A stretch of 64,000 nt of DNA from NCBI RefSeq assembly GCF_020405205.1, contig NZ_CP084469.1, positions 2,542,001 through 2,606,000 on the forward strand. The letters run 5' to 3'. The position numbers were made by a program, and so were the translations under genes. Below, in pieces: positions 1 through 64,000 of the stretch. The notes beneath the pieces are model-generated. The model searched no databases, was not told where the DNA came from, and saw only the letters and a program-made list of their open reading frames with translations. The stretch comes from Natrinema salinisoli. Lineage in GTDB: Archaea; Halobacteriota; Halobacteria; Halobacteriales; Natrialbaceae. Each line of letters begins with the position of its first letter. The stretch's first letter is position 1.

Positions 1-156
1 GCTGACCTCGTCGAACAGTCCCTCGAGTCGCGAGTCTTTGATCTCCTCGTCGCGCAGTTCCGCGAGGAGGTCCTCGAGGGCGTCCGCGATTGTTTCGTAC
101 TCGGCGGCCTCCTCGCGGAGGTCGGCCGGTGATTCGTCCGAACCGGTCCCCGTCAT
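1..156 (-). CDS. N-terminal part of an unknown acidic helical protein (cut by window edge)
   Basis: An open frame starts at the ATG complement of 154-156 and runs off the left edge, giving 52 residues beginning MTGTGSDESPADLREEAAEY. It is very acidic and predicted helical, typical of a small haloarchaeal cytoplasmic protein. I do not recognise the family. On the minus strand a TATA-like GGTATATG lies about 35 bases upstream, next to a small palindrome (ATACC-GAAT-GGTAT, 192-205) that could be part of its promoter. Function unknown. Confidence 0.55.
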   Translation of the reverse strand, partial: MTGTGSDESPADLREEAAEYETIADALEDLLAELRDEEIKDSRLEGLFDEVS

Positions 157-308
157 CGCGACTCCTCCGTTTCGTCGACGTCGGCGGTCATATACCGAAT
201 GGTATCGGCTTGGACACCGTAAACGTACGCTTCCGGTCCGCGATCCGACGGAGGGTCGTCGTCCGCGCCCCACCGGTTGCGGTCGGGACGCGAGACGGAT
301 CCGTCTCC

Positions 309-1385
309 TCAATCGTCGTCGCTTCCCTCTCTATCGTACGCCGTTTCTCGAGTCGCGTCCAGCACGAACGGTCCTTCCTCGGGCGTGCGTTTCGTGACGT
401 TTGCGGCCCGGAGGACGTAGGACGTGAGGACGGCGTAGGGCGCGAGTGCGACCGTGTAGGCGAAACTGATGAAGACCGTCAGCGGCGTGTAGCCGAGGAC
501 GGTGACGTCCGGAAACAGCCCCGAATCGAGCGCGAGCAGGACGTAGGTGATGAAGACGATCGTCGGCAGCGAGACGGTCAATAGCGTCGTCGAGAGGTCC
601 GAGAGCTCGAGTTTGTAGTACAGCGTCTTGAAGTACTCCCGACAGACCATGAGCGTGTGCAGCGTGTCCATGATGTCCTCGATGACTCGCTTCTCGGCGG
701 CGGTGAGTTCCTCGCCGTACTCCGTGAGGATCCGCCGCGCCTGGTAGAGCTGCCACGACGAGTCGTAGTTCAGGCCCGTGAGGAGTTCGTCCGTCGAGCC
801 GTTCGGGACTCGAGCGAGGGTCGTCAACACCTCCTCCGTGTTCGCGTGGATATCGGCCTGTAGCCGATCTATCTCCTCGCGGTACTCCCGGCCCGCAGCC
901 CCCTCGAGGCGCTGTAACTCGTCCGCTCGCTCCTTGACCGACCGGAGAACGACCGCGGTGAACTGACCCGGCCGCGCCGGGCTCACGTCCACGATGTCTC
1001 GGGCCTCGAGTCGGCCCTGGAAATCGATCGTCGTGTCGACGCGCTCGGACTGATCGCCGAGCGAGGTAAGTTCCTGCGAGATGCCGACCGCGGCGATCGA
1101 GACGACGATCGAAACGAGCAGGATGGTTCCCGAAAGCAGCGTATTGAACACCGTCTGGACCATCGTCGTCTCGCTCAGGAGGTCCTGATACCCGAGCGGC
1201 CAGATCCCGCTCATGACGAGCAACACGGTGAAGACGGCCGCGAGTAACCCGGTCGCGACCCCCTCGCGATTCCCGTCGAACAGGACCCACCGCTTGACTC
1301 TGTTCTCGCTCGAGCGGTCGATTCGCCGCCTCGAGGGGCCGATCCGATCCCGGGCAGAGCGAAGCAGTGACTCGCCGTCGATCAT
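309..1385 (-). CDS. Four-helix membrane protein, haloarchaeal, function unknown
   Basis: The 358-residue protein has two hydrophobic segments near residues 45-65 and 85-105. A roughly 150-residue soluble charged part follows (residues about 110-255), then two more membrane segments at about 265-325. The tail is acidic and ends EGSDDD. The first residues (MIDGESLLRSARDRIG) are cytoplasmic-like. This layout is common in uncharacterised haloarchaeal membrane proteins. I see no catalytic motif and do not assign a function. The ATG complement of 1383-1385 is the natural start. Confidence 0.8.
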   Translation of the reverse strand: MIDGESLLRSARDRIGPSRRRIDRSSENRVKRWVLFDGNREGVATGLLAAVFTVLLVMSGIWPLGYQDLLSETTMVQTVFNTLLSGTILLVSIVVSIAAVGISQELTSLGDQSERVDTTIDFQGRLEARDIVDVSPARPGQFTAVVLRSVKERADELQRLEGAAGREYREEIDRLQADIHANTEEVLTTLARVPNGSTDELLTGLNYDSSWQLYQARRILTEYGEELTAAEKRVIEDIMDTLHTLMVCREYFKTLYYKLELSDLSTTLLTVSLPTIVFITYVLLALDSGLFPDVTVLGYTPLTVFISFAYTVALAPYAVLTSYVLRAANVTKRTPEEGPFVLDATRETAYDREGSDDD

Positions 1386-1627
1386 CGGTAGATGCCCGAC
1401 AGTCTCGACGGGTAAATAGCTACTACCGGGTGTCGCTCGCCGTACGTTTCCGGACCGGACTCGCCGCGAGGGGACGAACGCGCCGTTCCGGAGGGGATCT
1501 CCGTCCGGTCGTCGCTTCAGGTTGTAGCGACCGCTCGCGGGCAGTACCGGCTATCAGACCCTCGTCTCGAGCGGTCCAGAATTCGTCCCGGAGAGACTGC
1601 GACGACCGACGATCGACGCCCCAGGCG

Positions 1628-1879
1628 CTACCGATCGTCGTCCGGCTCGGATTCGGGTTCTTCGGCGACCGTTCCGACGACCCGTTTGGCGAGGAGTTCC
1701 GGGATGTCGGTGGGCATCGTCAACCAGTGTTGGATCACGACGAGCCCGATCGCGAGCCCGATGAGGGTCGCGCCGATCGCCGTCTGCCCGTTCGTGAGCA
1801 TATCGATTCCGGCGAGCGCAGCGGGGATCGCGAGCACGAGCGTGCCCGCGAGTTTGATCGTATCGATGATGCCGGCCAT
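1628..1879 (-). CDS. Small two-helix membrane protein (DUF7533-like)
   Basis: The 83-residue protein starts MAGIIDTIKLAGTL. It has two transmembrane helices (about residues 10-27 and 32-50) and an acidic C-terminal tail ending ESEPDDDR. Size and sequence match a haloarchaeal family I recall as DUF7533; that name is from memory. The frame stays open far upstream without looking coding, so the ATG directly before the first membrane segment was chosen. Role unknown. Confidence 0.7.
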   Translation of the reverse strand: MAGIIDTIKLAGTLVLAIPAALAGIDMLTNGQTAIGATLIGLAIGLVVIQHWLTMPTDIPELLAKRVVGTVAEEPESEPDDDR

Positions 1880-2045
1880 TAGGGACCGATAGTCCGGGTA
1901 CTGCCAAAAGGACGACGACCGACGGCGACCGCTCGCGACTCGAGATCCATGACGTGTCCGCGCCTCAGTTGTCGAGGCAACGTCACGGAACTGGAACGCG
2001 TCCCGGATGCGGAGCGTCTTTATCCGTCGGCTGGGAAGTCGAGGT

Positions 2046-2651
2046 ATGTTCACGGGAATCGTCGAGGAAACCGGCGAGGTCGTCGCTCGAGAGCGAACCG
2101 ACGACGGGCTTCGGCTGGGAATCGCCGCCGCCGAGGTCGCGACGGGCCTCGAGCACGGCCAGAGCATCAGCGTCAGCGGCGCGTGTCTCACGGTCGAGGA
2201 GTTCGTCGAGGGCGAGCGGTTCGAGGTCTTCCTCGCGACGGAGACCGTCGAGCGAACGTATCTCGGCGACCTCGCGGAGGGCGACAGCGTCAACCTCGAG
2301 CGGGCGATGCCGGCCGACGGCCGGTTCGACGGGCACGTCGTGCAGGGCCACGTCGACGCGGTCGCGACCGTTCGGAACGTCGAATCGGTGGACGAGGACT
2401 GGTTCTTCGAATTCGACCTGCCGGAGGGGTACGATCGCTACGTCGTCGAGAAGGGGTCGATCACGCTCGACGGCATTAGCCTGACCGTCGCGAATCTGGA
2501 CGCCGAAAACGGCCGGGTGACCGTCGCGATCATCCCGACGACCTACGACCTGACTACCCTCTCGGAGAAAGAGCCCGGCGATCCGATCCACCTCGAGGTC
2601 GACGTGCTCGCGAAGTACGTCGAACGGCTGCTCGAGGCGCGCTTCGACTGA
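2046..2651 (+). CDS. ribE: Riboflavin synthase, alpha-subunit type
   Basis: The 201-residue protein converts two 6,7-dimethyl-8-ribityllumazine molecules into riboflavin plus a pyrimidinedione, the last step of riboflavin synthesis. It has the diagnostic N-terminus MFTGIVEETGEV and the internal duplication of the lumazine-binding barrel, the second repeat beginning near DGHVVQGHVDAV (residues about 98-109). Length matches the family. An in-frame ATG at 2007 exists, but MFTGIVEE is the invariant family start. A TATA-like TTTATC at 2019-2024 lies about 25 bases before it, so the transcript is probably leaderless. Confidence 0.95.
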   Translation: MFTGIVEETGEVVARERTDDGLRLGIAAAEVATGLEHGQSISVSGACLTVEEFVEGERFEVFLATETVERTYLGDLAEGDSVNLERAMPADGRFDGHVVQGHVDAVATVRNVESVDEDWFFEFDLPEGYDRYVVEKGSITLDGISLTVANLDAENGRVTVAIIPTTYDLTTLSEKEPGDPIHLEVDVLAKYVERLLEARFD

Positions 2652-2726
2652 CGACCCGTTTGCGACTGCGTTTCGGCGAACGGTGTTCGGAACCACCGTT
2701 TAGTGGATAGACGTTGGATCGCCGGT

Positions 2727-3650
2727 ATGTCCGAATCACGGATGCCTGAGTTCGACCACGACGTAGACACCGCGATCGTCACGGGTGCGACCGGCGACGT
2801 CGGCTCGTGGGTCGTCGATCGACTGGCGGATCGGGGCGTCACCGTCGTCGGACTGGACCTCGAGCGGCCCGACGGCGTGCGGGCGAACGCCGAGTTCCGT
2901 GCCGTCGACCTGACCGAACAGGGGCCGACCTGGGAGACGATCGACGAGGTGGATCCTGACGCGATCGTCCACCTCGCGGCGGTCTCCGATCCGCGCGCGA
3001 CGCCCGGGACGCGGCTCTTCGAGAACAACGTCACGAGCGCGTACAACGTGCTGGTCGCGGCCGGCCGAGCGGAGACGGACGTCGTCTGGACGTCCTCGCA
3101 GGCGACGTACGGGGCGCTGTTTTCGGAGACCGAGTGGACGCCCGATTACCTGCCGATCGACGAGGCTCACGACCGGCGTCCCGAGGACCCTTATGGGCTC
3201 TCGAAGGTCTGCGGCGAGGAAACCGCTCGAGCGATCGCGCGCCGGTACGGGATCTCAGTGACCACGATCCGGCCGGCGACGATCTTCTCGCCCGATAAGG
3301 CTCGAGCGCGGCCGTCGGAGGACGGCACCGACCTCTCCGAGGAGGCGACGGGCAGCAACTTCGGGTCCTACGTCGACGTCCGCGACGTGGCTCGAATGGT
3401 GGAGGCAGCATTCGCGAGCGATCACGACGGCCACGAAACCGTGCTGGCGGTCGCCGACGAGAACTACCTCGGCCAGCCCACGGCGGAACTCGTCGAAGCA
3501 GTCTGCGGCGAATTGCCGGCCGACTGCGGCCTCGAGGGCAGGGAGTCCGCCCTCTCGAACGCGAAGGCCGCCGCGTTGCTCGACTGGACGCCGGCCTATT
3601 CGTGGCACGACGACGGTACGGACGAGCCGTCCGAACCGACGTGGTTGTGA
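2727..3650 (+). CDS. NAD-dependent epimerase/dehydratase (extended SDR)
   Basis: The 307-residue protein is a Rossmann enzyme of the extended short-chain dehydrogenase family, acting on a nucleotide sugar or similar substrate. Visible features are the NAD-binding GATGDVG (residues 20-26), an acidic residue after the second strand (GLDLERPD), the substrate-side Ser pair in WTSSQATYG (123-124) and the YxxxK pair Y156/K160. The start at 2727 places an A/T-rich box about 28 bases upstream; 2703 is an alternative. The substrate cannot be told from sequence. It is a single gene after ribE on the same strand. Confidence 0.88.
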   Translation: MSESRMPEFDHDVDTAIVTGATGDVGSWVVDRLADRGVTVVGLDLERPDGVRANAEFRAVDLTEQGPTWETIDEVDPDAIVHLAAVSDPRATPGTRLFENNVTSAYNVLVAAGRAETDVVWTSSQATYGALFSETEWTPDYLPIDEAHDRRPEDPYGLSKVCGEETARAIARRYGISVTTIRPATIFSPDKARARPSEDGTDLSEEATGSNFGSYVDVRDVARMVEAAFASDHDGHETVLAVADENYLGQPTAELVEAVCGELPADCGLEGRESALSNAKAAALLDWTPAYSWHDDGTDEPSEPTWL

Positions 3651-3696
3651 GATGACGCCGCTTCGAGCAGGGGATACACGGTATCGAAACCGACGG

Positions 3697-4719
3697 TCAG
3701 CGCTGTGGCGGCTCGAACTCCGTTAGCTCCGGCCGGGAGTCGCCGTCCACGTCGCTCGTGGCGGCCTGATACCGCCGGCGGTAGCGCGAGATCTTGCGGT
3801 AGAGGTAGAGGCCGATCGCGGCGTCGTAGACGACGACGTAGCAGACGAACGCGATGCCGTACCCGAAGGGGAGGATATCGGCGATGATGCCGGGGGCGAC
3901 TCCGACGGTGACGTTGTAGGTGCCGTGGACGAAGGCGGCGACGAGCAGCCCCTTGATCACGATCGGACCGGCGTGCTCGCGGTTGAACTTGGCCAGCCCG
4001 AGGTAGTAGCCCGCGATCGCCGAGTAGATGACGTGACCGGGGCCGGCCAGGGCCCGGACCGTCGCGATCCCGCTGGCGGTGACGAACACGCCCGCTTCCG
4101 GGTCCGCCTCGCCGACGACCCGGCTGATGTAGAGCGCGTTCTCGATGGCGGCGAACCCGAGCCCTGCGACGGCCCCGTAGACCGCGCCGTCGATGACGGC
4201 GTTGAAGCTCGTGCTCCGGTAGGCGAATACCCGGACGGCGAGCAGCTTCACCGTCTCCTCGACGGGTCCCACGATGAGGTAGAAAAAGAGGAGGCTGCCG
4301 ACGAATCCGGCACCGAATATCGGCCGCGTCACCGAGTTGACGACCGCGGCGAACGTCGCGAACAGGATCGCCAGCAGGAAGGTCGCGACGAGCAACCGAA
4401 GCGGCTCGCTCGTCGTGATATCGGCGTACCAGATGTACGCCGCGAGCAATCCCGCGGGAACCACCGAGAGCGCGAAGAAGACGGCGAGGAACGGATCCTC
4501 GCGGATGAGTGTCGCGGGCGAGATCAGCAACGAGAGCGTGATCGCGATCGTAATCAACAGGACGATCCCCCGAAAGCCGTAGCTCGCGGCGTTGTAGATC
4601 GTGTACGCGAACAGATCCACGATGGATCGGGGTTCCCACGTCGAGACGTCGTAGAGGTCAGTCGACCCATCGCCGGTTCGCTCCTCGGCTCGTTCGACCG
4701 GGTCGCGCCTTCGCTGCAT
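3697..4719 (-). CDS. PrsW-type intramembrane metalloprotease
   Basis: The 340-residue protein has about eight to nine membrane helices. It carries the PrsW signature: EETVK at residues 154-158, FAAIEN at about 189-194, a His in GHVIYSAIAGYY and another in HGTYN. These are the proposed zinc-binding and catalytic positions of the family, whose bacterial member cuts an anti-sigma factor in the membrane; the substrate here is unknown. The N-terminal 30 residues are charged and cytoplasmic. A TATA-like CCTATACC precedes the chosen ATG. It is divergent from the FNT gene. Confidence 0.88.
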   Translation of the reverse strand: MQRRRDPVERAEERTGDGSTDLYDVSTWEPRSIVDLFAYTIYNAASYGFRGIVLLITIAITLSLLISPATLIREDPFLAVFFALSVVPAGLLAAYIWYADITTSEPLRLLVATFLLAILFATFAAVVNSVTRPIFGAGFVGSLLFFYLIVGPVEETVKLLAVRVFAYRSTSFNAVIDGAVYGAVAGLGFAAIENALYISRVVGEADPEAGVFVTASGIATVRALAGPGHVIYSAIAGYYLGLAKFNREHAGPIVIKGLLVAAFVHGTYNVTVGVAPGIIADILPFGYGIAFVCYVVVYDAAIGLYLYRKISRYRRRYQAATSDVDGDSRPELTEFEPPQR

Positions 4720-4888
4720 GGTCGCATGTATACGCGCCCGCCCGGTATAGGTTCCCCATCCGGCGACTCGGTCGGGCCGTTCGTGCCGGTCGAGCGCAAC
4801 ACGTTTTTTCCACCCCTGCTCCGTAGGTCCCGTATGATCGGGTCCGAGAACCGAACGCTCGAGATCGCGGACGACGGACAAACGTAAC

Positions 4889-5695
4889 ATGGGCGAATCA
4901 GATTCAAAGCCGCCGATTTCCGGCGATCAGACCCCCGCACCGGACATTCTCGAGTCCCTCATCGAATCCGGGCTCCACGAGATCGAACGGGAACCGACCG
5001 GGCTCTTGCTGTCGGGATTTTCGGCCGGCCTCGACATCGGCTTCGGGCCGCTACTGATGGCAGTGTTACTGACGCTCTCGGAGGGCAGCTACGGTGATCT
5101 CGGCACGGAGCTGTTGCTGGCGAGCGCCTACGCCGTGGGATTCATCTTCGTCATCATCGCGCGCTCGGAGCTGTTCACCGAACACACGACCCTCGCCGTG
5201 ATGCCGGTACTCGACGGCCGCGCGTCGGCGAGCAACCTGGTTCGCGTCTGGGGGCTGGTCTGGATCAGTAACATCGTCGGCGGTGCGGTGTTCACCGCGT
5301 TCATCGTGACGCTGATGCCCAATCTCGGGGTCGCCACGCCGGAGGCGTTCGGGACGATCGCCCACAAGCTGGTCGATCACGACCTCAGTTGGCTGTTCGT
5401 CGCCGCCATCCTTGCGGGGTGGCTCATGGGGCTGCTGGCCTGGCTGATCACCGCGGCACAGGAGACGACGAGCCGGTTACTCATCATCTGGCTCGTGACC
5501 GCTTCGATCGGCATCCTCCACCTGCCACACTCGATCGCGGGGAACGTCGAGGTGCTGTTCGGCGTGTTCGTCTCGCCTACCGTATCGGTACTCGATTACG
5601 TGAAGTTCCTCTCGTTGGCGACTGCTGGCAACGCCGTCGGTGGTGTCGTCTTCGTCGGCTTACTGAAATACGGACACGTCGTTCGCGGCGGCTAA
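4889..5695 (+). CDS. Formate/nitrite transporter (FNT) family channel
   Basis: The 268-residue protein has six membrane helices and the FNT-type segment SELFTEHTTLAVMPVLDG after the second helix. A 45-residue acidic N-terminus precedes the first helix. FNT proteins form pentameric channels for small monovalent anions such as formate, nitrite, acetate or hydrosulfide. This branch is a diverged haloarchaeal one, so the ion is not assignable. The gene is monocistronic and divergent from the PrsW gene. Confidence 0.85.
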   Translation: MGESDSKPPISGDQTPAPDILESLIESGLHEIEREPTGLLLSGFSAGLDIGFGPLLMAVLLTLSEGSYGDLGTELLLASAYAVGFIFVIIARSELFTEHTTLAVMPVLDGRASASNLVRVWGLVWISNIVGGAVFTAFIVTLMPNLGVATPEAFGTIAHKLVDHDLSWLFVAAILAGWLMGLLAWLITAAQETTSRLLIIWLVTASIGILHLPHSIAGNVEVLFGVFVSPTVSVLDYVKFLSLATAGNAVGGVVFVGLLKYGHVVRGG

Positions 5696-5767
5696 CTGCG
5701 AGTTGACTGGTCAGGACGGCCAGCGGGACTCGGAATTATCAAACGTCTCCCGGCCCAACCGGCGCGT

Positions 5768-6145
5768 ATGCACTTCGACCAGCGAACCCAGCAAGCGCTG
5801 CGCGACGTCGGCCTCGAGACCGACGACCTCCGAGCCGCCTCGGAGGCAGTCGTCGAGGCCGTCGCCGAGGACGCGGCGGCGCTCGAGGCCTTCTTCGACG
5901 AGCACGACACCGTCTACTCCGACATGGACATGGCGCACTCGAGTTCGGAGTACCCGGAACACGACGTCGACTACGCGGATCTCACCACGCACGCCGACGA
6001 GATGCGAGGGTGGCTTCGCTTCGAGACGTGGGGCGTCTACGTCGAAGATGGGCGTATCCTGGCGGACGGATACGTCGAACTGACGCTCGGGCCGACGATC
6101 GACGACCGGGTGCGCTTCGCCGCCGACCGCGAGACCCTGCGATGA
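5768..6145 (+). CDS. Conserved haloarchaeal protein coupled to FAU-1
   Basis: The 125-residue acidic soluble protein is helical in its first half (TQQALRDVGLE...) and has a strand-rich second half (RGWLRFETWGVYVEDGRI). I recall a family DUF7532 of this type but am not certain of the name. Its TGA overlaps the ATG of the FAU-1 gene (ATGA), so translation is probably coupled and the two may act together. A TATA-like AATTATC sits about 30 bases upstream. Confidence 0.78.
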   Translation: MHFDQRTQQALRDVGLETDDLRAASEAVVEAVAEDAAALEAFFDEHDTVYSDMDMAHSSSEYPEHDVDYADLTTHADEMRGWLRFETWGVYVEDGRILADGYVELTLGPTIDDRVRFAADRETLR

Positions 6146-7575
6146 CGACGGCTCGAGTCCGCGGCATCTACACGACGGCACTCACGCAGTTACTGGACGA
6201 AACCGACTGCGAGGTCGTCCAGGCGTCCGAACCGATCCGAGAGCGCTTCGAGCGGTCCTTCGACGCTGCACCGGCCGACGTGACGCTCGAGACGACCCGG
6301 GACCGGCAGGGTGTCGAAATCTCGGGCGACGGAGACGCGGTCGAGACGGTCGCGGGCGAACTCGCCGCCCTCGCGATCGATAGCTTCCGCTGGGACGACG
6401 AGGTGCCCCGCGGCGCGGTCTTCGACGCGGAGGTCCTCGAGGCGGGCGGCGGCAGCGGCGCGGTCGTCGACCTCGGCGACGGACGGCGCGGATACCTCAA
6501 CTACGACGACGCCGACGGGTACGTCGACGCCGGCGACCGGTACCGCGTACAGGTCCACGAACCCGCCCCGTCGTGGGACGACGACCGGCCACGCGTCCGG
6601 CCGACGATCGAGATTCAGGGCGGGCTCTGTACGCTCTCGCAGCACAGGACCGGCGTCTCCGCGGCGCTCCGCGGTACGCGGGGCGAAGAGCTGGTCGGCA
6701 TGACCGACCTGCTCTCCGTCGAGGTTCCCGATGGATGGGGCGTTCGGTGGCAGCACGCGGCCGCCGACGCCGACCTCGAGGCGATGGGGACGGCCCTCGA
6801 AACCGCCGTCGACCGAGCGCGGGTGCTCGAGGACGCCCTCGCCGACGCGCCGGACGACCCCGGTGAGCCGGGACTGCTCGCCGCCCCCCGGCGAACCGAG
6901 TGGTGCTGGTTCGGCCGCGAGGCCCGATTCGCGCTGGACGGCGTTCGACGGCGCGTGGAGACGACGATGCCGGGCCACCACCGGACGAAGGCGGCCGATC
7001 GGGCCGCGAGCGCGGCGGTCGACTTCGCGGAGGCCGTCTACGGCTCGGTCGGCGACGGCACCGACGGCGGCGAATTCCCCTTCGCCGCGGTCGCGCGGCA
7101 GTTCGGCCCTACCCGGGGCGACCGCCTCGAGATCGGCCACGGCAAACCCGACGGTCGACTCATCTCGCTCGGTCGCGGCGAGATCACCGACTGGGACCCC
7201 GAGGGGAAGGTCACCCTCGAGCGCTCCATGAGCGCCGGCGGGAGCTATGACGCGCTCGGCGCGCCGAAGGAGTCCGGCGACGTCGCCGTGACGAAGTTCC
7301 GCGAAGGCCGCTGGTGGTATCCGACGACGTACAAGGACGCCAGCGGCGCGGCGAAGGGAACGTACGTCAACGTCTGTACGCCCGTCGAACTCTTCCCCGA
7401 CTGTGCGCGATACGTCGACCTCTACGTCGACGTCATCCGGAAGGGCGACGGGACAGTCGAGATCGTCGACGCGGACGAACTCGAGGACGCCGTCGACGAC
7501 GGGCTGGTCGCCGAGGACCTGGCCGAAAAAGCGATGGACGTGGCGGAGGCCGTCGAGCGCGCCCTCTCGAAGTAG
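6142..7575 (+). CDS. fau1: FAU-1 family RNA-binding ribonuclease (RNase E/G-like)
   Basis: The 477-residue protein matches the archaeal FAU-1 family: an N-terminal S1-like part related to RNase E/G and a C-terminal DUF402-type barrel. The C-terminal half contains TKFREGRWWYPTTYKD and the acidic stretch DLYVDVIRKGDGTVEIVDADEL (split here for length: DLYVDVIRKG, DGTVEIVDAD), typical of DUF402. Pyrococcus FAU-1 binds AU-rich RNA and has been linked to 5S rRNA processing. The start overlaps the upstream stop by four bases and avoids a longer frame inside the upstream gene. Confidence 0.88.
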   Translation: MTTARVRGIYTTALTQLLDETDCEVVQASEPIRERFERSFDAAPADVTLETTRDRQGVEISGDGDAVETVAGELAALAIDSFRWDDEVPRGAVFDAEVLEAGGGSGAVVDLGDGRRGYLNYDDADGYVDAGDRYRVQVHEPAPSWDDDRPRVRPTIEIQGGLCTLSQHRTGVSAALRGTRGEELVGMTDLLSVEVPDGWGVRWQHAAADADLEAMGTALETAVDRARVLEDALADAPDDPGEPGLLAAPRRTEWCWFGREARFALDGVRRRVETTMPGHHRTKAADRAASAAVDFAEAVYGSVGDGTDGGEFPFAAVARQFGPTRGDRLEIGHGKPDGRLISLGRGEITDWDPEGKVTLERSMSAGGSYDALGAPKESGDVAVTKFREGRWWYPTTYKDASGAAKGTYVNVCTPVELFPDCARYVDLYVDVIRKGDGTVEIVDADELEDAVDDGLVAEDLAEKAMDVAEAVERALSK

Positions 7576-7587
7576 GGCGGATCGTCG

Positions 7588-7785
7588 CTACGAGCGCTCG
7601 TCTTCGAGTTCCTCGACGCGTCGCTCGAGCGTCGAAATCCGCTCGTCGTACCCGCGCTTCCCGTCGAGGTAGTAGAATACCGCGACGATACCGAGGAGCG
7701 GAATACCGACGTAGAAAACGGCCATGAACAGTAGTATGAGCAGTTCCGGAGGTCCCATTCCACCGGGGACGAAGAAGGGAATCAT
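7588..7785 (-). CDS. Small single-span membrane protein with coiled-coil tail
   Basis: The 65-residue protein has a Gly/Pro-rich N-terminus, one or two hydrophobic segments (residues about 12-41) and a charged heptad-like tail (ERISTLERRVEELEDERS). It superficially resembles TatA-like or SHOCT-type small membrane proteins, but no motif fixes a role. On the minus strand AAATTTATA lies about 30 bases upstream, supporting the start. It ends 12 bases from the convergent FAU-1 stop. Confidence 0.7.
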   Translation of the reverse strand: MIPFFVPGGMGPPELLILLFMAVFYVGIPLLGIVAVFYYLDGKRGYDERISTLERRVEELEDERS

Positions 7786-8070
7786 GGATTCTGCAACGAA
7801 TTTGGAGCGTATAAATTTTCCTATAGATGTGTTTGAAGACTATTCGGTTCGCATCCGATCTGCGGATGACTGACTGGCGAACGAACCGACGATGACGGTG
7901 ACGCGGTCATCGTCCCCACGGCTGTCCGGCACGTAGATCTCGTCGTTGAGGACGACCTCGAGACGCGGGAGCGCGACTGGTCGTCGCCACGATAGACGGA
8001 CGGGCGGACGGCCGTTTCAGAAGCGCCAGTAGATGCGAGATCAGTTGGGCAACGCACGCCGTCGGCTCCG

Positions 8071-8238
8071 CTATACTGGATCTGCGTGTTCCGCCTGCGA
8101 TGGAGTGCTCGTGAAGTGATCCTCGGCTACTGACCGTCCACAAACGGGACAGCCGTTCGCCAACGTCGCCTCGCGCATCGGTTCAGTTACCGTGATCTCT
8201 CGACGACAGTCCGGGCAGGTGAATTCGTACGGTTTCAT
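8071..8238 (-). CDS. Tiny zinc-ribbon protein (DUF7560-like)
   Basis: The 55-residue protein starts MKPYEFTCPDCRREITV and contains two CxxC pairs (CPDC at 8-11, CPVC at 30-33), so it should bind one zinc. The pattern 'CPxC...ITV...MREATLANGCPVCG' is that of a haloarchaeal small zinc-finger family I recall as DUF7560. No TATA box is seen right before it; a TATATATA at 8391-8400 is the nearest candidate and would give a leader of about 130 bases. Role unknown, possibly regulatory. Confidence 0.72.
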   Translation of the reverse strand: MKPYEFTCPDCRREITVTEPMREATLANGCPVCGRSVAEDHFTSTPSQAEHADPV

Positions 8239-8501
8239 GGTGGGGATCGGGTGCTCGCCGGCTCACTGTCGTCCGCCGTCGGCGCGGAGAACTCGCCGAA
8301 GGGGTTCGGCGAATTCCACGACGGGAGTCCAGCCGACAGTGTAATCGTTCGGTCCGTTTCCCGATAGGGGGACGACCCAGATATGGAGGACGTATATATA
8401 GGCGACCATCGACGCTCGTCCGACTCACTCCCCGCGCGCTGCTCTCGCAGGTTGCGAAATACAGGTCAACCGTTAAGCGGTGGTCACTGCTAGCAATACA
8501 G

Positions 8502-8771
8502 ATGAGCACGTTAAACGAGGAGATGTCCGACGTGCAGTCGGAGGTCGAAGACGTGCGAGCGCGACTCAGGGAGGAGGTCCCGGAATTCTTCGAGTTCGAC
8601 GTTACCGTCGGGAACATCACGTACAACGCCGACAGCAACAGCGTCTCCGTCACCGTCGAACCGAGCTCCGGGGCGCGCGACCAGCTCTCGGACCGGCTCG
8701 GCGGCGTGAACGTGAAGACGGAGGGGAAACTGGAGTTCGAGTTCCGATTTACGAACTCCGAAGCGGAGTAG
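8502..8771 (+). CDS. Conserved haloarchaeal small acidic protein
   Basis: The 89-residue soluble protein has an N-terminal helix (EEMSDVQSEVEDVRARLREE) and a strand-rich C-terminal part (VGNITYNADSNSVSVTVEP and VKTEGKLEFEFRF). No Cys and no membrane segment. A GTTAAG box about 28 bases upstream of the ATG supports the start. I recognise it only as a haloarchaeal hypothetical. Confidence 0.75.
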   Translation: MSTLNEEMSDVQSEVEDVRARLREEVPEFFEFDVTVGNITYNADSNSVSVTVEPSSGARDQLSDRLGGVNVKTEGKLEFEFRFTNSEAE

Positions 8772-8805
8772 GCCGGTCGCCGGCGCCCGCTCGAGCACGG
8801 TCCGA

Positions 8806-9861
8806 TCAGTCCGCGGCGAGCTTGTCGAGCCCGGCCGATTCGATGTCGTCGCCGTCGACGGACGAGCGCAGCGCGTCCATCCCGTCGTCGCGGTCGATGC
8901 CGAAGTTGGTCTCGTAGAGCTCCGCGACGCGGGTCATCTCCTCGTCGGAGAGCTTGGGGACGTCGCTGGCGGCCGCCCACTCGTCGATGTCGCCTTTCGT
9001 GCGGAACGTCGGCGTCACGGTCGCGACGGACTCGTGGCTCAGGAGCCACGCGATCGACGCCTGCCCCATCGTGCGCTCCCCGTCTCGCTCCAAAAAGCGC
9101 AATTTTTCGAGTTTCTCCCACCCGGTCTCGTACCACTCCTCGGGTCGGAAACCACGGTGGTCGCCCTCCCCGAGTTCGGTGTCGGGAGTGACCTGTTCGT
9201 TGAGGATCCCCGAAGAGTGTGGGACGCGGGGAATGAGGCTGGTCGAGGAGCCCGTCCGTTCGATCGTCTCGAGGAAGTGGTTGCCGACCTCCTGTTCGAG
9301 CATGTTCCAGACCAGCTGGACGGAGCCGAACTCCTCCTCGATCGCGAGGTCGCCCTCGGCGAGCCAGCCGATCGACGGGCCGAGCGCGAGGCCCGTCGCG
9401 TCGATCGTTCCCTCCTCTTCGAGTTCGTCCAGCAACTCGAGGACGTCGGGCGTGATCTCCGCGGCGTCGGCGTTGTGGAGCTGGAGCACGTCGATCGAGT
9501 CGACGTCGAGGCGCTCGAGGCTCTTCTCGACGGCGTCCCGGAGGTACTCCGGGTCCATCTCCTTGGGGAGTTCGCCGTGGCCGGCCTGCGGGTTGTTGTA
9601 GAAATCGTAGCCGACCTTGGTCGCGATGGTGACCTCGTCGCGGACCTCGGCCAGCGCCCGCCCGAGCAGTTCCTCGCTGTCGCCGTGGCCGTAGACGTCG
9701 CCCGTGTCGAAGTAGGTGATCCCCTGATCGACGGCGTACTGGACCATCTCGATGGCGTCGTCCGCCGACCGGTCGCCCCACCAGTCGGTACCGACGACCC
9801 ACGCGCCGAAGCCGACCTCGCTGACCTCGACGCCCGAGTCGCCCAGTTCGCTGTGTTGCAT
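8806..9861 (-). CDS. Aldo/keto reductase
   Basis: The 351-residue NAD(P)H-dependent carbonyl reductase is of the AKR superfamily. The catalytic tetrad is visible: D52, Y57 (FDTGDVYGHG), K82 (ATKVGYDF) and H129 (VLQLHNAD). The subfamily resembles the YhdN/Tas-like 'oxidoreductase' type. The substrate is unknown. A TATA-like CCATAAG lies about 28 bases upstream of the ATG on the minus strand. It is convergent with the preceding small gene. Confidence 0.92.
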   Translation of the reverse strand: MQHSELGDSGVEVSEVGFGAWVVGTDWWGDRSADDAIEMVQYAVDQGITYFDTGDVYGHGDSEELLGRALAEVRDEVTIATKVGYDFYNNPQAGHGELPKEMDPEYLRDAVEKSLERLDVDSIDVLQLHNADAAEITPDVLELLDELEEEGTIDATGLALGPSIGWLAEGDLAIEEEFGSVQLVWNMLEQEVGNHFLETIERTGSSTSLIPRVPHSSGILNEQVTPDTELGEGDHRGFRPEEWYETGWEKLEKLRFLERDGERTMGQASIAWLLSHESVATVTPTFRTKGDIDEWAAASDVPKLSDEEMTRVAELYETNFGIDRDDGMDALRSSVDGDDIESAGLDKLAAD

Positions 9862-9989
9862 ATCGACCCCTTCGTAGCGGGGGAACTTATGGCGTGCGGA
9901 ACGCTCGAGCGCCCGATCCGAACGGGTTCGGGATCGTGCCGACGGGTTCGAGTCGAATCGTTCTTGAGTACTGGTTGACAGGTATTCGT

Positions 9990-10199
9990 ATGGCGGATTC
10001 CCGTTCCCGAAACCACGGTCGGTTCCTCCCGGTCGTCCTCCTCGCCGTCGTCTCCCTCGGGGTCTGGGCGACGCGATCCCTCGAGATCTCCGTCAATCGG
10101 GTCACGGTCGGAACGATCGTCGCCGGCACACTGCTCGTAATCGGCGCGCTCACGTTGCCCGCACTCATTCTCTCGAGGTGGCAATCCGAACGAGAGTGA
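9990..10199 (+). CDS. Small two-helix membrane protein, unknown
   Basis: The 69-residue protein starts MADSRSRNHGRF, with two hydrophobic helices (about residues 12-26 and 36-57) joined by a short loop and ending in a charged tail. The frame is open further upstream, but that part overlaps the reductase promoter region; the ATG after GTATTCGT is preferred. No family recognised. Confidence 0.62.
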   Translation: MADSRSRNHGRFLPVVLLAVVSLGVWATRSLEISVNRVTVGTIVAGTLLVIGALTLPALILSRWQSERE

Positions 10200-10313
10200 G
10201 CCGGTTCCGTCGGTTCGTCACCCCGAACCAGTGGTAACCCGCGTACAAGCGGGTCCGGCAACCCGGAACGCACAACCGAACCCCTATCAACTCGGCGGGC
10301 AATACCTCGGGGT

Positions 10314-11210
10314 ATGACAAAGCGGTACGTGTCGCTCCCCGAGGAGGCGGAATCGGGGATGCGCGAGTTCATCGACGAGGTCGATCGACGACTCTCGAGC
10401 GAGGAGGACACCTGCTCGGTCGTCGAAGACGTCCTGATCGATCTCTCGGGAGACCGCGAGGCGTACGAGCGCTGGCAGAGTGGAGAGTCCGTCTCGCCGG
10501 CCGAACGCGTCCGTCTGCAGAGTTACGATCCCTGCAACACGACCCTCGAGAGCGAATACTACGCCGAGAAAGACGAGGAGAAGTTCCGCCGTTCGAAACA
10601 CCTCCAGTGGCTCTGGCGACAGTTCGACAGCCTCCCGATCGCGGACAACGTCGAATTCGCGCTCCGATTCCGGCGCATGCTCGCGGACCACCTGTTCGAG
10701 GACTGCGGGGACGACTGCCGCTTCTTCAAGGGCATCTCGTTTACCTACGGCCACAACATCACGATCGGCGACAACACGATCATTCACGACGACGTCCACC
10801 TCGACGACCGCGGGAAACTCACGATCGGCGACCGGGTCTCGGTCTCCGACGGCGTCCACATCTACAGCCACGATCACGACGTCGTCGACCAGACCGAAGT
10901 CCGCAACTACCACACCGTCGTCGAGGACGACGTCCGCCTCACCTACGACGCGATGGTCCGCGCCGGTTGCAAGGTCGGCGAAAACGCCATCGTCGGCGCA
11001 CGCGGGATCGTCCAGCACGACATCCCCGCCCACCACATCGCCATCGGAATGCCCGCCAAGAGCGTCAAGATCAAACCCGGCTGGGAAGACGTCGCCACGC
11101 CCGTCGACGACGCCGGCACCAACCGACAGGAGGAACGCCGCCTCGAGTACGACCTCCCCGACGACCTCGAGGTCTTCGACGAGTTCCAGCGCGATCTCGA
11201 GCAGCCGTAA
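10314..11210 (+). CDS. Left-handed beta-helix acyltransferase (maltose/galactoside O-acetyltransferase-like)
   Basis: The 298-residue protein has an N-terminal helical region (to about residue 110). The hexapeptide-repeat domain follows (FTYGHNITIGDNTIIHDDVHL... LTIGDRVSVSDGVHIYSHDHD), about residues 140-245. The HDHD segment contains the His expected to activate the acceptor hydroxyl. A charged tail follows. The donor is probably acetyl-CoA; the acceptor sugar or lipid is unknown. A TATA-like CCTATC sits about 28 bases before the ATG. Confidence 0.85.
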   Translation: MTKRYVSLPEEAESGMREFIDEVDRRLSSEEDTCSVVEDVLIDLSGDREAYERWQSGESVSPAERVRLQSYDPCNTTLESEYYAEKDEEKFRRSKHLQWLWRQFDSLPIADNVEFALRFRRMLADHLFEDCGDDCRFFKGISFTYGHNITIGDNTIIHDDVHLDDRGKLTIGDRVSVSDGVHIYSHDHDVVDQTEVRNYHTVVEDDVRLTYDAMVRAGCKVGENAIVGARGIVQHDIPAHHIAIGMPAKSVKIKPGWEDVATPVDDAGTNRQEERRLEYDLPDDLEVFDEFQRDLEQP

Positions 11211-11350
11211 TCTCGCGTCGGAAACTACCGACCCCGGGTCTCCGGCCGAATCCGATCGCCCGACAGACCAGATCGGGAACCTCGACGAGGGCTGCGATCG
11301 CAGGCGACTCGCTATTGACCGTGTCTCCGTTGCGTTGCCGTGGTGAGTGT

Positions 11351-11455
11351 ATGCCGCGTTGTACTACCTGTGAGACCGCTGTATCGTACGATTTCGTCCG
11401 AGCACACGGTGAGAACGGAACCGTAGACTGGTGTCCGCGGTGTCGGAACGACTGA
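11351..11455 (+). CDS. Very small zinc-finger protein (DUF7563-like)
   Basis: The 34-residue protein MPRCTTCETAVSYDFVRA... ends WCPRCRND. The two CxxC pairs (C4/C7 and C28/C31) make one zinc site. It matches a haloarchaeal family of about 35-60 residues I recall as DUF7563. Start and stop are clear and it has its own intergenic space before the convergent secD. Role unknown; such minimal zinc proteins in Haloferax affect stress and biofilm traits. Confidence 0.7.
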   Translation: MPRCTTCETAVSYDFVRAHGENGTVDWCPRCRND

Positions 11456-11480
11456 TGAGAAAACTGCTCGGAAACGCCGG

Positions 11481-13112
11481 TTATTGATCGGTCAGCAGCC
11501 GTCGGAGGATGTCACCGTAAGCCGGCCTAGTGATGAGCACCCCGATAAGCACGCCGAGGATCGTGATGATGGCGAACCCCTGGAGATCACCGAGGCTCAG
11601 CACCGCGAGCGGTGAGAGGGCGACGATCGTCGTCGCCGCCGCGGCACCGATGACCCAGAACGCCTTTCGGAATCGCGACTGGAAGACCCGTTCCGAGCTG
11701 ACGTCGCCTTCGTCCATCACCTCGTCGGCGATGATCACGAGGTCGTCGACCCCGGTCCCCACGACCGCGATGAACCCGGCGACGTGGGAGAGATCCAGCG
11801 GCATGCGTATCAGCGCCGCGAACCCGAGCAGGACCACGACCTCCGCGACGGCGGTGAGAATCATCGGGAGGGCGACGCGCGTGTCGGTGTACCGACCGTA
11901 GACGACCCCGCTGACGGTGATGACCGAGAGCAGCCCGATCAGCAGCGAGTACTGCTTGAACTGGTCGGCGTGGGCCGCCTCGATCGAGTAGATCTGGCTC
12001 TCGCTGAAATCAAGCGGCGCGCGCAGGCTCCCTGCGCGGAGGTTGACCGAGAGCGACTGGGCGTCCTGCTGGTTCTGTGCGCCCATCTGGAACGTCGGAT
12101 CGTCCGCCCAGGTCCCCTCTCTCATGTTGGTCGCGAGCCCGTTGCCGCCCCGGTCGCCCATACTGTGAGCATCGACGACCTCGCCATCGGCGACGGTCAG
12201 GAGACAGTATTGTTCACCCTCGTGATCGAAACTGATGGATTCGCCATCACCACGGAGGCTACACCTTCCGACTCCGTCGCTGGTGAATCCGATATCGTTC
12301 ATTCGCCCCTGGAACTGTTGTGCGGACTCTTCCCGGACCTGTATTGGGACCACGTATCCGTCTCCCTGCTCGCGCTGCTGTGGCGGGTCGACGGTGGCGA
12401 TGTCGTCGCCCGTCAGCACCGTCTCGTTGGTCTGATTCCCGTTCTCCCCGGGATAGTACGCGACGACCTCGACGACCCCGCGTTCAGAGAGGATGTTCCG
12501 GAGTTCGTTGGCGCCCATGTTGGGCACCTCGACGACGATGTAGTGCTCGCCGGTCGCCGTCGTCTGCTCGTAGGCCGTCCCGCCGGAGAGTCCCGCCGCG
12601 TTGATCTTCGTCTGGATCGTCTCGATCATCTGATCGCGGGTCGACTGCGTGACGCCGTCACGGATATCGTCCTCCGACGCGTCGACGTTCGCCGACTGCA
12701 ACGCCGCGGCGAACTCCTCCTCGCTCACGTCGTCGGTGAACACCTCCGCTGTGACGGTCCCGTCCTCTTGGACGTCGACGCTCGCGTTGGCCGGTTCGAG
12801 ATCGAGTTCCTGCTCCACCGTCGCCTCGATCTCCCCGAGTCGCTCCTGATCGACCTGGCCGTCGTCGCTGACCGCGTCGGACGCGATGTCCTCGGCGGTC
12901 ATCCCGGTGACCGGCACCCTGATCCGGGTGCCGCCCTCGAGTCCGAGCCCGAACTCGAGGTTCGTGGGGCTTTCCTGGACGCTCTCGTTTTCGGCGAGGC
13001 CGTCGTCGGCCATGATGCCGCCGGGGACGAACAGGGCGACGACGGCGAAGCTGACGAACACCACGAGCAGGAGGATCCGCCAGTTCGATTTGACCGCGTC
13101 GATCGGGTTCAT
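11481..13112 (-). CDS. secD: Protein-export membrane protein SecD
   Basis: The 543-residue protein is SecD, which with SecF helps Sec-dependent export, probably by ion-gradient-driven pulling or release of substrates. It has one N-terminal helix (RILLLVVFVSFAVVALFVPGG), a large external domain (about residues 45-380) and five C-terminal helices with the RND-like GTGVDDLVIIADEVMDEG motif. It overlaps the end of secF by four bases (ATGA), so the two are co-translated in the order secF-secD, as is usual in Haloarchaea. Confidence 0.95.
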   Translation of the reverse strand: MNPIDAVKSNWRILLLVVFVSFAVVALFVPGGIMADDGLAENESVQESPTNLEFGLGLEGGTRIRVPVTGMTAEDIASDAVSDDGQVDQERLGEIEATVEQELDLEPANASVDVQEDGTVTAEVFTDDVSEEEFAAALQSANVDASEDDIRDGVTQSTRDQMIETIQTKINAAGLSGGTAYEQTTATGEHYIVVEVPNMGANELRNILSERGVVEVVAYYPGENGNQTNETVLTGDDIATVDPPQQREQGDGYVVPIQVREESAQQFQGRMNDIGFTSDGVGRCSLRGDGESISFDHEGEQYCLLTVADGEVVDAHSMGDRGGNGLATNMREGTWADDPTFQMGAQNQQDAQSLSVNLRAGSLRAPLDFSESQIYSIEAAHADQFKQYSLLIGLLSVITVSGVVYGRYTDTRVALPMILTAVAEVVVLLGFAALIRMPLDLSHVAGFIAVVGTGVDDLVIIADEVMDEGDVSSERVFQSRFRKAFWVIGAAAATTIVALSPLAVLSLGDLQGFAIITILGVLIGVLITRPAYGDILRRLLTDQ

Positions 13113-13993
13113 CGGCGGATCCCCTCGAACTTGTACCAGCGAAGTAAGCTCAGGTTCAACATGTAGGTATTCATCAGGTCGGCTGCGAGACCGACGAAGA
13201 GGATGATACCGATCGAAGCGAGCAGGCCGATCCCGAAGATGTACGCCGAGATGGCCATGACGAGCATCGCGGCCATCGACGTGACGGTCATCGTGACACC
13301 GGTCCGCATCGCGCGATACGTGCTCTCGTAGAAGTCACCGCTCCGTCGCAGGACGTGGTTGTTCAACAGGATGTCCGAGTCGACCGAGTATCCGATCAAC
13401 ATCAACAATCCGGCAACCGTCCCCAGCGAGAGCGGGATCCCGACGAGGCGCATGAACGCCAGCGGGATCACGAGGTCTGAGAACGCCGAGATGACGATCG
13501 CGATCGACGGGACGAACGTCCGAAAGAGCAGGAACGCGATGGCGCTCATGCCGACGAAGGCGACGACCAATCCGAGCATCGCCGTCTGCTGGCTTCCCGC
13601 ACCGAAACTCGCCGACGTGGACGACACCGATTGGACGATCTCGGCGTCGCCGTCCGGCTCTAATCCGGTGTCCGAATCCGTGGCCTGATCGGTCAGTGCC
13701 GCGGAGTCCGTCGAGGAGAACCGAACGATATACTGGTTTTCGGTCCCCGTCGCGGTCACCGACTCGGGTGTCTGATCGAACGCCGCTGCTATCTCGCCTT
13801 CCGGCGTCGTCGTCTGGACGGTCAGTTCCGTCCCGCCGGCGAAATCCATTCCCAGCGGGACCGGGGTGCCGTACACGAGAAACGAACCGCTGAGAACGAG
13901 CAATGCTACCGCGAGGACCGCGAGCGGAACCGCCGCGAGCTGGCGGTTACTGTACCGGGTGTACTCGATCTCCGGTACGTCGAAATACGCCAT
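13109..13993 (-). CDS. secF: Protein-export membrane protein SecF
   Basis: The 294-residue partner of SecD has six membrane helices. It carries the SecF motif GMDFAGGTELTVQT after helix 1 and the conserved GYSVDSDILL in helix 4. It is first in the secF-secD operon. The start MAYFDVPEIEYTRY was chosen because the upstream open frame looks non-coding; a TATA-like GCTTAC lies about 28 bases before it. Confidence 0.94.
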   Translation of the reverse strand: MAYFDVPEIEYTRYSNRQLAAVPLAVLAVALLVLSGSFLVYGTPVPLGMDFAGGTELTVQTTTPEGEIAAAFDQTPESVTATGTENQYIVRFSSTDSAALTDQATDSDTGLEPDGDAEIVQSVSSTSASFGAGSQQTAMLGLVVAFVGMSAIAFLLFRTFVPSIAIVISAFSDLVIPLAFMRLVGIPLSLGTVAGLLMLIGYSVDSDILLNNHVLRRSGDFYESTYRAMRTGVTMTVTSMAAMLVMAISAYIFGIGLLASIGIILFVGLAADLMNTYMLNLSLLRWYKFEGIRR

Positions 13994-14103
13994 ATATCGG
14001 ACCACTCGGAGTCCCCCGAAGTAAGCCTTCTCAATTCGACCAACACGAGTCAGTGTCCCACGATCGTGGGGCGACAGCACGTCCGTCTCGTAATCGATAC
14101 CGT

Positions 14104-14577
14104 TCAATCCGGCAAATAGCGCACGCTCAGCACGCCGTCGTCGGCCGAGCGCCGCACTTCCACGCGGACGGCCTCGAGCCGGGCCGCGCGAGCGAGCGTC
14201 TCCTCGTCGTCGAGGACGTCCCGGGCTGCGGGTTCGACCTCTCCCTCCGGAACGCGAAACACGTGTATTTCGCCGGTTCCAGCTCGCTCCTCCTGAACGA
14301 GGTCGCCGACCTCGCTCTCGGCCGCCAGCTCTTTCTCGTGCGTAGTCGGCTCGAGGTCGCTGTCGACCAGTTCGATCGTGCGTCTGTCGTCGACGTCGAT
14401 CACCTCCCAGGTGACCTCCATCGGCGGCTCGGGTGCGACGGTCGCCTCGAGGACGTCGTGAACCTCGAGGCCGGGGTTCGACCCGAGGGTGTGGACCTGT
14501 GCTGTCTCGACGTCGCGGACGACGGCCGACTCCGCTTCGGCGTGGGTGACGACGAAGGTGCCCGTCTTTTCGGTCAT
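14104..14577 (-). CDS. Conserved haloarchaeal protein (DUF5812-like)
   Basis: The 157-residue acidic soluble protein has a strand-rich N-terminus (KTGTFVVTHAEAESAVVRDV, ...) and a C-terminal helix followed by VRVEVRRSADDGVLSVRYLPD. I recall this family as DUF5812; it is often found near secDF in Haloarchaea, as here. No catalytic residues are evident. It lies 110 bases upstream of secF in the same direction and could share transcription with it. Confidence 0.75.
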   Translation of the reverse strand: MTEKTGTFVVTHAEAESAVVRDVETAQVHTLGSNPGLEVHDVLEATVAPEPPMEVTWEVIDVDDRRTIELVDSDLEPTTHEKELAAESEVGDLVQEERAGTGEIHVFRVPEGEVEPAARDVLDDEETLARAARLEAVRVEVRRSADDGVLSVRYLPD

Positions 14578-14644
14578 GGGCGGTCGTAGCGGGCGGATCG
14601 GTTTCCGGGTTTCGGCTTTCGACCGACACCGTCTCCGGCGGGCG

Positions 14645-15097
14645 TTACGACGGGGCGGGCGGGTGGTGGGCCGATTCGATCCAGAAGTCCTCGATCGCGT
14701 GCGCCAGGTCGTCGAACTCGTCGGGGCCGTCGGGTTTCGTGAGGTAGGCGTTCGCGGCGCGGTCGTAGCTCTTGCGGACGTCCTCGTCCGCGCTCGAACT
14801 CGAGAGGACGAGGATCGGCGGTGGCGGGTAGTCGAGTTCGTCCCGGAGGAGCTCCAGGACCCTGATCCCGTTGACTCGCGGGAGGTTCAGATCGAGGAGC
14901 ACGAGGTCCGGATCGGTGCTCGCGGTGTCCGTCTCGCAGATATCGAAGTACGTCGTCGCCTCTCTGCCGTCGGTTACGGTGTGAAACTCGATCTCGCTGT
15001 CGACCGTTTTGAACGCTTCCCGAGTCAGACGAACGTCGCCCGGATTGTCTTCGACGAGCAAGACGTCGATCGGTTCGGACGGCGTGTGACTGGACAT
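14645..15097 (-). CDS. Single-domain response regulator
   Basis: The 150-residue receiver domain has no output domain. The acidic pair is E16/D17 (LLVEDNPGD), the phospho-acceptor is D69 (LVLLDLNLP), and a Ser-rich switch (LVLSSSSAD) and the TKPD lysine follow. The sequence type is that of Rcp1-like regulators, which in Haloarchaea usually work with orphan PAS/GAF histidine kinases. No kinase is adjacent. The GTG at 15106 is an alternative start; the ATG at 15097 fits the TATA-like CCTTAG spacing better. Confidence 0.9.
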   Translation of the reverse strand: MSSHTPSEPIDVLLVEDNPGDVRLTREAFKTVDSEIEFHTVTDGREATTYFDICETDTASTDPDLVLLDLNLPRVNGIRVLELLRDELDYPPPPILVLSSSSADEDVRKSYDRAANAYLTKPDGPDEFDDLAHAIEDFWIESAHHPPAPS

Positions 15098-15176
15098 GTG
15101 TTCCACGTTAGGCGAAACGGGCGCCTAAGGCTGATCCCTACACACGTGGTGGGTCGGGGGAGACTCCGCCGAACGC

Positions 15177-15220
15177 GGGTGGATTCGGGACGGATCACGG
15201 GTGGATTCGGGACGGATCAC
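15177..15220. repeat. Two perfect 22-bp tandem repeats upstream of pgi
   Basis: A 22-base unit beginning GGGTGGATTCGGGACGG occurs twice head-to-tail with no mismatch (15177-15198 and 15199-15220). It ends 7 bases before the TATA-like CATTTAG (15227-15233) of pgi. It may be an activator site or a recent duplication. Confidence 0.85.
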
Positions 15221-15256
15221 GGAACGCATTTAGCCCGGGCGGTCGCGTGCTCCCGT

Positions 15257-16552
15257 ATGAACGTCGACATCGGTAACGCGCTGGCGTCCGTCGCGTCGCC
15301 GGGCGTCTCGAGGGACTCCCTCGAACGACTGGACGAGCAGGTCGCGGCCGCCCACGAGCGCATCGAGGCGGGAATGGCGAACGAGGAACACGGGTACGAG
15401 GCGCTGAACCTCCCCCAGCGAACCGATCCCGACGAGATTCGGGCGGCCGTCGAACCGGTCGCGGACGCCGAGGCGCTGATCACCGTCGGAATCGGGGGCA
15501 GTTCGCTCGGCGCGGCGACGATCACGAACGCCCTGGAATCGGACACCGAGACGGTCTTCCTCGACAACGTCGATCCCGAGTGGGTCTCGAGCCACCTCGA
15601 GCGACTGCCCCTCGAGGAGACGGCGATCAACGTCGTTTCGCGGTCGGGAACGACGGCGGAGACGCTGGCGAACTTCCTGGTCGTCCGCGAGGCCTTCGAG
15701 GACGCGGGAGTCGACTGGACCGAGCGGACGATCGTCACGACCGGCGAGGCCGGCCCGCTCCGAGATCTCGCGGATCGTCACGACTTGCCGTCGCTGAAGG
15801 TCCCCGACGGCGTCCCCGGACGATTCTCCGCCCTGTCGGCGGTCGGCATGGTCGCCGCGGCCGTCTGCGGGCACGACCTCGAGGCGCTGCTCGCGGGCGC
15901 GGCCGCCGAGCGCGAGACGCTGTCGGGCTCGCTGTTCGACTGCCCGGCCTACGCCTACGGCGCGACGACCTACGCACTGGACGGGCGCGGAGCCGGGATC
16001 AACGCCGTGATGCCCTACGCGGAGTCGCTGGAGACGTCAGCGGAGTGGTTCGCCCAGCTGTGGGCCGAGAGCCTGGGGAAAGACGACCTCGGGCAGACCC
16101 CGGTGCGGGCGCTCGGCGTCACCGACCAGCACTCGCAACTCCAACTGTACCGTGCCGGCCCGCGGGACAAGCTCGTCACCTTCGTCACCACGCAGGAGCG
16201 CACGGATCGATCGATTCCGGCCACCGACGTCGAGGATCTGGCGTACCTGGGTGATGCGACGCTCGGGGAACTGCTCGAGGCCGAGTTCGAAGCCACGGAG
16301 GCCAGCCTCGCAGCCGCCGGGCGGCCGAACGTCCGCGTCGAACTCGAGCGCGTCGACGAGTACGAACTCGGCGGCCTGCTCTACGGGATGGAAGCCGCCT
16401 GCGTGCTCGCGGGCGAACTCTACGGCGTGAACACCTTCGAGCAGCCGGCCGTCGAGTGGGCGAAGAACGCGACCCGCGGGCTCCTCGGCGGCGGCGACTT
16501 CGAGGAGGCCGAGGCGGTCGCGGACAAGACGGAGCTCCGCATCGAACGGTAG
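15257..16552 (+). CDS. pgi: Glucose-6-phosphate isomerase
   Basis: The 431-residue cytoplasmic enzyme interconverts glucose-6-phosphate and fructose-6-phosphate. It has the SIS-domain phosphate-binding VGIGGSSLGAATI (about residues 76-88), a second SIS segment (INVVSRSGTTAETLANF) and the C-terminal PGI signature region. Length matches haloarchaeal Pgi. In Haloarchaea it serves mainly gluconeogenesis and the semiphosphorylative pathways. The ATG at 15257 is about 27 bases after a TATA-like CATTTAG. Confidence 0.94.
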   Translation: MNVDIGNALASVASPGVSRDSLERLDEQVAAAHERIEAGMANEEHGYEALNLPQRTDPDEIRAAVEPVADAEALITVGIGGSSLGAATITNALESDTETVFLDNVDPEWVSSHLERLPLEETAINVVSRSGTTAETLANFLVVREAFEDAGVDWTERTIVTTGEAGPLRDLADRHDLPSLKVPDGVPGRFSALSAVGMVAAAVCGHDLEALLAGAAAERETLSGSLFDCPAYAYGATTYALDGRGAGINAVMPYAESLETSAEWFAQLWAESLGKDDLGQTPVRALGVTDQHSQLQLYRAGPRDKLVTFVTTQERTDRSIPATDVEDLAYLGDATLGELLEAEFEATEASLAAAGRPNVRVELERVDEYELGGLLYGMEAACVLAGELYGVNTFEQPAVEWAKNATRGLLGGGDFEEAEAVADKTELRIER

Positions 16553-16617
16553 TCGCCGACAGAGTCCCAGTCGTCCGGTTGCGGTGTACATATGCGTCCT
16601 CGCACGAACACTCACGT

Positions 16618-17739
16618 ATGACCGAGACTGCACGGGCCGACGACGCCGGCCCGCTCGCGTCCGGCGCGGTTCCCGGAATCGGGACCGTTCTCGCCGGAAT
16701 CACGATGGTGGCCATGCTCGTCCCCGTTCGACGCGGCATCGACGACCCGATCGTCGTCGCCGGGGCCGCGTTCTCCCTCGCCGCCGTTCTCGCCTTTCTG
16801 GTCCGACGCCACGGCGGTCTCGAGCGCCGGATCGGCGGGGCGATCGCCGCCGGCTCGAGCGTCATCGTCGTCTTGCTCGCCGGCTACGCGTTGAATCAGG
16901 GAATCACCGCACCCGCGGCTATCCCGACCGTGTCGGTGTCGGTTCCGATCGTGTTCGTCGCCTTCGTCGCCGCGGGGTTTACCGCCGCGATCGGGGTTGC
17001 GGACTACTTCGGAATCGACAGCACCGGGTTGAAACGACGGGGTCTCCAGACCCTCATGCTGTCCGCGGTCGGTCTCGCGGGGCTCCTCGTTACGCCGTTC
17101 GTGGTCGTCATCCTCGCGATTCCGGTCAGGCCGCTCCTCGAGCCGCTCTCGCAGATCGAAACCACCGTCTTCACCCAGGTCTGCATGGCTATCGGGACGG
17201 TGCTCGTCACCGGTGGGTACCTCGCGCTAACCGACCGCGACCTGTCGTTTATCGACGTCCGTCGGCCGACCCTGCGGGACGTCGCCTGGACCGTCGGTGG
17301 ACTACTCGTTCTGTTCGGGACGCTGTTCGTGATCTCCACGCTCATGCAGTCGACAGGCGTGGAGAGCGCGGAGCACTCGACGACGCAGCGGGCACAGGAC
17401 AATCCCGAGCTCATGCTGGTGCTGGTCCCGCTCGCGATCCTGATCATCGGTCCGTTCGAGGAACTGCTCTACCGGAACGTGATCCAGAAATCGTTGTACG
17501 AGACGTTCTCGCGGCCCGGTGCCGTCGCCGTGGCCAGCGTCATCTTCGCGGCGGTCCACGTGCTCGCGTACGCCACCGCCGGACTGGGAGCGGTGATCGC
17601 CAGCCTCGGTACCATCTTCGGGCTCGCGCTCGTCCTCGGCACGATCTACGAGCGGACCGACAACCTCCTCGTCCCGGCCCTGATCCACGGCGTGTACAAC
17701 GCGCTTCTCTTCGCGAATCTCTACTTTACCTACGGGTAA
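16618..17739 (+). CDS. CPBP (Abi/CAAX-type) intramembrane metalloprotease
   Basis: The 373-residue multi-spanning protein has the CPBP motif: EELLYR with E281/E282 and R286, a His at 314 (AAVHVLAY) and a third conserved His at 357 (HGVYN). These are the proposed metal ligands and catalytic acids of the Rce1-like family. Seven to nine hydrophobic segments precede and include the motif. The substrate is unknown. A TATA-like TACATATG lies about 30 bases upstream. Confidence 0.9.
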   Translation: MTETARADDAGPLASGAVPGIGTVLAGITMVAMLVPVRRGIDDPIVVAGAAFSLAAVLAFLVRRHGGLERRIGGAIAAGSSVIVVLLAGYALNQGITAPAAIPTVSVSVPIVFVAFVAAGFTAAIGVADYFGIDSTGLKRRGLQTLMLSAVGLAGLLVTPFVVVILAIPVRPLLEPLSQIETTVFTQVCMAIGTVLVTGGYLALTDRDLSFIDVRRPTLRDVAWTVGGLLVLFGTLFVISTLMQSTGVESAEHSTTQRAQDNPELMLVLVPLAILIIGPFEELLYRNVIQKSLYETFSRPGAVAVASVIFAAVHVLAYATAGLGAVIASLGTIFGLALVLGTIYERTDNLLVPALIHGVYNALLFANLYFTYG

Positions 17740-17802
17740 CTGATCGACTGTACCGATGGTACCCGACCGAACAAACCGACCGCGATCGAACGCGATCGCG
17801 GC

Positions 17803-18261
17803 CTACGAGGGGTTCTTCCGAGCCAGTTCGGAGCCGCAGATCGGACACCGATCCTTCTCCTCGTCGAACTCCCGGCCGCAGCCCTGACACTGATACTGCC
17901 AGTGGCGCTGTTCGTCGATGCCCTCCCGGGCGATCACCTCGACCGCGACGTTGAGCTTCTCCGCGACGTTTTGCATCGCGTAGTCGTCGGTCACCAGGGT
18001 GGCGTCGAGTTCGAAACTCGCCGCGACGAGCCGAACGTCGGTGTCCGAGAGGACGTCGAGATCGCCGGACTCGCGCGCCGCGCGCTCGACCTTCTCGGTG
18101 GTGTCGTCGTTCGGAATGTGGATGTGCATCCCGGAGCCCTCCATCGCGTCGTAGCGATAGGCGCTCTCGTCCTCGAGTTCTTCGCGGACGAGCGGGATAG
18201 TTGCAGTCTGTTCTGTCGTGTGAAAGTCGTGGATAAAAGCGGAGGAGTCGAGAACGTACAT
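17803..18261 (-). CDS. nob1: Nob1-type endoribonuclease (PIN domain plus zinc ribbon)
   Basis: The 152-residue protein has an N-terminal PIN nuclease domain starting MYVLDSSAFIHDF (acidic D5) with further acidic residues in SDTDVRL and TDDYAMQN. A C-terminal zinc ribbon (CQGC ... CPIC) follows. This order is that of archaeal Nob1, which cuts the 3' end of 16S rRNA precursor. It lies 4 bases after the PRC-barrel gene and should be co-transcribed with it. Confidence 0.9.
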   Translation of the reverse strand: MYVLDSSAFIHDFHTTEQTATIPLVREELEDESAYRYDAMEGSGMHIHIPNDDTTEKVERAARESGDLDVLSDTDVRLVAASFELDATLVTDDYAMQNVAEKLNVAVEVIAREGIDEQRHWQYQCQGCGREFDEEKDRCPICGSELARKNPS

Positions 18262-18265
18262 ACCG

Positions 18266-18511
18266 TTAGCGCTGGACGACGATGTAGTCTTTCACCGCTT
18301 GGACGCGGTTGACGGGAACGAGGAATCGACCGCCGTCGTTGCGGTCGAAATCGACGGCTCGCCGGGACAGTTCCTCGTCGGGTTCGATGACGAGATCGTG
18401 AAGTTTGCCGGATTTCAGATCCATGGTGATGTTGTAGAGCAGTCCGAGCTCGGTGCCGTCGGACCCCATGACGGACTTCCCCGAGAGGTTTTCAGCGAGT
18501 ATATCGCTCAT
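18266..18511 (-). CDS. PRC-barrel domain protein
   Basis: The 81-residue single PRC barrel has SGKSVMGSDGTELGLLYNITMDLKSGKLHDLVIEP as its core (shown in part: GKSVMGSDGTELG, KSGKLHDLVIEP). Archaeal one-domain PRC proteins next to RNA genes have been proposed to act in RNA or ribosome biology, and here the gene leads a two-gene operon with nob1. On the minus strand TTTTTAATACC ends about 25 bases before the ATG, a clear leaderless promoter. Confidence 0.9.
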   Translation of the reverse strand: MSDILAENLSGKSVMGSDGTELGLLYNITMDLKSGKLHDLVIEPDEELSRRAVDFDRNDGGRFLVPVNRVQAVKDYIVVQR

Positions 18512-18791
18512 GCATACCCGTTCTTACTAATCGGTATTAAAAACCACGGGGATCGCGCGCATGCACGGCGGAATCCGGCCGGTATCGACCGGACGGAATG
18601 CCGGCAGTGGTGAAAGGAACGTCACACGAGAGTATTAAATGAACGCACCACCCGCAACAACGTCCGCTCGAGGCGACCGATCCGCCGCCGTCTCGATCGC
18701 CGGCTCCGACTCCGCGTCCGAACGCGGATGACGATGGGTTTAACTACGGCGCTACGGACGATTTAGGTAAGACCTTCTCGGGTGGTTCATC

Positions 18792-20591
18792 ATGTCGGAC
18801 ACGGATACACGCGACCCCACATCCCTCAGAACGCCGATCGTCGCCGTCCTCGGGCACGTCGATCACGGCAAGACAAGTCTCCTCGATAAGATCCGCGGCT
18901 CCGCGGTCATCGAGGGCGAAGCAGGCGCGATCACCCAGCACATCGGCGCGACCGCCGTTCCGCTGGACATCATTTCAACGATCGCGGGCGATCTCGTCGA
19001 CCCGGACGATTTCGACCTCCCCGGCCTCCTCTTTATCGACACACCGGGTCACCACTCCTTTACCACGCTCCGCTCCCGCGGGGGCGCGCTGGCCGATATC
19101 GCCATCCTCGTCGTCGACGTCAACGACGGCTTCCAGCCCCAGACGCTCGAGGCCCTGGACATCCTCCGGCGCTCGGAGACCCCCTTCATCGTCGCCGCGA
19201 ACAAGATCGACACCGTTCCCGGGTGGAACCCCAACGAGGACTCCCCGATCAACGACACCTACGAGTCCCAGTCCGATCGCGTGCGCGAGCGCCTCGACGA
19301 GAGCCTCTACGAGATCATCGGCAACCTCTCCGACGAGGGGTTCTCCGCCGACCTCTACTGGCGGGTCCAGAACTTCCAACGCAACGTCGGCGTCGTCCCC
19401 GTCTCGGCGATGACCGGCGAAGGGGTCCCCGACCTCCTGACCGTCATGATGGGCCTCTCCCAGCGCTACATGAAAGAGGAGATGGAGATCGACGTCGCCG
19501 GCCCCGGCGTCGGGACCGTCCTCGAGGTCAAAGAGGAGAAAGGGTTCGGGACCACGATCGACACGGTACTGTACGACGGGACGATCCGATCGGACGATCG
19601 GATCGTCGTCGGCGGACAGAACGAGCCCATCATCACCGACGTCCGCGCGCTGCTTCAGCCGCGGCCGCTGGCCGAAATCCGAACCGAGAGCCGGTTCGAG
19701 AAAGTCGACGAGGTGTCGGCCGCGACCGGGATCAAGATCGCCGCGCCCGAGCTCGCCGACGCGATGGCCGGCGCGCCGGTCCGGGTCGTTCGCGACCGCG
19801 ACGTCGACGATGTCGTCGAGGAAGTGCAGGCCGAGCTCGCGAGTATCGCCGTCGACACCGCCGAGGAAGGGGTCGTCGTCAAGGCCGACACCCTCGGGAG
19901 CCTCGAGGCGATGGCCGACGCGTTAGACGACGCGGAGGTACCGATCGTCCGCGCGGAAGTCGGCGACGTCGCCCCGCGCGACGTCTCGGTGGCGTCGACC
20001 GCCGAGGACGGGAAGCAGAAGGCTATTCTCGGGTTCAACGTCGACACCCTCGAAGACGCCCACCAGCGCGCGGAGATCGAGGACGTCGAGATCTTCACCG
20101 ACGAGGTCATCTACCAGCTCATCGAGGAGTACGAGGAGTACGTCGAGGGGATCGAGAAGGCCCAGCAGGACACCATCCTCGACAACATCACCCGGCCCGC
20201 CCGGTTCCGGATCCTCCCGGATCACACCTTCCGCCAGAACGACCCCGCGGTCGTCGGTGTCGAAGTCAATTCGGGGACGATCCAGAACAACGCGAACGTC
20301 GTCAAGTTCGAAGGCAACGAGCCCAACCGCGTCGGCCAGGTCAAGGGCATTCAGGAACAGGGCGAGGACGTCGACGAGGCCCGCGCGGGCAACCGCGTCT
20401 CCGTCGCCATCGACGGCCCCACCGTCGGCCGCCAGATCGAGGAGGACGACGAACTCTGGATCGAGATCCCCGAGAAACACGCGAAGATCCTCGAGCAGGA
20501 ACTCGCGAGCGAGATCCCCGGCGACGAACTCGAGGCGCTGAACATGTACCTCGACAAGCAGCGCAGTCGGGACCCCTTCTGGGGGAAGTAA
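18792..20591 (+). CDS. infB: Translation initiation factor IF-2 (aIF5B)
   Basis: The 599-residue GTPase helps join ribosomal subunits and place initiator tRNA. G motifs are GHVDHGKT (21-28), DTPG (83-86) and NKID (137-140), followed by the domain II-IV layout of archaeal aIF5B. The C-terminal domain IV is present (EDDELWIEIPEKHAKILEQ). No intein is seen. A TATA-like GGTTTAAC at 18735-18742 lies about 50 bases upstream, giving a short leader; another AT-rich box (GTATTAAATG) at about 18644 may be a second promoter. Confidence 0.96.
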   Translation: MSDTDTRDPTSLRTPIVAVLGHVDHGKTSLLDKIRGSAVIEGEAGAITQHIGATAVPLDIISTIAGDLVDPDDFDLPGLLFIDTPGHHSFTTLRSRGGALADIAILVVDVNDGFQPQTLEALDILRRSETPFIVAANKIDTVPGWNPNEDSPINDTYESQSDRVRERLDESLYEIIGNLSDEGFSADLYWRVQNFQRNVGVVPVSAMTGEGVPDLLTVMMGLSQRYMKEEMEIDVAGPGVGTVLEVKEEKGFGTTIDTVLYDGTIRSDDRIVVGGQNEPIITDVRALLQPRPLAEIRTESRFEKVDEVSAATGIKIAAPELADAMAGAPVRVVRDRDVDDVVEEVQAELASIAVDTAEEGVVVKADTLGSLEAMADALDDAEVPIVRAEVGDVAPRDVSVASTAEDGKQKAILGFNVDTLEDAHQRAEIEDVEIFTDEVIYQLIEEYEEYVEGIEKAQQDTILDNITRPARFRILPDHTFRQNDPAVVGVEVNSGTIQNNANVVKFEGNEPNRVGQVKGIQEQGEDVDEARAGNRVSVAIDGPTVGRQIEEDDELWIEIPEKHAKILEQELASEIPGDELEALNMYLDKQRSRDPFWGK

Positions 20592-20630
20592 TCGGCGCGT
20601 CGGCGGCGTTTTTCCGGCTGCGAATCGCTC

Positions 20631-21008
20631 TTACTCGTCCGTCCGCTCGAGACGAATCCGCGCTCCGCCCTCGAGATCCGCGAGCGGGTCCGTCTCAGTG
20701 ACCAGCGCGACGACGGTCACGGGTGCGGCGGCGCGGGGCTCGCCGTCCTCGCTGGCCGGCGTTTCGCCCCAGAAGAGACACAGTTTCTCCCCGGCCGGCC
20801 AGTAGGCGATCGCGCCCTCGGGAACGACTTCCCGAGCATTCTCCGGCGGCGCGTCGAGCGCGAGATCGAAGTAGAGTTCGTCGCCCCAGCGGACGGCGTC
20901 GCCCGCCACGGGCAGCGCATCCTCGAGCGCGGCCCGCGTGTCGGGCGCGTCGTCGGTCCAGACGGCCTCGAGGTCGCGCTCTCCCACGGTAACGGATAGG
21001 TCGCTCAT
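20631..21008 (-). CDS. Cyclophilin-like fold protein (TM1367-type)
   Basis: The 125-residue protein contains RWGDELYFDLALDAPPENAREVVPEGAIAYWPAGEKLCLFWG (seen as GDELYFDL, GAIAYWPAGE, CLFWG). This is the pattern of the cyclophilin-like superfamily with a DELYF strand and a 'G.iayWp.G..lcifwG' core. Prolyl isomerase activity is not established for this group. It is convergent with infB. Confidence 0.8.
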   Translation of the reverse strand: MSDLSVTVGERDLEAVWTDDAPDTRAALEDALPVAGDAVRWGDELYFDLALDAPPENAREVVPEGAIAYWPAGEKLCLFWGETPASEDGEPRAAAPVTVVALVTETDPLADLEGGARIRLERTDE

Positions 21009-21063
21009 ACGCGGGGGGGACGAACGGCGGCTACTTTTCGGTGACGACCGAGTCGGCACCGCC

Positions 21064-21984
21064 TCAGTCCGTCGTTTCGATGGGCGACGCCGTGTGCGTC
21101 TCCGCTCGACGTCGAACCCGCTCGAGGGCCGCCGCCACGCCCTCGGGGTCCTCGATTCCGGATCGGTCACAGCGGATGTCGAACAACCGCGACCAGCGAC
21201 CGAACCGACGTCGCTCGAGGACGAGTTCGTCGTCGGTCAGTCGAACGTCGTCGATCGCGTCCCACGGGACGAGCGACTTCCGGTACGATTTGTCGATGAG
21301 GAGGCCGACCTGGTGGGCGCTGATGTCCGGCGGGTTCCACCGGTCGCTCGGGTCGAAATCGTACCAGTCGTCGCCGAAATCGGAGTGTATCGAGAGCAAA
21401 AAGACGGTTCCGTACACCGCCCACAGCAGGCCGAATACGCTCCCGGTCCACGCCATCCCGAGCCCGAGGACGATCGTTGCGATCATGAACACGGTCATTA
21501 CGCGTTCGTTATTCCGGATGCCGGTCTTGTAGCACGTCCAGGTCGCGGCCGGGTCGTCCGCCGTGATCGCATCGAGGTAGCGGTTTTTGGCCATTTGCTC
21601 GAGTCCGAACCCCGAGATGGCGGTCAGGAGGGCGAAGACGATCGTGGCGGTGACGAGTGGGGCAGAGGTATCGATCGAAGGAATAAACAACAGGGCTACG
21701 AACGCCACCGCCGGCGCGTAGCAGGCGAGGCGTCGCCACCTGCTCCGACCGATTCGCTCCGGGAGGCCATACGCGCGTTTCGCGTAAATGTGGCCGACGA
21801 TCGCGACGGCCGTCACCGTACTCGGCAGGACGCCGAGCAGCGTCGCGGTGGACGCGTCGGCGACCACCCCTGCGACCGCTACGATCCCGGTGACGACGAT
21901 CCCGAGATAGAACCCGAAGCCGGCCTGGAAGCCGATATCGGGCTCGCTAATCTCGACGTGGGCGCGTCGGTCGTGCGATGCCAC
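21064..21984 (-). CDS. Seven- to eight-helix membrane protein with C-terminal PH-like domain, unknown
   Basis: The 306-residue protein starts with GTG (V-ASHDRRAHVEIS). Two helix pairs (about residues 22-75 and 88-135) are followed by another pair (about 165-200). A soluble end contains SYRKSLVPWDAIDDVRLTDDELVLERRR, which looks like a bacterial-type PH domain strand pattern. The GTG was chosen because ATTTATTTTATG lies about 30 bases upstream on this strand and no ATG fits. Function unknown. Confidence 0.7.
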   Translation of the reverse strand: MASHDRRAHVEISEPDIGFQAGFGFYLGIVVTGIVAVAGVVADASTATLLGVLPSTVTAVAIVGHIYAKRAYGLPERIGRSRWRRLACYAPAVAFVALLFIPSIDTSAPLVTATIVFALLTAISGFGLEQMAKNRYLDAITADDPAATWTCYKTGIRNNERVMTVFMIATIVLGLGMAWTGSVFGLLWAVYGTVFLLSIHSDFGDDWYDFDPSDRWNPPDISAHQVGLLIDKSYRKSLVPWDAIDDVRLTDDELVLERRRFGRWSRLFDIRCDRSGIEDPEGVAAALERVRRRAETHTASPIETTD

Positions 21985-22119
21985 GGTGTTCGAGACTTCG
22001 GCTTCGTCGCATAAAATAAATCCGGTGTTGTTACTCCGTAAACGGTCACGGGATGCGAGACGGGGGAGCCTGCTGTTTCCCATAGAAGAATTAACACGCT
22101 GCTCGTGGTGGGTTCCGCG

Positions 22120-22470
22120 ATGCTCGTACAGCTCCGGCAGTACAAACACGAGGAGGTAGAGTTCGACGACAACAGGACGACCGGCGAGTCCCAGACCGAG
22201 GACACGGTCAACCCTGATGCGGACGACTACTTCGGCGAAGAGATGGAGGACCTCGACGTCGAGACGTGGGATACCGTCGAGTACGAGGACGATCCGATCC
22301 AGCGTCGGTCCCTCACGATCGACGGGGTCACGGCCGTATCCGTGCCAGAGAACGCCGACGACGGCGACCCGAACCTGCCCGGTCGAACGATCCAGATTCG
22401 AACGGGCGGTGGGATCGAGTCCCTCGAGCAGGCAGAGATCGTCGAAGTACAAGACGAGAACCCGAAGTAG
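22120..22470 (+). CDS. Conserved haloarchaeal acidic protein upstream of pyrG
   Basis: The 116-residue acidic soluble protein begins MLVQLRQYKHEEVEFDDN and ends VEVQDENPK. About a third of its residues are Asp or Glu, and it has no Cys or membrane segment. A GTG at 22105 is an alternative start, but AATTAAC at about 22089-22095 fits a leaderless start at the ATG. It precedes pyrG on the same strand by 140 bases. Function unknown. Confidence 0.72.
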   Translation: MLVQLRQYKHEEVEFDDNRTTGESQTEDTVNPDADDYFGEEMEDLDVETWDTVEYEDDPIQRRSLTIDGVTAVSVPENADDGDPNLPGRTIQIRTGGGIESLEQAEIVEVQDENPK

Positions 22471-22610
22471 GGTTGCCATCTCGTTTTTGGACGGACGTGG
22501 ATCCGTCGAGACGGACACCGAGTGGCCGCCGTCCCGATCGGGAATGACAACCGCTGTCGGTGGCAATGCGGTCCCGAAATCGTTTTCAAGCGGTCGCGCG
22601 CACACTCGGT

Positions 22611-24290
22611 ATGCCGACGGAATCGGACACTCATTATGACCCCTCGCTGGGGAACAAGTTCATCTTCGTCACCGGCGGCGTCATGTCGGGGCTCGGCAAG
22701 GGGATCACGGCCGCGAGCACCGGCCGGCTCCTCAAAAACGCCGGGTTCGACGTCACCGCGGTGAAGATCGATCCGTACCTGAACGTCGACGCGGGGACGA
22801 TGAACCCCTATCAGCACGGGGAAGTCTACGTCCTCGAGGACGGCGGCGAGGTCGACCTCGATCTCGGGAACTACGAACGGTTCCTCGACATCGACATGAC
22901 CTCGGACCACAACATCACGACGGGCAAGACCTACCAGCACGTCATCGAGAAGGAGCGGGCCGGCGACTACCTGGGCAAGACGGTCCAGATCATTCCTCAC
23001 ATTACCGACGACATCAAGCGTCGGATCCGCGAGGCCGCGGAGGGAACCGACGTCTGTATCATCGAAGTCGGCGGCACCGTCGGTGACATCGAGGGAATGC
23101 CCTACCTCGAGGCCCTGCGCCAGTTCGCCCACGAGGAACCCGAGGAGAACGTACTCTTCACGCACGTCACCCTCGTTCCGTACTCGAAGAACGGCGAGCA
23201 GAAGACCAAACCGACCCAGCACTCGGTCAAGGAGGTCCGCTCGATCGGCCTCCAGCCCGACGTGATCGTCGGCCGCTGTGAGGACCGACTCGACCCGAAG
23301 ACCAAGGAGAAGATCGCGCTGTTCTGTGACATTCCCACGGAAGCGGTGTTCTCCAACCCCGACGTCGAGGACGTCTATCACGTCCCGCTGATGGTCGAGG
23401 ACGAGGGGCTCGACCAGTACGTCCTCGAGCACTTCGGCCTCGACGACGAGGCGCTCCCCGAGGGCCAGCGAACGAACGAGTGGCGCGACATCGTCACCAC
23501 CGAGAAGACCGGCGAGATCGACATCGCGCTGGTCGGCAAGTACGACCTCGAGGACGCGTACATGTCGATTCACGAGTCGCTGAAACACGCCGGCTTCGAG
23601 GTCGGCAGCGACGTCAACGTCCACTGGGTTGCGGCCGACGAATTGAGCGAGGGCCACGACGGCCAACTCGAGGACGTGGACGGAATCATCGTCCCCGGCG
23701 GCTTCGGCATGCGCGGCTCGGAGGGCAAGATCGAGGCCGTCCGCTACGCCCGCGAGAACGACGTCCCCTTCCTCGGGCTCTGTCTGGGCTTCCAGATGGC
23801 CGTCGTCGAGTACGCGCGGAACGTGCTGGGCCTCGAGGGCGCTCACTCCGCGGAGATGGAGGAGGACACGCCACACCCCGTCATCGACATCCTGCCCGAA
23901 CAGTACGAGGTCGAGGACATGGGCGGGACGATGCGGCTGGGCGAACACACGACCGTAATCGAGCCAGAGACGTTGGCCTACGAGCTCTACGGCGACACCT
24001 CGTGCTCGGAACGGCACCGCCACCGATACGAGGTCAACCCCGAATACTTCGACGCCTTCGAGGACGAACCGCTCGTCTTCTCCGGCACTGCGGGCAACCG
24101 GATGGAGATCCTCGAACTCGAGGACCACCCGTTCTTCTTCGGGACGCAGTTCCACCCCGAGTACACGTCCCGACCCGGGCAACCGAGCCCGCCGTTCCTC
24201 GGGCTCGTCGAGGCCGTCCTCGAGCAGGCCGCCGATGAGGACGAGGCCGCGGACGCAGACGCCGACGCAGAAACGGAGGTAACCCACTGA
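22611..24290 (+). CDS. pyrG: CTP synthase (glutamine-hydrolysing)
   Basis: The 559-residue enzyme makes CTP from UTP, ATP and glutamine. The N-terminal synthase domain has the P-loop [10 protein letters not shown] (22-31). The C-terminal class I amidotransferase has C391 in GLCLGF and the HPE pair in QFHPEYTS near residue 515. The last 25 residues are an acidic Ala/Asp/Glu tail that the bacterial enzyme lacks. The TGA overlaps the ATG of guaAB by one base (TGATG), starting a three-gene coupled chain. Confidence 0.97.
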
Positions 24291-25207
24291 TGGTAGACAC
24301 CGAGACGTTCGTTCCGGACGCAGTTGCAGAGATCAGCGACGAAATCGGCGACGCGAACGCCGTCATCGCCCTGTCGGGCGGCGTCGACTCCTCGGTCGCC
24401 GCCGCCCTGGCCTACGAGGCCATCGGCGACCGACTCACGCCCGTCTACGTCGACACCGGGTTGATGCGGAAGGGCGAGACCGACCAGATTCGCGAAACCT
24501 TCGACTACATGGAGTCGCTGCGGATCGTCGACGCGAAAGACCGCTTCCTCGAGGCGCTGGGCGGAACCACCGACCCCGAAGAGAAACGCGAGATTATCGG
24601 CGAGCAGTTCATTCGGGAGTTCGAGCGCGAGGCCAAAGACGCGGACGCGGACTACCTCGTCCAGGGGACGATCTACCCCGACCGCATCGAGAGCGAGGGC
24701 GGGATCAAGTCCCACCACAACGTCGGCGGCCTCCCCGACGTCGTCGACTTCGAGGGCATCGTCGAACCCGTTCGCGACCTCTACAAGGACGAGGTCCGCG
24801 AGGTCGCACGCCACCTCGGACTCGACGAACTCGTCGCCGAGCGGATGCCGTTCCCCGGCCCCGGACTGGCCGTGCGGATCATCGGCGAGATCACCGCAGA
24901 GAAACTCGAGGTCGCTCGCGAGGCCAACCACGTCGTCGAGGAGGAACTCGAGGAGTACGAGCCCTGGCAGGCGCTCGCGGCCGTCATCGGCAAGGCGACG
25001 GGCGTGAAAGGCGATAACCGCGTCCACGGCTGGGTCGTCTCCGTGCGCTCGGTCGAATCGCGGGACGGCATGACCGCCCGCGCCCAGGAGATCGACTGGG
25101 ACACCCTCCAGCGCATCCAGTCCCGAATCACGGGCTCCCACGAGAACGTCGCCCGCGTCGTCTACGACGTGACCCACAAACCGCCCGCGACCATCGAGTA
25201 CGAATGA
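24290..25207 (+). CDS. guaAB: GMP synthase, ATP-pyrophosphatase subunit B
   Basis: The 305-residue synthetase half of the two-subunit archaeal GMP synthase converts XMP to GMP using ammonia from a separate glutaminase subunit. It has the PP-loop SGGVDSS (29-35), the [11 protein letters not shown] segment and the C-terminal dimerisation part ([16 protein letters not shown]). The glutaminase gene (subunit A) is not in this window. Stop overlaps the next start (ATGA). Confidence 0.95.
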
Positions 25208-25536
25208 GCCCGAGCACGACCGCAGTCGTCGCCGGGCCCGACGAGGACGGCATCGGGGTCGCGCTCGAGGACGAGGGCGTCGAGGTGAGCCGGATCGACG
25301 GCGTCATCTCCCGCCCGCAACTCGAGGAGGCGGGGGTCGTCGAGGCGGACCTGTACGTCCTGACCGACGTCGGGCAGGCGACGACGATTCCGATCGTCTG
25401 CGACCTGAACGAGGACGTGCGGACCGTCGTCTACGCCCGCCGGACCGTCCCCGAGTTCGTCAAAGGGCAACTGGATATCGCGATCGATCCGCAGTTGATG
25501 GACGCGACCGTCGTCGCCGACGAACTCGTCGACTGA
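25204..25536 (+). CDS. Small acidic protein coupled to GMP synthase (DUF7126-like)
   Basis: The 110-residue protein [28 protein letters not shown]... has alternating strand-helix pattern and resembles a small Rossmann-type alpha/beta fold ([36 protein letters not shown]). I recall the family as DUF7126, sometimes annotated 'CTP synthetase'-associated. Its start overlaps guaAB by four bases, so it is the third member of a pyrimidine/purine nucleotide operon. The link suggests a nucleotide-sensing or partner role, which is inference. Confidence 0.75.
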
Positions 25537-26006
25537 CGGACCCGGCCCGTGGACGGGACAGCAGTGACCCGAGTCCCCGGCCGGCGTCTCCGCCCCGATT
25601 CTGATTTCGAGCACCATACGCCGAGTATAAACGTTCTCGAGCGGTTTTTCGGCCGAATAAAATCGGATTGAATTCGGTGGAATTCGGCGTAAGGCACGTA
25701 TACCATCACCCGCGTTCAAGTGGGATCGGCGGGTACTGGATACTGGAGGTCGGCGGGCAGACCCCACCAACGGCATCCACCACCACCTGCTCCCGCGACT
25801 TCCAGCAACCCACCACAGCACCCTTCCCCACCACTGCCAACCGATTTGCCTTGACGCGGGCGTTCCCACCCGCTCGCGTCGCACCCTGCAATCTGGCATT
25901 CGGCACGCGGCGGAACCCGCCGCGTGCCGGGGATGGACCCCTTCTGTCGAGCGCTCCCGCATCGCGAGTTCGACCGCTGACACTGTGAGTCGCGAGCGGA
26001 CCGCAG
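25537..26006. other. 470-base intergenic region with a C-rich element and a strong hairpin
   Basis: No convincing gene. The left part is AT-richer with a TATA-like GAGTATAAACG (about 25622-25632) and two near-repeats of GAATTCGG. From about 25745 to 25855 the plus strand is rich in C and A and poor in G (many CCACC and CCCACC runs), so the minus strand has many GGTGG and GGG runs. It ends in a 13-bp perfect hairpin. Frames run through it on both strands but have unlike codon use. Confidence 0.6.
25901..25929. terminator. 13-bp perfect hairpin with 3-base loop
   Basis: CGGCACGCGGCGG (25901-25913), loop AAC, then the exact complement (25917-25929). It is very stable in either strand. No T-tract follows on either strand, so it may be an RNA structural end rather than a simple terminator. 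It lies between the end of the C-rich element and the converging folate gene. Confidence 0.6.
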
Positions 26007-26753
26007 CTATCGGTCTCGAAGCGCCCGGAGTACTGGAATCTCCTCGAGTCGCTCGGCCGTGAGCAGGCTCCAGTCGATCCCGGACGGCTGGTCGCTGTCG
26101 TCGTGTCGTCTCACCCGCTCGGGCGTGACGACGAGATCCATCGCGACGTCGTGGCGTCCGATCGCGACCGGCTCGTCGATCAGCTGGCGCTCGTGAATCG
26201 TCGTCGCGACCGGCGTCGAGTCGTCGACGAGTCCGAGTTCCCTGAGCACGGCGTACTCGAGGTCGCTGTACCCCTCCCCCTTGCCGATCCGACCGCCGTC
26301 GTCGGTGATCGCGACGCTGCCGGAGACGATCAGGTCGACGCGGTCGATCTCGTCCGGTCCGACCTGTTCGCCGTGTTTCGACGAGCCGGAAACCGTGGTC
26401 GCCGCGTCGTAGTCCTCGAGCTCGTCGGGATCGAGCTTCAGGAAGCACTCCTCGTCTCGCAGTCGCGGCACGGCCATGTAGACCGTCTTTCCCTCGCGGA
26501 GCGCTCGCCGCCGAACGGGGAGCTGTGGCGCGTCGGGATTGGCTTTGATCGTCGTCGCCGCCTCCCACTCGGGTTGCTCGGCCAATCGGTCGGCGGCCTC
26601 GCTCGCGCCGGCGAAGTTCGGAATTCGGCCGTGGGGCGGAAACGGAAACCGGGCGACGCCGCTCTCCTCGAGGTCGTCCCAGACGCACTCGCGGATCGCC
26701 TCCTTGTCGACGTCGCCCCCGTCACCACCGTCAGAAGTGTCCACGTCAATCAC
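26007..26753 (-). CDS. 5-formyltetrahydrofolate cyclo-ligase family protein
   Basis: The 248-residue protein has the signature GGRIGKGEGYSDLEYAVLRELG, matching the family motif GxGxGYxD near the C-terminal third. The N-terminal helical part has the phosphate/substrate region (FPFPPHGRIPNFAGA). Enzymes of this type recycle 5-formyl-THF with ATP; related proteins act in other folate steps, so the exact reaction is uncertain. A GTG start at 26753 overlaps the moaB stop by eight bases (GTGATTGA); nearby starts at 26768 and 26744 are possible. Confidence 0.85.
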   Translation of the reverse strand: MIDVDTSDGGDGGDVDKEAIRECVWDDLEESGVARFPFPPHGRIPNFAGASEAADRLAEQPEWEAATTIKANPDAPQLPVRRRALREGKTVYMAVPRLRDEECFLKLDPDELEDYDAATTVSGSSKHGEQVGPDEIDRVDLIVSGSVAITDDGGRIGKGEGYSDLEYAVLRELGLVDDSTPVATTIHERQLIDEPVAIGRHDVAMDLVVTPERVRRHDDSDQPSGIDWSLLTAERLEEIPVLRALRDR

Positions 26754-27342
26754 CCCCGTCGACCGCATCGGCCTCTGCCGGCTTCTCCGCCTCGGTGTCG
26801 GGATCCTCTTCTCCCTCGGCGTCGGGGTCGTCCTCCCTCGCCTGCTCGGCGATCCGGGACGCTTCCGAGAGGACGATCTCCTCGAGCGCGAGCCGAACGG
26901 CACCGGCGTCGCCCGGAAGACAGAACACGACCGTTCCCTCGGCGATCCCGGCGAACGTCCGTGCGGTGATGGCTTCCGTCCCGACGCGCTCGTAGGCCAA
27001 CACGGTGAACAGTTCGCTGAAGGTGTCCAGCGTCTTCTCCACGAGCGGCTCGACCGCCTCGACCGTGATATCGGTCGGTTCGACGCCCGTCGCACCGGCG
27101 GTGATTACGACGTCGACGTCCCCGCGATCGATCAGTCGCGAGACGATCGACTGGACCGTGTCGTGATCCGGGCCCACGTGTTCTCGCACCGTGATCTCGT
27201 GGCCGCCGTTCTCGAGGATGTCGCCGATTATCGTTCCGGACTCGTCGCTCTCGAGGCTTCGATCCGAGGCGATCGTGACGACTCCGGTACAGAGCGTCTC
27301 GTCGGCGCGGTCGGCACTGTCGTCCGCGTCCGGTTCGTCCAT
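26746..27342 (-). CDS. moaB: MoaB/Mog-type molybdopterin-binding protein
   Basis: The 198-residue protein has the MoCF-biosynthesis fold: VVTIASDRS at the first strand, VVITAGATGVEPTDIT (a variant of the GGTGxxxRD motif with Thr for the usual Arg) and VFCLPGDAGAVRLAL. It should bind or adenylate molybdopterin before metal insertion. The last 40 residues are an acidic Glu/Asp/Ala tail. TATA-like TACTTTATT about 28 bases upstream supports the ATG. It overlaps the downstream folate gene. Confidence 0.9.
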   Translation of the reverse strand: MDEPDADDSADRADETLCTGVVTIASDRSLESDESGTIIGDILENGGHEITVREHVGPDHDTVQSIVSRLIDRGDVDVVITAGATGVEPTDITVEAVEPLVEKTLDTFSELFTVLAYERVGTEAITARTFAGIAEGTVVFCLPGDAGAVRLALEEIVLSEASRIAEQAREDDPDAEGEEDPDTEAEKPAEADAVDGGD

Positions 27343-27444
27343 ACCCCGTCTTCGGGGGCGGGCGAATAAAGTACTGGTCGAAGATGGGGCACAGCGCGGC
27401 GGGTTGCCTAACTGTTATCCGGGCGGTTTCCGTTGCCTGTGTGT

Positions 27445-28470
27445 ATGAAGGCAGTCCAATTCGACGAGCACGGCGACACGGACGTTATCGAGTACGGCGA
27501 GTATCCCGATCCCGAGATCGACCGGGACGAGGTACTGGTCGACATCAAAGCGGCCGCACTCAACCACCTGGACATCTGGACGCGACGGGGGATGCCGGGA
27601 ATCGACCTCGAGATGCCCCACATTCCGGGCAGCGACGGGGCCGGCGTCGTCGAGGACGTCGGCGAGGACGTCACCCGCTTCGAGGAGGGCGATCACGTCG
27701 CGGTTTCTGCCGGCGTCGGCGATCTCCGGATGGACGACCCGACACTCGACCCGCGCTTTCACATCATCGGCGAGCACGTCACCGGCGTCCACTCCGAGTA
27801 CGCCGCCGTCCCCGAGGACAACCTGATTCCCGTCCCCGATCACGTCGACTGGTCGGTCGCCGGCTCGAGCTGTCTGGTCTTCCAGACCGCCTGGCGGATG
27901 CTCATCGAGCGTGCGGAGCTCGAGGCCGGCGAGGACGTGCTCGTGCTGGGCGCGAGCGGCGGGGTCGGTCACGCCGCGCTCCAGATCGCCGATTACGCGG
28001 GCGCGGAGGTCTATGCCACCGGGAGCACGGAGGAGAAGCTCGACTACGCCGAGGAACACGGCGCGGACCACGTCTGTAACTACGAGGAAGAGGACTTCGC
28101 GGACTGGGTCCTCGAGGAGACGGGCGGCCGCGGCGTCGACGTCGTCGTCGAGCACGTCGGCGCGCCAACCTGGCAGAACTCGCTCAAGAGCCTCACCAAG
28201 GGCGGCCGCCTCGTCACCTGCGGCGGGACCGGCGGCGGCAACCCCGAGACGGACATTCCGCGCATCTTCTGGAACCAGCTCCAGATTATCGGGTCGACGA
28301 TGGCCACGCCCGGTCAGGTTGACGACGTCATGGAACTCGTCTGGGACGGCACCTTCGAGCCCGCGATCCGCGAGGAGCTGCCGATGAGCGAGACGGCCCG
28401 CGCACACGAGATCATCCAGAACCGGGAAGGGTTCGGGAAGGTCGTCGTCCGGCCGGACAGCGAACTCTAG
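27445..28470 (+). CDS. Zinc-type medium-chain dehydrogenase / quinone oxidoreductase-like
   Basis: The 341-residue MDR-superfamily protein has a GroES-like N-terminal domain (MKAVQFDEHGDTDVIEYGEY) and a Rossmann domain with GASGGVGHAALQIA (about residues 168-181). The usual catalytic zinc Cys is not obvious, so quinone-reductase-like activity with NADPH is more likely than a zinc alcohol dehydrogenase. The substrate is unknown. A TATA-like GTTATCC lies about 30 bases upstream; the ATG after GTGTGT is used. Confidence 0.9.
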   Translation: MKAVQFDEHGDTDVIEYGEYPDPEIDRDEVLVDIKAAALNHLDIWTRRGMPGIDLEMPHIPGSDGAGVVEDVGEDVTRFEEGDHVAVSAGVGDLRMDDPTLDPRFHIIGEHVTGVHSEYAAVPEDNLIPVPDHVDWSVAGSSCLVFQTAWRMLIERAELEAGEDVLVLGASGGVGHAALQIADYAGAEVYATGSTEEKLDYAEEHGADHVCNYEEEDFADWVLEETGGRGVDVVVEHVGAPTWQNSLKSLTKGGRLVTCGGTGGGNPETDIPRIFWNQLQIIGSTMATPGQVDDVMELVWDGTFEPAIREELPMSETARAHEIIQNREGFGKVVVRPDSEL

Positions 28471-28563
28471 TCGGGATCGTTCGCCGTCGACCTGTACGTG
28501 ACCGATACCCTGCAGGGTTGGCCAACCGTGAGGGCTTTTACTGTGCGGTCGAACGGTTCGATT

Positions 28564-28884
28564 GTGAGCTCGAGCGACGACGGCGGGTACGTCCACGATC
28601 CATCGGCCTTCGACGCCGATTCGGGCGGCGAACAGAAGGGCGACGAGCCGGCCGACGGCAGCGAGGGTGGCGGACCGGCCCATCCCGCGACGGTCGACCG
28701 CGAGTTCGACTGGCGCGGCTGGATCCTCGTCGGCGTCCTGTTCTTCGCGTTTATCGTCGCCCCGACCGCGATCTACCTCGTCCCGCCGGGCGCGGAGGGG
28801 TATCGCTTCGCGCTGTTGATTCTCCCGCTGGCACCCGCACTCTTGCTGGCGATTACGGCCGTCTGGGCGACGACGCGGCCCTGA
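28564..28884 (+). CDS. Small two-helix membrane protein with acidic N-terminus
   Basis: The 106-residue protein starts with GTG (V-SSSDDGGYVHDPSAFDAD). About 50 acidic, Gly-rich cytoplasmic residues are followed by two helices (WILVGVLFFAFIVAPTAIYL and ALLILPLAPALLLAITAVWA). A TTTTAC box about 28 bases upstream of the GTG supports a leaderless GTG start. It is conserved-looking but of unknown function. Confidence 0.72.
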   Translation: MSSSDDGGYVHDPSAFDADSGGEQKGDEPADGSEGGGPAHPATVDREFDWRGWILVGVLFFAFIVAPTAIYLVPPGAEGYRFALLILPLAPALLLAITAVWATTRP

Positions 28885-28958
28885 CCGGCGAGTACCTGTC
28901 GGACTCGAGGCGGACGCTACGTCGGCGAACGGATCGGAGGAAAAATCGAACCGGCGAG

Positions 28959-29276
28959 CTACGCCTCTGCGTTGCGAACGCGTTCGAGCCGGTCGAGCAC
29001 GGACGAGCCGGGAGCGACGTCCCGGTCGGGTGTCTCCTCCTGGTCGACGTACGCGGCTACCACGTCGTAGATGCGGTCGGCCTGCGGGGCAGTGAGTCGG
29101 TCCGTGTCGCCGTCGGTCTCGAGCGTCTCGACTCCCTCGAGTACCCATTCCGGCGGTGTTTCGTCCGCGTCGAGCGCCTCGTCGAGGCGGTTCGACAGGA
29201 CGTGGTGGACGACCCACTGCTCGTCTCTGGAGAGCGTGACTTCGTACGTCTCGGTTTCCGGTGGTGAGGAGCTCAT
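28959..29276 (-). CDS. Conserved haloarchaeal acidic protein
   Basis: The 105-residue soluble helical protein is MSSSPPETETYEVTLSRDEQ... with a segment VVHHVLSNRLDEALDAD and a C-terminal helix ending RVRNAEA. It is found as a hypothetical family in Haloarchaea; I do not recall a firm name. A candidate TATA (CTTATTATG) lies about 60 bases upstream. Convergent with the preceding gene. Confidence 0.7.
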   Translation of the reverse strand: MSSSPPETETYEVTLSRDEQWVVHHVLSNRLDEALDADETPPEWVLEGVETLETDGDTDRLTAPQADRIYDVVAAYVDQEETPDRDVAPGSSVLDRLERVRNAEA

Positions 29277-29505
29277 TTCGTCAGTCTGGACCTGTTTCGT
29301 CGGTCCTCAACCAACGCTACGAACAGCTGCATAATAAGCCTTGTTACCGCATGTCATACTTGCGGTGTTCGGTCGGGGACTCCTGCGGGGCGATACGGAA
29401 ACCGCGTCGGGGACGGCGCTTCGTTTCGCGTCGGTGGACAGTTCGCCCGGCGATCAAAAGCTACTAACAGAATCGCGCCCAGTAGGCTGACAGGAGCCGA
29501 CGCTG

Positions 29506-30576
29506 ATGGACTTCGCGACGATATCCGGGAAGATCGCGACCGGACGCATCGGACACGCGCTCTCACGACTCGTCCCCGCCACGTCGATCTGGGAGCGCGA
29601 GTGGGACGTCTGCTGCGTGCTCGACGGCTGCCGCCTCGATCTCATGCGCGAGGTCGCCGCGGCCGGCCACGACGCGCTTCCCGGCCCCGAGGGCGTGGAC
29701 TCGCTGTGGTCGGTCGGCTCGCAGTCCGCCGAGTGGATGGACCGCACCTTCGCGCCCGAGTACCGCGAGGAGATGGCTCGGACCGCCTACGTCACCGGCA
29801 ACCCCTTCTCCTCGCAGTCGTGCGAACACATCCTCATCACCTCCGACGACGTGCTCCCGCTCGAGGCCGACGACTTCGGCGTCTTCCACGAGGCCTGGCG
29901 CGAGGAGTGGGTCGACGACGACATCTCGACGATTCCGCCCGACTCGCTGACCGACGCCGCGATCGCGATCTGGCGGGCGCGGGAGGAGCTGGGCATCGAC
30001 CGCGTACTCGTCCACTACATGCAACCTCACGCGCCGTTCCGGTCGCAGCCGGGGTGGTTCTTCGGCTCGGCCGACATCGAACACTGGGGGCAGTTCACCG
30101 ACGGGGACGACGAGGACGAGATCGACCTCGAGGACCTCGAGCCCGCGGAACGCGAGGCGCTCGAGGCGCTGGCCGAGGCCGAAGCCAAGGAAGACGACGA
30201 TACGGACTCGATGAACGACCCCTGGATCAAACTGCGGAACGGCGAGCTCGCCGCCGACGCGGTCTGGGCGGCCTACCGGGACAACCTCGAGTGGGTGCTC
30301 GACGACGTCGCGCGACTCCTCGCGAACTGCGACGGGCGGGTCGCGATGACCAGCGATCACGGCAACGCGATCGGGGAGTACGGCGTCTGGTCGCACCCGC
30401 CCGGAACGCCGGTGCCGGCGCTCCGACGGGTTCCGTGGGTCGTCCGTGAGGGGCACGATCGAGGGGCCTGCGAGCCCGCGCTTCCCGACGGGATTCGTGA
30501 GACCAGCACCGACGACGAGACCGCGACGGACGGCACCGAAATCGAATCGCGCCTCGAGGCGCTGGGGTATCGGTGA
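29506..30576 (+). CDS. Alkaline-phosphatase/sulfatase-superfamily protein
   Basis: The 356-residue protein has the superfamily layout: CCVLDGCRLDLM at the first metal strand (about residues 37-48), HYMQPHAPF in the middle and SDHGNAIGEYG near residue 285 with the second metal site. This haloarchaeal branch is common beside glycosyltransferases and is thought to act on phosphate- or sulfate-bearing glycans or lipids. A Shine-Dalgarno-like AGGAG lies 9 bases before the ATG, unusual among its leaderless neighbours. Its stop overlaps the next start. Confidence 0.85.
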   Translation: MDFATISGKIATGRIGHALSRLVPATSIWEREWDVCCVLDGCRLDLMREVAAAGHDALPGPEGVDSLWSVGSQSAEWMDRTFAPEYREEMARTAYVTGNPFSSQSCEHILITSDDVLPLEADDFGVFHEAWREEWVDDDISTIPPDSLTDAAIAIWRAREELGIDRVLVHYMQPHAPFRSQPGWFFGSADIEHWGQFTDGDDEDEIDLEDLEPAEREALEALAEAEAKEDDDTDSMNDPWIKLRNGELAADAVWAAYRDNLEWVLDDVARLLANCDGRVAMTSDHGNAIGEYGVWSHPPGTPVPALRRVPWVVREGHDRGACEPALPDGIRETSTDDETATDGTEIESRLEALGYR

Positions 30577-31301
30577 CGAGTACGCTCCGGGATGCGATTT
30601 ACGCCGTTCGGAAGGCCCGATTGGGGCTCGAGCGCCGCCGGCTCGATTACGGGCGGGAGACGCGCGAGCGGGCCGACCGGCTGGCCGAGGTGCTCCCGGC
30701 GTCGGCCGCCGAACTTCGAGCGTACGAGCGGGAGTATGACGACCTCGAGTGGTTCCACGAGGCCTACGCCGACCGCGTCGACGAGATTCACGAGGCCGGC
30801 GTCGCGACCGACACGACGCACTGGCGCGACGGGGTGACGCTGTACGTCGTCTGTCGCGCGCTCGAGGTCGAGACGGTCGTCGAGACCGGCGTGCTGTTCG
30901 GCTCGTTCGACGCACACATCCTCGCCGCAATGTGCGAGAACGGCGGCGGGACGCTGCACGCGGTGGATCTGCCCGGCGGACCGCCGGGGCCGTTCGAATA
31001 CGGCCATCTGATCCCGGATCGCTGTCGCGGCCGGTGGGTGCTGCATCAAGGTGACGCGCGGGAGGTTTTGCCGGAACTGCTCGAGCACGTCGGTCCCGTC
31101 GATCTCTTTTTGCACGACTCGGACCACCGGCTGCCACACATGCGCTTCGAGTACGAGACTGCGCTTTCGCATTTGGAGTCCGGCGGCGTGCTCGCGAGTC
31201 ACGACGTGCGGCTCTCGAGGCTGTTCGATCAGTTCACCGATGCCAACGGGCTGCAGTCGTGCGTGGTCTGCGATACGGGGATCGCGCGGCGACCGCGCTA
31301 G
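30573..31301 (+). CDS. Class I SAM-dependent methyltransferase
   Basis: The 242-residue protein has motif I in VETGVLFGSFDAHILAAM (near residue 107), the acidic ribose-binding part LHAVDLPGG, and DLFLHDSDH as the motif IV/V region. It resembles Methyltransf_24-type enzymes that methylate sugars in surface polysaccharides. It starts with GTG, overlapping the phosphatase-like gene (GTGA), so the two are coupled. The stop shares a CTAG with the stop of the convergent regulator gene. Confidence 0.82.
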   Translation: MTSTLRDAIYAVRKARLGLERRRLDYGRETRERADRLAEVLPASAAELRAYEREYDDLEWFHEAYADRVDEIHEAGVATDTTHWRDGVTLYVVCRALEVETVVETGVLFGSFDAHILAAMCENGGGTLHAVDLPGGPPGPFEYGHLIPDRCRGRWVLHQGDAREVLPELLEHVGPVDLFLHDSDHRLPHMRFEYETALSHLESGGVLASHDVRLSRLFDQFTDANGLQSCVVCDTGIARRPR

Positions 31302-31759
31302 GACTCGTCTCGAGTCCCGGTCGCCCCATCCACCTGCTCCTCTCGAACGGCCCCCTCCTCCACCGCGTCGTCGCCCTCGGCTCGCAAGTCACGGAAGACG
31401 GCGAGCCGATCGGCCTGCCGGCAGAGCATCTCGCGCCCGGTATCGGTGAGGCGATAGGCGGGGACGCTGCTGCCGCGTTCGTCCCGCGGTATGACGAGGC
31501 CGCGACCGACGAGCGCGCGCAGGTTCGGCTCGAGTCGGGCGCGGCTCACCGTCGGATACCAGTGCTCGAGGGTCCACGCGATTCCCGAGGGGTACCCGGC
31601 GTAGCCGTCGCGCTCGCGGCGGGCGACGGCCTCGAGACAGTCGCGCTGGAAGCCGGTGAGTTCGATCCACGCGCGCCGGCCGTCTGTTGTGTGTTCGTTG
31701 GTGGGTGATTCGGCTGCTCGAGCGGGGGGTTCAAGGTCCCGCGAATCGTCGTCTGGCAT
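31298..31759 (-). CDS. PadR-like/winged-helix transcriptional regulator
   Basis: The 153-residue protein has an acidic linker start (MPDDDSRDLEPPARAAESP). A winged helix from about residue 30 follows (WIELTGFQRDCLEAVARRER ... IPRDERGSSVPAYRLTDTGREML), whose end is the typical wing 'YRLTDTGREML'. It should bind DNA as a dimer. An upstream ATG at 31786 is an alternative start. It marks the boundary before the AT-richer patch. Confidence 0.82.
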   Translation of the reverse strand: MPDDDSRDLEPPARAAESPTNEHTTDGRRAWIELTGFQRDCLEAVARRERDGYAGYPSGIAWTLEHWYPTVSRARLEPNLRALVGRGLVIPRDERGSSVPAYRLTDTGREMLCRQADRLAVFRDLRAEGDDAVEEGAVREEQVDGATGTRDES

Positions 31760-31985
31760 GGCTTTCGGGTGGTTTACGGAAGCCACGCGGGCCGGTGTTC
31801 AGCCACCGGGTCCGCATTTTCGGGACCGATTCGGGTAGCTGTGGGTCCGTCTGGCCTCCGTTATTCTGACCAACAGTATAATGTAACTCATATTTGATGC
31901 CATACAGACTCAAATAGAGACAATATGGCACCATTCTACTGCATGCCACCTGAAGTTATGACTGGAAAGCGTGACCATCGACTGA

Positions 31986-32252
31986 ATGCGCCCGCTGGTT
32001 TCGTGGATGACGAAGTCTGATCCCGTAATTCTCGAGGTCTTTGAGGAAGCAGGGATCGCGATCCCGCCAGCGGTTGCAGAATTCAATTTGGAAGGTATTT
32101 CGAAGTCTACGATCAGTCGACGCCTTCCAGTTTTAGTGGACCACGGGTTATTGGAACGAGTAGACGAGGAACGAGGCTACTACCGAATTACGGATCGGGG
32201 TCGTGCTTATCTCGGAGGCGAATTAGAGAGCGACGACCTTGAACCATCATAA
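31986..32252 (+). CDS. Winged-helix protein related to phiH1 repressors
   Basis: The 88-residue protein MRPLVSWMTKSDPVILEVFEEAGIAIPP contains a winged helix (KSTISRRLPVLVDHGLLERVDEERGYYRITDRGRAYLGGEL). The 'VSWMT..D..IL' start and the 'YYRITDRGRAYL.GEL' end are typical of the small haloarchaeal proteins named after the virus phiH1 repressor. Codon use and base composition are AT-richer than the neighbours, suggesting acquisition from a virus or plasmid. It probably represses a mobile-element gene. Confidence 0.85.
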   Translation: MRPLVSWMTKSDPVILEVFEEAGIAIPPAVAEFNLEGISKSTISRRLPVLVDHGLLERVDEERGYYRITDRGRAYLGGELESDDLEPS

Positions 32253-32577
32253 CGAACTCGTACCCACAACCCTCGGAATTCTATTTTTTGACCTTGTTAA
32301 AAATTCAGTAATTGACAGAAATTGCGTGCTGAATACAGAGGATGAGTTCAGCACGACAACTTCGTTTGATCTTATTGCGGAACAGTTTGACCAAGTCAAA
32401 TCGTCGACGGTAGTAGGTTGGGACCGCGACGCCTTGTCCGAGCGTTACTCGAGCTCATCTTCGTCATCGGTGAAAATATAGAGCCCACTAATGTTGGCTG
32501 AACAATTATTCCTCATGGTTTCCCTTCGAAGGGTAGGATCAGAAATCCACCGAGCGGATCAATACTCAAGGGAGACT
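32253..32577. other. AT-rich intergenic stretch with a repeat remnant
   Basis: About 325 bases of lower GC with T-rich runs (CTATTTTTTG at 32281). A short frame starting at a TTG overlapping the upstream stop (32239-32481) has a poly-Ser end and looks spurious. The segment 32315-32357 matches the second half of the repeat at 32853-32950 (GCGTGCTGA...TACAGAG shared), so this is probably a decayed repeat. Confidence 0.55.
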
Positions 32578-32838
32578 ATGACTAAGAACGAAAATGGGAG
32601 AATTCACCGATTTGACTCCATAGCGGACGAGACACCAACAGAGGCAGTGATCCGCAGCCACGCGTCTCTTCGAGACAAGCAACCGATAGATCTCTCTCCA
32701 TTAGCTGACGCGATTCCGTGTAACGCACTTAATGCGCTCGTCAATACTGGAGATGAGGTCACGGTGACGTTTACCTATGAGGGGACACAGACTACCGTCC
32801 ACGGCGATGGGGAGATCGTCATTCACGAGCCGGCGTAG
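32578..32838 (+). CDS. Stand-alone HalOD1 output-domain protein
   Basis: The 86-residue protein MTKNENGRIHRFDSI... is a single HalOD1 domain: SIADETPTEAVIRSHASL, DLSPLADAIPCNALNALV and the C-terminal TVHGDGEIVIHEP. HalOD1 is the haloarchaeal C-terminal output module of some sensor proteins and also occurs alone. GGGAG four bases before the ATG is SD-like. It lies in an AT-richer patch and has a paralogue at 48641-48955. Confidence 0.82.
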   Translation: MTKNENGRIHRFDSIADETPTEAVIRSHASLRDKQPIDLSPLADAIPCNALNALVNTGDEVTVTFTYEGTQTTVHGDGEIVIHEPA

Positions 32839-32852
32839 CTCAATCGGGGAGG

Positions 32853-32950
32853 TCTCGTGCGACATTCGCGCCTTGTATGCAGCGCGCTCGCAGAAACCTA
32901 CCCCGTTTCTGTTAGAAGTCGCGTGCTGACTACAGAGAATAGATGCAGCA
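32853..32950. repeat. Intergenic repeat, most complete copy
   Basis: A 98-base element beginning TCTCGTGCGACATTCGCG (32853) contains GCAGAAACCTACCCCG and a second half GTCGCGTGCTGACTACAGAG. Diverged partial copies of the first half (33492-33543) and second half (32315-32357) are in the same patch. It starts 15 bases after the HalOD1 stop. Confidence 0.6.
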
Positions 32951-33011
32951 ACCCGGCCTTGCTTATTCCAGCCGATTAGTACTGAATCAGCCGATCAGTA
33001 GATCTGCGAAT

Positions 33012-33416
33012 CTAACACTGTTCCATCGACTTCGTCCAGTAATCCACACTCCCGTTGTCGAGCAATGAGAAGCGGACACCGATACAGTTCTCATCCCCGT
33101 CAACGACGTCCGTTGTATCCACTTCGAGAGTTTCGCCGTCCATCGTCGTACAAACGACGTACTGTCCTGTTCCCTCGACGGGATTATCCACGTGGATATT
33201 CGCCGTGTCAGGTCCCGTCCCTAGCTCGTATGATTCGGACAATACTGTCTCACCGTTATCTTCCACAACTACGGTAACCTCATACGGTTCATCCCGATCA
33301 TTCCGTAACCAAACCCAAGCAAGTCTCGATTCCGTTGGTCCCAGAAAACCAACTCCAAGACAGCCCGCACTGGTAACCAAAGTACAAACTGAGAGGAGGG
33401 CATGCCGGCGCTTCAT
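33012..33416 (-). CDS. Small haloarchaeal lipoprotein
   Basis: The 134-residue exported lipoprotein begins MKRRHALLSVCTLVTSAGCLG, with a lipobox Cys at 19, and has an extracellular beta-sandwich-like part (ESRLAWVWLRNDRDEPYEVTVVVED). A twin-Arg-like RR at 3-4 is present without the full Tat pattern. Family unknown, similar to many haloarchaeal 'ig-like' lipoproteins. Codon use is AT-richer than in the core genes. Confidence 0.72.
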   Translation of the reverse strand: MKRRHALLSVCTLVTSAGCLGVGFLGPTESRLAWVWLRNDRDEPYEVTVVVEDNGETVLSESYELGTGPDTANIHVDNPVEGTGQYVVCTTMDGETLEVDTTDVVDGDENCIGVRFSLLDNGSVDYWTKSMEQC

Positions 33417-33491
33417 ATCCTACTCCACAAGTCGGCGTTGACAAGTATCTTGTCTGTACTGAGCGATCTCCACTTTCGTAGATCGGTCACA

Positions 33492-33543
33492 ATCTCGTGC
33501 CGCATTCGCGCTGTATATTCAGCACGACCGCTGAAACCTATCA
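33492..33543. repeat. Diverged copy of the intergenic repeat (first half)
   Basis: TCTCGTGCCGCATTCGCG ... TATTCAGCACGACCGCTGAAACCTATC aligns with the first half of the element at 32853 with most positions kept (identical TCTCGTGC, CATTCGCGC and GAAACCTA blocks). It lies between the lipoprotein gene and the end of the glycosidase-like gene. Confidence 0.55.
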
Positions 33544-33613
33544 CCTACGGAAAGATTCAACAAAGCCATTTCTGACTGTTCCAGTACATCAGGACGTACC
33601 CGCTCGGATCAGT

Positions 33614-34669
33614 TCATTCAAATACCGAGTCAGTAAACAGATCCGAAGCTCCCGACAGCCCCGACAACGCATCCGCAGCCAACACCGCAGCCCCGCCGGT
33701 CCACGTCGGCCGGTCGCCCGGCCAGAACTCCTCGTCCTCGAACTGGTAGCCCGTCCAGAAGACGCCCTCGTCGTCGGTCCACTGGAAGAGCCACTCGTAG
33801 ATCTCGCGCGCCCGTTCGCGCTCCCCCACCGCGGCCAGCGAGAGCACGAGCTCGCAGGACTCGGCGACGGTCACCCACGGCTCGTCCGCGACGCAGCGAC
33901 AGCCCAGCCCCGCCTCGAGGTACCGATCGAACCCGGCCTCGAGCCGCTGTCGGCCCGGCTCGCCGGTCACGACCCCACAGAGGACGGGATAGAACCAGTC
34001 CATCGCGTAGCGGGATTTGCTCTCCCACGTCCGGTCGAACCGGTCGGGTCGCTCGCGGATCGCCGCGCCGAGGTCGGCGCGGGCCTCGAGCCAGCGCTCA
34101 CGCTCGGCCTCGTGGCCGAGTTCGGCCGCGATCGCCGCGCCGCAGGCCAGGCTCTTGTAGAGCGAGGCGCAGCCGGCGACCAGCGCGTCCTCGTAGACCT
34201 CGCCGTCCGCGCCGACGGCCCAGTAGATCTCGCCGGTCGGGGCCTGCCGGGCGCACGCGAACGCGAGGGCGTCGCGAACGGTCGGCCAGAGGGACTCGAG
34301 GAACTGCCGATCGCCGGTACAGCGGTAGTGGTGCCAGACGCCGACGGCGACGTAGGCGCTGCGGTGGGTCTCCTTGCGCGGCTCGTCGCCGGCGTGGGCC
34401 CCGTCGTCCTCGTCCGTATTGCCGTAGGTGGCCCACAGCCCGCCGTCGTCGTGCTGGGCCTCGGCGATCCAGTCGTAGGCGCGGCGGGCGGCCTCGTCCC
34501 GGCCCGCGACGGACAGCCCCATCGCGCTTTCGACGTGATCCCAGGGGTCGGCCGGCCCGTCGGGATACCACGGGATGAGCCCGTCCGAGCGCTGCACGCG
34601 CTCGATGTAGTCGACCGCGGGCTCGAGCCCCCAGTCGGCCAGCGACCGTCCCGACGACACGTTGCTCAC
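33614..34669 (-). CDS. Alpha/alpha-barrel glycosidase-like protein
   Basis: The 351-residue protein has repeats of the six-hairpin fold: LIPWYPDGPADPWDHVESAMGL, WIAEAQHDDGGLWATYGN, THRSAYVAVGVWHHYRCTGD and similar. Such folds occur in GH15-like glucoamylases, mannan enzymes and squalene/prenyl cyclases; haloarchaeal versions are annotated 'prenyltransferase/squalene oxidase-like'. Acidic residues in W.HVESA and the WFYPVLCG region are candidates for catalysis. The GTG start overlaps the methyltransferase stop (GTGA), linking it to a glycan gene cluster. Confidence 0.75.
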   Translation of the reverse strand: MSNVSSGRSLADWGLEPAVDYIERVQRSDGLIPWYPDGPADPWDHVESAMGLSVAGRDEAARRAYDWIAEAQHDDGGLWATYGNTDEDDGAHAGDEPRKETHRSAYVAVGVWHHYRCTGDRQFLESLWPTVRDALAFACARQAPTGEIYWAVGADGEVYEDALVAGCASLYKSLACGAAIAAELGHEAERERWLEARADLGAAIRERPDRFDRTWESKSRYAMDWFYPVLCGVVTGEPGRQRLEAGFDRYLEAGLGCRCVADEPWVTVAESCELVLSLAAVGERERAREIYEWLFQWTDDEGVFWTGYQFEDEEFWPGDRPTWTGGAAVLAADALSGLSGASDLFTDSVFE

Positions 34670-35388
34670 GCTCGCCCCTCCAGTTCGAAGTAGTAGACGA
34701 CGCTCTTGCCGACCACCGGGTCCAGCGCCCGCTCGAGCAGTCGGACGGGTCGCGGCGATTCCAGCACGTCCCACTCGAGGAACCGATCGTAGGCCCGCAG
34801 CGGGAGCGGGGCCTCCCCCCGCTCGTCGCGGTCCCACCAGAGGCACTTCAGCCACCAGTAGGGCGCGTGCAGGGCGTGGGCGAAGTGGCCGTCGACCCGC
34901 CGGAATCCGCGCTGCTCGATGGCGGCCTGTAACTCCTCGCGGTCGAAGATACGGACGTGTCCGCCCTCGACTTCGTGGTACTCCTCGGAGAGCGCCCAAC
35001 AGATCCGTTCGGGGCCGGCTCGAGGCACGCTCACCGCGAGCGAGCCGCCGGGCGCACAGACCCGCCGGAGCTCGTCGATGGCCGACTCGTAGTCGGGCAG
35101 GTGCTCGAGGACCTCGGTACAGCAGACGACGTCGAACGCGCCGTCCTCGAAGGGGAGTCGCAACGCGTCCCCCGAGCAGAAGGTTACCGGGACGTCCGAC
35201 TCCGGCGCGATGTACTCCTCGTGGTCCTCCCGGGCTGCAATCAGGTTCTCCCGCCCCAGATCGAGCCCGACGACCTCCGCGACGTTCTCGAGGGCGGCGG
35301 CGTGGACGTGGCGGCCCTCGCCGCAGCCGACGTCCAGAACGCGCATGTCCGGAGTCAGCGTCAGCCGGTCGAAATCGATCGTCTCCAT
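34666..35388 (-). CDS. Class I SAM-dependent methyltransferase
   Basis: The 240-residue protein has motif I LDVGCGEGRHVHAAAL (about residues 18-33), an acidic residue at GLDLGREN, and CTEVLEHLPDYESAIDELRRV as motif IV/V. It resembles UbiE-like or sugar methyltransferases. It sits between the glycosyltransferase and the barrel protein, one base after the former and overlapping the latter, so it should act on the same glycan. Confidence 0.88.
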   Translation of the reverse strand: METIDFDRLTLTPDMRVLDVGCGEGRHVHAAALENVAEVVGLDLGRENLIAAREDHEEYIAPESDVPVTFCSGDALRLPFEDGAFDVVCCTEVLEHLPDYESAIDELRRVCAPGGSLAVSVPRAGPERICWALSEEYHEVEGGHVRIFDREELQAAIEQRGFRRVDGHFAHALHAPYWWLKCLWWDRDERGEAPLPLRAYDRFLEWDVLESPRPVRLLERALDPVVGKSVVYYFELEGRA

Positions 35389-35389
35389 C

Positions 35390-36760
35390 TCAGCCCTCCC
35401 CTTCGTGCGCTTCGATAGCGCTCTGGTAGGTTTCGACCGTCTCGCGGGCGGCCCGTTCCCAGTCGAACTCCTCTACGATGCGGTTTCGCCCCTGGTCACC
35501 GAGTCGGCGGCGTCGGTCCTCGTCCTCGAGCAGGTCGCGAACCGCCTCGGCCAGCGCATCGGAATCGCCCGGCTCGACGAGGACGCCCGCGCCGCCGACG
35601 ACTTCGGGAAGTCCGCCGCCGGTGGTGGCGACCACCGGAACGCCGCAGGCGAGTGCCTCGCCGGCGGGCAGCCCGAACCCTTCGTACAGCGACGGGACGA
35701 CCGCCACGTCGGCGGTGCCGTAGAGTTCGACCATTCGCTCGTAGCTGATCTCGCTGTGGGTCTCGATCGCGTCCGCGATGCCCAGCTTCGAGATCAACCG
35801 GTCGCACTCGCCGCCCTCGTCGAACTCGCCGACGACGACCAGCTCGGCGTCGATCTCCTCCCGGACGGCCGCGAAGGCCTCGAGCAGGTGGCGAGCACCC
35901 TTCAGCGGGACGTCGGCGCTGACGGTCGTCATCACGCGCGGGCGGTCGGTAGGTCGCTCGACGGGTTCGAACAGGTCCGTGTCGATCCCGTTGTGGACGA
36001 CGCGGATCGACTCCGGATCGGCCCCGAAGTCGGTGACGGTGCGGTGCTTGGCCGACTCGGAAACGGTCAGGATGTGGGGGAGGTCCCGGACGACCTCGCG
36101 TTGCATCCGGAGGAATCGGTACCACCGGCGGATCAACAGTCGCTCCCCCCGGCCGTCGGCCGCGGCGAGCGCGGCATCGCGGTCGACCGTGATCGGATGG
36201 TGGACGGTCGCCACGACCGGGTGGCCCCGCTCGCGGAGGGTTCGGAGCCCGTGACAGAGCGACTGGTTGTCGTGGACGATGTCGTACTCGGGCTGGTGTT
36301 CCTCGAAGTAGTCGACGACCTGCCGGCCGAAGACGTAGGGGTCCGGAAAGCCACCGGTGAGGGCGCTCAGCCACTCGTAGAGCGCGAGCGGGTCCCGGAG
36401 GTAGGACGGCTCGAACTGACCTAGCCGGTCGAGCTCGTCGACGATGTTCTCGCCCGGCAGCTTCACCAGTCCGACGTCGTCGTCGAGCTCTGGGTAGGGC
36501 TTCCCCGAGATCACGTCGACGGAGTGGCCGAGATCGGTCAGGGCACGGCTCAGATACTTCACGTAGACGCCCTGTCCCCCCGAATACGGGTTCGATCGAT
36601 AACTCAAGAGACAGACGTCGAGCGGCCCGTCGGGGAGCGGCTGGGCCTCCGCCGACGGCTCGGACTCCGCCGTGGCCCCCGTGGCGGTCGAGCCCCCTGC
36701 CGACGCGGACGAGGTGATCACGCTCCCCCGGAGAAGACGTCTGAGCGTACCAGTGACCAT
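35390..36760 (-). CDS. Glycosyltransferase family 4
   Basis: The 456-residue GT-B enzyme has about 35 residues of an Ala/Ser-rich lead, then SYRSNPYSGGQGVYVKYLSRAL as the acceptor-domain start. The donor-domain signatures are VSADVPLKGARHLLEAF and PSLYEGFGLPAGEALACGVPVVAT (EGFGLPAGE contains the catalytic E-x7-E). It should add a sugar from an activated donor. It leads a three-gene operon with a methyltransferase and a barrel protein; a TATA-like GTTTATGAG is about 40 bases upstream. Confidence 0.9.
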   Translation of the reverse strand: MVTGTLRRLLRGSVITSSASAGGSTATGATAESEPSAEAQPLPDGPLDVCLLSYRSNPYSGGQGVYVKYLSRALTDLGHSVDVISGKPYPELDDDVGLVKLPGENIVDELDRLGQFEPSYLRDPLALYEWLSALTGGFPDPYVFGRQVVDYFEEHQPEYDIVHDNQSLCHGLRTLRERGHPVVATVHHPITVDRDAALAAADGRGERLLIRRWYRFLRMQREVVRDLPHILTVSESAKHRTVTDFGADPESIRVVHNGIDTDLFEPVERPTDRPRVMTTVSADVPLKGARHLLEAFAAVREEIDAELVVVGEFDEGGECDRLISKLGIADAIETHSEISYERMVELYGTADVAVVPSLYEGFGLPAGEALACGVPVVATTGGGLPEVVGGAGVLVEPGDSDALAEAVRDLLEDEDRRRRLGDQGRNRIVEEFDWERAARETVETYQSAIEAHEGEG

Positions 36761-36973
36761 CGCAGTCTATCCTGCATGTGTGAGCACTGCCTCATAAACC
36801 TCCCGTTCGTGTACTGTTGTTAGATACTGTTCGGTCTCGAGAGGCGATCAGGATCGGCATCGGGTTCGAGACCATAAGTCACCGTCTCAGCACCCGAAAG
36901 CACGTTTCGGACGGAATTCGGGTCGACACGCCGGACGTCGGTTCCGTACTGTCTCGTCGGACGTGGTGTCGGC

Positions 36974-36985
36974 AAAAATATATTT
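36974..36985 (-). terminator. T-rich terminator candidate for idi
   Basis: On the minus strand the sequence AAATATATTTTT lies 31 bases after the idi stop. Archaeal terminators are often T-rich tracts without a hairpin. Here it is flanked on both sides by a GTGTCGG direct repeat. Confidence 0.4.
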
Positions 36986-37015
36986 CGGTGTCGGTTGCCC
37001 CGTTCGCGTCGCCCG

Positions 37016-37576
37016 CTATCGGACGTCCCGCCGCATGGCGATCTCGAACCACGGGCAGAGTCGGAGCTGGCGGTACCACTCCGGATTGGCGTGGAGTCGC
37101 TCGTAGGGAACCCACATCAGCCCGGCGACCTCCTCCTCGTTGGGATCGAGGCTACGATCCGTTAGCGTCAGCTGCAGGACGGCACAGACCTCGTGTTCGA
37201 CGCCCGCGTTCTCGAAGTAGCGCTTGTACTCGAAGCGGTCGGTCACTTCCAGATCGTCGTACTGGTCGGGCGTGATCCCGAGTTCCTCCTCGACTCGCTG
37301 GCGGGTCGCTTCCTTCTGGCTCTGCCCCTCGACGGGGTGGGAGGCGACGGTGCCGTCCCAGAAGGTCCCCCAGAGGCGCTTATCGGGGGCTCGCTGGGCG
37401 AGCAGCACGTTCCCCTCGCCGTCGAAGACGAGGGAGGTGAAGGCTCGATGACGGATCCCGTCGCCAGTGTGGGCCTCGAGTCGATTGACCAGTTCGAGTT
37501 CGTTGTCGTCGGCGTCGACGGCGATTACGTCCTGTCCGGCGTTCTCGTGTTGGAGGTCCTCCTCCGGCGTGCTCAT
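37016..37576 (-). CDS. idi: Type-1-like isopentenyl-diphosphate isomerase (Nudix)
   Basis: The 186-residue protein aligns with bacterial Idi: RHRAFTSLVF, LWGTFWDGTVASHPVEGQS, a Nudix helix (EATRQRVEEELGI) and E127/E129 in VEHEVCAV. The enzyme isomerises IPP and DMAPP for isoprenoid lipids. The usual catalytic Cys (SVCGHP in E. coli) is Ala here (A78 in TVASHP), which is notable; if general in Haloarchaea, the active site uses a different acid-base or the protein has another Nudix role. Confidence 0.82.
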   Translation of the reverse strand: MSTPEEDLQHENAGQDVIAVDADDNELELVNRLEAHTGDGIRHRAFTSLVFDGEGNVLLAQRAPDKRLWGTFWDGTVASHPVEGQSQKEATRQRVEEELGITPDQYDDLEVTDRFEYKRYFENAGVEHEVCAVLQLTLTDRSLDPNEEEVAGLMWVPYERLHANPEWYRQLRLCPWFEIAMRRDVR

Positions 37577-37663
37577 ACCACCACAATTACCGTGACTGTT
37601 GAAACCAGTATCGTCTCGTCCCGACCGTTTCGAATCGATACTGACGACGGGCTGACGGCGGGG

Positions 37664-38623
37664 CTACTGGTCCGCGGGCGTCTCGAGGGGCCACAGCTCC
37701 CCGCCGTCCGGGTCCGGTCGATAGTCCTCGCCGACCGCGATTTCGAGGGCGTTCGGGGTCGTCTCGAGATGCAGGGCCTCGGTATCGAGCATCTCGCCGT
37801 CCAGACTGTACTCGACCGATTCCTCGCGACTCTCGATCGTGAGCGATGGGGTCCGTCGGCGGACGATGTGCGTGCTCTCCTGCCCGAACAGCCCCTCGAG
37901 CGCCGCGCCACCGACCAGGTTCGCGGTCGCAGCGTCCTCGACGATCGTGACCTCGAGCAGGCCGTCCTCGACGTGGGCCTGTGCGGTCCGCGCGCCGGTG
38001 AACCGCCGACAGTTCCCGATGAGGACGAACAGCGCCTCGCCCTCCCAGGCCCGCGCCCGCTCGCCGTTCGGACGCGGGGCCGTCTCCACCCGCAACGGGA
38101 GCGAGTCGAACTCGCCGAAGATCTCGACGGTGTTCTTCACGTACGCGAGCACGCCCAGCTCCGCCTTGCTCTCCGTGGTCGTCTCGCTGCTCGCCTCGGC
38201 GGTGACGCCGCCCACGCAGGAGTTGACGAACACCCGACCGTTCGCCGTGCCGATATCGATCCGCCGTCGGCGTCCGTCTTCGATTACCGTAAACGCGTGC
38301 TCGAGTCCCTGAACCCCGATATTCGTCGCGAAATTATTTCCCGTGCCCGCGGGGACGACGGCGAGGGCCGTCGTCTCGAGCGCGTCGGCCGCTGCCACGC
38401 CGTTGACGACGGCGTTGAGCGTGCCGTCGCCGCCGGCCGCGGCGACGAGGTCGGCGTCGGGTGCGGCTTCACGGGCAAGCCGCTTCGCGTCGCCGTCTTC
38501 CTCGGTCTTTCGAATCTCGAAATCGTGGTCGGCCGCGAGCGCGGCGACGTCGTCGACGTGATCCCCGCTGCCGCTGACGGGATTGAGGACGAGAACGCGA
38601 TCGCTCGCCTCGGGGGAAGACAT
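37664..38623 (-). CDS. Diacylglycerol/lipid kinase (YegS/LCB5-like)
   Basis: The 319-residue protein has an N-terminal kinase domain with AGGDGTLNAVVNG (GGDGTLN 64-70) and VPAGTGNNFATN, followed by a strand-rich second domain. It should phosphorylate a lipid hydroxyl with ATP. The exact lipid in an archaeon with ether lipids is unknown. The ATG at 38623 follows the consensus; MGC at 38635 is an alternative start. Divergent from the PHP gene. Confidence 0.88.
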   Translation of the reverse strand: MSSPEASDRVLVLNPVSGSGDHVDDVAALAADHDFEIRKTEEDGDAKRLAREAAPDADLVAAAGGDGTLNAVVNGVAAADALETTALAVVPAGTGNNFATNIGVQGLEHAFTVIEDGRRRRIDIGTANGRVFVNSCVGGVTAEASSETTTESKAELGVLAYVKNTVEIFGEFDSLPLRVETAPRPNGERARAWEGEALFVLIGNCRRFTGARTAQAHVEDGLLEVTIVEDAATANLVGGAALEGLFGQESTHIVRRRTPSLTIESREESVEYSLDGEMLDTEALHLETTPNALEIAVGEDYRPDPDGGELWPLETPADQ

Positions 38624-38677
38624 ACTACAGCCCATGCCGGCCGCATCCAAAAGGGTCTGGCCGGCGTTTGCCCCGGT

Positions 38678-39397
38678 ATGTACCGGGTCGACCTCCACGC
38701 GCACACGCGATTCTTCCACGGCCGGCGCTCGCTCGGCGACCGGTACGATCCGCTGGGCGTCCGGCTGCTCGCAGCGATGGCCGAGCGGCGAAACCTCGAC
38801 GGTGTCGCGACGACCAACCACGATTACTACACGGCGTTCGATCCGTCCCCCGACGTCGCGACGCTGCCGGGGATCGAGATCACGACCGACCGTGGCCACG
38901 TCCTCGTCGTCGGCCCCGATCCTCCGGCGGCGACCAAACCCGGCGCGCTCTCCCCCGAAGAGGCGGTCGCGCTGGCACACGACCGCGACTGCGCCGCCAT
39001 CGTCGCCCACCCATTTCGGAACAGTACGGTGCGGGAACTCGAGGACATCCCCTTCGACGCCATCGAAGTCAACGGCAAACACCCACGCTCCCAGCCCCTC
39101 GTCGAGGAGTTGGCGAAGCAACGGGGTCTGCCGCTAACCGGCGGGAGCGACGCCCACTACCCCTTCGAGGTCGGCCGAGCGTACACGGTCGTCGAAGCAG
39201 ACCGGCTCACGCCCGAGTCGATCGTCGACGCGATCCGGGACGGCCGAGTGAGCGCACGGGTCGCCCGATCGGGGCCCGACCGCCTGCTCCGTCGGGCCTA
39301 CCGAGCGATCCACGAGCGCAAGCAGGTGATCGACGCGATCGAACGGCCGACCCCCGGCGTGGGCAAACCGCCGGGCGAGGAGAAAGAGACTGATTGA
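38678..39397 (+). CDS. PHP-domain phosphoesterase
   Basis: The 239-residue protein is a metal-dependent phosphoesterase: DLHAHTRF (H7, H9), TTNHDYYTAF, IVAHPFRN and GGSDAHYP are the PHP metal-site motifs. Substrates in this family range from histidinol phosphate to nucleotides; none can be chosen. The ATG at 38678 follows an A-rich CATCCAAAAG box by about 28 bases. It is the last gene before the structured leader region. Confidence 0.88.
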   Translation: MYRVDLHAHTRFFHGRRSLGDRYDPLGVRLLAAMAERRNLDGVATTNHDYYTAFDPSPDVATLPGIEITTDRGHVLVVGPDPPAATKPGALSPEEAVALAHDRDCAAIVAHPFRNSTVRELEDIPFDAIEVNGKHPRSQPLVEELAKQRGLPLTGGSDAHYPFEVGRAYTVVEADRLTPESIVDAIRDGRVSARVARSGPDRLLRRAYRAIHERKQVIDAIERPTPGVGKPPGEEKETD

Positions 39398-39451
39398 GGG
39401 ATCGATAACGTTTCAGCCGACTGGTGAACCGCTCTGCGGTGGCGCGCGCTA

Positions 39452-39485
39452 TCGATCGCGTCCGAGATAACGAGGACGCGATCGA
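39452..39485. terminator. 12-bp perfect hairpin after the PHP gene
   Basis: TCGATCGCGTCC (39452-39463), loop GAGATAACGA, then its exact complement (39474-39485). It starts 55 bases after the PHP stop. It may be a 3' RNA end or processing structure. Confidence 0.5.
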
Positions 39486-39568
39486 CGTCACTGCGCGAGG
39501 GATGAGCGAGGGAACGGAGTGACCGAGCGAATCGGCTGGGGAGGGCGTGGCGATTCCATGTTGCCAGC

Positions 39569-39594
39569 GTGAGCAGGACGCTCACCGTTTTAAT
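39569..39594 (+). terminator. Hairpin plus T-tract terminator candidate
   Basis: GTGAGC-AGGAC-GCTCAC (39569-39585) is directly followed by CGTTTTAAT. This bacterial-like hairpin/T-tract order could end transcripts from the PHP gene before the next promoter. Confidence 0.4.
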
Positions 39595-39678
39595 CGCCAC
39601 TTCTCGAGTGAACCCAGTCTCAGTAGCCCCACTCTCTATTCGTAAACTCCACCAGTTCTATTCCTCACCATTAGCAGT

Positions 39679-39690
39679 AGATATAAATTA
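39679..39690 (+). promoter_or_regulatory. TATA box of the structured leader
   Basis: AGATATAAATTA is the strongest TATA-like sequence in the region. With usual spacing of about 25 bases the transcript would begin near 39708-39716, at the first hairpin, giving a leader of about 200 bases before the zinc-ribbon gene. A second ATATAAA (39821-39827) could be another promoter. Confidence 0.55.
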
Positions 39691-39707
39691 CAATGAGTCA
39701 ATAGTTA

Positions 39708-39798
39708 GACCGGAAGCCGGTCTCCCGAGGGGGCGTCATCGAAACGTCCCGGGTGCTGAGCCCACCCGAGACTTGGCTTCTACCCGAAGGCGAAGCCA
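39708..39798 (+). ncRNA. Multi-hairpin 5' leader (candidate regulatory RNA)
   Basis: Consecutive stems are seen: GACCGG-AAG-CCGGTC (39708-39722); GGGGCGT/ACGTCCC with one G-U pair (39730-39750, loop CATCGAA); GGGTG/CACCC (39751-39767); and TGGCTTC/GAAGCCA (39774-39798). The last stem abuts the ATG of an upstream ORF at 39798. Stems 2 and 3 compete at one base pair and, with the CCC at 39724-39726, allow an alternative fold. Structure is read by eye; no family is recognised. Confidence 0.5.
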
Positions 39799-39914
39799 TG
39801 GTTGCATACATTCTACCGGGATATAAACGTCCCGCACGACAGCCGAATCGCCAGCCACAACGACCCTCGAGCCCGATCCCTCGGCCACGAGTACCTACAG
39901 GTGATCACCGATGA
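39798..39914 (+). CDS. 38-residue upstream ORF coupled to the zinc-ribbon gene
   Basis: ATG at 39798 opens a frame whose 38-residue product begins MVAYILPGYKRPARQP, is basic and Pro/Arg/Gln-rich, and ends TGDHR. Its TGA (39912-39914) overlaps the ATG of the next gene (39911-39913) as ATGA. The start codon sits at the foot of the 39774-39798 hairpin. Basic, Pro-rich content is unlike a usual haloarchaeal protein, so it may be a leader peptide or chance. A second frame through the same bases lacks an ATG. Confidence 0.4.
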   Translation: MVAYILPGYKRPARQPNRQPQRPSSPIPRPRVPTGDHR

Positions 39915-40081
39915 ACATCGACCTCGAGCCCACCGACGACAATTCCTCCCCGTTCCGGGACTGCCCCCACTGCGGCGACCCCGTCCTCTTCGCCGTCGTC
40001 ACCGGCCCCACCACCGGCACCGTCGAACCCTGCGGCTGTTCCCTGCCGCCGGAGCCCTTCGAGGACAGTAGCGGAAACTAG
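39911..40081 (+). CDS. Small zinc-ribbon protein
   Basis: The 56-residue protein MNIDLEPTDDNSSPFRDC contains CPHC at 18-21 and a second Cys pair CGC at 41-43, one zinc site. It ends in an acidic tail. The pattern 'FxDCPHCGDPVLFAVVTGPTTGTVEPCGCS' (part shown: CPHCGDPVLF, VEPCGCS) is a recurrent haloarchaeal small zinc-finger type. Its start overlaps an upstream ORF and is preceded by a long structured leader. Confidence 0.8.
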   Translation: MNIDLEPTDDNSSPFRDCPHCGDPVLFAVVTGPTTGTVEPCGCSLPPEPFEDSSGN

Positions 40082-40226
40082 CCGGGCTCGAGCCCCCGGC
40101 GGCCAGCCGGCCGCTCGAGGCGCGTTCGGAACCACCACTGGGAGAGGGGGGTCGCTGGAGTATCTCGAGCGGTCGGTTCGTAAACGGGGGCTCGAGCGCG
40201 TGATTCGATTCTGATATCGACCCCGT

Positions 40227-40505
40227 TCACCCGCCGGGTCGCCTGAACGTGTAGCTCACGTCGTCTCCCTCGAGCGTGACCGATCCCGCGTCGTGATCCA
40301 CGACGAGCTCGACCGCCCCTCGGTGCTCGAAGTCGTGGAGCGGCATCCCCGTGCTGACGCGGCCGTCCTGCGAAACCTCGAGCCGTGCCGAGCCGAAGTC
40401 GAGCCGAATCCGATCGTCGCCGGTCGTCACGGCTCCGCTCTCTCCGAATTGGCGCAGTTCGTCGCTCGCCGCGTCCCAGTCGCTAAGTTTGATCCGGTTT
40501 GCCAT
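40227..40505 (-). CDS. Conserved haloarchaeal protein
   Basis: The 92-residue strand-rich protein MANRIKLSDWDAASDELRQF... has the pieces DRIRLDFGSARLEVSQDGRVSTGMPLHDF and GSVTLEGDDVSYTF. No Cys or membrane segment. GGTATTAGG about 28 bases upstream (minus strand) supports the start. It resembles other haloarchaeal hypothetical proteins of this length; role unknown. Confidence 0.75.
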   Translation of the reverse strand: MANRIKLSDWDAASDELRQFGESGAVTTGDDRIRLDFGSARLEVSQDGRVSTGMPLHDFEHRGAVELVVDHDAGSVTLEGDDVSYTFRRPGG

Positions 40506-40571
40506 CGGTTCATAGACGACGGTCGCGACCTAATACCGCCGGGCGACAGATTCAGGGCCCTGGTTCGGAAC

Positions 40572-40646
40572 TATAGTAGTCGTTGACAGTCATTGAATTC
40601 CCGCTCGAGTGCGAGCGGTGAGTAAATCGTTTCAACGACTACTATA
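40572..40646. mobile_element. 75-bp MITE-like inverted repeat
   Basis: Perfect 15-bp terminal inverted repeats TATAGTAGTCGTTGA (40572-40586) and TCAACGACTACTATA (40632-40646) flank 45 bases, which contain an inner hairpin CCGCTCG-AGTG-CGAGCGG (40601-40618). No ORF. The form is that of a miniature inverted-repeat transposable element. Its right end contributes ACTATACC, placed about 27 bases before the amidase ATG. Confidence 0.7.
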
Positions 40647-40670
40647 CCCTGTACGGCTTCACCACATTCC

Positions 40671-42182
40671 ATGTCACCATCGCCCACAGACTCGTTCGAT
40701 CTCCTCGAGGCGACCGTCGCCGACATCCGCGCGGCCATGGCGGACGAGCGCGTCACCGCCGAAGCGCTCGTCGACCGCTATCTGGCGCGGATCGACGCCT
40801 ACGACGACGATCTGAACGCGATCCTGACGATCAACGACGACGCTCGCCGGCGCGCTCGCCGGCTCGATGAACGCTTCGAGAGCGACGGGTTCGTCGGCCC
40901 GCTCCACGGGGTGCCGATCGTCATCAAGGATAACCACGACACCCGCGATATGCCGACCACGGCGGGGTCGGTCGCACTCGCGGAGTCGACGCCGTCACGG
41001 GACGCGTTCGTCGTCGAGCAGCTCCGCGACGCCGGGTGTATCGTCGTCGCGAAGGCGAACCTCCAGGAGCTGTCGTTCGGCGTCGACACGATCAGCTCGC
41101 TCGGCGGCGCGACGCGGAACGCCTACGACCTCGAGCGGCGGCCGTCGGGCTCCAGCGGCGGCACTGCGGCGGCCGTTGCGGCGAATCTCGCCGCCGTCGG
41201 AACGGGAAGCGACACCTGCTCGTCCGTCCGGTCGCCGCCCGCGTTCAACGACCTCGTCGGCGTCCGCCCCACCAGAGGGCTGGTGAGCCGGACGGGCATC
41301 GTCCCGCTGAGCGAGACTCAGGACACGCCGGGTCCCATCGCCCGGACCGTCGCGGACGCCGCGCGGCTGCTCGAGGTCATGGCCGGCTACGACCCGGCGG
41401 ACCCGGTCACGGCCAGGGGCGCAGACCAGGTCCCCGCGGACGGGTACGTTTCCCACCTGGACGACGACGGACTCGAGGGTGCACGCATCGGCATCGCCCG
41501 GCAGTTCTTCGGCCTCCGGAACGAGGCGAACGGGTCCGAGGCCGACGCCGAGGCGATCACGACGGTCATCGAGGACGCCATCGAGGAGATGGAAGCGGCC
41601 GGCGCGACGATCGTCGATCCCGTCGAGGTCGTCGACCTCGACCGCCTCGCGAGCGCTCGCGTGCTCCAGTACGAGTTCGCGCGGGACTTCGACGCGTACC
41701 TGGCGGAACTCGGGGACGCGACGCCCTACGACTCGCTGGCCGAAATCGTCGAGACGGGAACGATCGCGCCGTCGATCGACTCCCGAATAGAAGCCGCCGG
41801 CATCTTCGACGTCGATACCGGGTCGCTGGACGAGAATCTGGGGTATCTCCGGCGACTCGAGCGGCGAGAGCGGCTCAGGGAGACGACGCTCTCGAAACTT
41901 GTCGAGCACGACCTCGACGCCGTGTTGTATCCGCCGTCGAGGGTTCCACCGGTCGAGATTCCCGACCACCAGCCGTTCGAAGAGATGAATTGCGAACTGT
42001 CCGCGCACACGGGGCTGCCGTCGATCGTCGTCCCGGCCGGCTTCACGGGCGACGGGCTACCGGTCGGTCTCGAGCTGCTCGGCGGGGCGTTCGCCGAACC
42101 CCGGCTGTTCGAGCTGGCGTCCGCCTTCGAGCGAACGACCGACAATCGGCGGCCGCCGGACCGGTTCGGGGAACTCGACTGA
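40671..42182 (+). CDS. Amidase (amidase-signature family)
   Basis: The 503-residue enzyme has the Ser-cisSer-Lys triad positions K86 (PIVIKDNHD), S161 (SGSSGGTAAAVAAN) and S185 (GSDTCSSVRSPP). The common GSDTGGSIR is here GSDTCSSVR, keeping the nucleophile Ser but changing two Gly. It hydrolyses a C-N amide bond; related proteins include acetamidase, allophanate hydrolase and GatA-like enzymes, so the substrate is open. Its TATA box appears to lie in the end of a MITE-like element. Confidence 0.9.
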   Translation: MSPSPTDSFDLLEATVADIRAAMADERVTAEALVDRYLARIDAYDDDLNAILTINDDARRRARRLDERFESDGFVGPLHGVPIVIKDNHDTRDMPTTAGSVALAESTPSRDAFVVEQLRDAGCIVVAKANLQELSFGVDTISSLGGATRNAYDLERRPSGSSGGTAAAVAANLAAVGTGSDTCSSVRSPPAFNDLVGVRPTRGLVSRTGIVPLSETQDTPGPIARTVADAARLLEVMAGYDPADPVTARGADQVPADGYVSHLDDDGLEGARIGIARQFFGLRNEANGSEADAEAITTVIEDAIEEMEAAGATIVDPVEVVDLDRLASARVLQYEFARDFDAYLAELGDATPYDSLAEIVETGTIAPSIDSRIEAAGIFDVDTGSLDENLGYLRRLERRERLRETTLSKLVEHDLDAVLYPPSRVPPVEIPDHQPFEEMNCELSAHTGLPSIVVPAGFTGDGLPVGLELLGGAFAEPRLFELASAFERTTDNRRPPDRFGELD

Positions 42183-42199
42183 TCCGTTCGCCGCTCGTC

Positions 42200-42613
42200 C
42201 TAGCCGAGTTCTTCGTCCAGAATCAGTCGCGTCTTCGTGCTCACGACCTCCTCCTGATCGCGAGCTTTCGTGATGAGATCGTTGACCCCGCGCGTGTCCG
42301 CGGCGTCGACCACCAGCACGATATCCTGCTCGCCGGAGACCATCCAGACGAAGTCGATCTCGTCCCACTCGGCCATCCGTTCGGAGACCTCCTTGGTGTC
42401 GACGTCGACCGCGACGCTGATCTCGAGCATCGCCTGGACGTTCCCCGTGCGAGTCGAAATCGTGAAGCGTTCGATGACGTCGTCGTCCATCATGCGCTCG
42501 ACGCGGTTGCGGACGGTCCCCTCGCTCGTCCCCACCTCGTCGGCGATCTCGGTGTACGGCGTCCGGGCGTCTCGCCGGAGGATATCGAGGATCTGTCGGT
42601 CCAGTTCGTCCAT
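42200..42613 (-). CDS. Lrp/AsnC-family transcriptional regulator
   Basis: The 137-residue protein has a winged helix (DRQILDILRRDARTPYTEIADEVGTSEGTVRNRVERM) and an AsnC ligand domain (VQAMLEISVAVDVDTKEV ... DIVLVVDAADT). It is divergent from carA, with a palindrome TTACGA-AAA-TCGTAA between the two starts, so it probably regulates itself and carA in response to an amino acid. TATA-like GGTAAATG lies about 30 bases upstream. Confidence 0.92.
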   Translation of the reverse strand: MDELDRQILDILRRDARTPYTEIADEVGTSEGTVRNRVERMMDDDVIERFTISTRTGNVQAMLEISVAVDVDTKEVSERMAEWDEIDFVWMVSGEQDIVLVVDAADTRGVNDLITKARDQEEVVSTKTRLILDEELG

Positions 42614-42649
42614 GGAGATGCGTACCTACGTCGAACCCCCATTTACCGA

Positions 42650-42664
42650 TTACGAAAATCGTAA
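42650..42664. promoter_or_regulatory. Palindromic operator candidate between lrp and carA
   Basis: TTACGA-AAA-TCGTAA, a perfect 6-bp inverted repeat with a 3-base spacer. It lies just upstream of the regulator's TATA box and about 20 bases upstream of the TATA box of carA (CACTTATGA, 42682-42690). The half-site TTACGA also occurs between the second lrp gene and glnA (about 52765). Confidence 0.5.
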
Positions 42665-42715
42665 CTGAGCTTCGAAGACAACACTTATGACGGTCCATCC
42701 GATACGTAGTTCGTA

Positions 42716-43795
42716 ATGACGGAAGCCTACGTCGCACTGGAAGGCGGCCACGTGATCGAGGGTCGTGGTCGTGCCTCGGGAACCGCCCGCGGCGAGATCG
42801 TATTCACAACGGCCTATACGGGCTACGAAGAGAGTCTGACTGACCCCTCTTACGAGGAACAGATCCTGACCTTTTCCTACCCGCTGATCGGCAACTACGG
42901 CGTCCGCGAGGAACGGTTCGAGGACGACCGCGTCCACCCCCGCGGCGTCGTCGCGCGGGAACTCACCGAGGACGTCGTCGAGTGGCTCGAAAGTGAAGGC
43001 GTCCCGGCCGTCGACCACCTCGACACGCGCGAGATCGTCACCGACATCCGCGACGGCGGCGCCATGAAGTGTGGCATCGCCGTCGGCGAGGACGTCACCG
43101 AGGAGGACGCGCTGGCCGAGCTCGAACAGTGCAAGGCCATGAGCGACCACACGGACATCGGCGCACAGGTCAGCGTCGACGAACCGGTCGTCCACGGCGA
43201 AGACAACGACGGCGAAACCGTCGCTCTGATCGACTGCGGCGCGAAGGGCTCGATCATCAGCTCGCTGCTCGAGCGGAACGCGACCGTCCACGTGTTCCCC
43301 TACGACGCCGACGTCGCCGACGTCGAGGCCGTCGACCCGGACCTGCTCTTCATCTCGAACGGTCCCGGCGACCCGGTCAACTTCGACGGCGCGATCGCGC
43401 TCGTCGAGGCGTTCGTCGAGGACACGCCGGTCGCCGGCATCTGTCTCGGACAGCAGATCGTCGCCGAGGCGCTCGGTGGCACCACCGAGAAGATGACCTT
43501 CGGCCACCGCGGCGTCAACCAGCCCGTCCTCGACCTCGAGTCCAACCAGGTCGTCATGACCACGCAGAACCACGGCTACACCGTCGCCGAACCCGGTGAG
43601 CACCTCGAGGTCACCCAGATCAACGTCAACGACGACACGCCCGAAGGGATCGACGGCATCGAGTACGACGTCATTACGCGCCAGTACCACCCCGAAGCGA
43701 ACCCCGGTCCCCACGACACCCTCGACTTCTTCGACGACGTGCTCGCCATGGCTTCCGGGCGAGCGGACACGCAGGCGGTTCCCGCCGACGACTAA
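42716..43795 (+). CDS. carA: Carbamoyl-phosphate synthase, small (glutaminase) subunit
   Basis: The 359-residue glutamine amidotransferase supplies ammonia to CarB for carbamoyl phosphate (arginine and pyrimidine synthesis). The N-terminal CarA domain is YVALEGGHVIEG ... TAYTGYEESLTDPSY. The class I GATase domain has nucleophile C243 in GICLGQQ and H325/E327 in QYHPEANPG. carB is not in this window. An Lrp-family gene is divergent across a palindrome. TATA-like CACTTATGA is about 30 bases upstream. Confidence 0.96.
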   Translation: MTEAYVALEGGHVIEGRGRASGTARGEIVFTTAYTGYEESLTDPSYEEQILTFSYPLIGNYGVREERFEDDRVHPRGVVARELTEDVVEWLESEGVPAVDHLDTREIVTDIRDGGAMKCGIAVGEDVTEEDALAELEQCKAMSDHTDIGAQVSVDEPVVHGEDNDGETVALIDCGAKGSIISSLLERNATVHVFPYDADVADVEAVDPDLLFISNGPGDPVNFDGAIALVEAFVEDTPVAGICLGQQIVAEALGGTTEKMTFGHRGVNQPVLDLESNQVVMTTQNHGYTVAEPGEHLEVTQINVNDDTPEGIDGIEYDVITRQYHPEANPGPHDTLDFFDDVLAMASGRADTQAVPADD

Positions 43796-43926
43796 CGGCT
43801 ATCTGACCGCGATTTTGCGTTCGAGCTTTCACCGTATTTCCGCCTCGTAGTGGCGACTCTCACACGTTCCCGATTCGGGGACGGCTCGAGAAACTGAGTC
43901 GATCGACGCTCGCTGTGGCGTCGCGG

Positions 43927-44871
43927 TCACTCGTCGCTCGCGCTGGCTCGATCGAGACCGCAGCCGTATTCCCGAATCGACTCGTCGTCGACGGCCTCGA
44001 GCAGGATTTCGTCGTCGATCGCCGCCGCGAGCCGTCGCTGGCCGCGTTCGGCGCGACGATCCGCGGTTTCGGGATCGACGTAGGTCTTCTCGCGGTCGGC
44101 CGCGTAGGCCTCGGCGAGCCGCCGGATCTCGCTACGCTCGTAGTCGTCGGGGGCCTCGACATCGAAGAGTTCGACCCAGCGTTCGGGATCGGCCCACTCA
44201 TCCCGTCGATCGGCGGCGTCGCGTCGCCAGTCGTAGCGGTCCGCGAAGCGGCCCCAGTATCCGTCCTTCCGGCGCAGATCTCGGAACAGTGCCCGGGCAG
44301 CCGTTGCCCCATGGCCGGCCGCGATGATGGCCTGATCACCGCAGCCGGCGAGCGGGCCGGCGACGTAGAGCCCGTCGATCGGGGTCCGGCCGTCGTCGGC
44401 CGGATAGTCGCGATCGAACCGTTCTGCCGTCTCGCCGTCCTGTTCCTCGACGGTGAACAGCGCGTCGTCGTCGAGTCCGCGGAGGTACGCGCCGTCGTAC
44501 TTCGTCGCGGCGATCACGAACCGGGCCGTCACGGGGTCGCCGTCCTGTGGCTCGAGTCGAAAGCCGCCGTCCGCGAGCGACGTGACCGATTCCACGAGAT
44601 CCTCGCGGATTCGACACCCTGCCGCTGCCGCGTGATCGCGTGCCAGCTCGAGGAACGTTTCGACGTCGATCCCGCAGGGGAAGCCGAGGTAGTTCTCGAG
44701 GGACGCACACCGCCGTAAGGAGGACGGTCCCCGATCGAAGAGCAGCGTCTCCAGATCGCCTCGAGCGGTGAAGACGCCGGCGGCACAACCGGCCGGACCG
44801 CCGCCGACGACGGCGACGTCGGTATCGAACCCTCGAGCGTCGTCGCCCACCTGTTCGGCGTCGGTATCCAT
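43927..44871 (-). CDS. FAD-dependent oxidoreductase, thioredoxin-reductase fold without CxxC
   Basis: The 314-residue protein has an FAD-binding VVGGGPAGCAAGVFTARG (about residues 20-37) and a later GLYVAGPLAGCGDQAIIAAGHGATAA (seen as LYVAGPLAG). The redox CxxC of thioredoxin reductase is absent. It lies 2 bases after an iron-type ABC binding protein whose promoter carries DtxR-like boxes, so it is probably iron-regulated. A ferric-siderophore reductase or similar flavin role is inference. Confidence 0.82.
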   Translation of the reverse strand: MDTDAEQVGDDARGFDTDVAVVGGGPAGCAAGVFTARGDLETLLFDRGPSSLRRCASLENYLGFPCGIDVETFLELARDHAAAAGCRIREDLVESVTSLADGGFRLEPQDGDPVTARFVIAATKYDGAYLRGLDDDALFTVEEQDGETAERFDRDYPADDGRTPIDGLYVAGPLAGCGDQAIIAAGHGATAARALFRDLRRKDGYWGRFADRYDWRRDAADRRDEWADPERWVELFDVEAPDDYERSEIRRLAEAYAADREKTYVDPETADRRAERGQRRLAAAIDDEILLEAVDDESIREYGCGLDRASASDE

Positions 44872-44872
44872 C

Positions 44873-46048
44873 TCAGACCCCGTCGGTGATGATTCGCGCC
44901 AGGCGCTGGCGGTCGAACAGCCGTTCGTCGGCCGGGATCTCGGGATAGGACTCGCCCGAGTCGTAGCCCGGCCACGCGCCGAAGCGCTCGGGGTAGAGCT
45001 GTTTGGCCGTCATCTCGAGCTGGAAGAGGTTCATGATCGGTCCCTGATAGCGCATCCCGCTGGCGACGACGCGGTCGTTCCGTACCGCCGTCAACTCGCT
45101 GCCGGCGGGATCGGACTCCATCCGTCTTCGGACGTTCTCGATAGCGTACTGCGGCGTGATCCCCCAGAGGTGGAGGATGACGTCCGGATCGGCATCGAGC
45201 ATCGTTTCGTAGCTGATCTCGCCCCAGTCGCCCGACCACTCCATGTCGGCGAGGGCGTCGCGAGCCCCGAGCGGCCGCGTCTCCGCCTGCCAGAAGCCGG
45301 GCGTGTTGAGGTGATAGGCGTAGAACACCCCGTCTCCCAGCGTGACCCTCGCGACCGTCGGCCGATCGCTCTCGGGCGGGAGGTTCGACTCGATGTGGTC
45401 CCGCGTCTCGTCGTAGAGTTCGGCGAGCGCCTCGTAGCGGCCTTGCTCCTGGAAGACGGCCGCGACCTTTTCGAAGAGTTCCCAGAGGGTGTAGTACTCG
45501 TAACTGTCCGCGTAGGCCGGTGCCGGGTCGCTGTGAACGCCGCTGTGGAAGTTACCGAGCCACGGGCCGATCGTCTCGGCGATCTCCGAGACATCGGACG
45601 CGGTCCAGTCGTCGTCGGTCTTCACCACGTACGACGGATCGAGGAAGTGAACGTCGCTGTCGACGGCGTACAACTGTTCCTCGCTGAGTCCGCCGTCGAG
45701 GGGGTTCTGAAGTCCTTCCCACTCGAAGGAGACGCCCTCGAGTCGGTCGTAGAAGGCGTTCATCGTCGAGCCGGACATATCGGGTGCGAAGAGCGTCTCG
45801 ACCGCGTCACCGTGGCCGAGCGCGACCGCCATGTCCGCGTACTGCGGGAAGGTGACGAACGCGCTTTCGGGAACGGCGTCGAACTCGACGTCGCCCATCG
45901 GGGCCATCGATACCGTGTACGAATCGGATCCGGTCTCGGAGCGACCGTCGCTTTCGCTGACGCAGCCGGCCAGCGCCGCGCTCCCGGCCGCGATTCCCGT
46001 CGCGACGAACGATCGGCGACTCCGGCTCGCGTTTCCTGTCGCTTGCAT
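44873..46048 (-). CDS. Iron(III)/cobalamin-type ABC transporter substrate-binding lipoprotein
   Basis: The 391-residue protein has a twin-arginine signal (R11/R12 in SRSRRSFVATG) and lipobox Cys at 29, so it is anchored outside the cell. The rest has the periplasmic-binding-protein type III fold with a long inter-domain helix (ARDALADMEWSGDWGEISYETMLDADPDVILHLWG, in parts). Permease and ATPase genes are not adjacent. DtxR-like boxes at the promoter suggest iron or a siderophore as ligand. Confidence 0.85.
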   Translation of the reverse strand: MQATGNASRSRRSFVATGIAAGSAALAGCVSESDGRSETGSDSYTVSMAPMGDVEFDAVPESAFVTFPQYADMAVALGHGDAVETLFAPDMSGSTMNAFYDRLEGVSFEWEGLQNPLDGGLSEEQLYAVDSDVHFLDPSYVVKTDDDWTASDVSEIAETIGPWLGNFHSGVHSDPAPAYADSYEYYTLWELFEKVAAVFQEQGRYEALAELYDETRDHIESNLPPESDRPTVARVTLGDGVFYAYHLNTPGFWQAETRPLGARDALADMEWSGDWGEISYETMLDADPDVILHLWGITPQYAIENVRRRMESDPAGSELTAVRNDRVVASGMRYQGPIMNLFQLEMTAKQLYPERFGAWPGYDSGESYPEIPADERLFDRQRLARIITDGV

Positions 46049-46053
46049 GGTTT

Positions 46054-46067
46054 TTAGGCCACCCTAA
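46054..46067. promoter_or_regulatory. Iron-box palindrome at the transcription start
   Basis: TTAGG-CCAC-CCTAA lies between the TATA box (minus-strand CTTTTTAATTATTA, 46065-46078) and the ATG at 46048. It resembles DtxR/SirR/Idr iron-regulator sites (TTAGG...CCTAA), so binding would block transcription when iron is plentiful. Confidence 0.55.
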
Positions 46068-46086
46068 TAATTAAAAAGCCGTTCGA

Positions 46087-46103
46087 TTTTAGGGCAGCCA
46101 AAA
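46087..46103. promoter_or_regulatory. Second, imperfect iron box
   Basis: TTTTAGGGCAGCCAAAA (46087-46103) is a near-palindrome of the same TTTTAGG/CC-AAAA type, upstream of the TATA box. Two boxes around one TATA box is a typical arrangement for metal-dependent repression. Confidence 0.45.
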
Positions 46104-46152
46104 TCACCGGGCGGCGAGTCACCGTCGGAGTCACTTCGCTCGGACGGGGTCG

Positions 46153-46893
46153 TTATTCCGAGAACGCGTAGGTGACCGTGACGCTCGCAGTCACGCTGAC
46201 GGGATCCGCGTCGATCTCGGTCGGCGGCGCTGCCTCCGCCGCCGCGTCGCCGCTGGCAGCGGTTTCGAGCCGAACCGGATGGACCTGAACGTCACCGGTC
46301 GTGACTGCCGTCGTTCCCGCGAGGTCGACCTCGCGGTTGTCCGCGATGTGGCTCGCTTCGTCGTCGGCGTTCGCCAGCGCGGCGTCGATCGCGTCCTTCC
46401 GGAGGGCGGAGCGGGTCTCCTCCTGTAGCGTGAAGTTCACGCGGCCGACGTCGTCGGCACCGGCCTCGATCGACGCGTCGATGACCTCGCCGACGCGGTC
46501 GACATCGGTGACCGTCACCTCGAACGAGTGCGATCCCTCGAACCCCTCCGCGTCCCGCCCGTGTACTGGATGGACACGGAACCGACCCTCCTCGACGTTC
46601 TCCTCGGGGATGCCGAGGTCGTCGAACGCCTCGCGGAGTCGGTCGGCTCCCGTCGCCAACTCGTCCGTTACGGCGTCGGCGCTCTCGCCGGTCGCCTGCA
46701 CACCGACGCTGACGACCGCCCGGTCCGGGTCGGCGTCGACCTCGCCGCTGGCGCTGACCGTGATCTCGCCGCCACCCGCGCTCGTGTTCGCTTCAGTTTC
46801 GGGGTCAGTACTGCTGAGTGCGTTTTCCGCACAGCCGGCCATCGTCGCCGCCAGGCCGACACTCGAGGCCGCGAGGAACTGTCGTCGATCCAT
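46153..46893 (-). CDS. SIMPL-domain (DUF541) lipoprotein
   Basis: The 246-residue lipoprotein starts MDRRQFLAASSVGLAATMAG with Cys at 21 and RR at 3-4 (Tat-like). The mature part contains the SIMPL core EITVSASGEVDADPDRAVVSVGVQATGESAD (in parts) and SVTASVTVTYAFSE. The domain occurs in many outer proteins of unknown function. The inner ATG is preferred because the signal motif follows directly. Divergent from cysK across two palindromes. Confidence 0.85.
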   Translation of the reverse strand: MDRRQFLAASSVGLAATMAGCAENALSSTDPETEANTSAGGGEITVSASGEVDADPDRAVVSVGVQATGESADAVTDELATGADRLREAFDDLGIPEENVEEGRFRVHPVHGRDAEGFEGSHSFEVTVTDVDRVGEVIDASIEAGADDVGRVNFTLQEETRSALRKDAIDAALANADDEASHIADNREVDLAGTTAVTTGDVQVHPVRLETAASGDAAAEAAPPTEIDADPVSVTASVTVTYAFSE

Positions 46894-46933
46894 ACCTGAT
46901 AGCCCACCGCGAGCGGAAAAAAGCCCCACCCAA

Positions 46934-46953
46934 GCTCAAACGGCCGTTTGAGC
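46934..46953. promoter_or_regulatory. 20-bp perfect palindrome between divergent genes
   Basis: GCTCAAACGGCCGTTTGAGC is fully self-complementary. It lies just upstream of the minus-strand promoter (GCTTTTTTCC, about 46915) of the SIMPL gene. A second perfect palindrome CCGAATCGATTCGG is at 46972-46985. Either may bind a dimeric regulator. Confidence 0.5.
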
Positions 46954-46971
46954 CTCAGATTGCTGCGAGAG

Positions 46972-46985
46972 CCGAATCGATTCGG
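46972..46985. promoter_or_regulatory. 14-bp perfect palindrome upstream of cysK
   Basis: CCGAATCGATTCGG, 18 bases from the 20-bp palindrome and 38 bases before the cysK ATG. It may overlap the cysK promoter, where no clear TATA box is seen. Confidence 0.4.
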
Positions 46986-47023
46986 GAGAACTGGTAGTTC
47001 GATCGCTCCGCGTGTACGAACTG

Positions 47024-47965
47024 ATGGACGGAACTGTCGAACCCGCGGCCGATATCGACGCCGCCGAGAGCGTCGACGAACTGATCGGCGAGACGCCCCT
47101 GCTCCGACTGGACGCCTTCGCCGACAACTGCTACGGGAAGCTCGAGTCGCACAACCCCTACTCGGTCAAAGACCGGATCGCGCGGGCGATTCTGGACGCC
47201 GCCGAGCGAGACGGCGCGCTCGAGCCGGGCGGAACGGTGGTCGAATCGACCAGCGGCAACACGGGGATCGGGCTGGCGGCCGTCTCCGCCGCACGCGGGT
47301 ACGACTGCGTGTTGACGATGCCGTCCTCGATGTCGACCGAGCGCCGGCAACTCCTGGAAGCGCTGGGGGCCGACCTCGAGCTCACCCCCGCCGAGGACGG
47401 AATGACGGGCGCGAACGAACGCGCCGCGGAGATCGCCGCCGACCGCGAGAACGCGATCCTGGCGCGTCAGTTCGAGAACGAAGCCAACCCCGCGGCACAC
47501 CGCGAGACGACGGGGCCGGAGATCTGGGCGGCCACCGACGGCGCGGTCGACGCGGTCGTCGCGGGCGTCGGTACCGGCGGCACGATCACCGGGATCTCGG
47601 AGTACGTGAAAGAAGAGCAGGGGAAGACCGCGTTCACGTCGGTCGCGGTCGAGCCCGCCGAGTCGCCCACCCTCTCGGAGCTCAGCTCCGACGGACACGA
47701 CATTCAGGGGATCGGCCCCGGGTTCGTCCCCGATATCCTCCGGACCGAGCTCGTCGACGAAACCCGTTCCGTCGAGGCGTCCGAAGCGAAAGACGCCGCT
47801 CGAAAACTGGGCCGCAGCGAAGGGGTGCTGGTCGGCATCTCGGCGGGGGCGGCACTGGCTGCCGGTGCCGACTACGCGGCCGACCACCCGGACGAACTGA
47901 CCGTCGTCGTCCTCCCGGACACCGGCGAGCGATACCTCTCGACGGATCTCTACGATTTCGAATAG
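47024..47965 (+). CDS. cysK: Cysteine synthase family PLP enzyme
   Basis: The 313-residue protein has the PLP lysine in NPYSVKDRIARAI, STSGNTGIGLAAV as the phosphate-binding loop and GVGTGGTITGISEYV, the fold type II family of O-acetylserine sulfhydrylase and cystathionine beta-synthase. A GTG 12 bases upstream is an alternative start. It makes cysteine from O-acetyl- or O-phosphoserine and sulfide. Divergent from a SIMPL lipoprotein with two palindromes between. Confidence 0.9.
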   Translation: MDGTVEPAADIDAAESVDELIGETPLLRLDAFADNCYGKLESHNPYSVKDRIARAILDAAERDGALEPGGTVVESTSGNTGIGLAAVSAARGYDCVLTMPSSMSTERRQLLEALGADLELTPAEDGMTGANERAAEIAADRENAILARQFENEANPAAHRETTGPEIWAATDGAVDAVVAGVGTGGTITGISEYVKEEQGKTAFTSVAVEPAESPTLSELSSDGHDIQGIGPGFVPDILRTELVDETRSVEASEAKDAARKLGRSEGVLVGISAGAALAAGADYAADHPDELTVVVLPDTGERYLSTDLYDFE

Positions 47966-48096
47966 CGCGAGATCGCCTGACTCGACTGCGGCCGCCGCTG
48001 CCCCGAATTCCAACCACGAGGATAGTTCCGATCGGCCTGACTCTCTCCATCGTGGGAATCGGGGAATATCCAAGTGCCTCGAGAACGTATGACACG

Positions 48097-48429
48097 ATGA
48101 TGGAGCTCTGGGGCTGGCTCGTCGGCTACATCGCGCTGTTCGCCCTGCTCCACCTGTTACTGTACTACCTGTACGCTCGGCGCGACGACGGAGACGGCGA
48201 CCGAACGCCGTCGTTCGCCGACCCGAATCGGGCGAGTATGCGGTCCTCGCCCGGCCCGGATCGCTACCCCCGCGGTGGCGACGACATCCGCGACGCCGAC
48301 CAGGCCGACGTCGACCGCGAACTCGAGTTCACTGGGGAGACTGTCCGCTGTCCGCACTGCGGCGCGCGAAACGAGGCCGACCAGACGTTCACGTACTGCT
48401 GGAACTGTATCTCCGGGTTGCGGCAGTGA
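48097..48429 (+). CDS. Membrane-anchored zinc-ribbon protein (DUF7577-like)
   Basis: The 110-residue protein has one N-terminal helix (WGWLVGYIALFALLHLLLYY), a charged disordered linker (RDDGDGDRTPSFADPNR) and a C-terminal zinc ribbon (CPHC ... CWNC). The anchor-linker-zinc layout is that of a haloarchaeal family I recall as DUF7577. GGGAATATCC about 30 bases upstream supports the start. Role unknown. Confidence 0.78.
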   Translation: MMELWGWLVGYIALFALLHLLLYYLYARRDDGDGDRTPSFADPNRASMRSSPGPDRYPRGGDDIRDADQADVDRELEFTGETVRCPHCGARNEADQTFTYCWNCISGLRQ

Positions 48430-48640
48430 CGGCTCCTCGAGCGGACCGGGAGCGAACCGGAAGCCGCTGCGATCGCACGCGCCGAGCGTCACAGTGGAAT
48501 TGCCGTGTTCGTAATTCGTTCCATTCTCCGTGATATTCTTCGATCCCGATCGGTATATTCACTCGATCCGAGTAGTATTGGCAGTAATCAACGATTACGC
48601 TTTTGGTCTTCAAATAGAGAGTGGAAAGGGACGACCTGCT

Positions 48641-48955
48641 ATGAACGGATACGCACCCCCCGCTTCGCAGTCCCCCTCTCCACCCCTGTATCGGGCCACC
48701 CACGATCCGGAGGGACCGGCGACGCTCAGTACGACCGTGATCCACGCGCTGGCCGACTGCATGGGCGTCGACGTGACCGACAGCCGCATCTCGCTGTACG
48801 ACACCGTCGATCCGGACGCCCTGAATTCACTCTTCCGACCGCGACACGACGGGACGCCTCGAGCCGGCGGGACGCTCTCGTTCGTCGTCGGCGGTCACCA
48901 CGTGACCGTCCGGGGCGACGGCGAGATCCTGATCCAACCACCGGCGCGCCGCTAG
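48641..48955 (+). CDS. Stand-alone HalOD1 output-domain protein
   Basis: The 104-residue protein MNGYAPPASQSPSPPLYRATHDPEGPATL (shown in part) contains TTVIHALADCMGVDVTD, SLYDTVDPDALNSLF and the C-terminal VTVRGDGEILIQPP, the HalOD1 signature also seen at 32578-32838. Single-domain HalOD1 proteins in Haloarchaea lack sensors and may act as partners of membrane sensors. The ATG at 48641 was chosen over the longer frame, whose start is AT-rich. Confidence 0.82.
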   Translation: MNGYAPPASQSPSPPLYRATHDPEGPATLSTTVIHALADCMGVDVTDSRISLYDTVDPDALNSLFRPRHDGTPRAGGTLSFVVGGHHVTVRGDGEILIQPPARR

Positions 48956-49070
48956 ACGAACGACTAACGTCCTTCATACGCCGATCGGAGAACTGTCTGC
49001 GATCGGATCCACGCCGATTTCCGGTGATTCCGATCGCTGCCGGCCGGTCCGTCCTCGAGACTCCCGACCG

Positions 49071-49823
49071 TTACGCCGAGAGTTCCGTCTCGAGGCGGTC
49101 GATGTGATCGACGCCCACCACCGCGACGACGTCGCCCGGATCCGACCGAACCGCCTCGAGTCGCTCGACCATACAGTGCTCGCGCGTGTCGTCTCTGTAG
49201 GCCAACGCGGAGCCGTCCGTATCGACGCTCCCGAGCAGCGCCTGGACGCCGGCGACGTGCGAGCGCTCGTGGGCGGCCTGTCGCTCCGGCGGATCCTCCG
49301 GATCGCAGTCGTACTCGACCCGATCGCCGGGAACGACGGTCATCGAGGTCGCGTGGGTCAGCGTCGCGGCGACCCGACAGGCGAGCGCTTCGCGAGTCGC
49401 CCCGCTGACGCTCGAGATGACGCGTCTGGCCGTTGCGGGCGAGACGCGGTCCGCGACCAGTCGCGTCACGAGCCGCCGGAGGAAGGACAGGTTCGGCGCG
49501 TCGATACCGACGTGGTCGGCGTCGGGTGCGGCGCGGATCGCCGCGCTCATCTCGCCGCCGAAGCGCGGCGACGTCGCGTCGTCCGAGTCTCTCTTTCGGG
49601 CGTACACGCGATACAGCGGGAGCGCGACGGCCGGCAACTCGAGCGCGAGCGTCTCCGGCTCGACGCGCTCGAGGACGCGTTCGACGCGCGCGATGCTCGC
49701 GGGATGGTCGTGGACGACGCCGACGAGCACGAGGTCGCCGGCCGGTGCGGAGAGCCGCCGGCAGAACTGCGGCGTAATGCGGGGGTCGTCGAACGATTCG
49801 GCGAGGGACGGGGACTCGTCCAT
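49071..49823 (-). CDS. TraB/PrgY-like protein
   Basis: The 250-residue protein has VLVGVVHDHPASIARVERVLERVEPETLALELP (in parts: GVVHDHPASIARV, PETLALELP), GGEMSAAIRAAP and the end VVAVVGVDHIDRLE. These match the TraB/PrgY family motifs (a GxxH, a GGE and a final GxxH), a family with suspected metalloprotease-like fold. Unlike other family members it lacks clear C-terminal membrane helices, so it is probably cytoplasmic. A minus-strand TATA-like GGTTATG is about 30 bases upstream. Confidence 0.7.
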   Translation of the reverse strand: MDESPSLAESFDDPRITPQFCRRLSAPAGDLVLVGVVHDHPASIARVERVLERVEPETLALELPAVALPLYRVYARKRDSDDATSPRFGGEMSAAIRAAPDADHVGIDAPNLSFLRRLVTRLVADRVSPATARRVISSVSGATREALACRVAATLTHATSMTVVPGDRVEYDCDPEDPPERQAAHERSHVAGVQALLGSVDTDGSALAYRDDTREHCMVERLEAVRSDPGDVVAVVGVDHIDRLETELSA

Positions 49824-50274
49824 TGCTCGAGTGGTAATACGTGACTACCGGCATAACCCTTCTGTTGTCTTCACTCGGGACCGAGTCAGGACTCGTCGCG
49901 GTCGGTCGAAATCGGCTCGGGGATCGTTTCACGCCGACAAATCACTCGTTTCCGAGTTGACTACGGTCGGCGGATTCGGTCGTCGTGTCCCGTCTCGATC
50001 GTCCCCTCCCGAACGGAACCGCCGAGTATCGGACCGGCCGTACCCGGCGGGTTCGAAAGCACCGAGTCACCTGTTCCCATCCCACATTAATATAAAAGCA
50101 CCGTATCGACAACCGACTGGGAACGAGTGACGATCGAATTCGGTCGACGCAGTCCGTCACGATCACCGCGCACTATGGCGTTTTCCGTCTCTTTCTCTGG
50201 CATCACACCGCGCCCGTGATCGGAAGCGATTGGGAAACGTTTATGTAGAATCACAATCAATCAATCGACCGACT
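49824..50274. other. 451-base region with promoters for the TraB-like gene and the thermosome
   Basis: No convincing gene. It holds the minus-strand TATA for the TraB-like gene (about 49850-49860), a strong two-way TATA ATTAATATAAAAGC (50090-50103) and the thermosome-proximal GTTTATGTA (about 50239-50247). A 39-codon minus frame (49961-50080) lies too close to the middle TATA to fit a normal start and is not accepted. Confidence 0.55.
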
Positions 50275-51945
50275 ATGAGTCAGCGAATGCAGCAGGGGCA
50301 GCCGATGATCGTAATGAGCGAGGACTCCCAGCGCGTCAAGGACAAGGACGCGCAGGATTACAACATCAGCGCCGCCCGTGCGGTCGCTGAAGCCGTCCAG
50401 TCGACGCTCGGTCCGAAGGGCATGGACAAGATGCTCGTCGACTCCATGGGATCGGTGACGATCACCAACGACGGCGTCACCATCCTCAAGGAGATGGACA
50501 TCGACAATCCGACGGCCGAGATGATCATCGAGGTCGCCGAAACCCAGGAAGACGAAGCTGGTGACGGCACCACGACGGCCGTCGCGATCGCCGGCGAACT
50601 CCTCAAGAACGCCGAGGACCTCCTCGAGCAGGACATCCACCCGACGGCGATCATCAAGGGCTTCCACCTCGCCAGCGAGCAGGCCCGCGAGGAGATCGAC
50701 GACATCGCGACCGACATCGACACCAGCGACGAAGCGCTCCTCCGGAAGACCGCCGAGACCTCGATGACCGGCAAGGGCACCGAGGTCAACAAGGAGCACC
50801 TCGCCCAGCTGATCGTCGAGGCCATCCGGCAGGTCACCGTCGAGGACGAGAACGGCGACAACGTCGTCGACCTCGAGTTCCTCAACATCGAAACCCAGAC
50901 CGGCCGCAGCGCCGGCGAATCCGAGCTCCTCGAGGGCGGCATCATCGACAAGGACCCGGTCCACGACAACATGCCCCGCTCGGCGGAGGACGCCGACATC
51001 CTGCTGCTGAACGAGGCCATCGAGGTCGAGGAGGCCGACGTCGACACCGAAGTCTCCGTCACCGACCCCGACCAGCTCCAGCAGTTCCTCGACCGCGAGG
51101 AGAAACAGCTCCGCGAGAAGGTCGACCACATCGTCGACCTCGGCGCTGACGTCGTCTTCTGTCAGAAGGGCATCGACGACCTCGCACAGCACTACCTCGC
51201 CAAGGAGGGTATCCTCGCCGTCCGCCGCGCCAAGAAGTCCGACCTCGAGTTCCTCCAGGAGGTCGTCGGCGCGTCGATCGTCTCCGACCTCGAGAGCGCG
51301 ACCGCCGAGGACCTCGGCTTCGGTGACGTCACCCGCGACGAGGCTGACGAACTGTTCTACGTCGAGGGCGAGGACGCCCACGGCGTCACTCTCCTGCTCC
51401 GCGGCTCGACCGACCACGTCGTCGACGAACTCGAGCGCGGCGTCAACGACGCGCTCGACGTCGTCGCACAGACCGTCTCCGACGGCCGCGTCCTCGCGGG
51501 CGGCGGTGCGATCGAGGTCGAACTCGCCTCGCGACTCCGTGACTTCGCCGACTCCGTCTCCGGTCGCGAGCAGCTCGCCGTCGAAGCCTTCGCCGACTCG
51601 CTCGAGCTCGTCCCGCGCGTCCTCGCCGGCAACGCGGGCCTCGACTCGATCGACACGCTGGTCGACCTGCGTGCGGCCCACGACGACGGCCAGATCACGG
51701 CCGGCCTGAACGTCTTCTCGGGCGACGTCGAGGACACGTTCGAGGCAGGCGTCGTCGAACCCGCACACGCCAAGGAGCAGGCGGTCACCTCCGCTGCCGA
51801 AGCGGCCAACCTCGTGCTCAAAATCGACGACATCATCTCCGCCGGCGACCTGTCGACCGACAAGGGCGACGACGAGGCCGGCGGCCCCGGTGGTGCCCCC
51901 GGCGGCATGGGCGGCATGGGCGGCGGCATGGGCGGCATGATGTAA
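50275..51945 (+). CDS. thsA: Thermosome subunit (group II chaperonin)
   Basis: The 556-residue ATP-driven folding chaperone forms a two-ring complex. Visible motifs are LGPKGMDKM (45-53), NDGVTILKEM, DEAGDGTT (93-100) and a C-terminal Gly/Met tail (GGMGGMGGG...). Haloarchaea have two or three such subunits; which one this is cannot be said. The start at MSQRMQQGQP fits; a TATA-like GTTTATG lies about 30 bases upstream. Heat regulation is expected from the family but not shown here. Confidence 0.96.
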   Translation: MSQRMQQGQPMIVMSEDSQRVKDKDAQDYNISAARAVAEAVQSTLGPKGMDKMLVDSMGSVTITNDGVTILKEMDIDNPTAEMIIEVAETQEDEAGDGTTTAVAIAGELLKNAEDLLEQDIHPTAIIKGFHLASEQAREEIDDIATDIDTSDEALLRKTAETSMTGKGTEVNKEHLAQLIVEAIRQVTVEDENGDNVVDLEFLNIETQTGRSAGESELLEGGIIDKDPVHDNMPRSAEDADILLLNEAIEVEEADVDTEVSVTDPDQLQQFLDREEKQLREKVDHIVDLGADVVFCQKGIDDLAQHYLAKEGILAVRRAKKSDLEFLQEVVGASIVSDLESATAEDLGFGDVTRDEADELFYVEGEDAHGVTLLLRGSTDHVVDELERGVNDALDVVAQTVSDGRVLAGGGAIEVELASRLRDFADSVSGREQLAVEAFADSLELVPRVLAGNAGLDSIDTLVDLRAAHDDGQITAGLNVFSGDVEDTFEAGVVEPAHAKEQAVTSAAEAANLVLKIDDIISAGDLSTDKGDDEAGGPGGAPGGMGGMGGGMGGMM

Positions 51946-51947
51946 AA

Positions 51948-51997
51948 CGAAATTTTACTCTACGGGCGCGGCAAGCCGCGCCCTCGGTAAAATTTCG
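51948..51997. repeat. Nested inverted-repeat element right after the thermosome stop
   Basis: CGAAATTTTAC (51948-51958) and GTAAAATTTCG (51987-51997) form an 11-bp outer stem. Inside is GGGCGCGGC/GCCGCGCCC (51964-51983), an 8-9 bp inner stem. It begins two bases after the thermosome TAA and is followed by ATCAAAAGCACTCCTC. The same arms and tail recur at 63680-63775 with an unrelated inner stem. Confidence 0.75.
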
Positions 51998-52264
51998 ATC
52001 AAAAGCACTCCTCGCTCCCGACGGTCGCTCGTCGGCCCGAGCGCGGCTTCGCCGCGCTCGGTGAACGGCGTCGCTCGGGTTCTTCGAACCGCTCGCTCGC
52101 CGATAATAGGCCGAGATACGGACGATTTTTTAGCTGTTTTCGATCGACGTAACGACGATCCACTCGTATATTCGCTGGTAGTTGCTGGTGTTGATGAAAA
52201 TCGGCGTCTGTTCGACAGCAATGTCGTTATTTGGCGACAGCCTCCTTCGAAACGGATCGGCCAG
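51998..52264. other. Non-coding stretch downstream of the thermosome
   Basis: After the repeat tail comes an 11-bp hairpin CCGAGCGCGGC-TTC-GCCGCGCTCGG (52037-52061) and, from about 52125, an AT-richer part with GATTTTTTAG (a plus-strand T6 that could end read-through). Small frames here have no convincing start. It ends at the stop of the convergent lrp gene. Confidence 0.5.
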
Positions 52265-52729
52265 TTACGCGTTCTCGTCGACTTCGAGTTCGAACTGTTC
52301 GTTCTCGCTGACGGCGTTGAGGACGACGCTCGTGTTCGAGGCTTTGATGTCGGGGTCGGTCAGCAGCTGTTTGATCTGTTCGTTCATGCCGTCGGTGTCT
52401 TCGAACTTGCCGATGGCGATCACGTCGTAGTCGCCGGTGACCTCGTAGACGCTGGTCATCTGGCGGTGGTCGCGCAGCGTGTCGGTGACGTCCGGGAGGG
52501 CGTTCCCCTCGACCTGGAGTTGGATAACCGCGGTCACGTCGTAGCCGACTGCATCGTAATCGACTTTCGGCGTATAGCCGTCGATCACGCCCTGTTCCTC
52601 GAGATCCGAGAGGTGATTGGAGACGGTCGTCACCGAGACGTCGAGGTCCTCGGCGAGGCTGCGGAGGCTCGCTCGCCCGTCGCCGAGAAGTGCATTCACT
52701 AGTTTTGCGTCGAGATTTTCGTACGTCAT
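52265..52729 (-). CDS. lrp: Lrp-family regulator next to glnA
   Basis: The 154-residue protein starts [18 protein letters not shown] with a winged helix ([25 protein letters not shown]) and an AsnC domain ending LEVDENA. It is divergent from glnA, an arrangement known in Halobacterium, where LrpA regulates glnA. A GTG lies just before the chosen ATG. On the minus strand TCTAAAG is about 27 bases upstream. Confidence 0.92.
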
Positions 52730-52855
52730 CACATATACCCACTCGTTGATCGCTTTAGAAGTTTACGAATATACAGTTTGGTCGGAGAGAGCGAAGATTT
52801 GCTCGGAACAGCAGTGTTTTAGTAGGCTGGTTCCGAGAATACGACGACGAGAAAG

Positions 52856-54211
52856 ATGACAAGCGGCAACCTTACTGACACCGAACAGGCGGTATTGGAC
52901 GAGATCGAGGAGAAGGACGTCGACTTCCTCCGACTGCAGTTTACCGACATTCTGGGTACGGTCAAGAACGTCTCCGTGCCGGCTCGGCAGGCCGAGAAGG
53001 CCTTCGCGGAAGGGATCTACTTCGACGGTTCTTCTATCGAAGGCTTCGTTCGCATTCAGGAGTCGGACATGCGGCTCAAGCCCGATCCCGACACCTTCGC
53101 GATCCTCCCGTGGCGCCAGAAGGAGGAGAGCGTTTCCGCCCGCATGATCTGTGACGTCTACGATACCTCGACGGGCGAACCCTTCGAAGGCGATCCGCGC
53201 CGCGTTCTCAAGAACGCGCTGGACCGCGCCCACGAGATGGGCTATACGGTCAACGCCGCGCCCGAGCCGGAGTTCTTCCTCTTCGAAGAAGACGAGGACG
53301 GCCGCGCGACGACGAAGACCAACGACGCCGGCGGCTACTTCGACCTCGCGCCGAAAGACCTCGCCAGCGACGTCCGCCGCGACATCATCTACGGCCTCGA
53401 GAGCATGGGCTTCGAGGTCGAGGCGAGCCACCACGAGGTCGCGCAGGGCCAACACGAGATCAACTTCGAGTACGACGACGCCCTGACGACGGCCGACAAC
53501 GTCGGGACATTCCGGACCGTCGTTCGTGCAATCGCCGCCCAGCACGATCTCCACGCGACGTTCATGCCCAAACCGATCCCGCGAATCAACGGCTCGGGCA
53601 TGCACACGCACCTCTCGCTGTTCACCGAGGACGGCGAGAACGCGTTCCACGACGAGGACGACGAGTTCAACCTGAGCGAGGAGGCCCACGCCTTCACCGC
53701 CGGGATCCTCGAGCACGCGCCGGCGATCACGGCGATCGCGAACCCGACGGTCAACAGCTACAAGCGACTCGTGCCCGGCTACGAAGCGCCGGTCTACGTC
53801 GCCTGGTCCGACCGCAACCGCTCGGCCCTGATCCGCAAACCGGCGGCTCGCGTTCCGGCCGCCTCGCGCGTCGAACTGCGCTCGCCGGACCCGTCCTGTA
53901 ATCCCTACCTCGCCCTCGCCGTCATGATCCACGCGGGTCTCGACGGGATCGAGAAGGACCTGGACTGCCCGGACCCGGTCCGGGAGAACATCTACGACTT
54001 CGACGAGCAGAAGCGCGAGGAGTACGGCATCGACACGCTGCCGTCGAACCTCGGCGAGGCCGTCGACGCCCTCGAGGAGGACGAGGCGATCTACGACGCG
54101 CTCGGCGACCACGTCAGCGCCAAGTTCGTCGAGGCCAAGCGCCAGGAATACAAGGACTACCTCGTCGACGTCTCCGACTGGGAACTCGACCGCTACCTCG
54201 AGACGTTCTGA
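52856..54211 (+). CDS. glnA: Glutamine synthetase
   Basis: The 451-residue class I enzyme makes glutamine from glutamate, ammonia and ATP. Motifs are FDGSSIEGF (56-64), [23 protein letters not shown] and the ATP-binding KPIPRING. Length and order match archaeal GlnA. TATA-like GTTTTAGTAGG about 30 bases upstream. The adjacent lrp gene is its likely regulator. Confidence 0.97.
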
Positions 54212-54256
54212 GGAAACCCGCCGCCAAGCTCAGGTCGGTTATCTTCTTCCGCTCGT

Positions 54257-54928
54257 TCAGTCACGTTCCGCCAGGTCGTGCTCGTGACTCTCGAGTGCGA
54301 GCGTCGCCGGCTCGAGCGTGTAGTATCGCTCCCAGGCGGGAGCGAGACCGACGACCCTGGTCCCCGCGATCTCGGCCTCACGGTGGCGATGGTGGTGACC
54401 CACCAGACAGAGGTCGGGCGAGATCGCCTCGAGCAGGTCGTCGACGTACTCGCAGCCGGGGTCGTACCCGTAGGACAGCAGGCCGTTCGGTGCTTCGTGC
54501 GTGAGGAAGACGTCGATATCCTCGAGTTCGGCGGCCTGCTCGACGTCTTCGTGCGTGAAGTGGCGGCGACGCTCGCCCGCGAGTTCGGCCCGCGATCGGT
54601 CGTATCTGGTGGGGGCGAAGTTTCCCGAGAGGCCGGCCACGCGGAGCCCGTCGACCGTGGCCGCCGTGCTCGCGAGGAGATGGACGTTGTTCGTTTCGTC
54701 GAGATCTCTGCCCGACCGAAGCGCGTCGATAACGTCGAAGTCCTCGTTGTTCCCCGCGATGAACCACGTCGGTGCCGGCAGGTCGTAGTGCTCGAGGTCG
54801 CCGAGCTGGAGCACCCGATCGGGTTCGAGGGACCGGTAGAGCTCGAGGAGAATCTCGCATCGATCGGGATCGGACGCGTGGGCGTCGCCGAGGACGAGCA
54901 TGCGACCACGGAGGCGTTCGACTCGCAT
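54257..54928 (-). CDS. Metallophosphoesterase (calcineurin-like)
   Basis: The 223-residue protein has the metal motifs LGDAHASD (near 13), LQLGDLEHY, IAGNNEDFD and the final HHHRHREA. It is a small single-domain phosphoesterase similar to YfcE-like enzymes; the substrate is unknown. ATG at 54928 gives MRVERLRGRM; MLVLGDAHAS at 54901 is an alternative. Convergent with glnA. Confidence 0.9.
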   Translation of the reverse strand: MRVERLRGRMLVLGDAHASDPDRCEILLELYRSLEPDRVLQLGDLEHYDLPAPTWFIAGNNEDFDVIDALRSGRDLDETNNVHLLASTAATVDGLRVAGLSGNFAPTRYDRSRAELAGERRRHFTHEDVEQAAELEDIDVFLTHEAPNGLLSYGYDPGCEYVDDLLEAISPDLCLVGHHHRHREAEIAGTRVVGLAPAWERYYTLEPATLALESHEHDLAERD

Positions 54929-55052
54929 AGTACTCACGCCGAGGGCGTGGTTCGCCGGGAATCCGCAGCGAGACGGGGCCGCCGTCCCGACCGAGGTCGT
55001 CCGGGCACATTCAAGGATAGTATTTAGACGGACTGACGGCTGAGAACCAGAT

Positions 55053-55322
55053 ATGGCCGATATTCCCGACATCAACAAAGTAGAGACGGAAGACGACTAC
55101 ACCCACGTCCGGTTTCGCGATCCCGACCGGTACGAGGAGATCCGAACGCCCGACTGGGCGGAGCAGCCGGCGGAGTCGGTCTCCGAGGGCAGCGAGGTCC
55201 GCACCGGCAAGATCGAAGGGGAGGACGACTGGGAAGTCACGAGCGTCCTGATCGACAAGCACGTCAGCGAGGACGAAGCGAAAGAACAGGCCCGCGAGAT
55301 CGTCGACAAGATCGAGTCCTGA
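55053..55322 (+). CDS. Conserved small acidic haloarchaeal protein
   Basis: The 89-residue protein MADIPDINKVETEDDYTHVRFRDPDRYEEIRTPDWAEQPA (shown in parts: MADIPDINKVETEDDY, VRFRDPDRYEEIRTPDW) continues into a strand pattern RTGKIEGEDDWEVTSVLIDK and a C-terminal helix. TATA-like GTATTTAGA about 28 bases upstream supports the start. I recognise it only as a common haloarchaeal hypothetical. Confidence 0.75.
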   Translation: MADIPDINKVETEDDYTHVRFRDPDRYEEIRTPDWAEQPAESVSEGSEVRTGKIEGEDDWEVTSVLIDKHVSEDEAKEQAREIVDKIES

Positions 55323-55363
55323 GGCAGTCCGGTGTCCGGAAGTCGTGGCGGTCGTGAACCAGC

Positions 55364-56209
55364 TTAGGCTTCGGCCTGTTCGATCCACTCTTCGGCCTGG
55401 CTCTCGGAGATGTCGGCGGCTTCAGCGACGTTCTCGGCGCCGGCGCGCGTGAGGTCCTGAATCGTCGCGATACCGGCCTCCGAGAGCTGCTCGCGGACGT
55501 CCGCGTCGATTCCTTCGACGGCCTCGAGCGTGTGCTCCGGATCGGTTTCGATCTTCGTGTGTGGTTCGTCGCTCCCCTGGACGGGAATCTCTCGAGTGAC
55601 CGCTTCGGCCTGCTCCTCGAGTTGCTGCTGGAACTGCTCGATCTGCTCGGCCTGTCGTTCGAGCAGGGTCTCGACGTCACCGGTCTGGTCCTCGAGCTGG
55701 TCTTCGAGCTGATCCTGCAGCTCCTGAGTCCGCTCGAGCTGCTCGCTGAGCTGTCCGGAGAACTCGTCGACGTTCTGGACCGCCTGATCCTCGACGGATC
55801 GCGTCATCTCGAGGAGCTGGTCGGTCTGCCCGTCGAGCGCGTCGACGAACTCCTCGGAGAGCTCGTTGGCGGACTCGACGTCCCGCTTAACTTCACGCTC
55901 GAGTGCGTCGTAGAACTCCATGTGGGTCGTGTGCAGCTGATCGAACGTCTCGTCGATGGTTCGGTGGACCTCGGGAGAGTCGTCGCTGGGCAGCATCGCT
56001 GCCGTCGCGCTGACGTAGCCGTGCGTCGCCGCCTGGGCGAGCGCGAGTTGCTGGCGCTGGAGCGACGCCTGACCTTTGAGGCCGGTGAGCGCCATCGTAT
56101 CGACGTTTCGCTGGGTGGCCATCCCTTGCTTGAACAGCTGCTGGCTCTGTTTGACCGCGGTTCGCTGTGCGTCGAACATCGCTCGAATGGGGGATTCTGA
56201 TTGGCTCAT
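55364..56209 (-). CDS. Coiled-coil protein with C-terminal helix-hairpin-helix domain
   Basis: The 281-residue protein starts with about 120 helical residues (MSQSESPIRAMFDAQRTAVKQSQQLFKQG), rich in Gln/Ala like phasins. A long coiled coil follows (ELQDQLEDQLEDQTGDVETLLERQAEQIEQFQQQL). The HhH-like end is ADVREQLSEAGIATIQDLTRAGAENVAEAADIS. The end could bind DNA or protein; the front resembles PHA-granule proteins only loosely. Start supported by CTTATACC about 30 bases upstream. Confidence 0.78.
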   Translation of the reverse strand: MSQSESPIRAMFDAQRTAVKQSQQLFKQGMATQRNVDTMALTGLKGQASLQRQQLALAQAATHGYVSATAAMLPSDDSPEVHRTIDETFDQLHTTHMEFYDALEREVKRDVESANELSEEFVDALDGQTDQLLEMTRSVEDQAVQNVDEFSGQLSEQLERTQELQDQLEDQLEDQTGDVETLLERQAEQIEQFQQQLEEQAEAVTREIPVQGSDEPHTKIETDPEHTLEAVEGIDADVREQLSEAGIATIQDLTRAGAENVAEAADISESQAEEWIEQAEA

Positions 56210-56399
56210 GTTCGACTAGTCATCCGGCCCGACACGGTATAAGCTGTGGGCTTGCATACCATCAGATGGGTTTGAATGGTAGCAATCGAACGATAGGGTG
56301 AGTGGCCGGCTCCGATTCCGTTCGGTGGTATCCGCTCGAGGGTGACTGTCACGAGTACCGTGATTCAGTATTATGAACGGGTTCGTGGTCCGTTCACGT

Positions 56400-56918
56400 A
56401 TGGTCGACAGCAGAACCTACGAGTTCGAAGGAGAGCGACCGACGATCGACGAGACGGCGCGGGTGAGCCGAGAGGCGACCCTCGTCGGCGACGTCGAGAT
56501 TCGGGCGGATGCCAGCGTCTGGCCGGGCGTCGTTCTCCGCGGCGACATCGGTCCCGTCCGAATCGGACGGGAGACACACGTCGGGGATAACGCGACGATT
56601 CACGCCTCGGAGCTCGCGAACGAGGTGATGATCGGACACGGGGCCGTTCTCAACGAGACGACCGTCGAGGAGCGAACCCTGGTCGGATTCAACACGACGG
56701 TCAACACCGACGTCACGATCGGCAGCGGAAGCATCGTCGCCGCGGGGACCGTCATCCCCGACGCGTACTCGATCCCGCCCGAGTCGTTCGTCCGCGGCGT
56801 TCCCGCGGAAATCACGCCGCTCGAGGAGACGGGAATCGACGCGGCGGAAGTCCACGACGCGTTCGCGTCGGGCGAGTACACGAATCTGGCACAGCGCCAC
56901 GAGGAACTGTTCGAGTGA
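56400..56918 (+). CDS. Gamma-carbonic-anhydrase-fold protein
   Basis: The 172-residue left-handed beta-helix has hexapeptide repeats DNATIHASELANEVMIGHGAVLNETTVEERTLVGFNTTVN (parts). Of the three zinc His of gamma-CA, H68 and H80 are plausible, but the position of the third (LHG in CA) is N85 in VLNET. It may therefore be a diverged CA, a transferase or a scaffold. TATA-like GTATTATG about 31 bases upstream. Confidence 0.8.
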   Translation: MVDSRTYEFEGERPTIDETARVSREATLVGDVEIRADASVWPGVVLRGDIGPVRIGRETHVGDNATIHASELANEVMIGHGAVLNETTVEERTLVGFNTTVNTDVTIGSGSIVAAGTVIPDAYSIPPESFVRGVPAEITPLEETGIDAAEVHDAFASGEYTNLAQRHEELFE

Positions 56919-56929
56919 GCCGAGAGCCG

Positions 56930-57433
56930 TTAGGACTGTGTCGTCGCCGATCCCATCTCGAATATTTCTCGGTAGAGACTCTCTGCAACGCGATCGATAT
57001 TCTCGGACGCCTCGCTGGCGGCCATCGTATCGCCGACGCCCTGCCACTCGACGGAGAGTTGGGCGATCGGTACCAGTGCGATGCCCCCGATCACGATTTC
57101 GCCGTCGGGGGTGTGTACGTGCCACTCCGTCCGCATCCCGTTCGACGAGCGGGTGACGTCGTCGATCTCGCCGCCGGCGTCGACCCACCGCTCGACGAGG
57201 CCGTCGGTAAGTCGGCGGAGTTGCCGTTCGCCGAGCAAGTGGCACGCGACGCCGCCGCCCGCGAGCAACGCGAACGCGGCGGCTGCCATCGTGAGTCCAC
57301 CGTAGGAGAGGTTTATCGACGCCGCGAGGCCGGCCGTCACGACGACCAGCCCGAGCACCCGCGCGTCGACCGCGCTCGGTACCGTGCCGTTCCAGGTCGC
57401 CGACCCGCTCCGGGACGGCTGCTCGAGTTGCAT
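56930..57433 (-). CDS. Small membrane protein with cytoplasmic domain, unknown
   Basis: The 167-residue protein has a pair of membrane helices (about residues 25-70, VLGLVVVTAGLAAS and MAAAAFALLAGGGVAC). A soluble part follows, MRTEWHVHTPDGEIVIGGIALVPIAQL. CCTATCG about 28 bases upstream suggests a leaderless start at the ATG. No known family. Confidence 0.72.
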   Translation of the reverse strand: MQLEQPSRSGSATWNGTVPSAVDARVLGLVVVTAGLAASINLSYGGLTMAAAAFALLAGGGVACHLLGERQLRRLTDGLVERWVDAGGEIDDVTRSSNGMRTEWHVHTPDGEIVIGGIALVPIAQLSVEWQGVGDTMAASEASENIDRVAESLYREIFEMGSATTQS

Positions 57434-57509
57434 ATCGACTGCACCTCGAGACGGTGCCCCGATAGGGGTTGGCCTGTCCCGCTGCTACCTTTATACGTTC
57501 TCGGGGGCG

Positions 57510-58637
57510 TTACTCGTCCTCGAGCAACGCGTCGTCGCCGTGTCGCTCCCGGAGGTCTGCGAGGAAGTCCCGTTGCTCCTCGAGTCGCTCGGTCGGCTCG
57601 TCGTAGACGTATTCGAACATCTCGCTGGGGTCTCCCTCGACCGCCTCGGCCTTGTCGACCAGCGTCGCGAGCGTGTCATCGATCTCGGTCTCGATCGTGT
57701 CGATCCAGTCGTCGTCCAGCGCCCCCTTCTCACGGAGGTACGCCTCGAATCGGTCGATCGGATCCTTCTCGCGCCACTCCTCGACCTCGTCGTCGTCTCG
57801 GTAGACGCTGGGGTCGTCCGCGGTCGTGTGTGCGCCGTAGCGGTACTGGACCGCCTCGATCAGGGTCGGTCGCGGTCCGTCGCCTCCTGTCCCGAGCGCC
57901 TTCTCTCGTGCGGCCGCCGTGACGACGTAGGTCGCGAGCGGGTCCATCCCGTCGACCTGCACGCCCTCGAAGCCGTAGGCGTCGGCCTTCTGGGCGATCG
58001 TCGCGCTCGCCGTTTGCTGCTCGCGCGGGATCGAGATGGCCCACTGGTTGTTGTTACAGAAGAAGATGTTCGGCGTATCGAACACGCCCGCGAAGTTCAT
58101 CGCCTCGTGGAAGTCCCCCTCGGAGGTCGAACCGTCACCGAAGTGGACGACCCCGACGCGGTTATCGTCGTTCAGTTTCGCCGCCCACGCCCAGCCCACC
58201 GAGTGCGGAATGTGGCTGGCGATCGAGATGTTCAGCGGAAAGACCTCGATGTCCGTCAGCGCGGCGTTGCCGTCCTCGTGGCCCATCCAGTACAGCAGGT
58301 ACTCCCACGGGAGCCCCCGTGCGACTAACGCCCCGTGCTCCCGGTACTGAAAGGAGAGCATGTCGTCGTCCGCGAGCGCATACGTTGACCCAATCTGTGA
58401 CCCTTCCTGCCCCGCCAACGAGGAGTACGTGCCCATGCGACCCTGCCGCTGGAGGCTGATCATCCGTTCGTCGAACTGCCGGGCGAACCGCATATCCCGA
58501 TACATCGATCGCAGCGTTTCCGTCTCGAGATCCGGCTCGAGTTCGGGAGCGACGACCGTCCCGTCGGCGTCGAGTATCTGAATCCGATCGTCCGGCGCTC
58601 GATCGAGCAGTCCCCGCTCGAGGACGTCTCCTGACAT
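57510..58637 (-). CDS. pdhA: 2-oxo-acid dehydrogenase E1, alpha subunit
   Basis: The 375-residue protein has the TPP motif GDGSTSEGD (167-175) through N195-N197 (FFCNNNQWA), MGTYSSLAGQEGSQIG at the start of the TPP domain and RYRYGAHTTADDPS-like loop (RYGAHTTADDPS). It is the E1-alpha of a pyruvate or branched-chain type complex. No E1-beta, E2 or E3 gene is next to it, so it must pair with a partner elsewhere or have another role. GTTATATAGG about 28 bases upstream. Confidence 0.9.
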   Translation of the reverse strand: MSGDVLERGLLDRAPDDRIQILDADGTVVAPELEPDLETETLRSMYRDMRFARQFDERMISLQRQGRMGTYSSLAGQEGSQIGSTYALADDDMLSFQYREHGALVARGLPWEYLLYWMGHEDGNAALTDIEVFPLNISIASHIPHSVGWAWAAKLNDDNRVGVVHFGDGSTSEGDFHEAMNFAGVFDTPNIFFCNNNQWAISIPREQQTASATIAQKADAYGFEGVQVDGMDPLATYVVTAAAREKALGTGGDGPRPTLIEAVQYRYGAHTTADDPSVYRDDDEVEEWREKDPIDRFEAYLREKGALDDDWIDTIETEIDDTLATLVDKAEAVEGDPSEMFEYVYDEPTERLEEQRDFLADLRERHGDDALLEDE

Positions 58638-58816
58638 GGATTGTTCCTTAGTTTCCCCCTATATAACAGTAGCTCTGAACCCGCGCCGGTCGACACTCGA
58701 TCGGAGGGAGACGAGCCCGATTCGGTCGAGAACGCTCGTTCACTCAGTTAATCAAAACATATTGAAAGGGTGAAAACCCTGCGTATTGATGAAGACAGGG
58801 CTTGATAACTGATAGT

Positions 58817-59134
58817 GTGTCACAACTGAACGACGAATTATTCGACGCGTTAGCGAACGAACACCGCCGACGGATACTGTTCGATCTCGTCGACGAGAGC
58901 AGGCGCGGCGAGTTACCGGTCGCTATCGACGCGACTCAGGAGACGAGTGACGACCGGGCCGCGGCCGGCATCGAACTCTCCCACGTCCACCTCCCGAAAT
59001 TAGAGGATTACGGCCTCATCGATTGGAGTCCGGGCACGGACACCGTGGAAACGGGACCTCACTTTTCGGACGTCCGCCCGATCCTCGAGCAGCTCTGCGA
59101 TCATCAGGCGGTAGTAACGGCCGAGTCGGCGTAA
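58817..59134 (+). CDS. Small winged-helix protein (DUF7344-like)
   Basis: The 105-residue protein starts with GTG (V-SQLNDELFDAL) and has ANEHRRRILFDLVDES, HVHLPKLEDYGLIDWSPG as the helix-turn-helix and wing. This 'LANEHRR.IL..L' type is common in Haloarchaea and grouped as DUF7344 in my memory. An AT-rich box (CATATTGAAAGG) lies about 55 bases upstream. Confidence 0.8.
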   Translation: MSQLNDELFDALANEHRRRILFDLVDESRRGELPVAIDATQETSDDRAAAGIELSHVHLPKLEDYGLIDWSPGTDTVETGPHFSDVRPILEQLCDHQAVVTAESA

Positions 59135-59528
59135 GCGACCCACCGTTCAGTACGTCACATCGGTATTTTCACTTCGCGTCCAGCGACCGCTCTCACCACC
59201 GGTCCGACGGCACTCGATGACGCTGCAGCGATCGTCGAGCGAGTCGAACAGCTCGGACGAACAGGGGTCTCAAAACACGTAATCGGTTTCGCAGTCGCTA
59301 TCGAACGATCGCAAAGGGCGAGTCCCGCGTGGTTGGGCCTAACAGGACTCGCCATGTTTCCCTATTGACCGTGTCGCTAAGTAGCTTGTGTGATGATCCG
59401 AGTGAAATCCGTATTTCTCGAGTTCGCCTGTGAGAAATATAACGGTAGGCGCCGAATTTCGACACGAATGCTTTTGCACCCGCGCGCTCTACTCCGCATG
59501 TTCGGATTGCCGAATTCGTGGTTGGGCC
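59135..59528. other. 394-base stretch between two regulator genes
   Basis: The frame of the upstream gene stays open after its TAA up to a TGA at 59366-59368 (77 codons, e.g. AIVERVEQLGRTGVS) but has no start. A 9-bp inverted repeat GGCGAGTCC/GGACTCGCC lies at 59317-59353. The 12-mer CGTGGTTGGGCC occurs at 59328-59339 and again at 59517-59528, ending just before the next ATG. No accepted gene. Confidence 0.5.
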
Positions 59529-60344
59529 ATGACAACAAACGACACATCACAAGAAGCGATCAGCCTGTTGCAGGACCTCGGGCTCCAGGAGTACGAAGCG
59601 CGCTGTTTTATAGCGTTGAACAAACTGCCGAACGGGACGGCGAAGGACATCCACGAGATCTCCGAGGTCCCCCGGACGAGAGTGTACGATGCGATTCGCG
59701 TCCTGGAGTCACAGGGGCTGGTCGAGGTACAGCACACGAGTCCGCAGGTGTACCGCGCCGTCGGAATCGAAGAGGCGACGCAGACCCTGCGACAGAAGTA
59801 CGAGGATCGGATCGCGACCCTCGAGACGCATCTCGAGAACACGGAAGTACAGGACGTCGACGATGACGATCAAGTACAGGAGGTCTGGTCACTGACCGGC
59901 CACGACGCGATCGAGTCGCGAACGATCGAACTGATCAAAGAGGCGGAGTCCGAAATCGCGTTGCTCGTCGTCGACGAGGACATTCTCTCCGAGACGCTCC
60001 TCGAGAGTTTGCAGACGGCAGCACGGAACGACATCTCGGTCGTCCTTGGCGGGCAGACGGAAACGATTGCCGACACGCTCGGTTCCGAGACCTCGACGAC
60101 CAGCGTGTTCGAAACCGGTCTCGACTGGCTCACCGGCTCCGCGAGCGATAACGAAGTCGCGATCAGTCGCATCCTGCTCGTCGACCGCGAGACGCTCCTG
60201 ATCGGGTCGTACTATCCGAACAAGCCCGGCGGCAAGACGGAAGAGCAAGCCGTCTTCGCCCGCGGCCTCGAGAACGGGATCGTCGTCCTGCTTCGCCGAC
60301 TGGTGACGGCGGGACTACCCCAGATCAAGGATCCGGGGCAGTGA
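59529..60344 (+). CDS. TrmB-family transcriptional regulator
   Basis: The 271-residue protein has an N-terminal winged helix (QDLGLQEYEARCFIALNKLPNGTAKDIHEISEVPRTRVYDAIRVLESQGLVEV in parts), the standard TrmB start. A coiled region follows and a C-terminal effector part (AESEIALLVVDEDIL, ILLVDRETLLIGS). TrmB proteins control sugar or central metabolism genes; the ligand is unknown. Starts at ATG 59529, preceded directly by the repeated 12-mer. Confidence 0.9.
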   Translation: MTTNDTSQEAISLLQDLGLQEYEARCFIALNKLPNGTAKDIHEISEVPRTRVYDAIRVLESQGLVEVQHTSPQVYRAVGIEEATQTLRQKYEDRIATLETHLENTEVQDVDDDDQVQEVWSLTGHDAIESRTIELIKEAESEIALLVVDEDILSETLLESLQTAARNDISVVLGGQTETIADTLGSETSTTSVFETGLDWLTGSASDNEVAISRILLVDRETLLIGSYYPNKPGGKTEEQAVFARGLENGIVVLLRRLVTAGLPQIKDPGQ

Positions 60345-60409
60345 CTCCGGCGTCTCGGTCACGGCGTCCTCGAAGCGCGTATTGAACGAGCCGTAGCGGC
60401 GCGACCGAG

Positions 60410-61501
60410 CTACTGATACTGTGGCAGCCGATCCGACCGATCCGAGCCGTCGACGAACGGCAGGTCGGTCAGGGCGGCATCGACTTCGTCGCCGCCGACT
60501 CGAACCGTCAACTCGTCGCTCTCGAGACCGTAGTCGACGATCGCGAGCGCGATGACGTCCCCGAGCATCGGGCTCTCGCCCGCGCGAGTCACCTCCCCGA
60601 CCGACGCGTCGCCGTCGAAGACGGCCGCGCCGGAGTCGGGAACGGCCTCGCTCTCCAGGGTCAGCCCGACGAGCCGTCGACTCGGCTGGCCGCGGTTTTC
60701 CACGCGCGAGACGACTTCCTGACCGACGTAGCAGCCCTTTTCGAAATCGAGGGCCGTTCGCAGTCCGAGCACGTTCGGCAGCGTCCCCTCGAGCTCGGTG
60801 TGGAACAGCGGCGAGCCGGCCTCGAGCGCGAGGCTCTCGAAGGTCCGGTAGCCGAACGGGGCGGCGTTGAGTCCCTGATTGAGCAGCGTGTCGTGGACGG
60901 CCGCGGCGTCGTCGGCGGCACAGATCACCTCGTAACTCTCCTCGCCGGTGAGCGCGTCGGTCCGGATGACGGAGACGCCCTCGTCGCCCATCGTCCCGCG
61001 GACGAACGAATAGCGCTCGTCGGGCGAGCCGGCACCGTTGAGGACGCTCGCGATCTTTTCGGTGGCGTGTGGCCCGTGAATCCCGAAGACCGCGTAGTCG
61101 TCCGTCGCGACCCGGATGTCGACGTCCTGGATGAACACCTTCTCGGACCACTCCTCGGCGAGCGGCTCGGCAGTTTCGGGCTGGGTAAAGAGCAGCAGCC
61201 GCTCGCCCGCGTTGTAAACGTAGAGTTCCACCTCGATCCCGCCCTGGGGATCGAGGACGAGCGCGTAACAGCCCGTCCCGTCTTCTTCGGGGACCCTGTT
61301 CGATACCACGTTATCGACGTACTCGACGCGGTCGTCGCCCTCCACGACGATCACGCCGTAGGCGAACTCGAGCAGCCCGACGCCGTTGCGGACGGCCCGA
61401 TGCGTCCGCTCCGGCCGTCCGTAGTGCTCGACGATCCGCCGACCGGCGCGCTCGCCGAACGTGGCCCCGTGATCCGCGTGGATGGACTCGATGACGCTCA
61501 T
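60410..61501 (-). CDS. ygfZ: YgfZ/GcvT-like folate-binding protein
   Basis: The 363-residue protein has the YgfZ signature KGCYVGQE (255-262, Cys at 257) and a GcvT-like fold. YgfZ helps make or repair Fe-S clusters in a folate-dependent way; many archaeal copies are annotated 'aminomethyltransferase', which the motif argues against. No glycine-cleavage partner is adjacent. The ATG at 61501 lacks a strong TATA-like box. Confidence 0.85.
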   Translation of the reverse strand: MSVIESIHADHGATFGERAGRRIVEHYGRPERTHRAVRNGVGLLEFAYGVIVVEGDDRVEYVDNVVSNRVPEEDGTGCYALVLDPQGGIEVELYVYNAGERLLLFTQPETAEPLAEEWSEKVFIQDVDIRVATDDYAVFGIHGPHATEKIASVLNGAGSPDERYSFVRGTMGDEGVSVIRTDALTGEESYEVICAADDAAAVHDTLLNQGLNAAPFGYRTFESLALEAGSPLFHTELEGTLPNVLGLRTALDFEKGCYVGQEVVSRVENRGQPSRRLVGLTLESEAVPDSGAAVFDGDASVGEVTRAGESPMLGDVIALAIVDYGLESDELTVRVGGDEVDAALTDLPFVDGSDRSDRLPQYQ

Positions 61502-61540
61502 GCCTACTCTCTGGGGCCTGACCCCCTCAGGCGTTTCGAT

Positions 61541-61837
61541 TCAAAAAGGGATCCGTTCGCGGATCCACTCGCCGAACGACTGGTCCTCGTCCTCGTCGGT
61601 CGGCTCGTCGGGCACCACGCGCTCGGCGGGCTTGATCACCGTCTCCGACCCCGATTCGACGACGATCAGGTCGTCCTCCTTGAGCGTCGACAGCGCCGTC
61701 TCGAGTTCGTCGATATCGACCTCGACGGCCGCCCGGAGCTCGAAGACGGTCATTCCGTCGTCGGCGCGATCGACCAGCGCGTCGAGTACCGCTACCTCCG
61801 TCCCCTCCCGGTTCCGGTACTCCCGCTTTGCTCTCAT
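61541..61837 (-). CDS. Small winged-helix protein (DUF6432-like)
   Basis: The 98-residue protein MRAKREYRNREGTEVAVLDALVDRADDGMTVFELRAAVEVD (parts: MRAKREYRNREGTEVAVL, DDGMTVFELRAAV) contains a helix-turn-helix and an acidic end FGEWIRERIPF. I recall this family as DUF6432. A start at MDIQ (61849) is possible. It lies 39 bases from the YgfZ-like gene on the same strand. Role unknown, probably regulatory. Confidence 0.8.
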   Translation of the reverse strand: MRAKREYRNREGTEVAVLDALVDRADDGMTVFELRAAVEVDIDELETALSTLKEDDLIVVESGSETVIKPAERVVPDEPTDEDEDQSFGEWIRERIPF

Positions 61838-62049
61838 CTGTATGTCCATTCGACCACCCGGGATTTGACGTTTGCCGTTCCGCGGACGATCCACGGCCAC
61901 CCTAGACTCGAGAACGGGCCTGACCGCGATTCAGCGAGCCGCCCACCCCTCGACCCACCGTCATCGAACTGCCCGATTCGCGAGAGTGTAACGCGACTGA
62001 GGCGAACAGGCAGCACGTTTTTTATGCACTGGGTCGGTACGGTCGCACA

Positions 62050-63096
62050 ATGGTCCTGCGATGTTCGCTGCTCGGACACGACTTCGGCGAGGCCGAGGTC
62101 GAACGCGAGCGCGAAGAACGGGGCAGTGAAGTCGTCGTTACCGTCCAGGAGTACGAAGAGTGTGCCCGCTGTGGCGAGAAACACGTCATCAGCGAGAACA
62201 CCGAGGTCACCAGCCTCTCCGCCGGAACGGACGCCGACTCGATCCCCGACGAGCCCGATACCGAACCGCCCGAACCACCGCTCGAGTCCGACGCACCCGA
62301 CGGCGATCCCGACGGGGACTCCGAATTCATCGATGCCGACGACGCCGTCGCCGAGATGCCCGACGGCGACGACGCCGAACTCATCGACGCGGACGACACC
62401 GAGCCGGCCGGACCCGAGACCGAACCGTCCGCGACCCCGGAGCCGGACTCGACGACCGCCGCTGTCCCGGGAGCCGATGCTGACGGCGATACGGGCGGGG
62501 TCGATCTCCCGACCGACGACGCCACCGACCCCGTCACCGACGACGGTGAGATCCTCGAGGACGACGAGGACTCGCCCGACCGGGATCGCGATCACGGCGA
62601 GTGGCCCGACTCCGACGACGTCGGCCCGCCGGTCGGCAGCGAGTCCGAGCCGGCCACCTGGCCGGACGACGCGGCCGACGCCGATCCGGACGCCGACACC
62701 GGCGGTCCCGACCCGGCAGCGATCGACGACGACGCCGTCCTGCTCGAGGACGACGAGACAGCGAGCGGCACCGAGACCGGGGCTCCCGGGGGTACCCAGG
62801 GGACGACCGGGGCCGCAACGGACGCGCGGTCAGTGACCGCTGATCCCCCGGACCCCGCGACCGACGCCGCCTCGGACCCCGCGACCGACGCCGACTCGGG
62901 AACCGGTATCGAGCGCGCCGCGTCCGCACCGACACCCGCCGAGAGCAGCGGCGGACCGGCCGAGGACGTCCCGACCGAGTTCTACTGCCCGCGGTGTGAG
63001 TACGTCGCCCCCGGAGACCGGAGTTCGCTTCGCAGCGGTGACATCTGCCCCGACTGCCGGAAGGGCTATCTCAGCGAGCGCGAACGCCGACAGTAA
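62050..63096 (+). CDS. Protein with N- and C-terminal zinc ribbons and a long acidic linker (DUF7093-like)
   Basis: The 348-residue protein begins with MVLRCSLLGHDFGEAEV. The first Cys pair (CARCGEKH, near residue 38) and the C-terminal CPRC ... CPDC zinc ribbon (near 315-338) are joined by about 240 residues of Asp/Glu/Pro/Ala/Thr-rich disorder. I recall the family as DUF7093. TTTTTTATGC about 28 bases upstream supports the start. Function unknown. Confidence 0.8.
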   Translation: MVLRCSLLGHDFGEAEVEREREERGSEVVVTVQEYEECARCGEKHVISENTEVTSLSAGTDADSIPDEPDTEPPEPPLESDAPDGDPDGDSEFIDADDAVAEMPDGDDAELIDADDTEPAGPETEPSATPEPDSTTAAVPGADADGDTGGVDLPTDDATDPVTDDGEILEDDEDSPDRDRDHGEWPDSDDVGPPVGSESEPATWPDDAADADPDADTGGPDPAAIDDDAVLLEDDETASGTETGAPGGTQGTTGAATDARSVTADPPDPATDAASDPATDADSGTGIERAASAPTPAESSGGPAEDVPTEFYCPRCEYVAPGDRSSLRSGDICPDCRKGYLSERERRQ

Positions 63097-63295
63097 CGCG
63101 GATCGAACCGGAATCGGACGACCACTCGGTTTGCGTCAGTTCGGGCTCGCCGCTCGTCGACGCTCTCTCGCTTTTCGACCCGACCCCCGGTCGACAGCGG
63201 CCCGAATCGACAGTCTCCCCCGCCCGAGGACCCATCAGACACCCGAAACGTCGGGTATGAAAAGAGGTAAACACTCCGCCGTGTTTCTTCGAGCC

Positions 63296-63679
63296 ATGAA
63301 GGAGTACAAGATGCGTCGCGGTGAATATCTCGAGGAGCGAATTCCCGACATGGAGGCAACCATCGAGGACTACTTCGGCCCGATCACGGGGACCGAGGAG
63401 TACAAGGGCAACGACCTCCACGTGATCGGCGAGCCCGACAACCCGGTCTTCGAGAAAGTCGTCGTCGGCACCGTCGAATACTCCGGCAAGAAAGACAAAC
63501 TCGGCGTCGAGTTCTACGAACGCGACCCCACCGAGCTCGGCCCCGACGAACTCGAGGCCGCGGGCGAGGCCGTCGACGCGAAAAACGACTTCCTGCTCGA
63601 GGCGACCGGTCGCGACGCCAAGTCCCGTCGCGAATCGATGAAGCGGACGGTCGAAGACGATCCGGATCACGACTTCTAA
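63296..63679 (+). CDS. Conserved archaeal protein (DUF5611-like)
   Basis: The 127-residue protein MKEYKMRRGEYLEERIPDMEATIEDYFG (parts: MKEYKMRRGEYL, DMEATIEDYFG) is acidic with alpha/beta pattern and no membrane segment. It matches a haloarchaeal family I recall as DUF5611. ATG 63296 is preferred because AAAAGAGGTAAAC lies about 28 bases upstream; MKRGKHS at 63257 is an alternative. The following repeat starts directly after its TAA. Confidence 0.78.
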   Translation: MKEYKMRRGEYLEERIPDMEATIEDYFGPITGTEEYKGNDLHVIGEPDNPVFEKVVVGTVEYSGKKDKLGVEFYERDPTELGPDELEAAGEAVDAKNDFLLEATGRDAKSRRESMKRTVEDDPDHDF

Positions 63680-63754
63680 CGAAATTTTACGCTGCGGTCT
63701 ATCGCGAGCGAGGCACGGAGCGTCTCGCTCGCGATGTCCCTCGGTAAAATTTCG
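63680..63754. repeat. Second copy of the nested inverted-repeat element
   Basis: CGAAATTTTAC (63680-63690) and GTAAAATTTCG (63744-63754) are identical to the copy after the thermosome. The inner stem ATCGCGAGCGAG/CTCGCTCGCGAT (63701-63712, 63724-63735) is unrelated in sequence but still a perfect 12-bp palindrome. The tail ATCAAAAGCACTCCTC follows in both. It starts directly after the stop codon of the upstream gene. Confidence 0.75.
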
Positions 63755-64000
63755 ATCAAAAGCACTCCTCCCTCCGTTCCAGGCGCTCGGGAGCGCCTTC
63801 CACATCGGTCGTCGGCCCGCTCGCTCGTTTCACTCGCTCGCGGTCGTCTCGGGTGAGCGCCTGCCCTCCCCCGGGTCGAACGGCTCTCGCGTTGCTCGAG
63901 CCGTCCTCCCGGCCACGGCACTGATACGTCTCGATCAGTCTGTCAATCGGCTTCGTAACGGCTTTCCTCGGGGCGTCGAATATCGCGCACAATGGACGCA
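63755..64000. other. Right edge of window, no assured gene
   Basis: The repeat tail is followed by AGGCGCTC-GGG-GAGCGCCT-like pairing (63780-63797, imperfect) and other GC hairpins. A minus-strand frame open from the right edge to 63756 includes AIFDAPRKAVTKPIDRLIETYQ and could be the end of a gene starting outside, but its last half reads like translated repeat DNA. Undecided. Confidence 0.35.

Follow-up and report, generated by a model that had tools for sequence, protein, structure and literature searches.

A window of 64,000 nucleotides from Natrinema salinisoli (contig NZ_CP084469.1, positions 2,542,001 to 2,606,000) contains, at 39679-40081, a structured leader, a very short open reading frame (uORF) and the gene of a small zinc-ribbon-like protein, which raises the question of what the RNA structure ahead of these two small frames is for. 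A sequence-only reading of the locus had favored attenuation or leader-peptide control. From the comparison with relatives, we consider that the leader is probably a cis-acting translation-initiation RNA switch and a member of an undescribed RNA class of Halobacteriales, and that in Natrialbaceae the uORF relays its state by translational coupling.

The unit consists of a TATA box, the structured leader, the short uORF and a CPxC...PCGC zinc-ribbon gene overlapping the uORF stop, all on the forward strand. The TATA box (TATAAA, 39682-39687) had been taken to place the transcript start at the first hairpin, which begins at 39708 in the window copy. A start near 39708 agrees with the position of the TATA box; among the 134 copies for which the distance was scored, 122 have the box exactly 30 nt before the P1 5' strand. 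The uORF (38 codons, beginning MVAYILPGYKRPARQ..., 39798-39914) ends in a TGA that overlaps the ATG of a 56-residue CPHC ORF (39911-40081), as first described, and the proposed check of whether this overlap is conserved gave a clear answer: frame and stop-start overlap are kept in 147 of 151 Natrialbaceae units compared. The stop-start offsets are mainly -1 (68 units), -5 (64) and -8 (11), with few others. At one locus (L069), the uORF is shortened to 20 codons, yet it again overlaps a zinc ORF, here an extended one, through ATGA.

The 56-residue protein has four invariant residues, C18, C21, C41 and C43. With two Cys half-sites and its small size, the protein would be placed by sequence among the haloarchaeal CPxCG zinc microproteins. 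It resembles those of Haloferax volcanii as a very small protein with paired Cys motifs, but differs in having PCGC as its second half-site, in matching no NCBIfam or Pfam family above cut-off and in being multicopy under one leader; a CPxCG motif in itself does not guarantee zinc binding (PMC11241148). Searches of Pfam and NCBIfam with the zinc ORF and the uORF gave no match above cut-off, those for the zinc ORF all lying below it, and the AlphaFold model of the zinc protein was of low confidence (pLDDT 68, pTM 0.40).

The unit is present in about 26-29 dispersed copies in the Natrinema genome. The leader DNA matched 22 places and the zinc protein 23 places in this genome, the latter also in 33 of 61 relatives, and the uORF peptide was matched in 27 of 29 genomes of the genus. 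Covariance models, the first of which (R1) was built from 51 Natrialbaceae copies, found 26 strong members in the genome together with weaker ones. A pattern scan of named genomes returned at least 120 stretches, and among the matches listed all belonged to Natrialbaceae genera (Natrinema, Natrialba, Halopiger, Halovivax, Halostagnicola and others). No annotated feature lay beneath the Natrialbaceae leaders of the plasmid collection. The window itself contains one more, divergent representative of the RNA class on the reverse strand (31715-31862; 46.7 bits with the broader model R2, E 1.4e-6 for the genome), where the AUG abutting its P4 opens an ORF (31298-31759, reverse strand) with a weak PadR-like, winged-helix similarity (E 0.0037, below the Pfam cut-off).

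The four successive hairpins of the sequence-only reading all fold as described, but they make up only one of two folds, and a long helix (P1) and a hairpin inside the uORF (P5) had been missed. In the first fold, P0, P2, P3 and P4 coexist. P4 (39775-39797) pairs GGCUUC (39775-39780) with GAAGCC (39792-39797), so that its 3' strand ends directly at the AUG, as it does in the aligned copies. P0 is a local 5' hairpin (GACCGG/CCGGTC, 39708-39722) possible in this masked state; it is the least supported helix, and its covariation was weak and not significant in the swap test (described below) once clades were thinned. In the second fold, P1, P2 and P3 coexist. P1 joins 39712-39724 (GGAAGCC, GTCTC) with 39768-39781 (GAGAC, UU, GGCUUCU), and in the aligned copies GGAAGCC and GTCTC at the 5' end likewise pair with downstream GAGAC and GGCTTCC. 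This helix closes a three-way junction with P2 (39730-39750), which carries a conserved GAAA in the 3' part of its loop, and P3 (39751-39767; GGGUG, a 7-nt loop and CACCC), whose distal GUG/CAC pairs are nearly invariant across families; P2 and P3 are stacked in the junction without linkers, and both are backed by folding, covariation counts and conservation. As GGCUUC belongs to the P1 3' strand and also to the P4 5' strand, P1 and P4 are mutually exclusive. The earlier proposal that folding could mask or free the uORF start thus holds in the form of a P1/P4 exchange in which both helices covary, but the pairs then put forward for the switching (a base pair common to stems 2 and 3, and CCC at 39724 with GGG at 39751) differ from those that are conserved.

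The folding energy of the window copy alone was ordinary (z -1.15), with 25 of 200 shuffled sequences folding equally well, and chance was therefore excluded through comparison with relatives. In a swap test, the pairing of strands from the same copy was compared with that of strands exchanged between copies, after thinning of clades to 27 clusters. Own-copy strands paired better for P1 (z -4.3), P4 (z -8.0) and P5 (z -4.7), and covariation counts also support P1. Compensatory change in homologues, which had been suggested as a test of the stems, was thus found in P1, P4 and P5, and the stems are conserved. In six loci (L180-L182, L185, L186 and L199) the three strands have changed in concert, from GGAAGCC/GGCTTCC/GAAGCC-ATG to GAAACC/GGTTTC/GAAACC-ATG. 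When the Natrialbaceae set was aligned without fitting to the structure, covariation was modest, 12 pairs showing double changes against 5.9 in shuffled alignments; column counts for the lower part of P4 were not used in this family, GGAAGC-AUG and GAAGCC-AUG being one register apart.

These data also bear on the idea that the leader is a constitutive structural element, in which P4 and P5 flank the AUG and mark it or fix its start rate in SD-poor mRNAs, P1 being a mere folding alternative without a regulatory role. The positions of P4 and P5 relative to the AUG are indeed fixed, the AUG abutting P4 in aligned copies, and the two folds come out as nearly isoenergetic, with a mean difference of -0.74 kcal/mol (sd 3.6) over 139 copies; this suits such an element, switching being inferred from the two folds. 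But P1, the direct competitor of P4, is itself kept by covariation, including the three-strand changes. A useless alternative helix should decay, and for this reason we regard a purely constitutive role as unlikely.

The uORF was considered next to the RNA around it. P5 (CGGGA/UCCCG, 39817-39834) lies within the uORF, with its base 19 nt past the A of the start codon. The N-terminal half of the uORF peptide is conserved and the C-terminal half is not: codons 7-12 are conserved at the RNA level, with near-invariant third positions in the codons overlying P5 and AAA as codon 10 in 151 of 151 copies, and later codons vary. A compensatory change in P5 from CGGGA/TCCCG to CGAGA/TCTCG alters the peptide from PGYKRP to PRHKRL, which indicates that the RNA, not the peptide, is maintained there. 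Classical attenuation or leader-peptide control, in which the progress or stalling of a ribosome in the uORF decides the downstream fold, could appeal to the short, basic, Pro-rich frame that follows the leader and to its conserved N-terminal half. However, the conserved codons overlie this helix with its peptide-altering changes, the alternative helices P1-P4 lie upstream of the uORF AUG, so the structural arrangement expected of attenuation is not the one found, the C-terminal half of the peptide drifts, and other families carry the leader without a uORF. A regulatory leader therefore survives from the original proposal, but attenuation in the classical sense is very improbable.

Outside Natrialbaceae, R1 gave weak matches in further Halobacteriales families, where the same architecture occurs with different P1 and P4 sequences. 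A Haladaptatus variant reads GGTCTTCC...GAAGACC-ATG, and further variants in other families read GGGTTTCC...GAACCC-ATG, GGCTG...CAGCC-ATG and GCGGTCGTT...AACGAACCGC-ATG. With the broader model R2, 241 of 392 Halobacteriales genomes matched at E 1e-4 or better, the chance expectation in 392 genomes being about 0.04 if the rough E-values hold. In a sample of the phylum, 28 of 295 genomes matched, every one within Halobacteriales, and the RNA class was not found outside this order among these 295 genomes at the sensitivity of these models. Across 87 copies (from other families, plus divergent members of the Natrinema genome), the AUG is preceded by one of 26 different 6-mers. When each 6-mer was represented by a single copy, the lower part of P4, which is in neither search model, paired 6.0 of 7 positions with its own strand and 5.2 with swapped strands (z 5.6). 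In the cross-family alignment, 32 of 34 pairs showed double-sided changes and the covariation score was 0.553, compared with 0.151 in shuffled and at most 0.103 in slid alignments; this alignment was fitted to a model with P1, P2, P3 and P5, and its counts lean towards those helices. To test this without recourse to the RNA model, plasmid loci were retrieved by tblastn with two downstream proteins, and a leader ended at the ORF start in 5 of 14 fetched, including Halorubrum ezzemoulense and halophilic archaeon DL31; the loci without a leader were mostly homologues without the shared N-terminus or genes inside operons.

In Natrialbaceae, the gene behind the uORF is nearly always a zinc-ribbon paralogue. 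Outside this family, the AUG is usually the gene's own start codon, and the leader occurs without a uORF. The genes that follow it there are unrelated and often cysteine-rich, comprising SWIM zinc fingers (so annotated in Haladaptatus), other Cys-rich proteins, wHTH proteins and an integrase-like protein; ten of these downstream proteins gave nothing above cut-off in Pfam or NCBIfam. The first ORFs after the leader contain 3.0% Cys, against 0.96% in the long ORFs of the window. A link of the downstream genes to zinc is only partly general, a zinc-type Cys pattern being present in 44 of 72 first ORFs of non-Natrialbaceae copies and in 4 of 78 long ORFs of the window. At one locus (L401), the leader stands ahead of a 296-residue ORF that by eye resembles a CRISPR repeat-associated (RAMP) protein, its first 150 residues giving no Pfam match. 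In Haloarcula plasmids (L454-L458), leaderless relatives of the leader-associated SWIM-type genes lie directly before a TFIIB-family gene at 5 of 5 loci.

The enrichment of zinc-type patterns is one point in favor of a protein that binds the junction and stabilizes one fold, for example the encoded zinc protein regulating its own synthesis, and the conserved unpaired GAAA with the distal GUG/CAC pairs could be its binding site. The downstream proteins are mutually unrelated and some have no zinc motif, which makes one shared autoregulator unlikely and leaves room for a single trans factor. This is a subtype of the switch, whose likelihood overlaps with that of the switch as a whole, and we hold it as a tentative version of that reading.

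Haladaptatus plasmids carry a leader-SWIM unit at 162 places in 21 records. Such numbers (up to 26 places per record, beside about 26 dispersed copies in the Natrinema genome) and the two small overlapping ORFs, basic then acidic, recall a mobile or selfish cassette, either a toxin-antitoxin pair or a MITE-like element, with the RNA serving its spread or maintenance. Against this, no inverted repeats ending the copies and no target duplications were seen in the blocks inspected, the similarity extends from the promoter to the zinc domain, and the RNA class stands ahead of many unrelated genes. The basic peptide is poorly conserved beyond P5, and a toxin-antitoxin reading is not favored for this reason; a cassette of either kind seems most unlikely. 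Upstream of the leaders at Haladaptatus loci L331-L349, copy-specific palindromes (such as TTATTCCTTGTAAGGAATA) flank the TATA box, as if each copy had its own operator.

Returning to the translational switch, a plausible model can be proposed. Transcription would start at P1 or just before it. In the open state, P1 would close the junction with P2 and P3 and tie up GGCUUC, freeing the bases next to the AUG so that a ribosome could start; in the masked state, GGCUUC would pair with GAAGCC right before the AUG to form P4, and the 5' strand could form P0. Both helices, their mutual exclusivity and covariation, the fixed position of the AUG, the overlap and the distribution come directly from the computation, and from them we infer switching in the cell and which fold is ON. 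The fold with P1 would be ON and the fold with P4 OFF, since P4 directly abuts the AUG and translation in Haloferax volcanii is repressed when the start codon is masked (PMC8241225). The existence of two possible folds is no proof that their exchange is regulated, and one of them might never arise in the cell. For Natrialbaceae, the AUG that is freed would be that of the relay uORF, with the zinc protein made through termination-reinitiation at the overlap; the uORF is best read as a relay because overlapping gene pairs are translationally coupled in Haloferax volcanii (PMC6728339). Such pairs share the stop-start overlap of the uORF and the zinc gene, but here the upstream partner is a largely non-conserved peptide that would be under RNA control, and overlaps of 4, 8 and 11 nt predominate. 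A trigger would most likely be recognized at the unpaired conserved bases, the GAAA of the P2 loop, together with the distal GUG/CAC pairs of P3. P5 begins 19 nt behind the A of the AUG, close to the expected front of an initiating ribosome. We speculate that P5, at this distance, may help to hold the initiating ribosome on the start codon.

The model has counterparts among known systems. Translation-initiation riboswitches, like the synthetic theophylline switch that works by masking the AUG in Haloferax volcanii (PMC8241225), combine a junction domain with a strand that can pair either in an upstream helix or in a start-masking hairpin. Similarly, the present leader occupies the 5' leader of an mRNA, adjoining the start that it would control, and has two mutually exclusive folds with a common strand. 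Unlike them, it has no matching Rfam family, its P5 lies inside the coding region, and in Natrialbaceae it carries a relay uORF. It would work like a translational switch, and membership of the riboswitches, which needs a ligand, is not claimed. The Thermococcus fluoride riboswitch, also a natural cis-regulatory RNA of an archaeon, was in 2021 called the only experimentally determined natural archaeal riboswitch (PMC8241225); it has no similarity to the leader by Rfam search and belongs to other organisms and genes. Across 20 loci searched against Rfam at E up to 0.5, no family was found except a tRNA, and the window leader gave chance matches only. Viral contigs yielded four pattern matches without the architecture and none for the Natrialbaceae core, and nothing was found in a phage collection searched with one non-Natrialbaceae leader. 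Judged from these sequence comparisons, the RNA class is real, undescribed, absent from Rfam and, at the sensitivity of the models used, specific to Halobacteriales.

Hardly any natural RNA switch has been described in archaea, and the literature searched contained none from haloarchaea. It is conceivable, if doubtful, that the leader represents a natural class of haloarchaeal riboswitches, perhaps the first such class, that senses a ligand or an ion. Multicopy and found in unrelated families, it would govern access to the start codons of proteins that are mostly cysteine-rich, and its signal might be zinc, another metal or a thiol. A class present in most Halobacteriales genomes, with tens of copies in some and the start codon between two conserved hairpins, would open the study of start-codon choice by SD-poor archaeal ribosomes, and would place many orphan genes for zinc proteins under a common control system.

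Elsewhere in the window, a perfect 15-bp inverted repeat (TATAGTAGTCGTTGA) at 40572-40646, with arms 45 nt apart, has a MITE-like appearance. The genome contains 7 occurrences of the 16-mer CTATAGTAGTCGTTGA and none of its reversed control.
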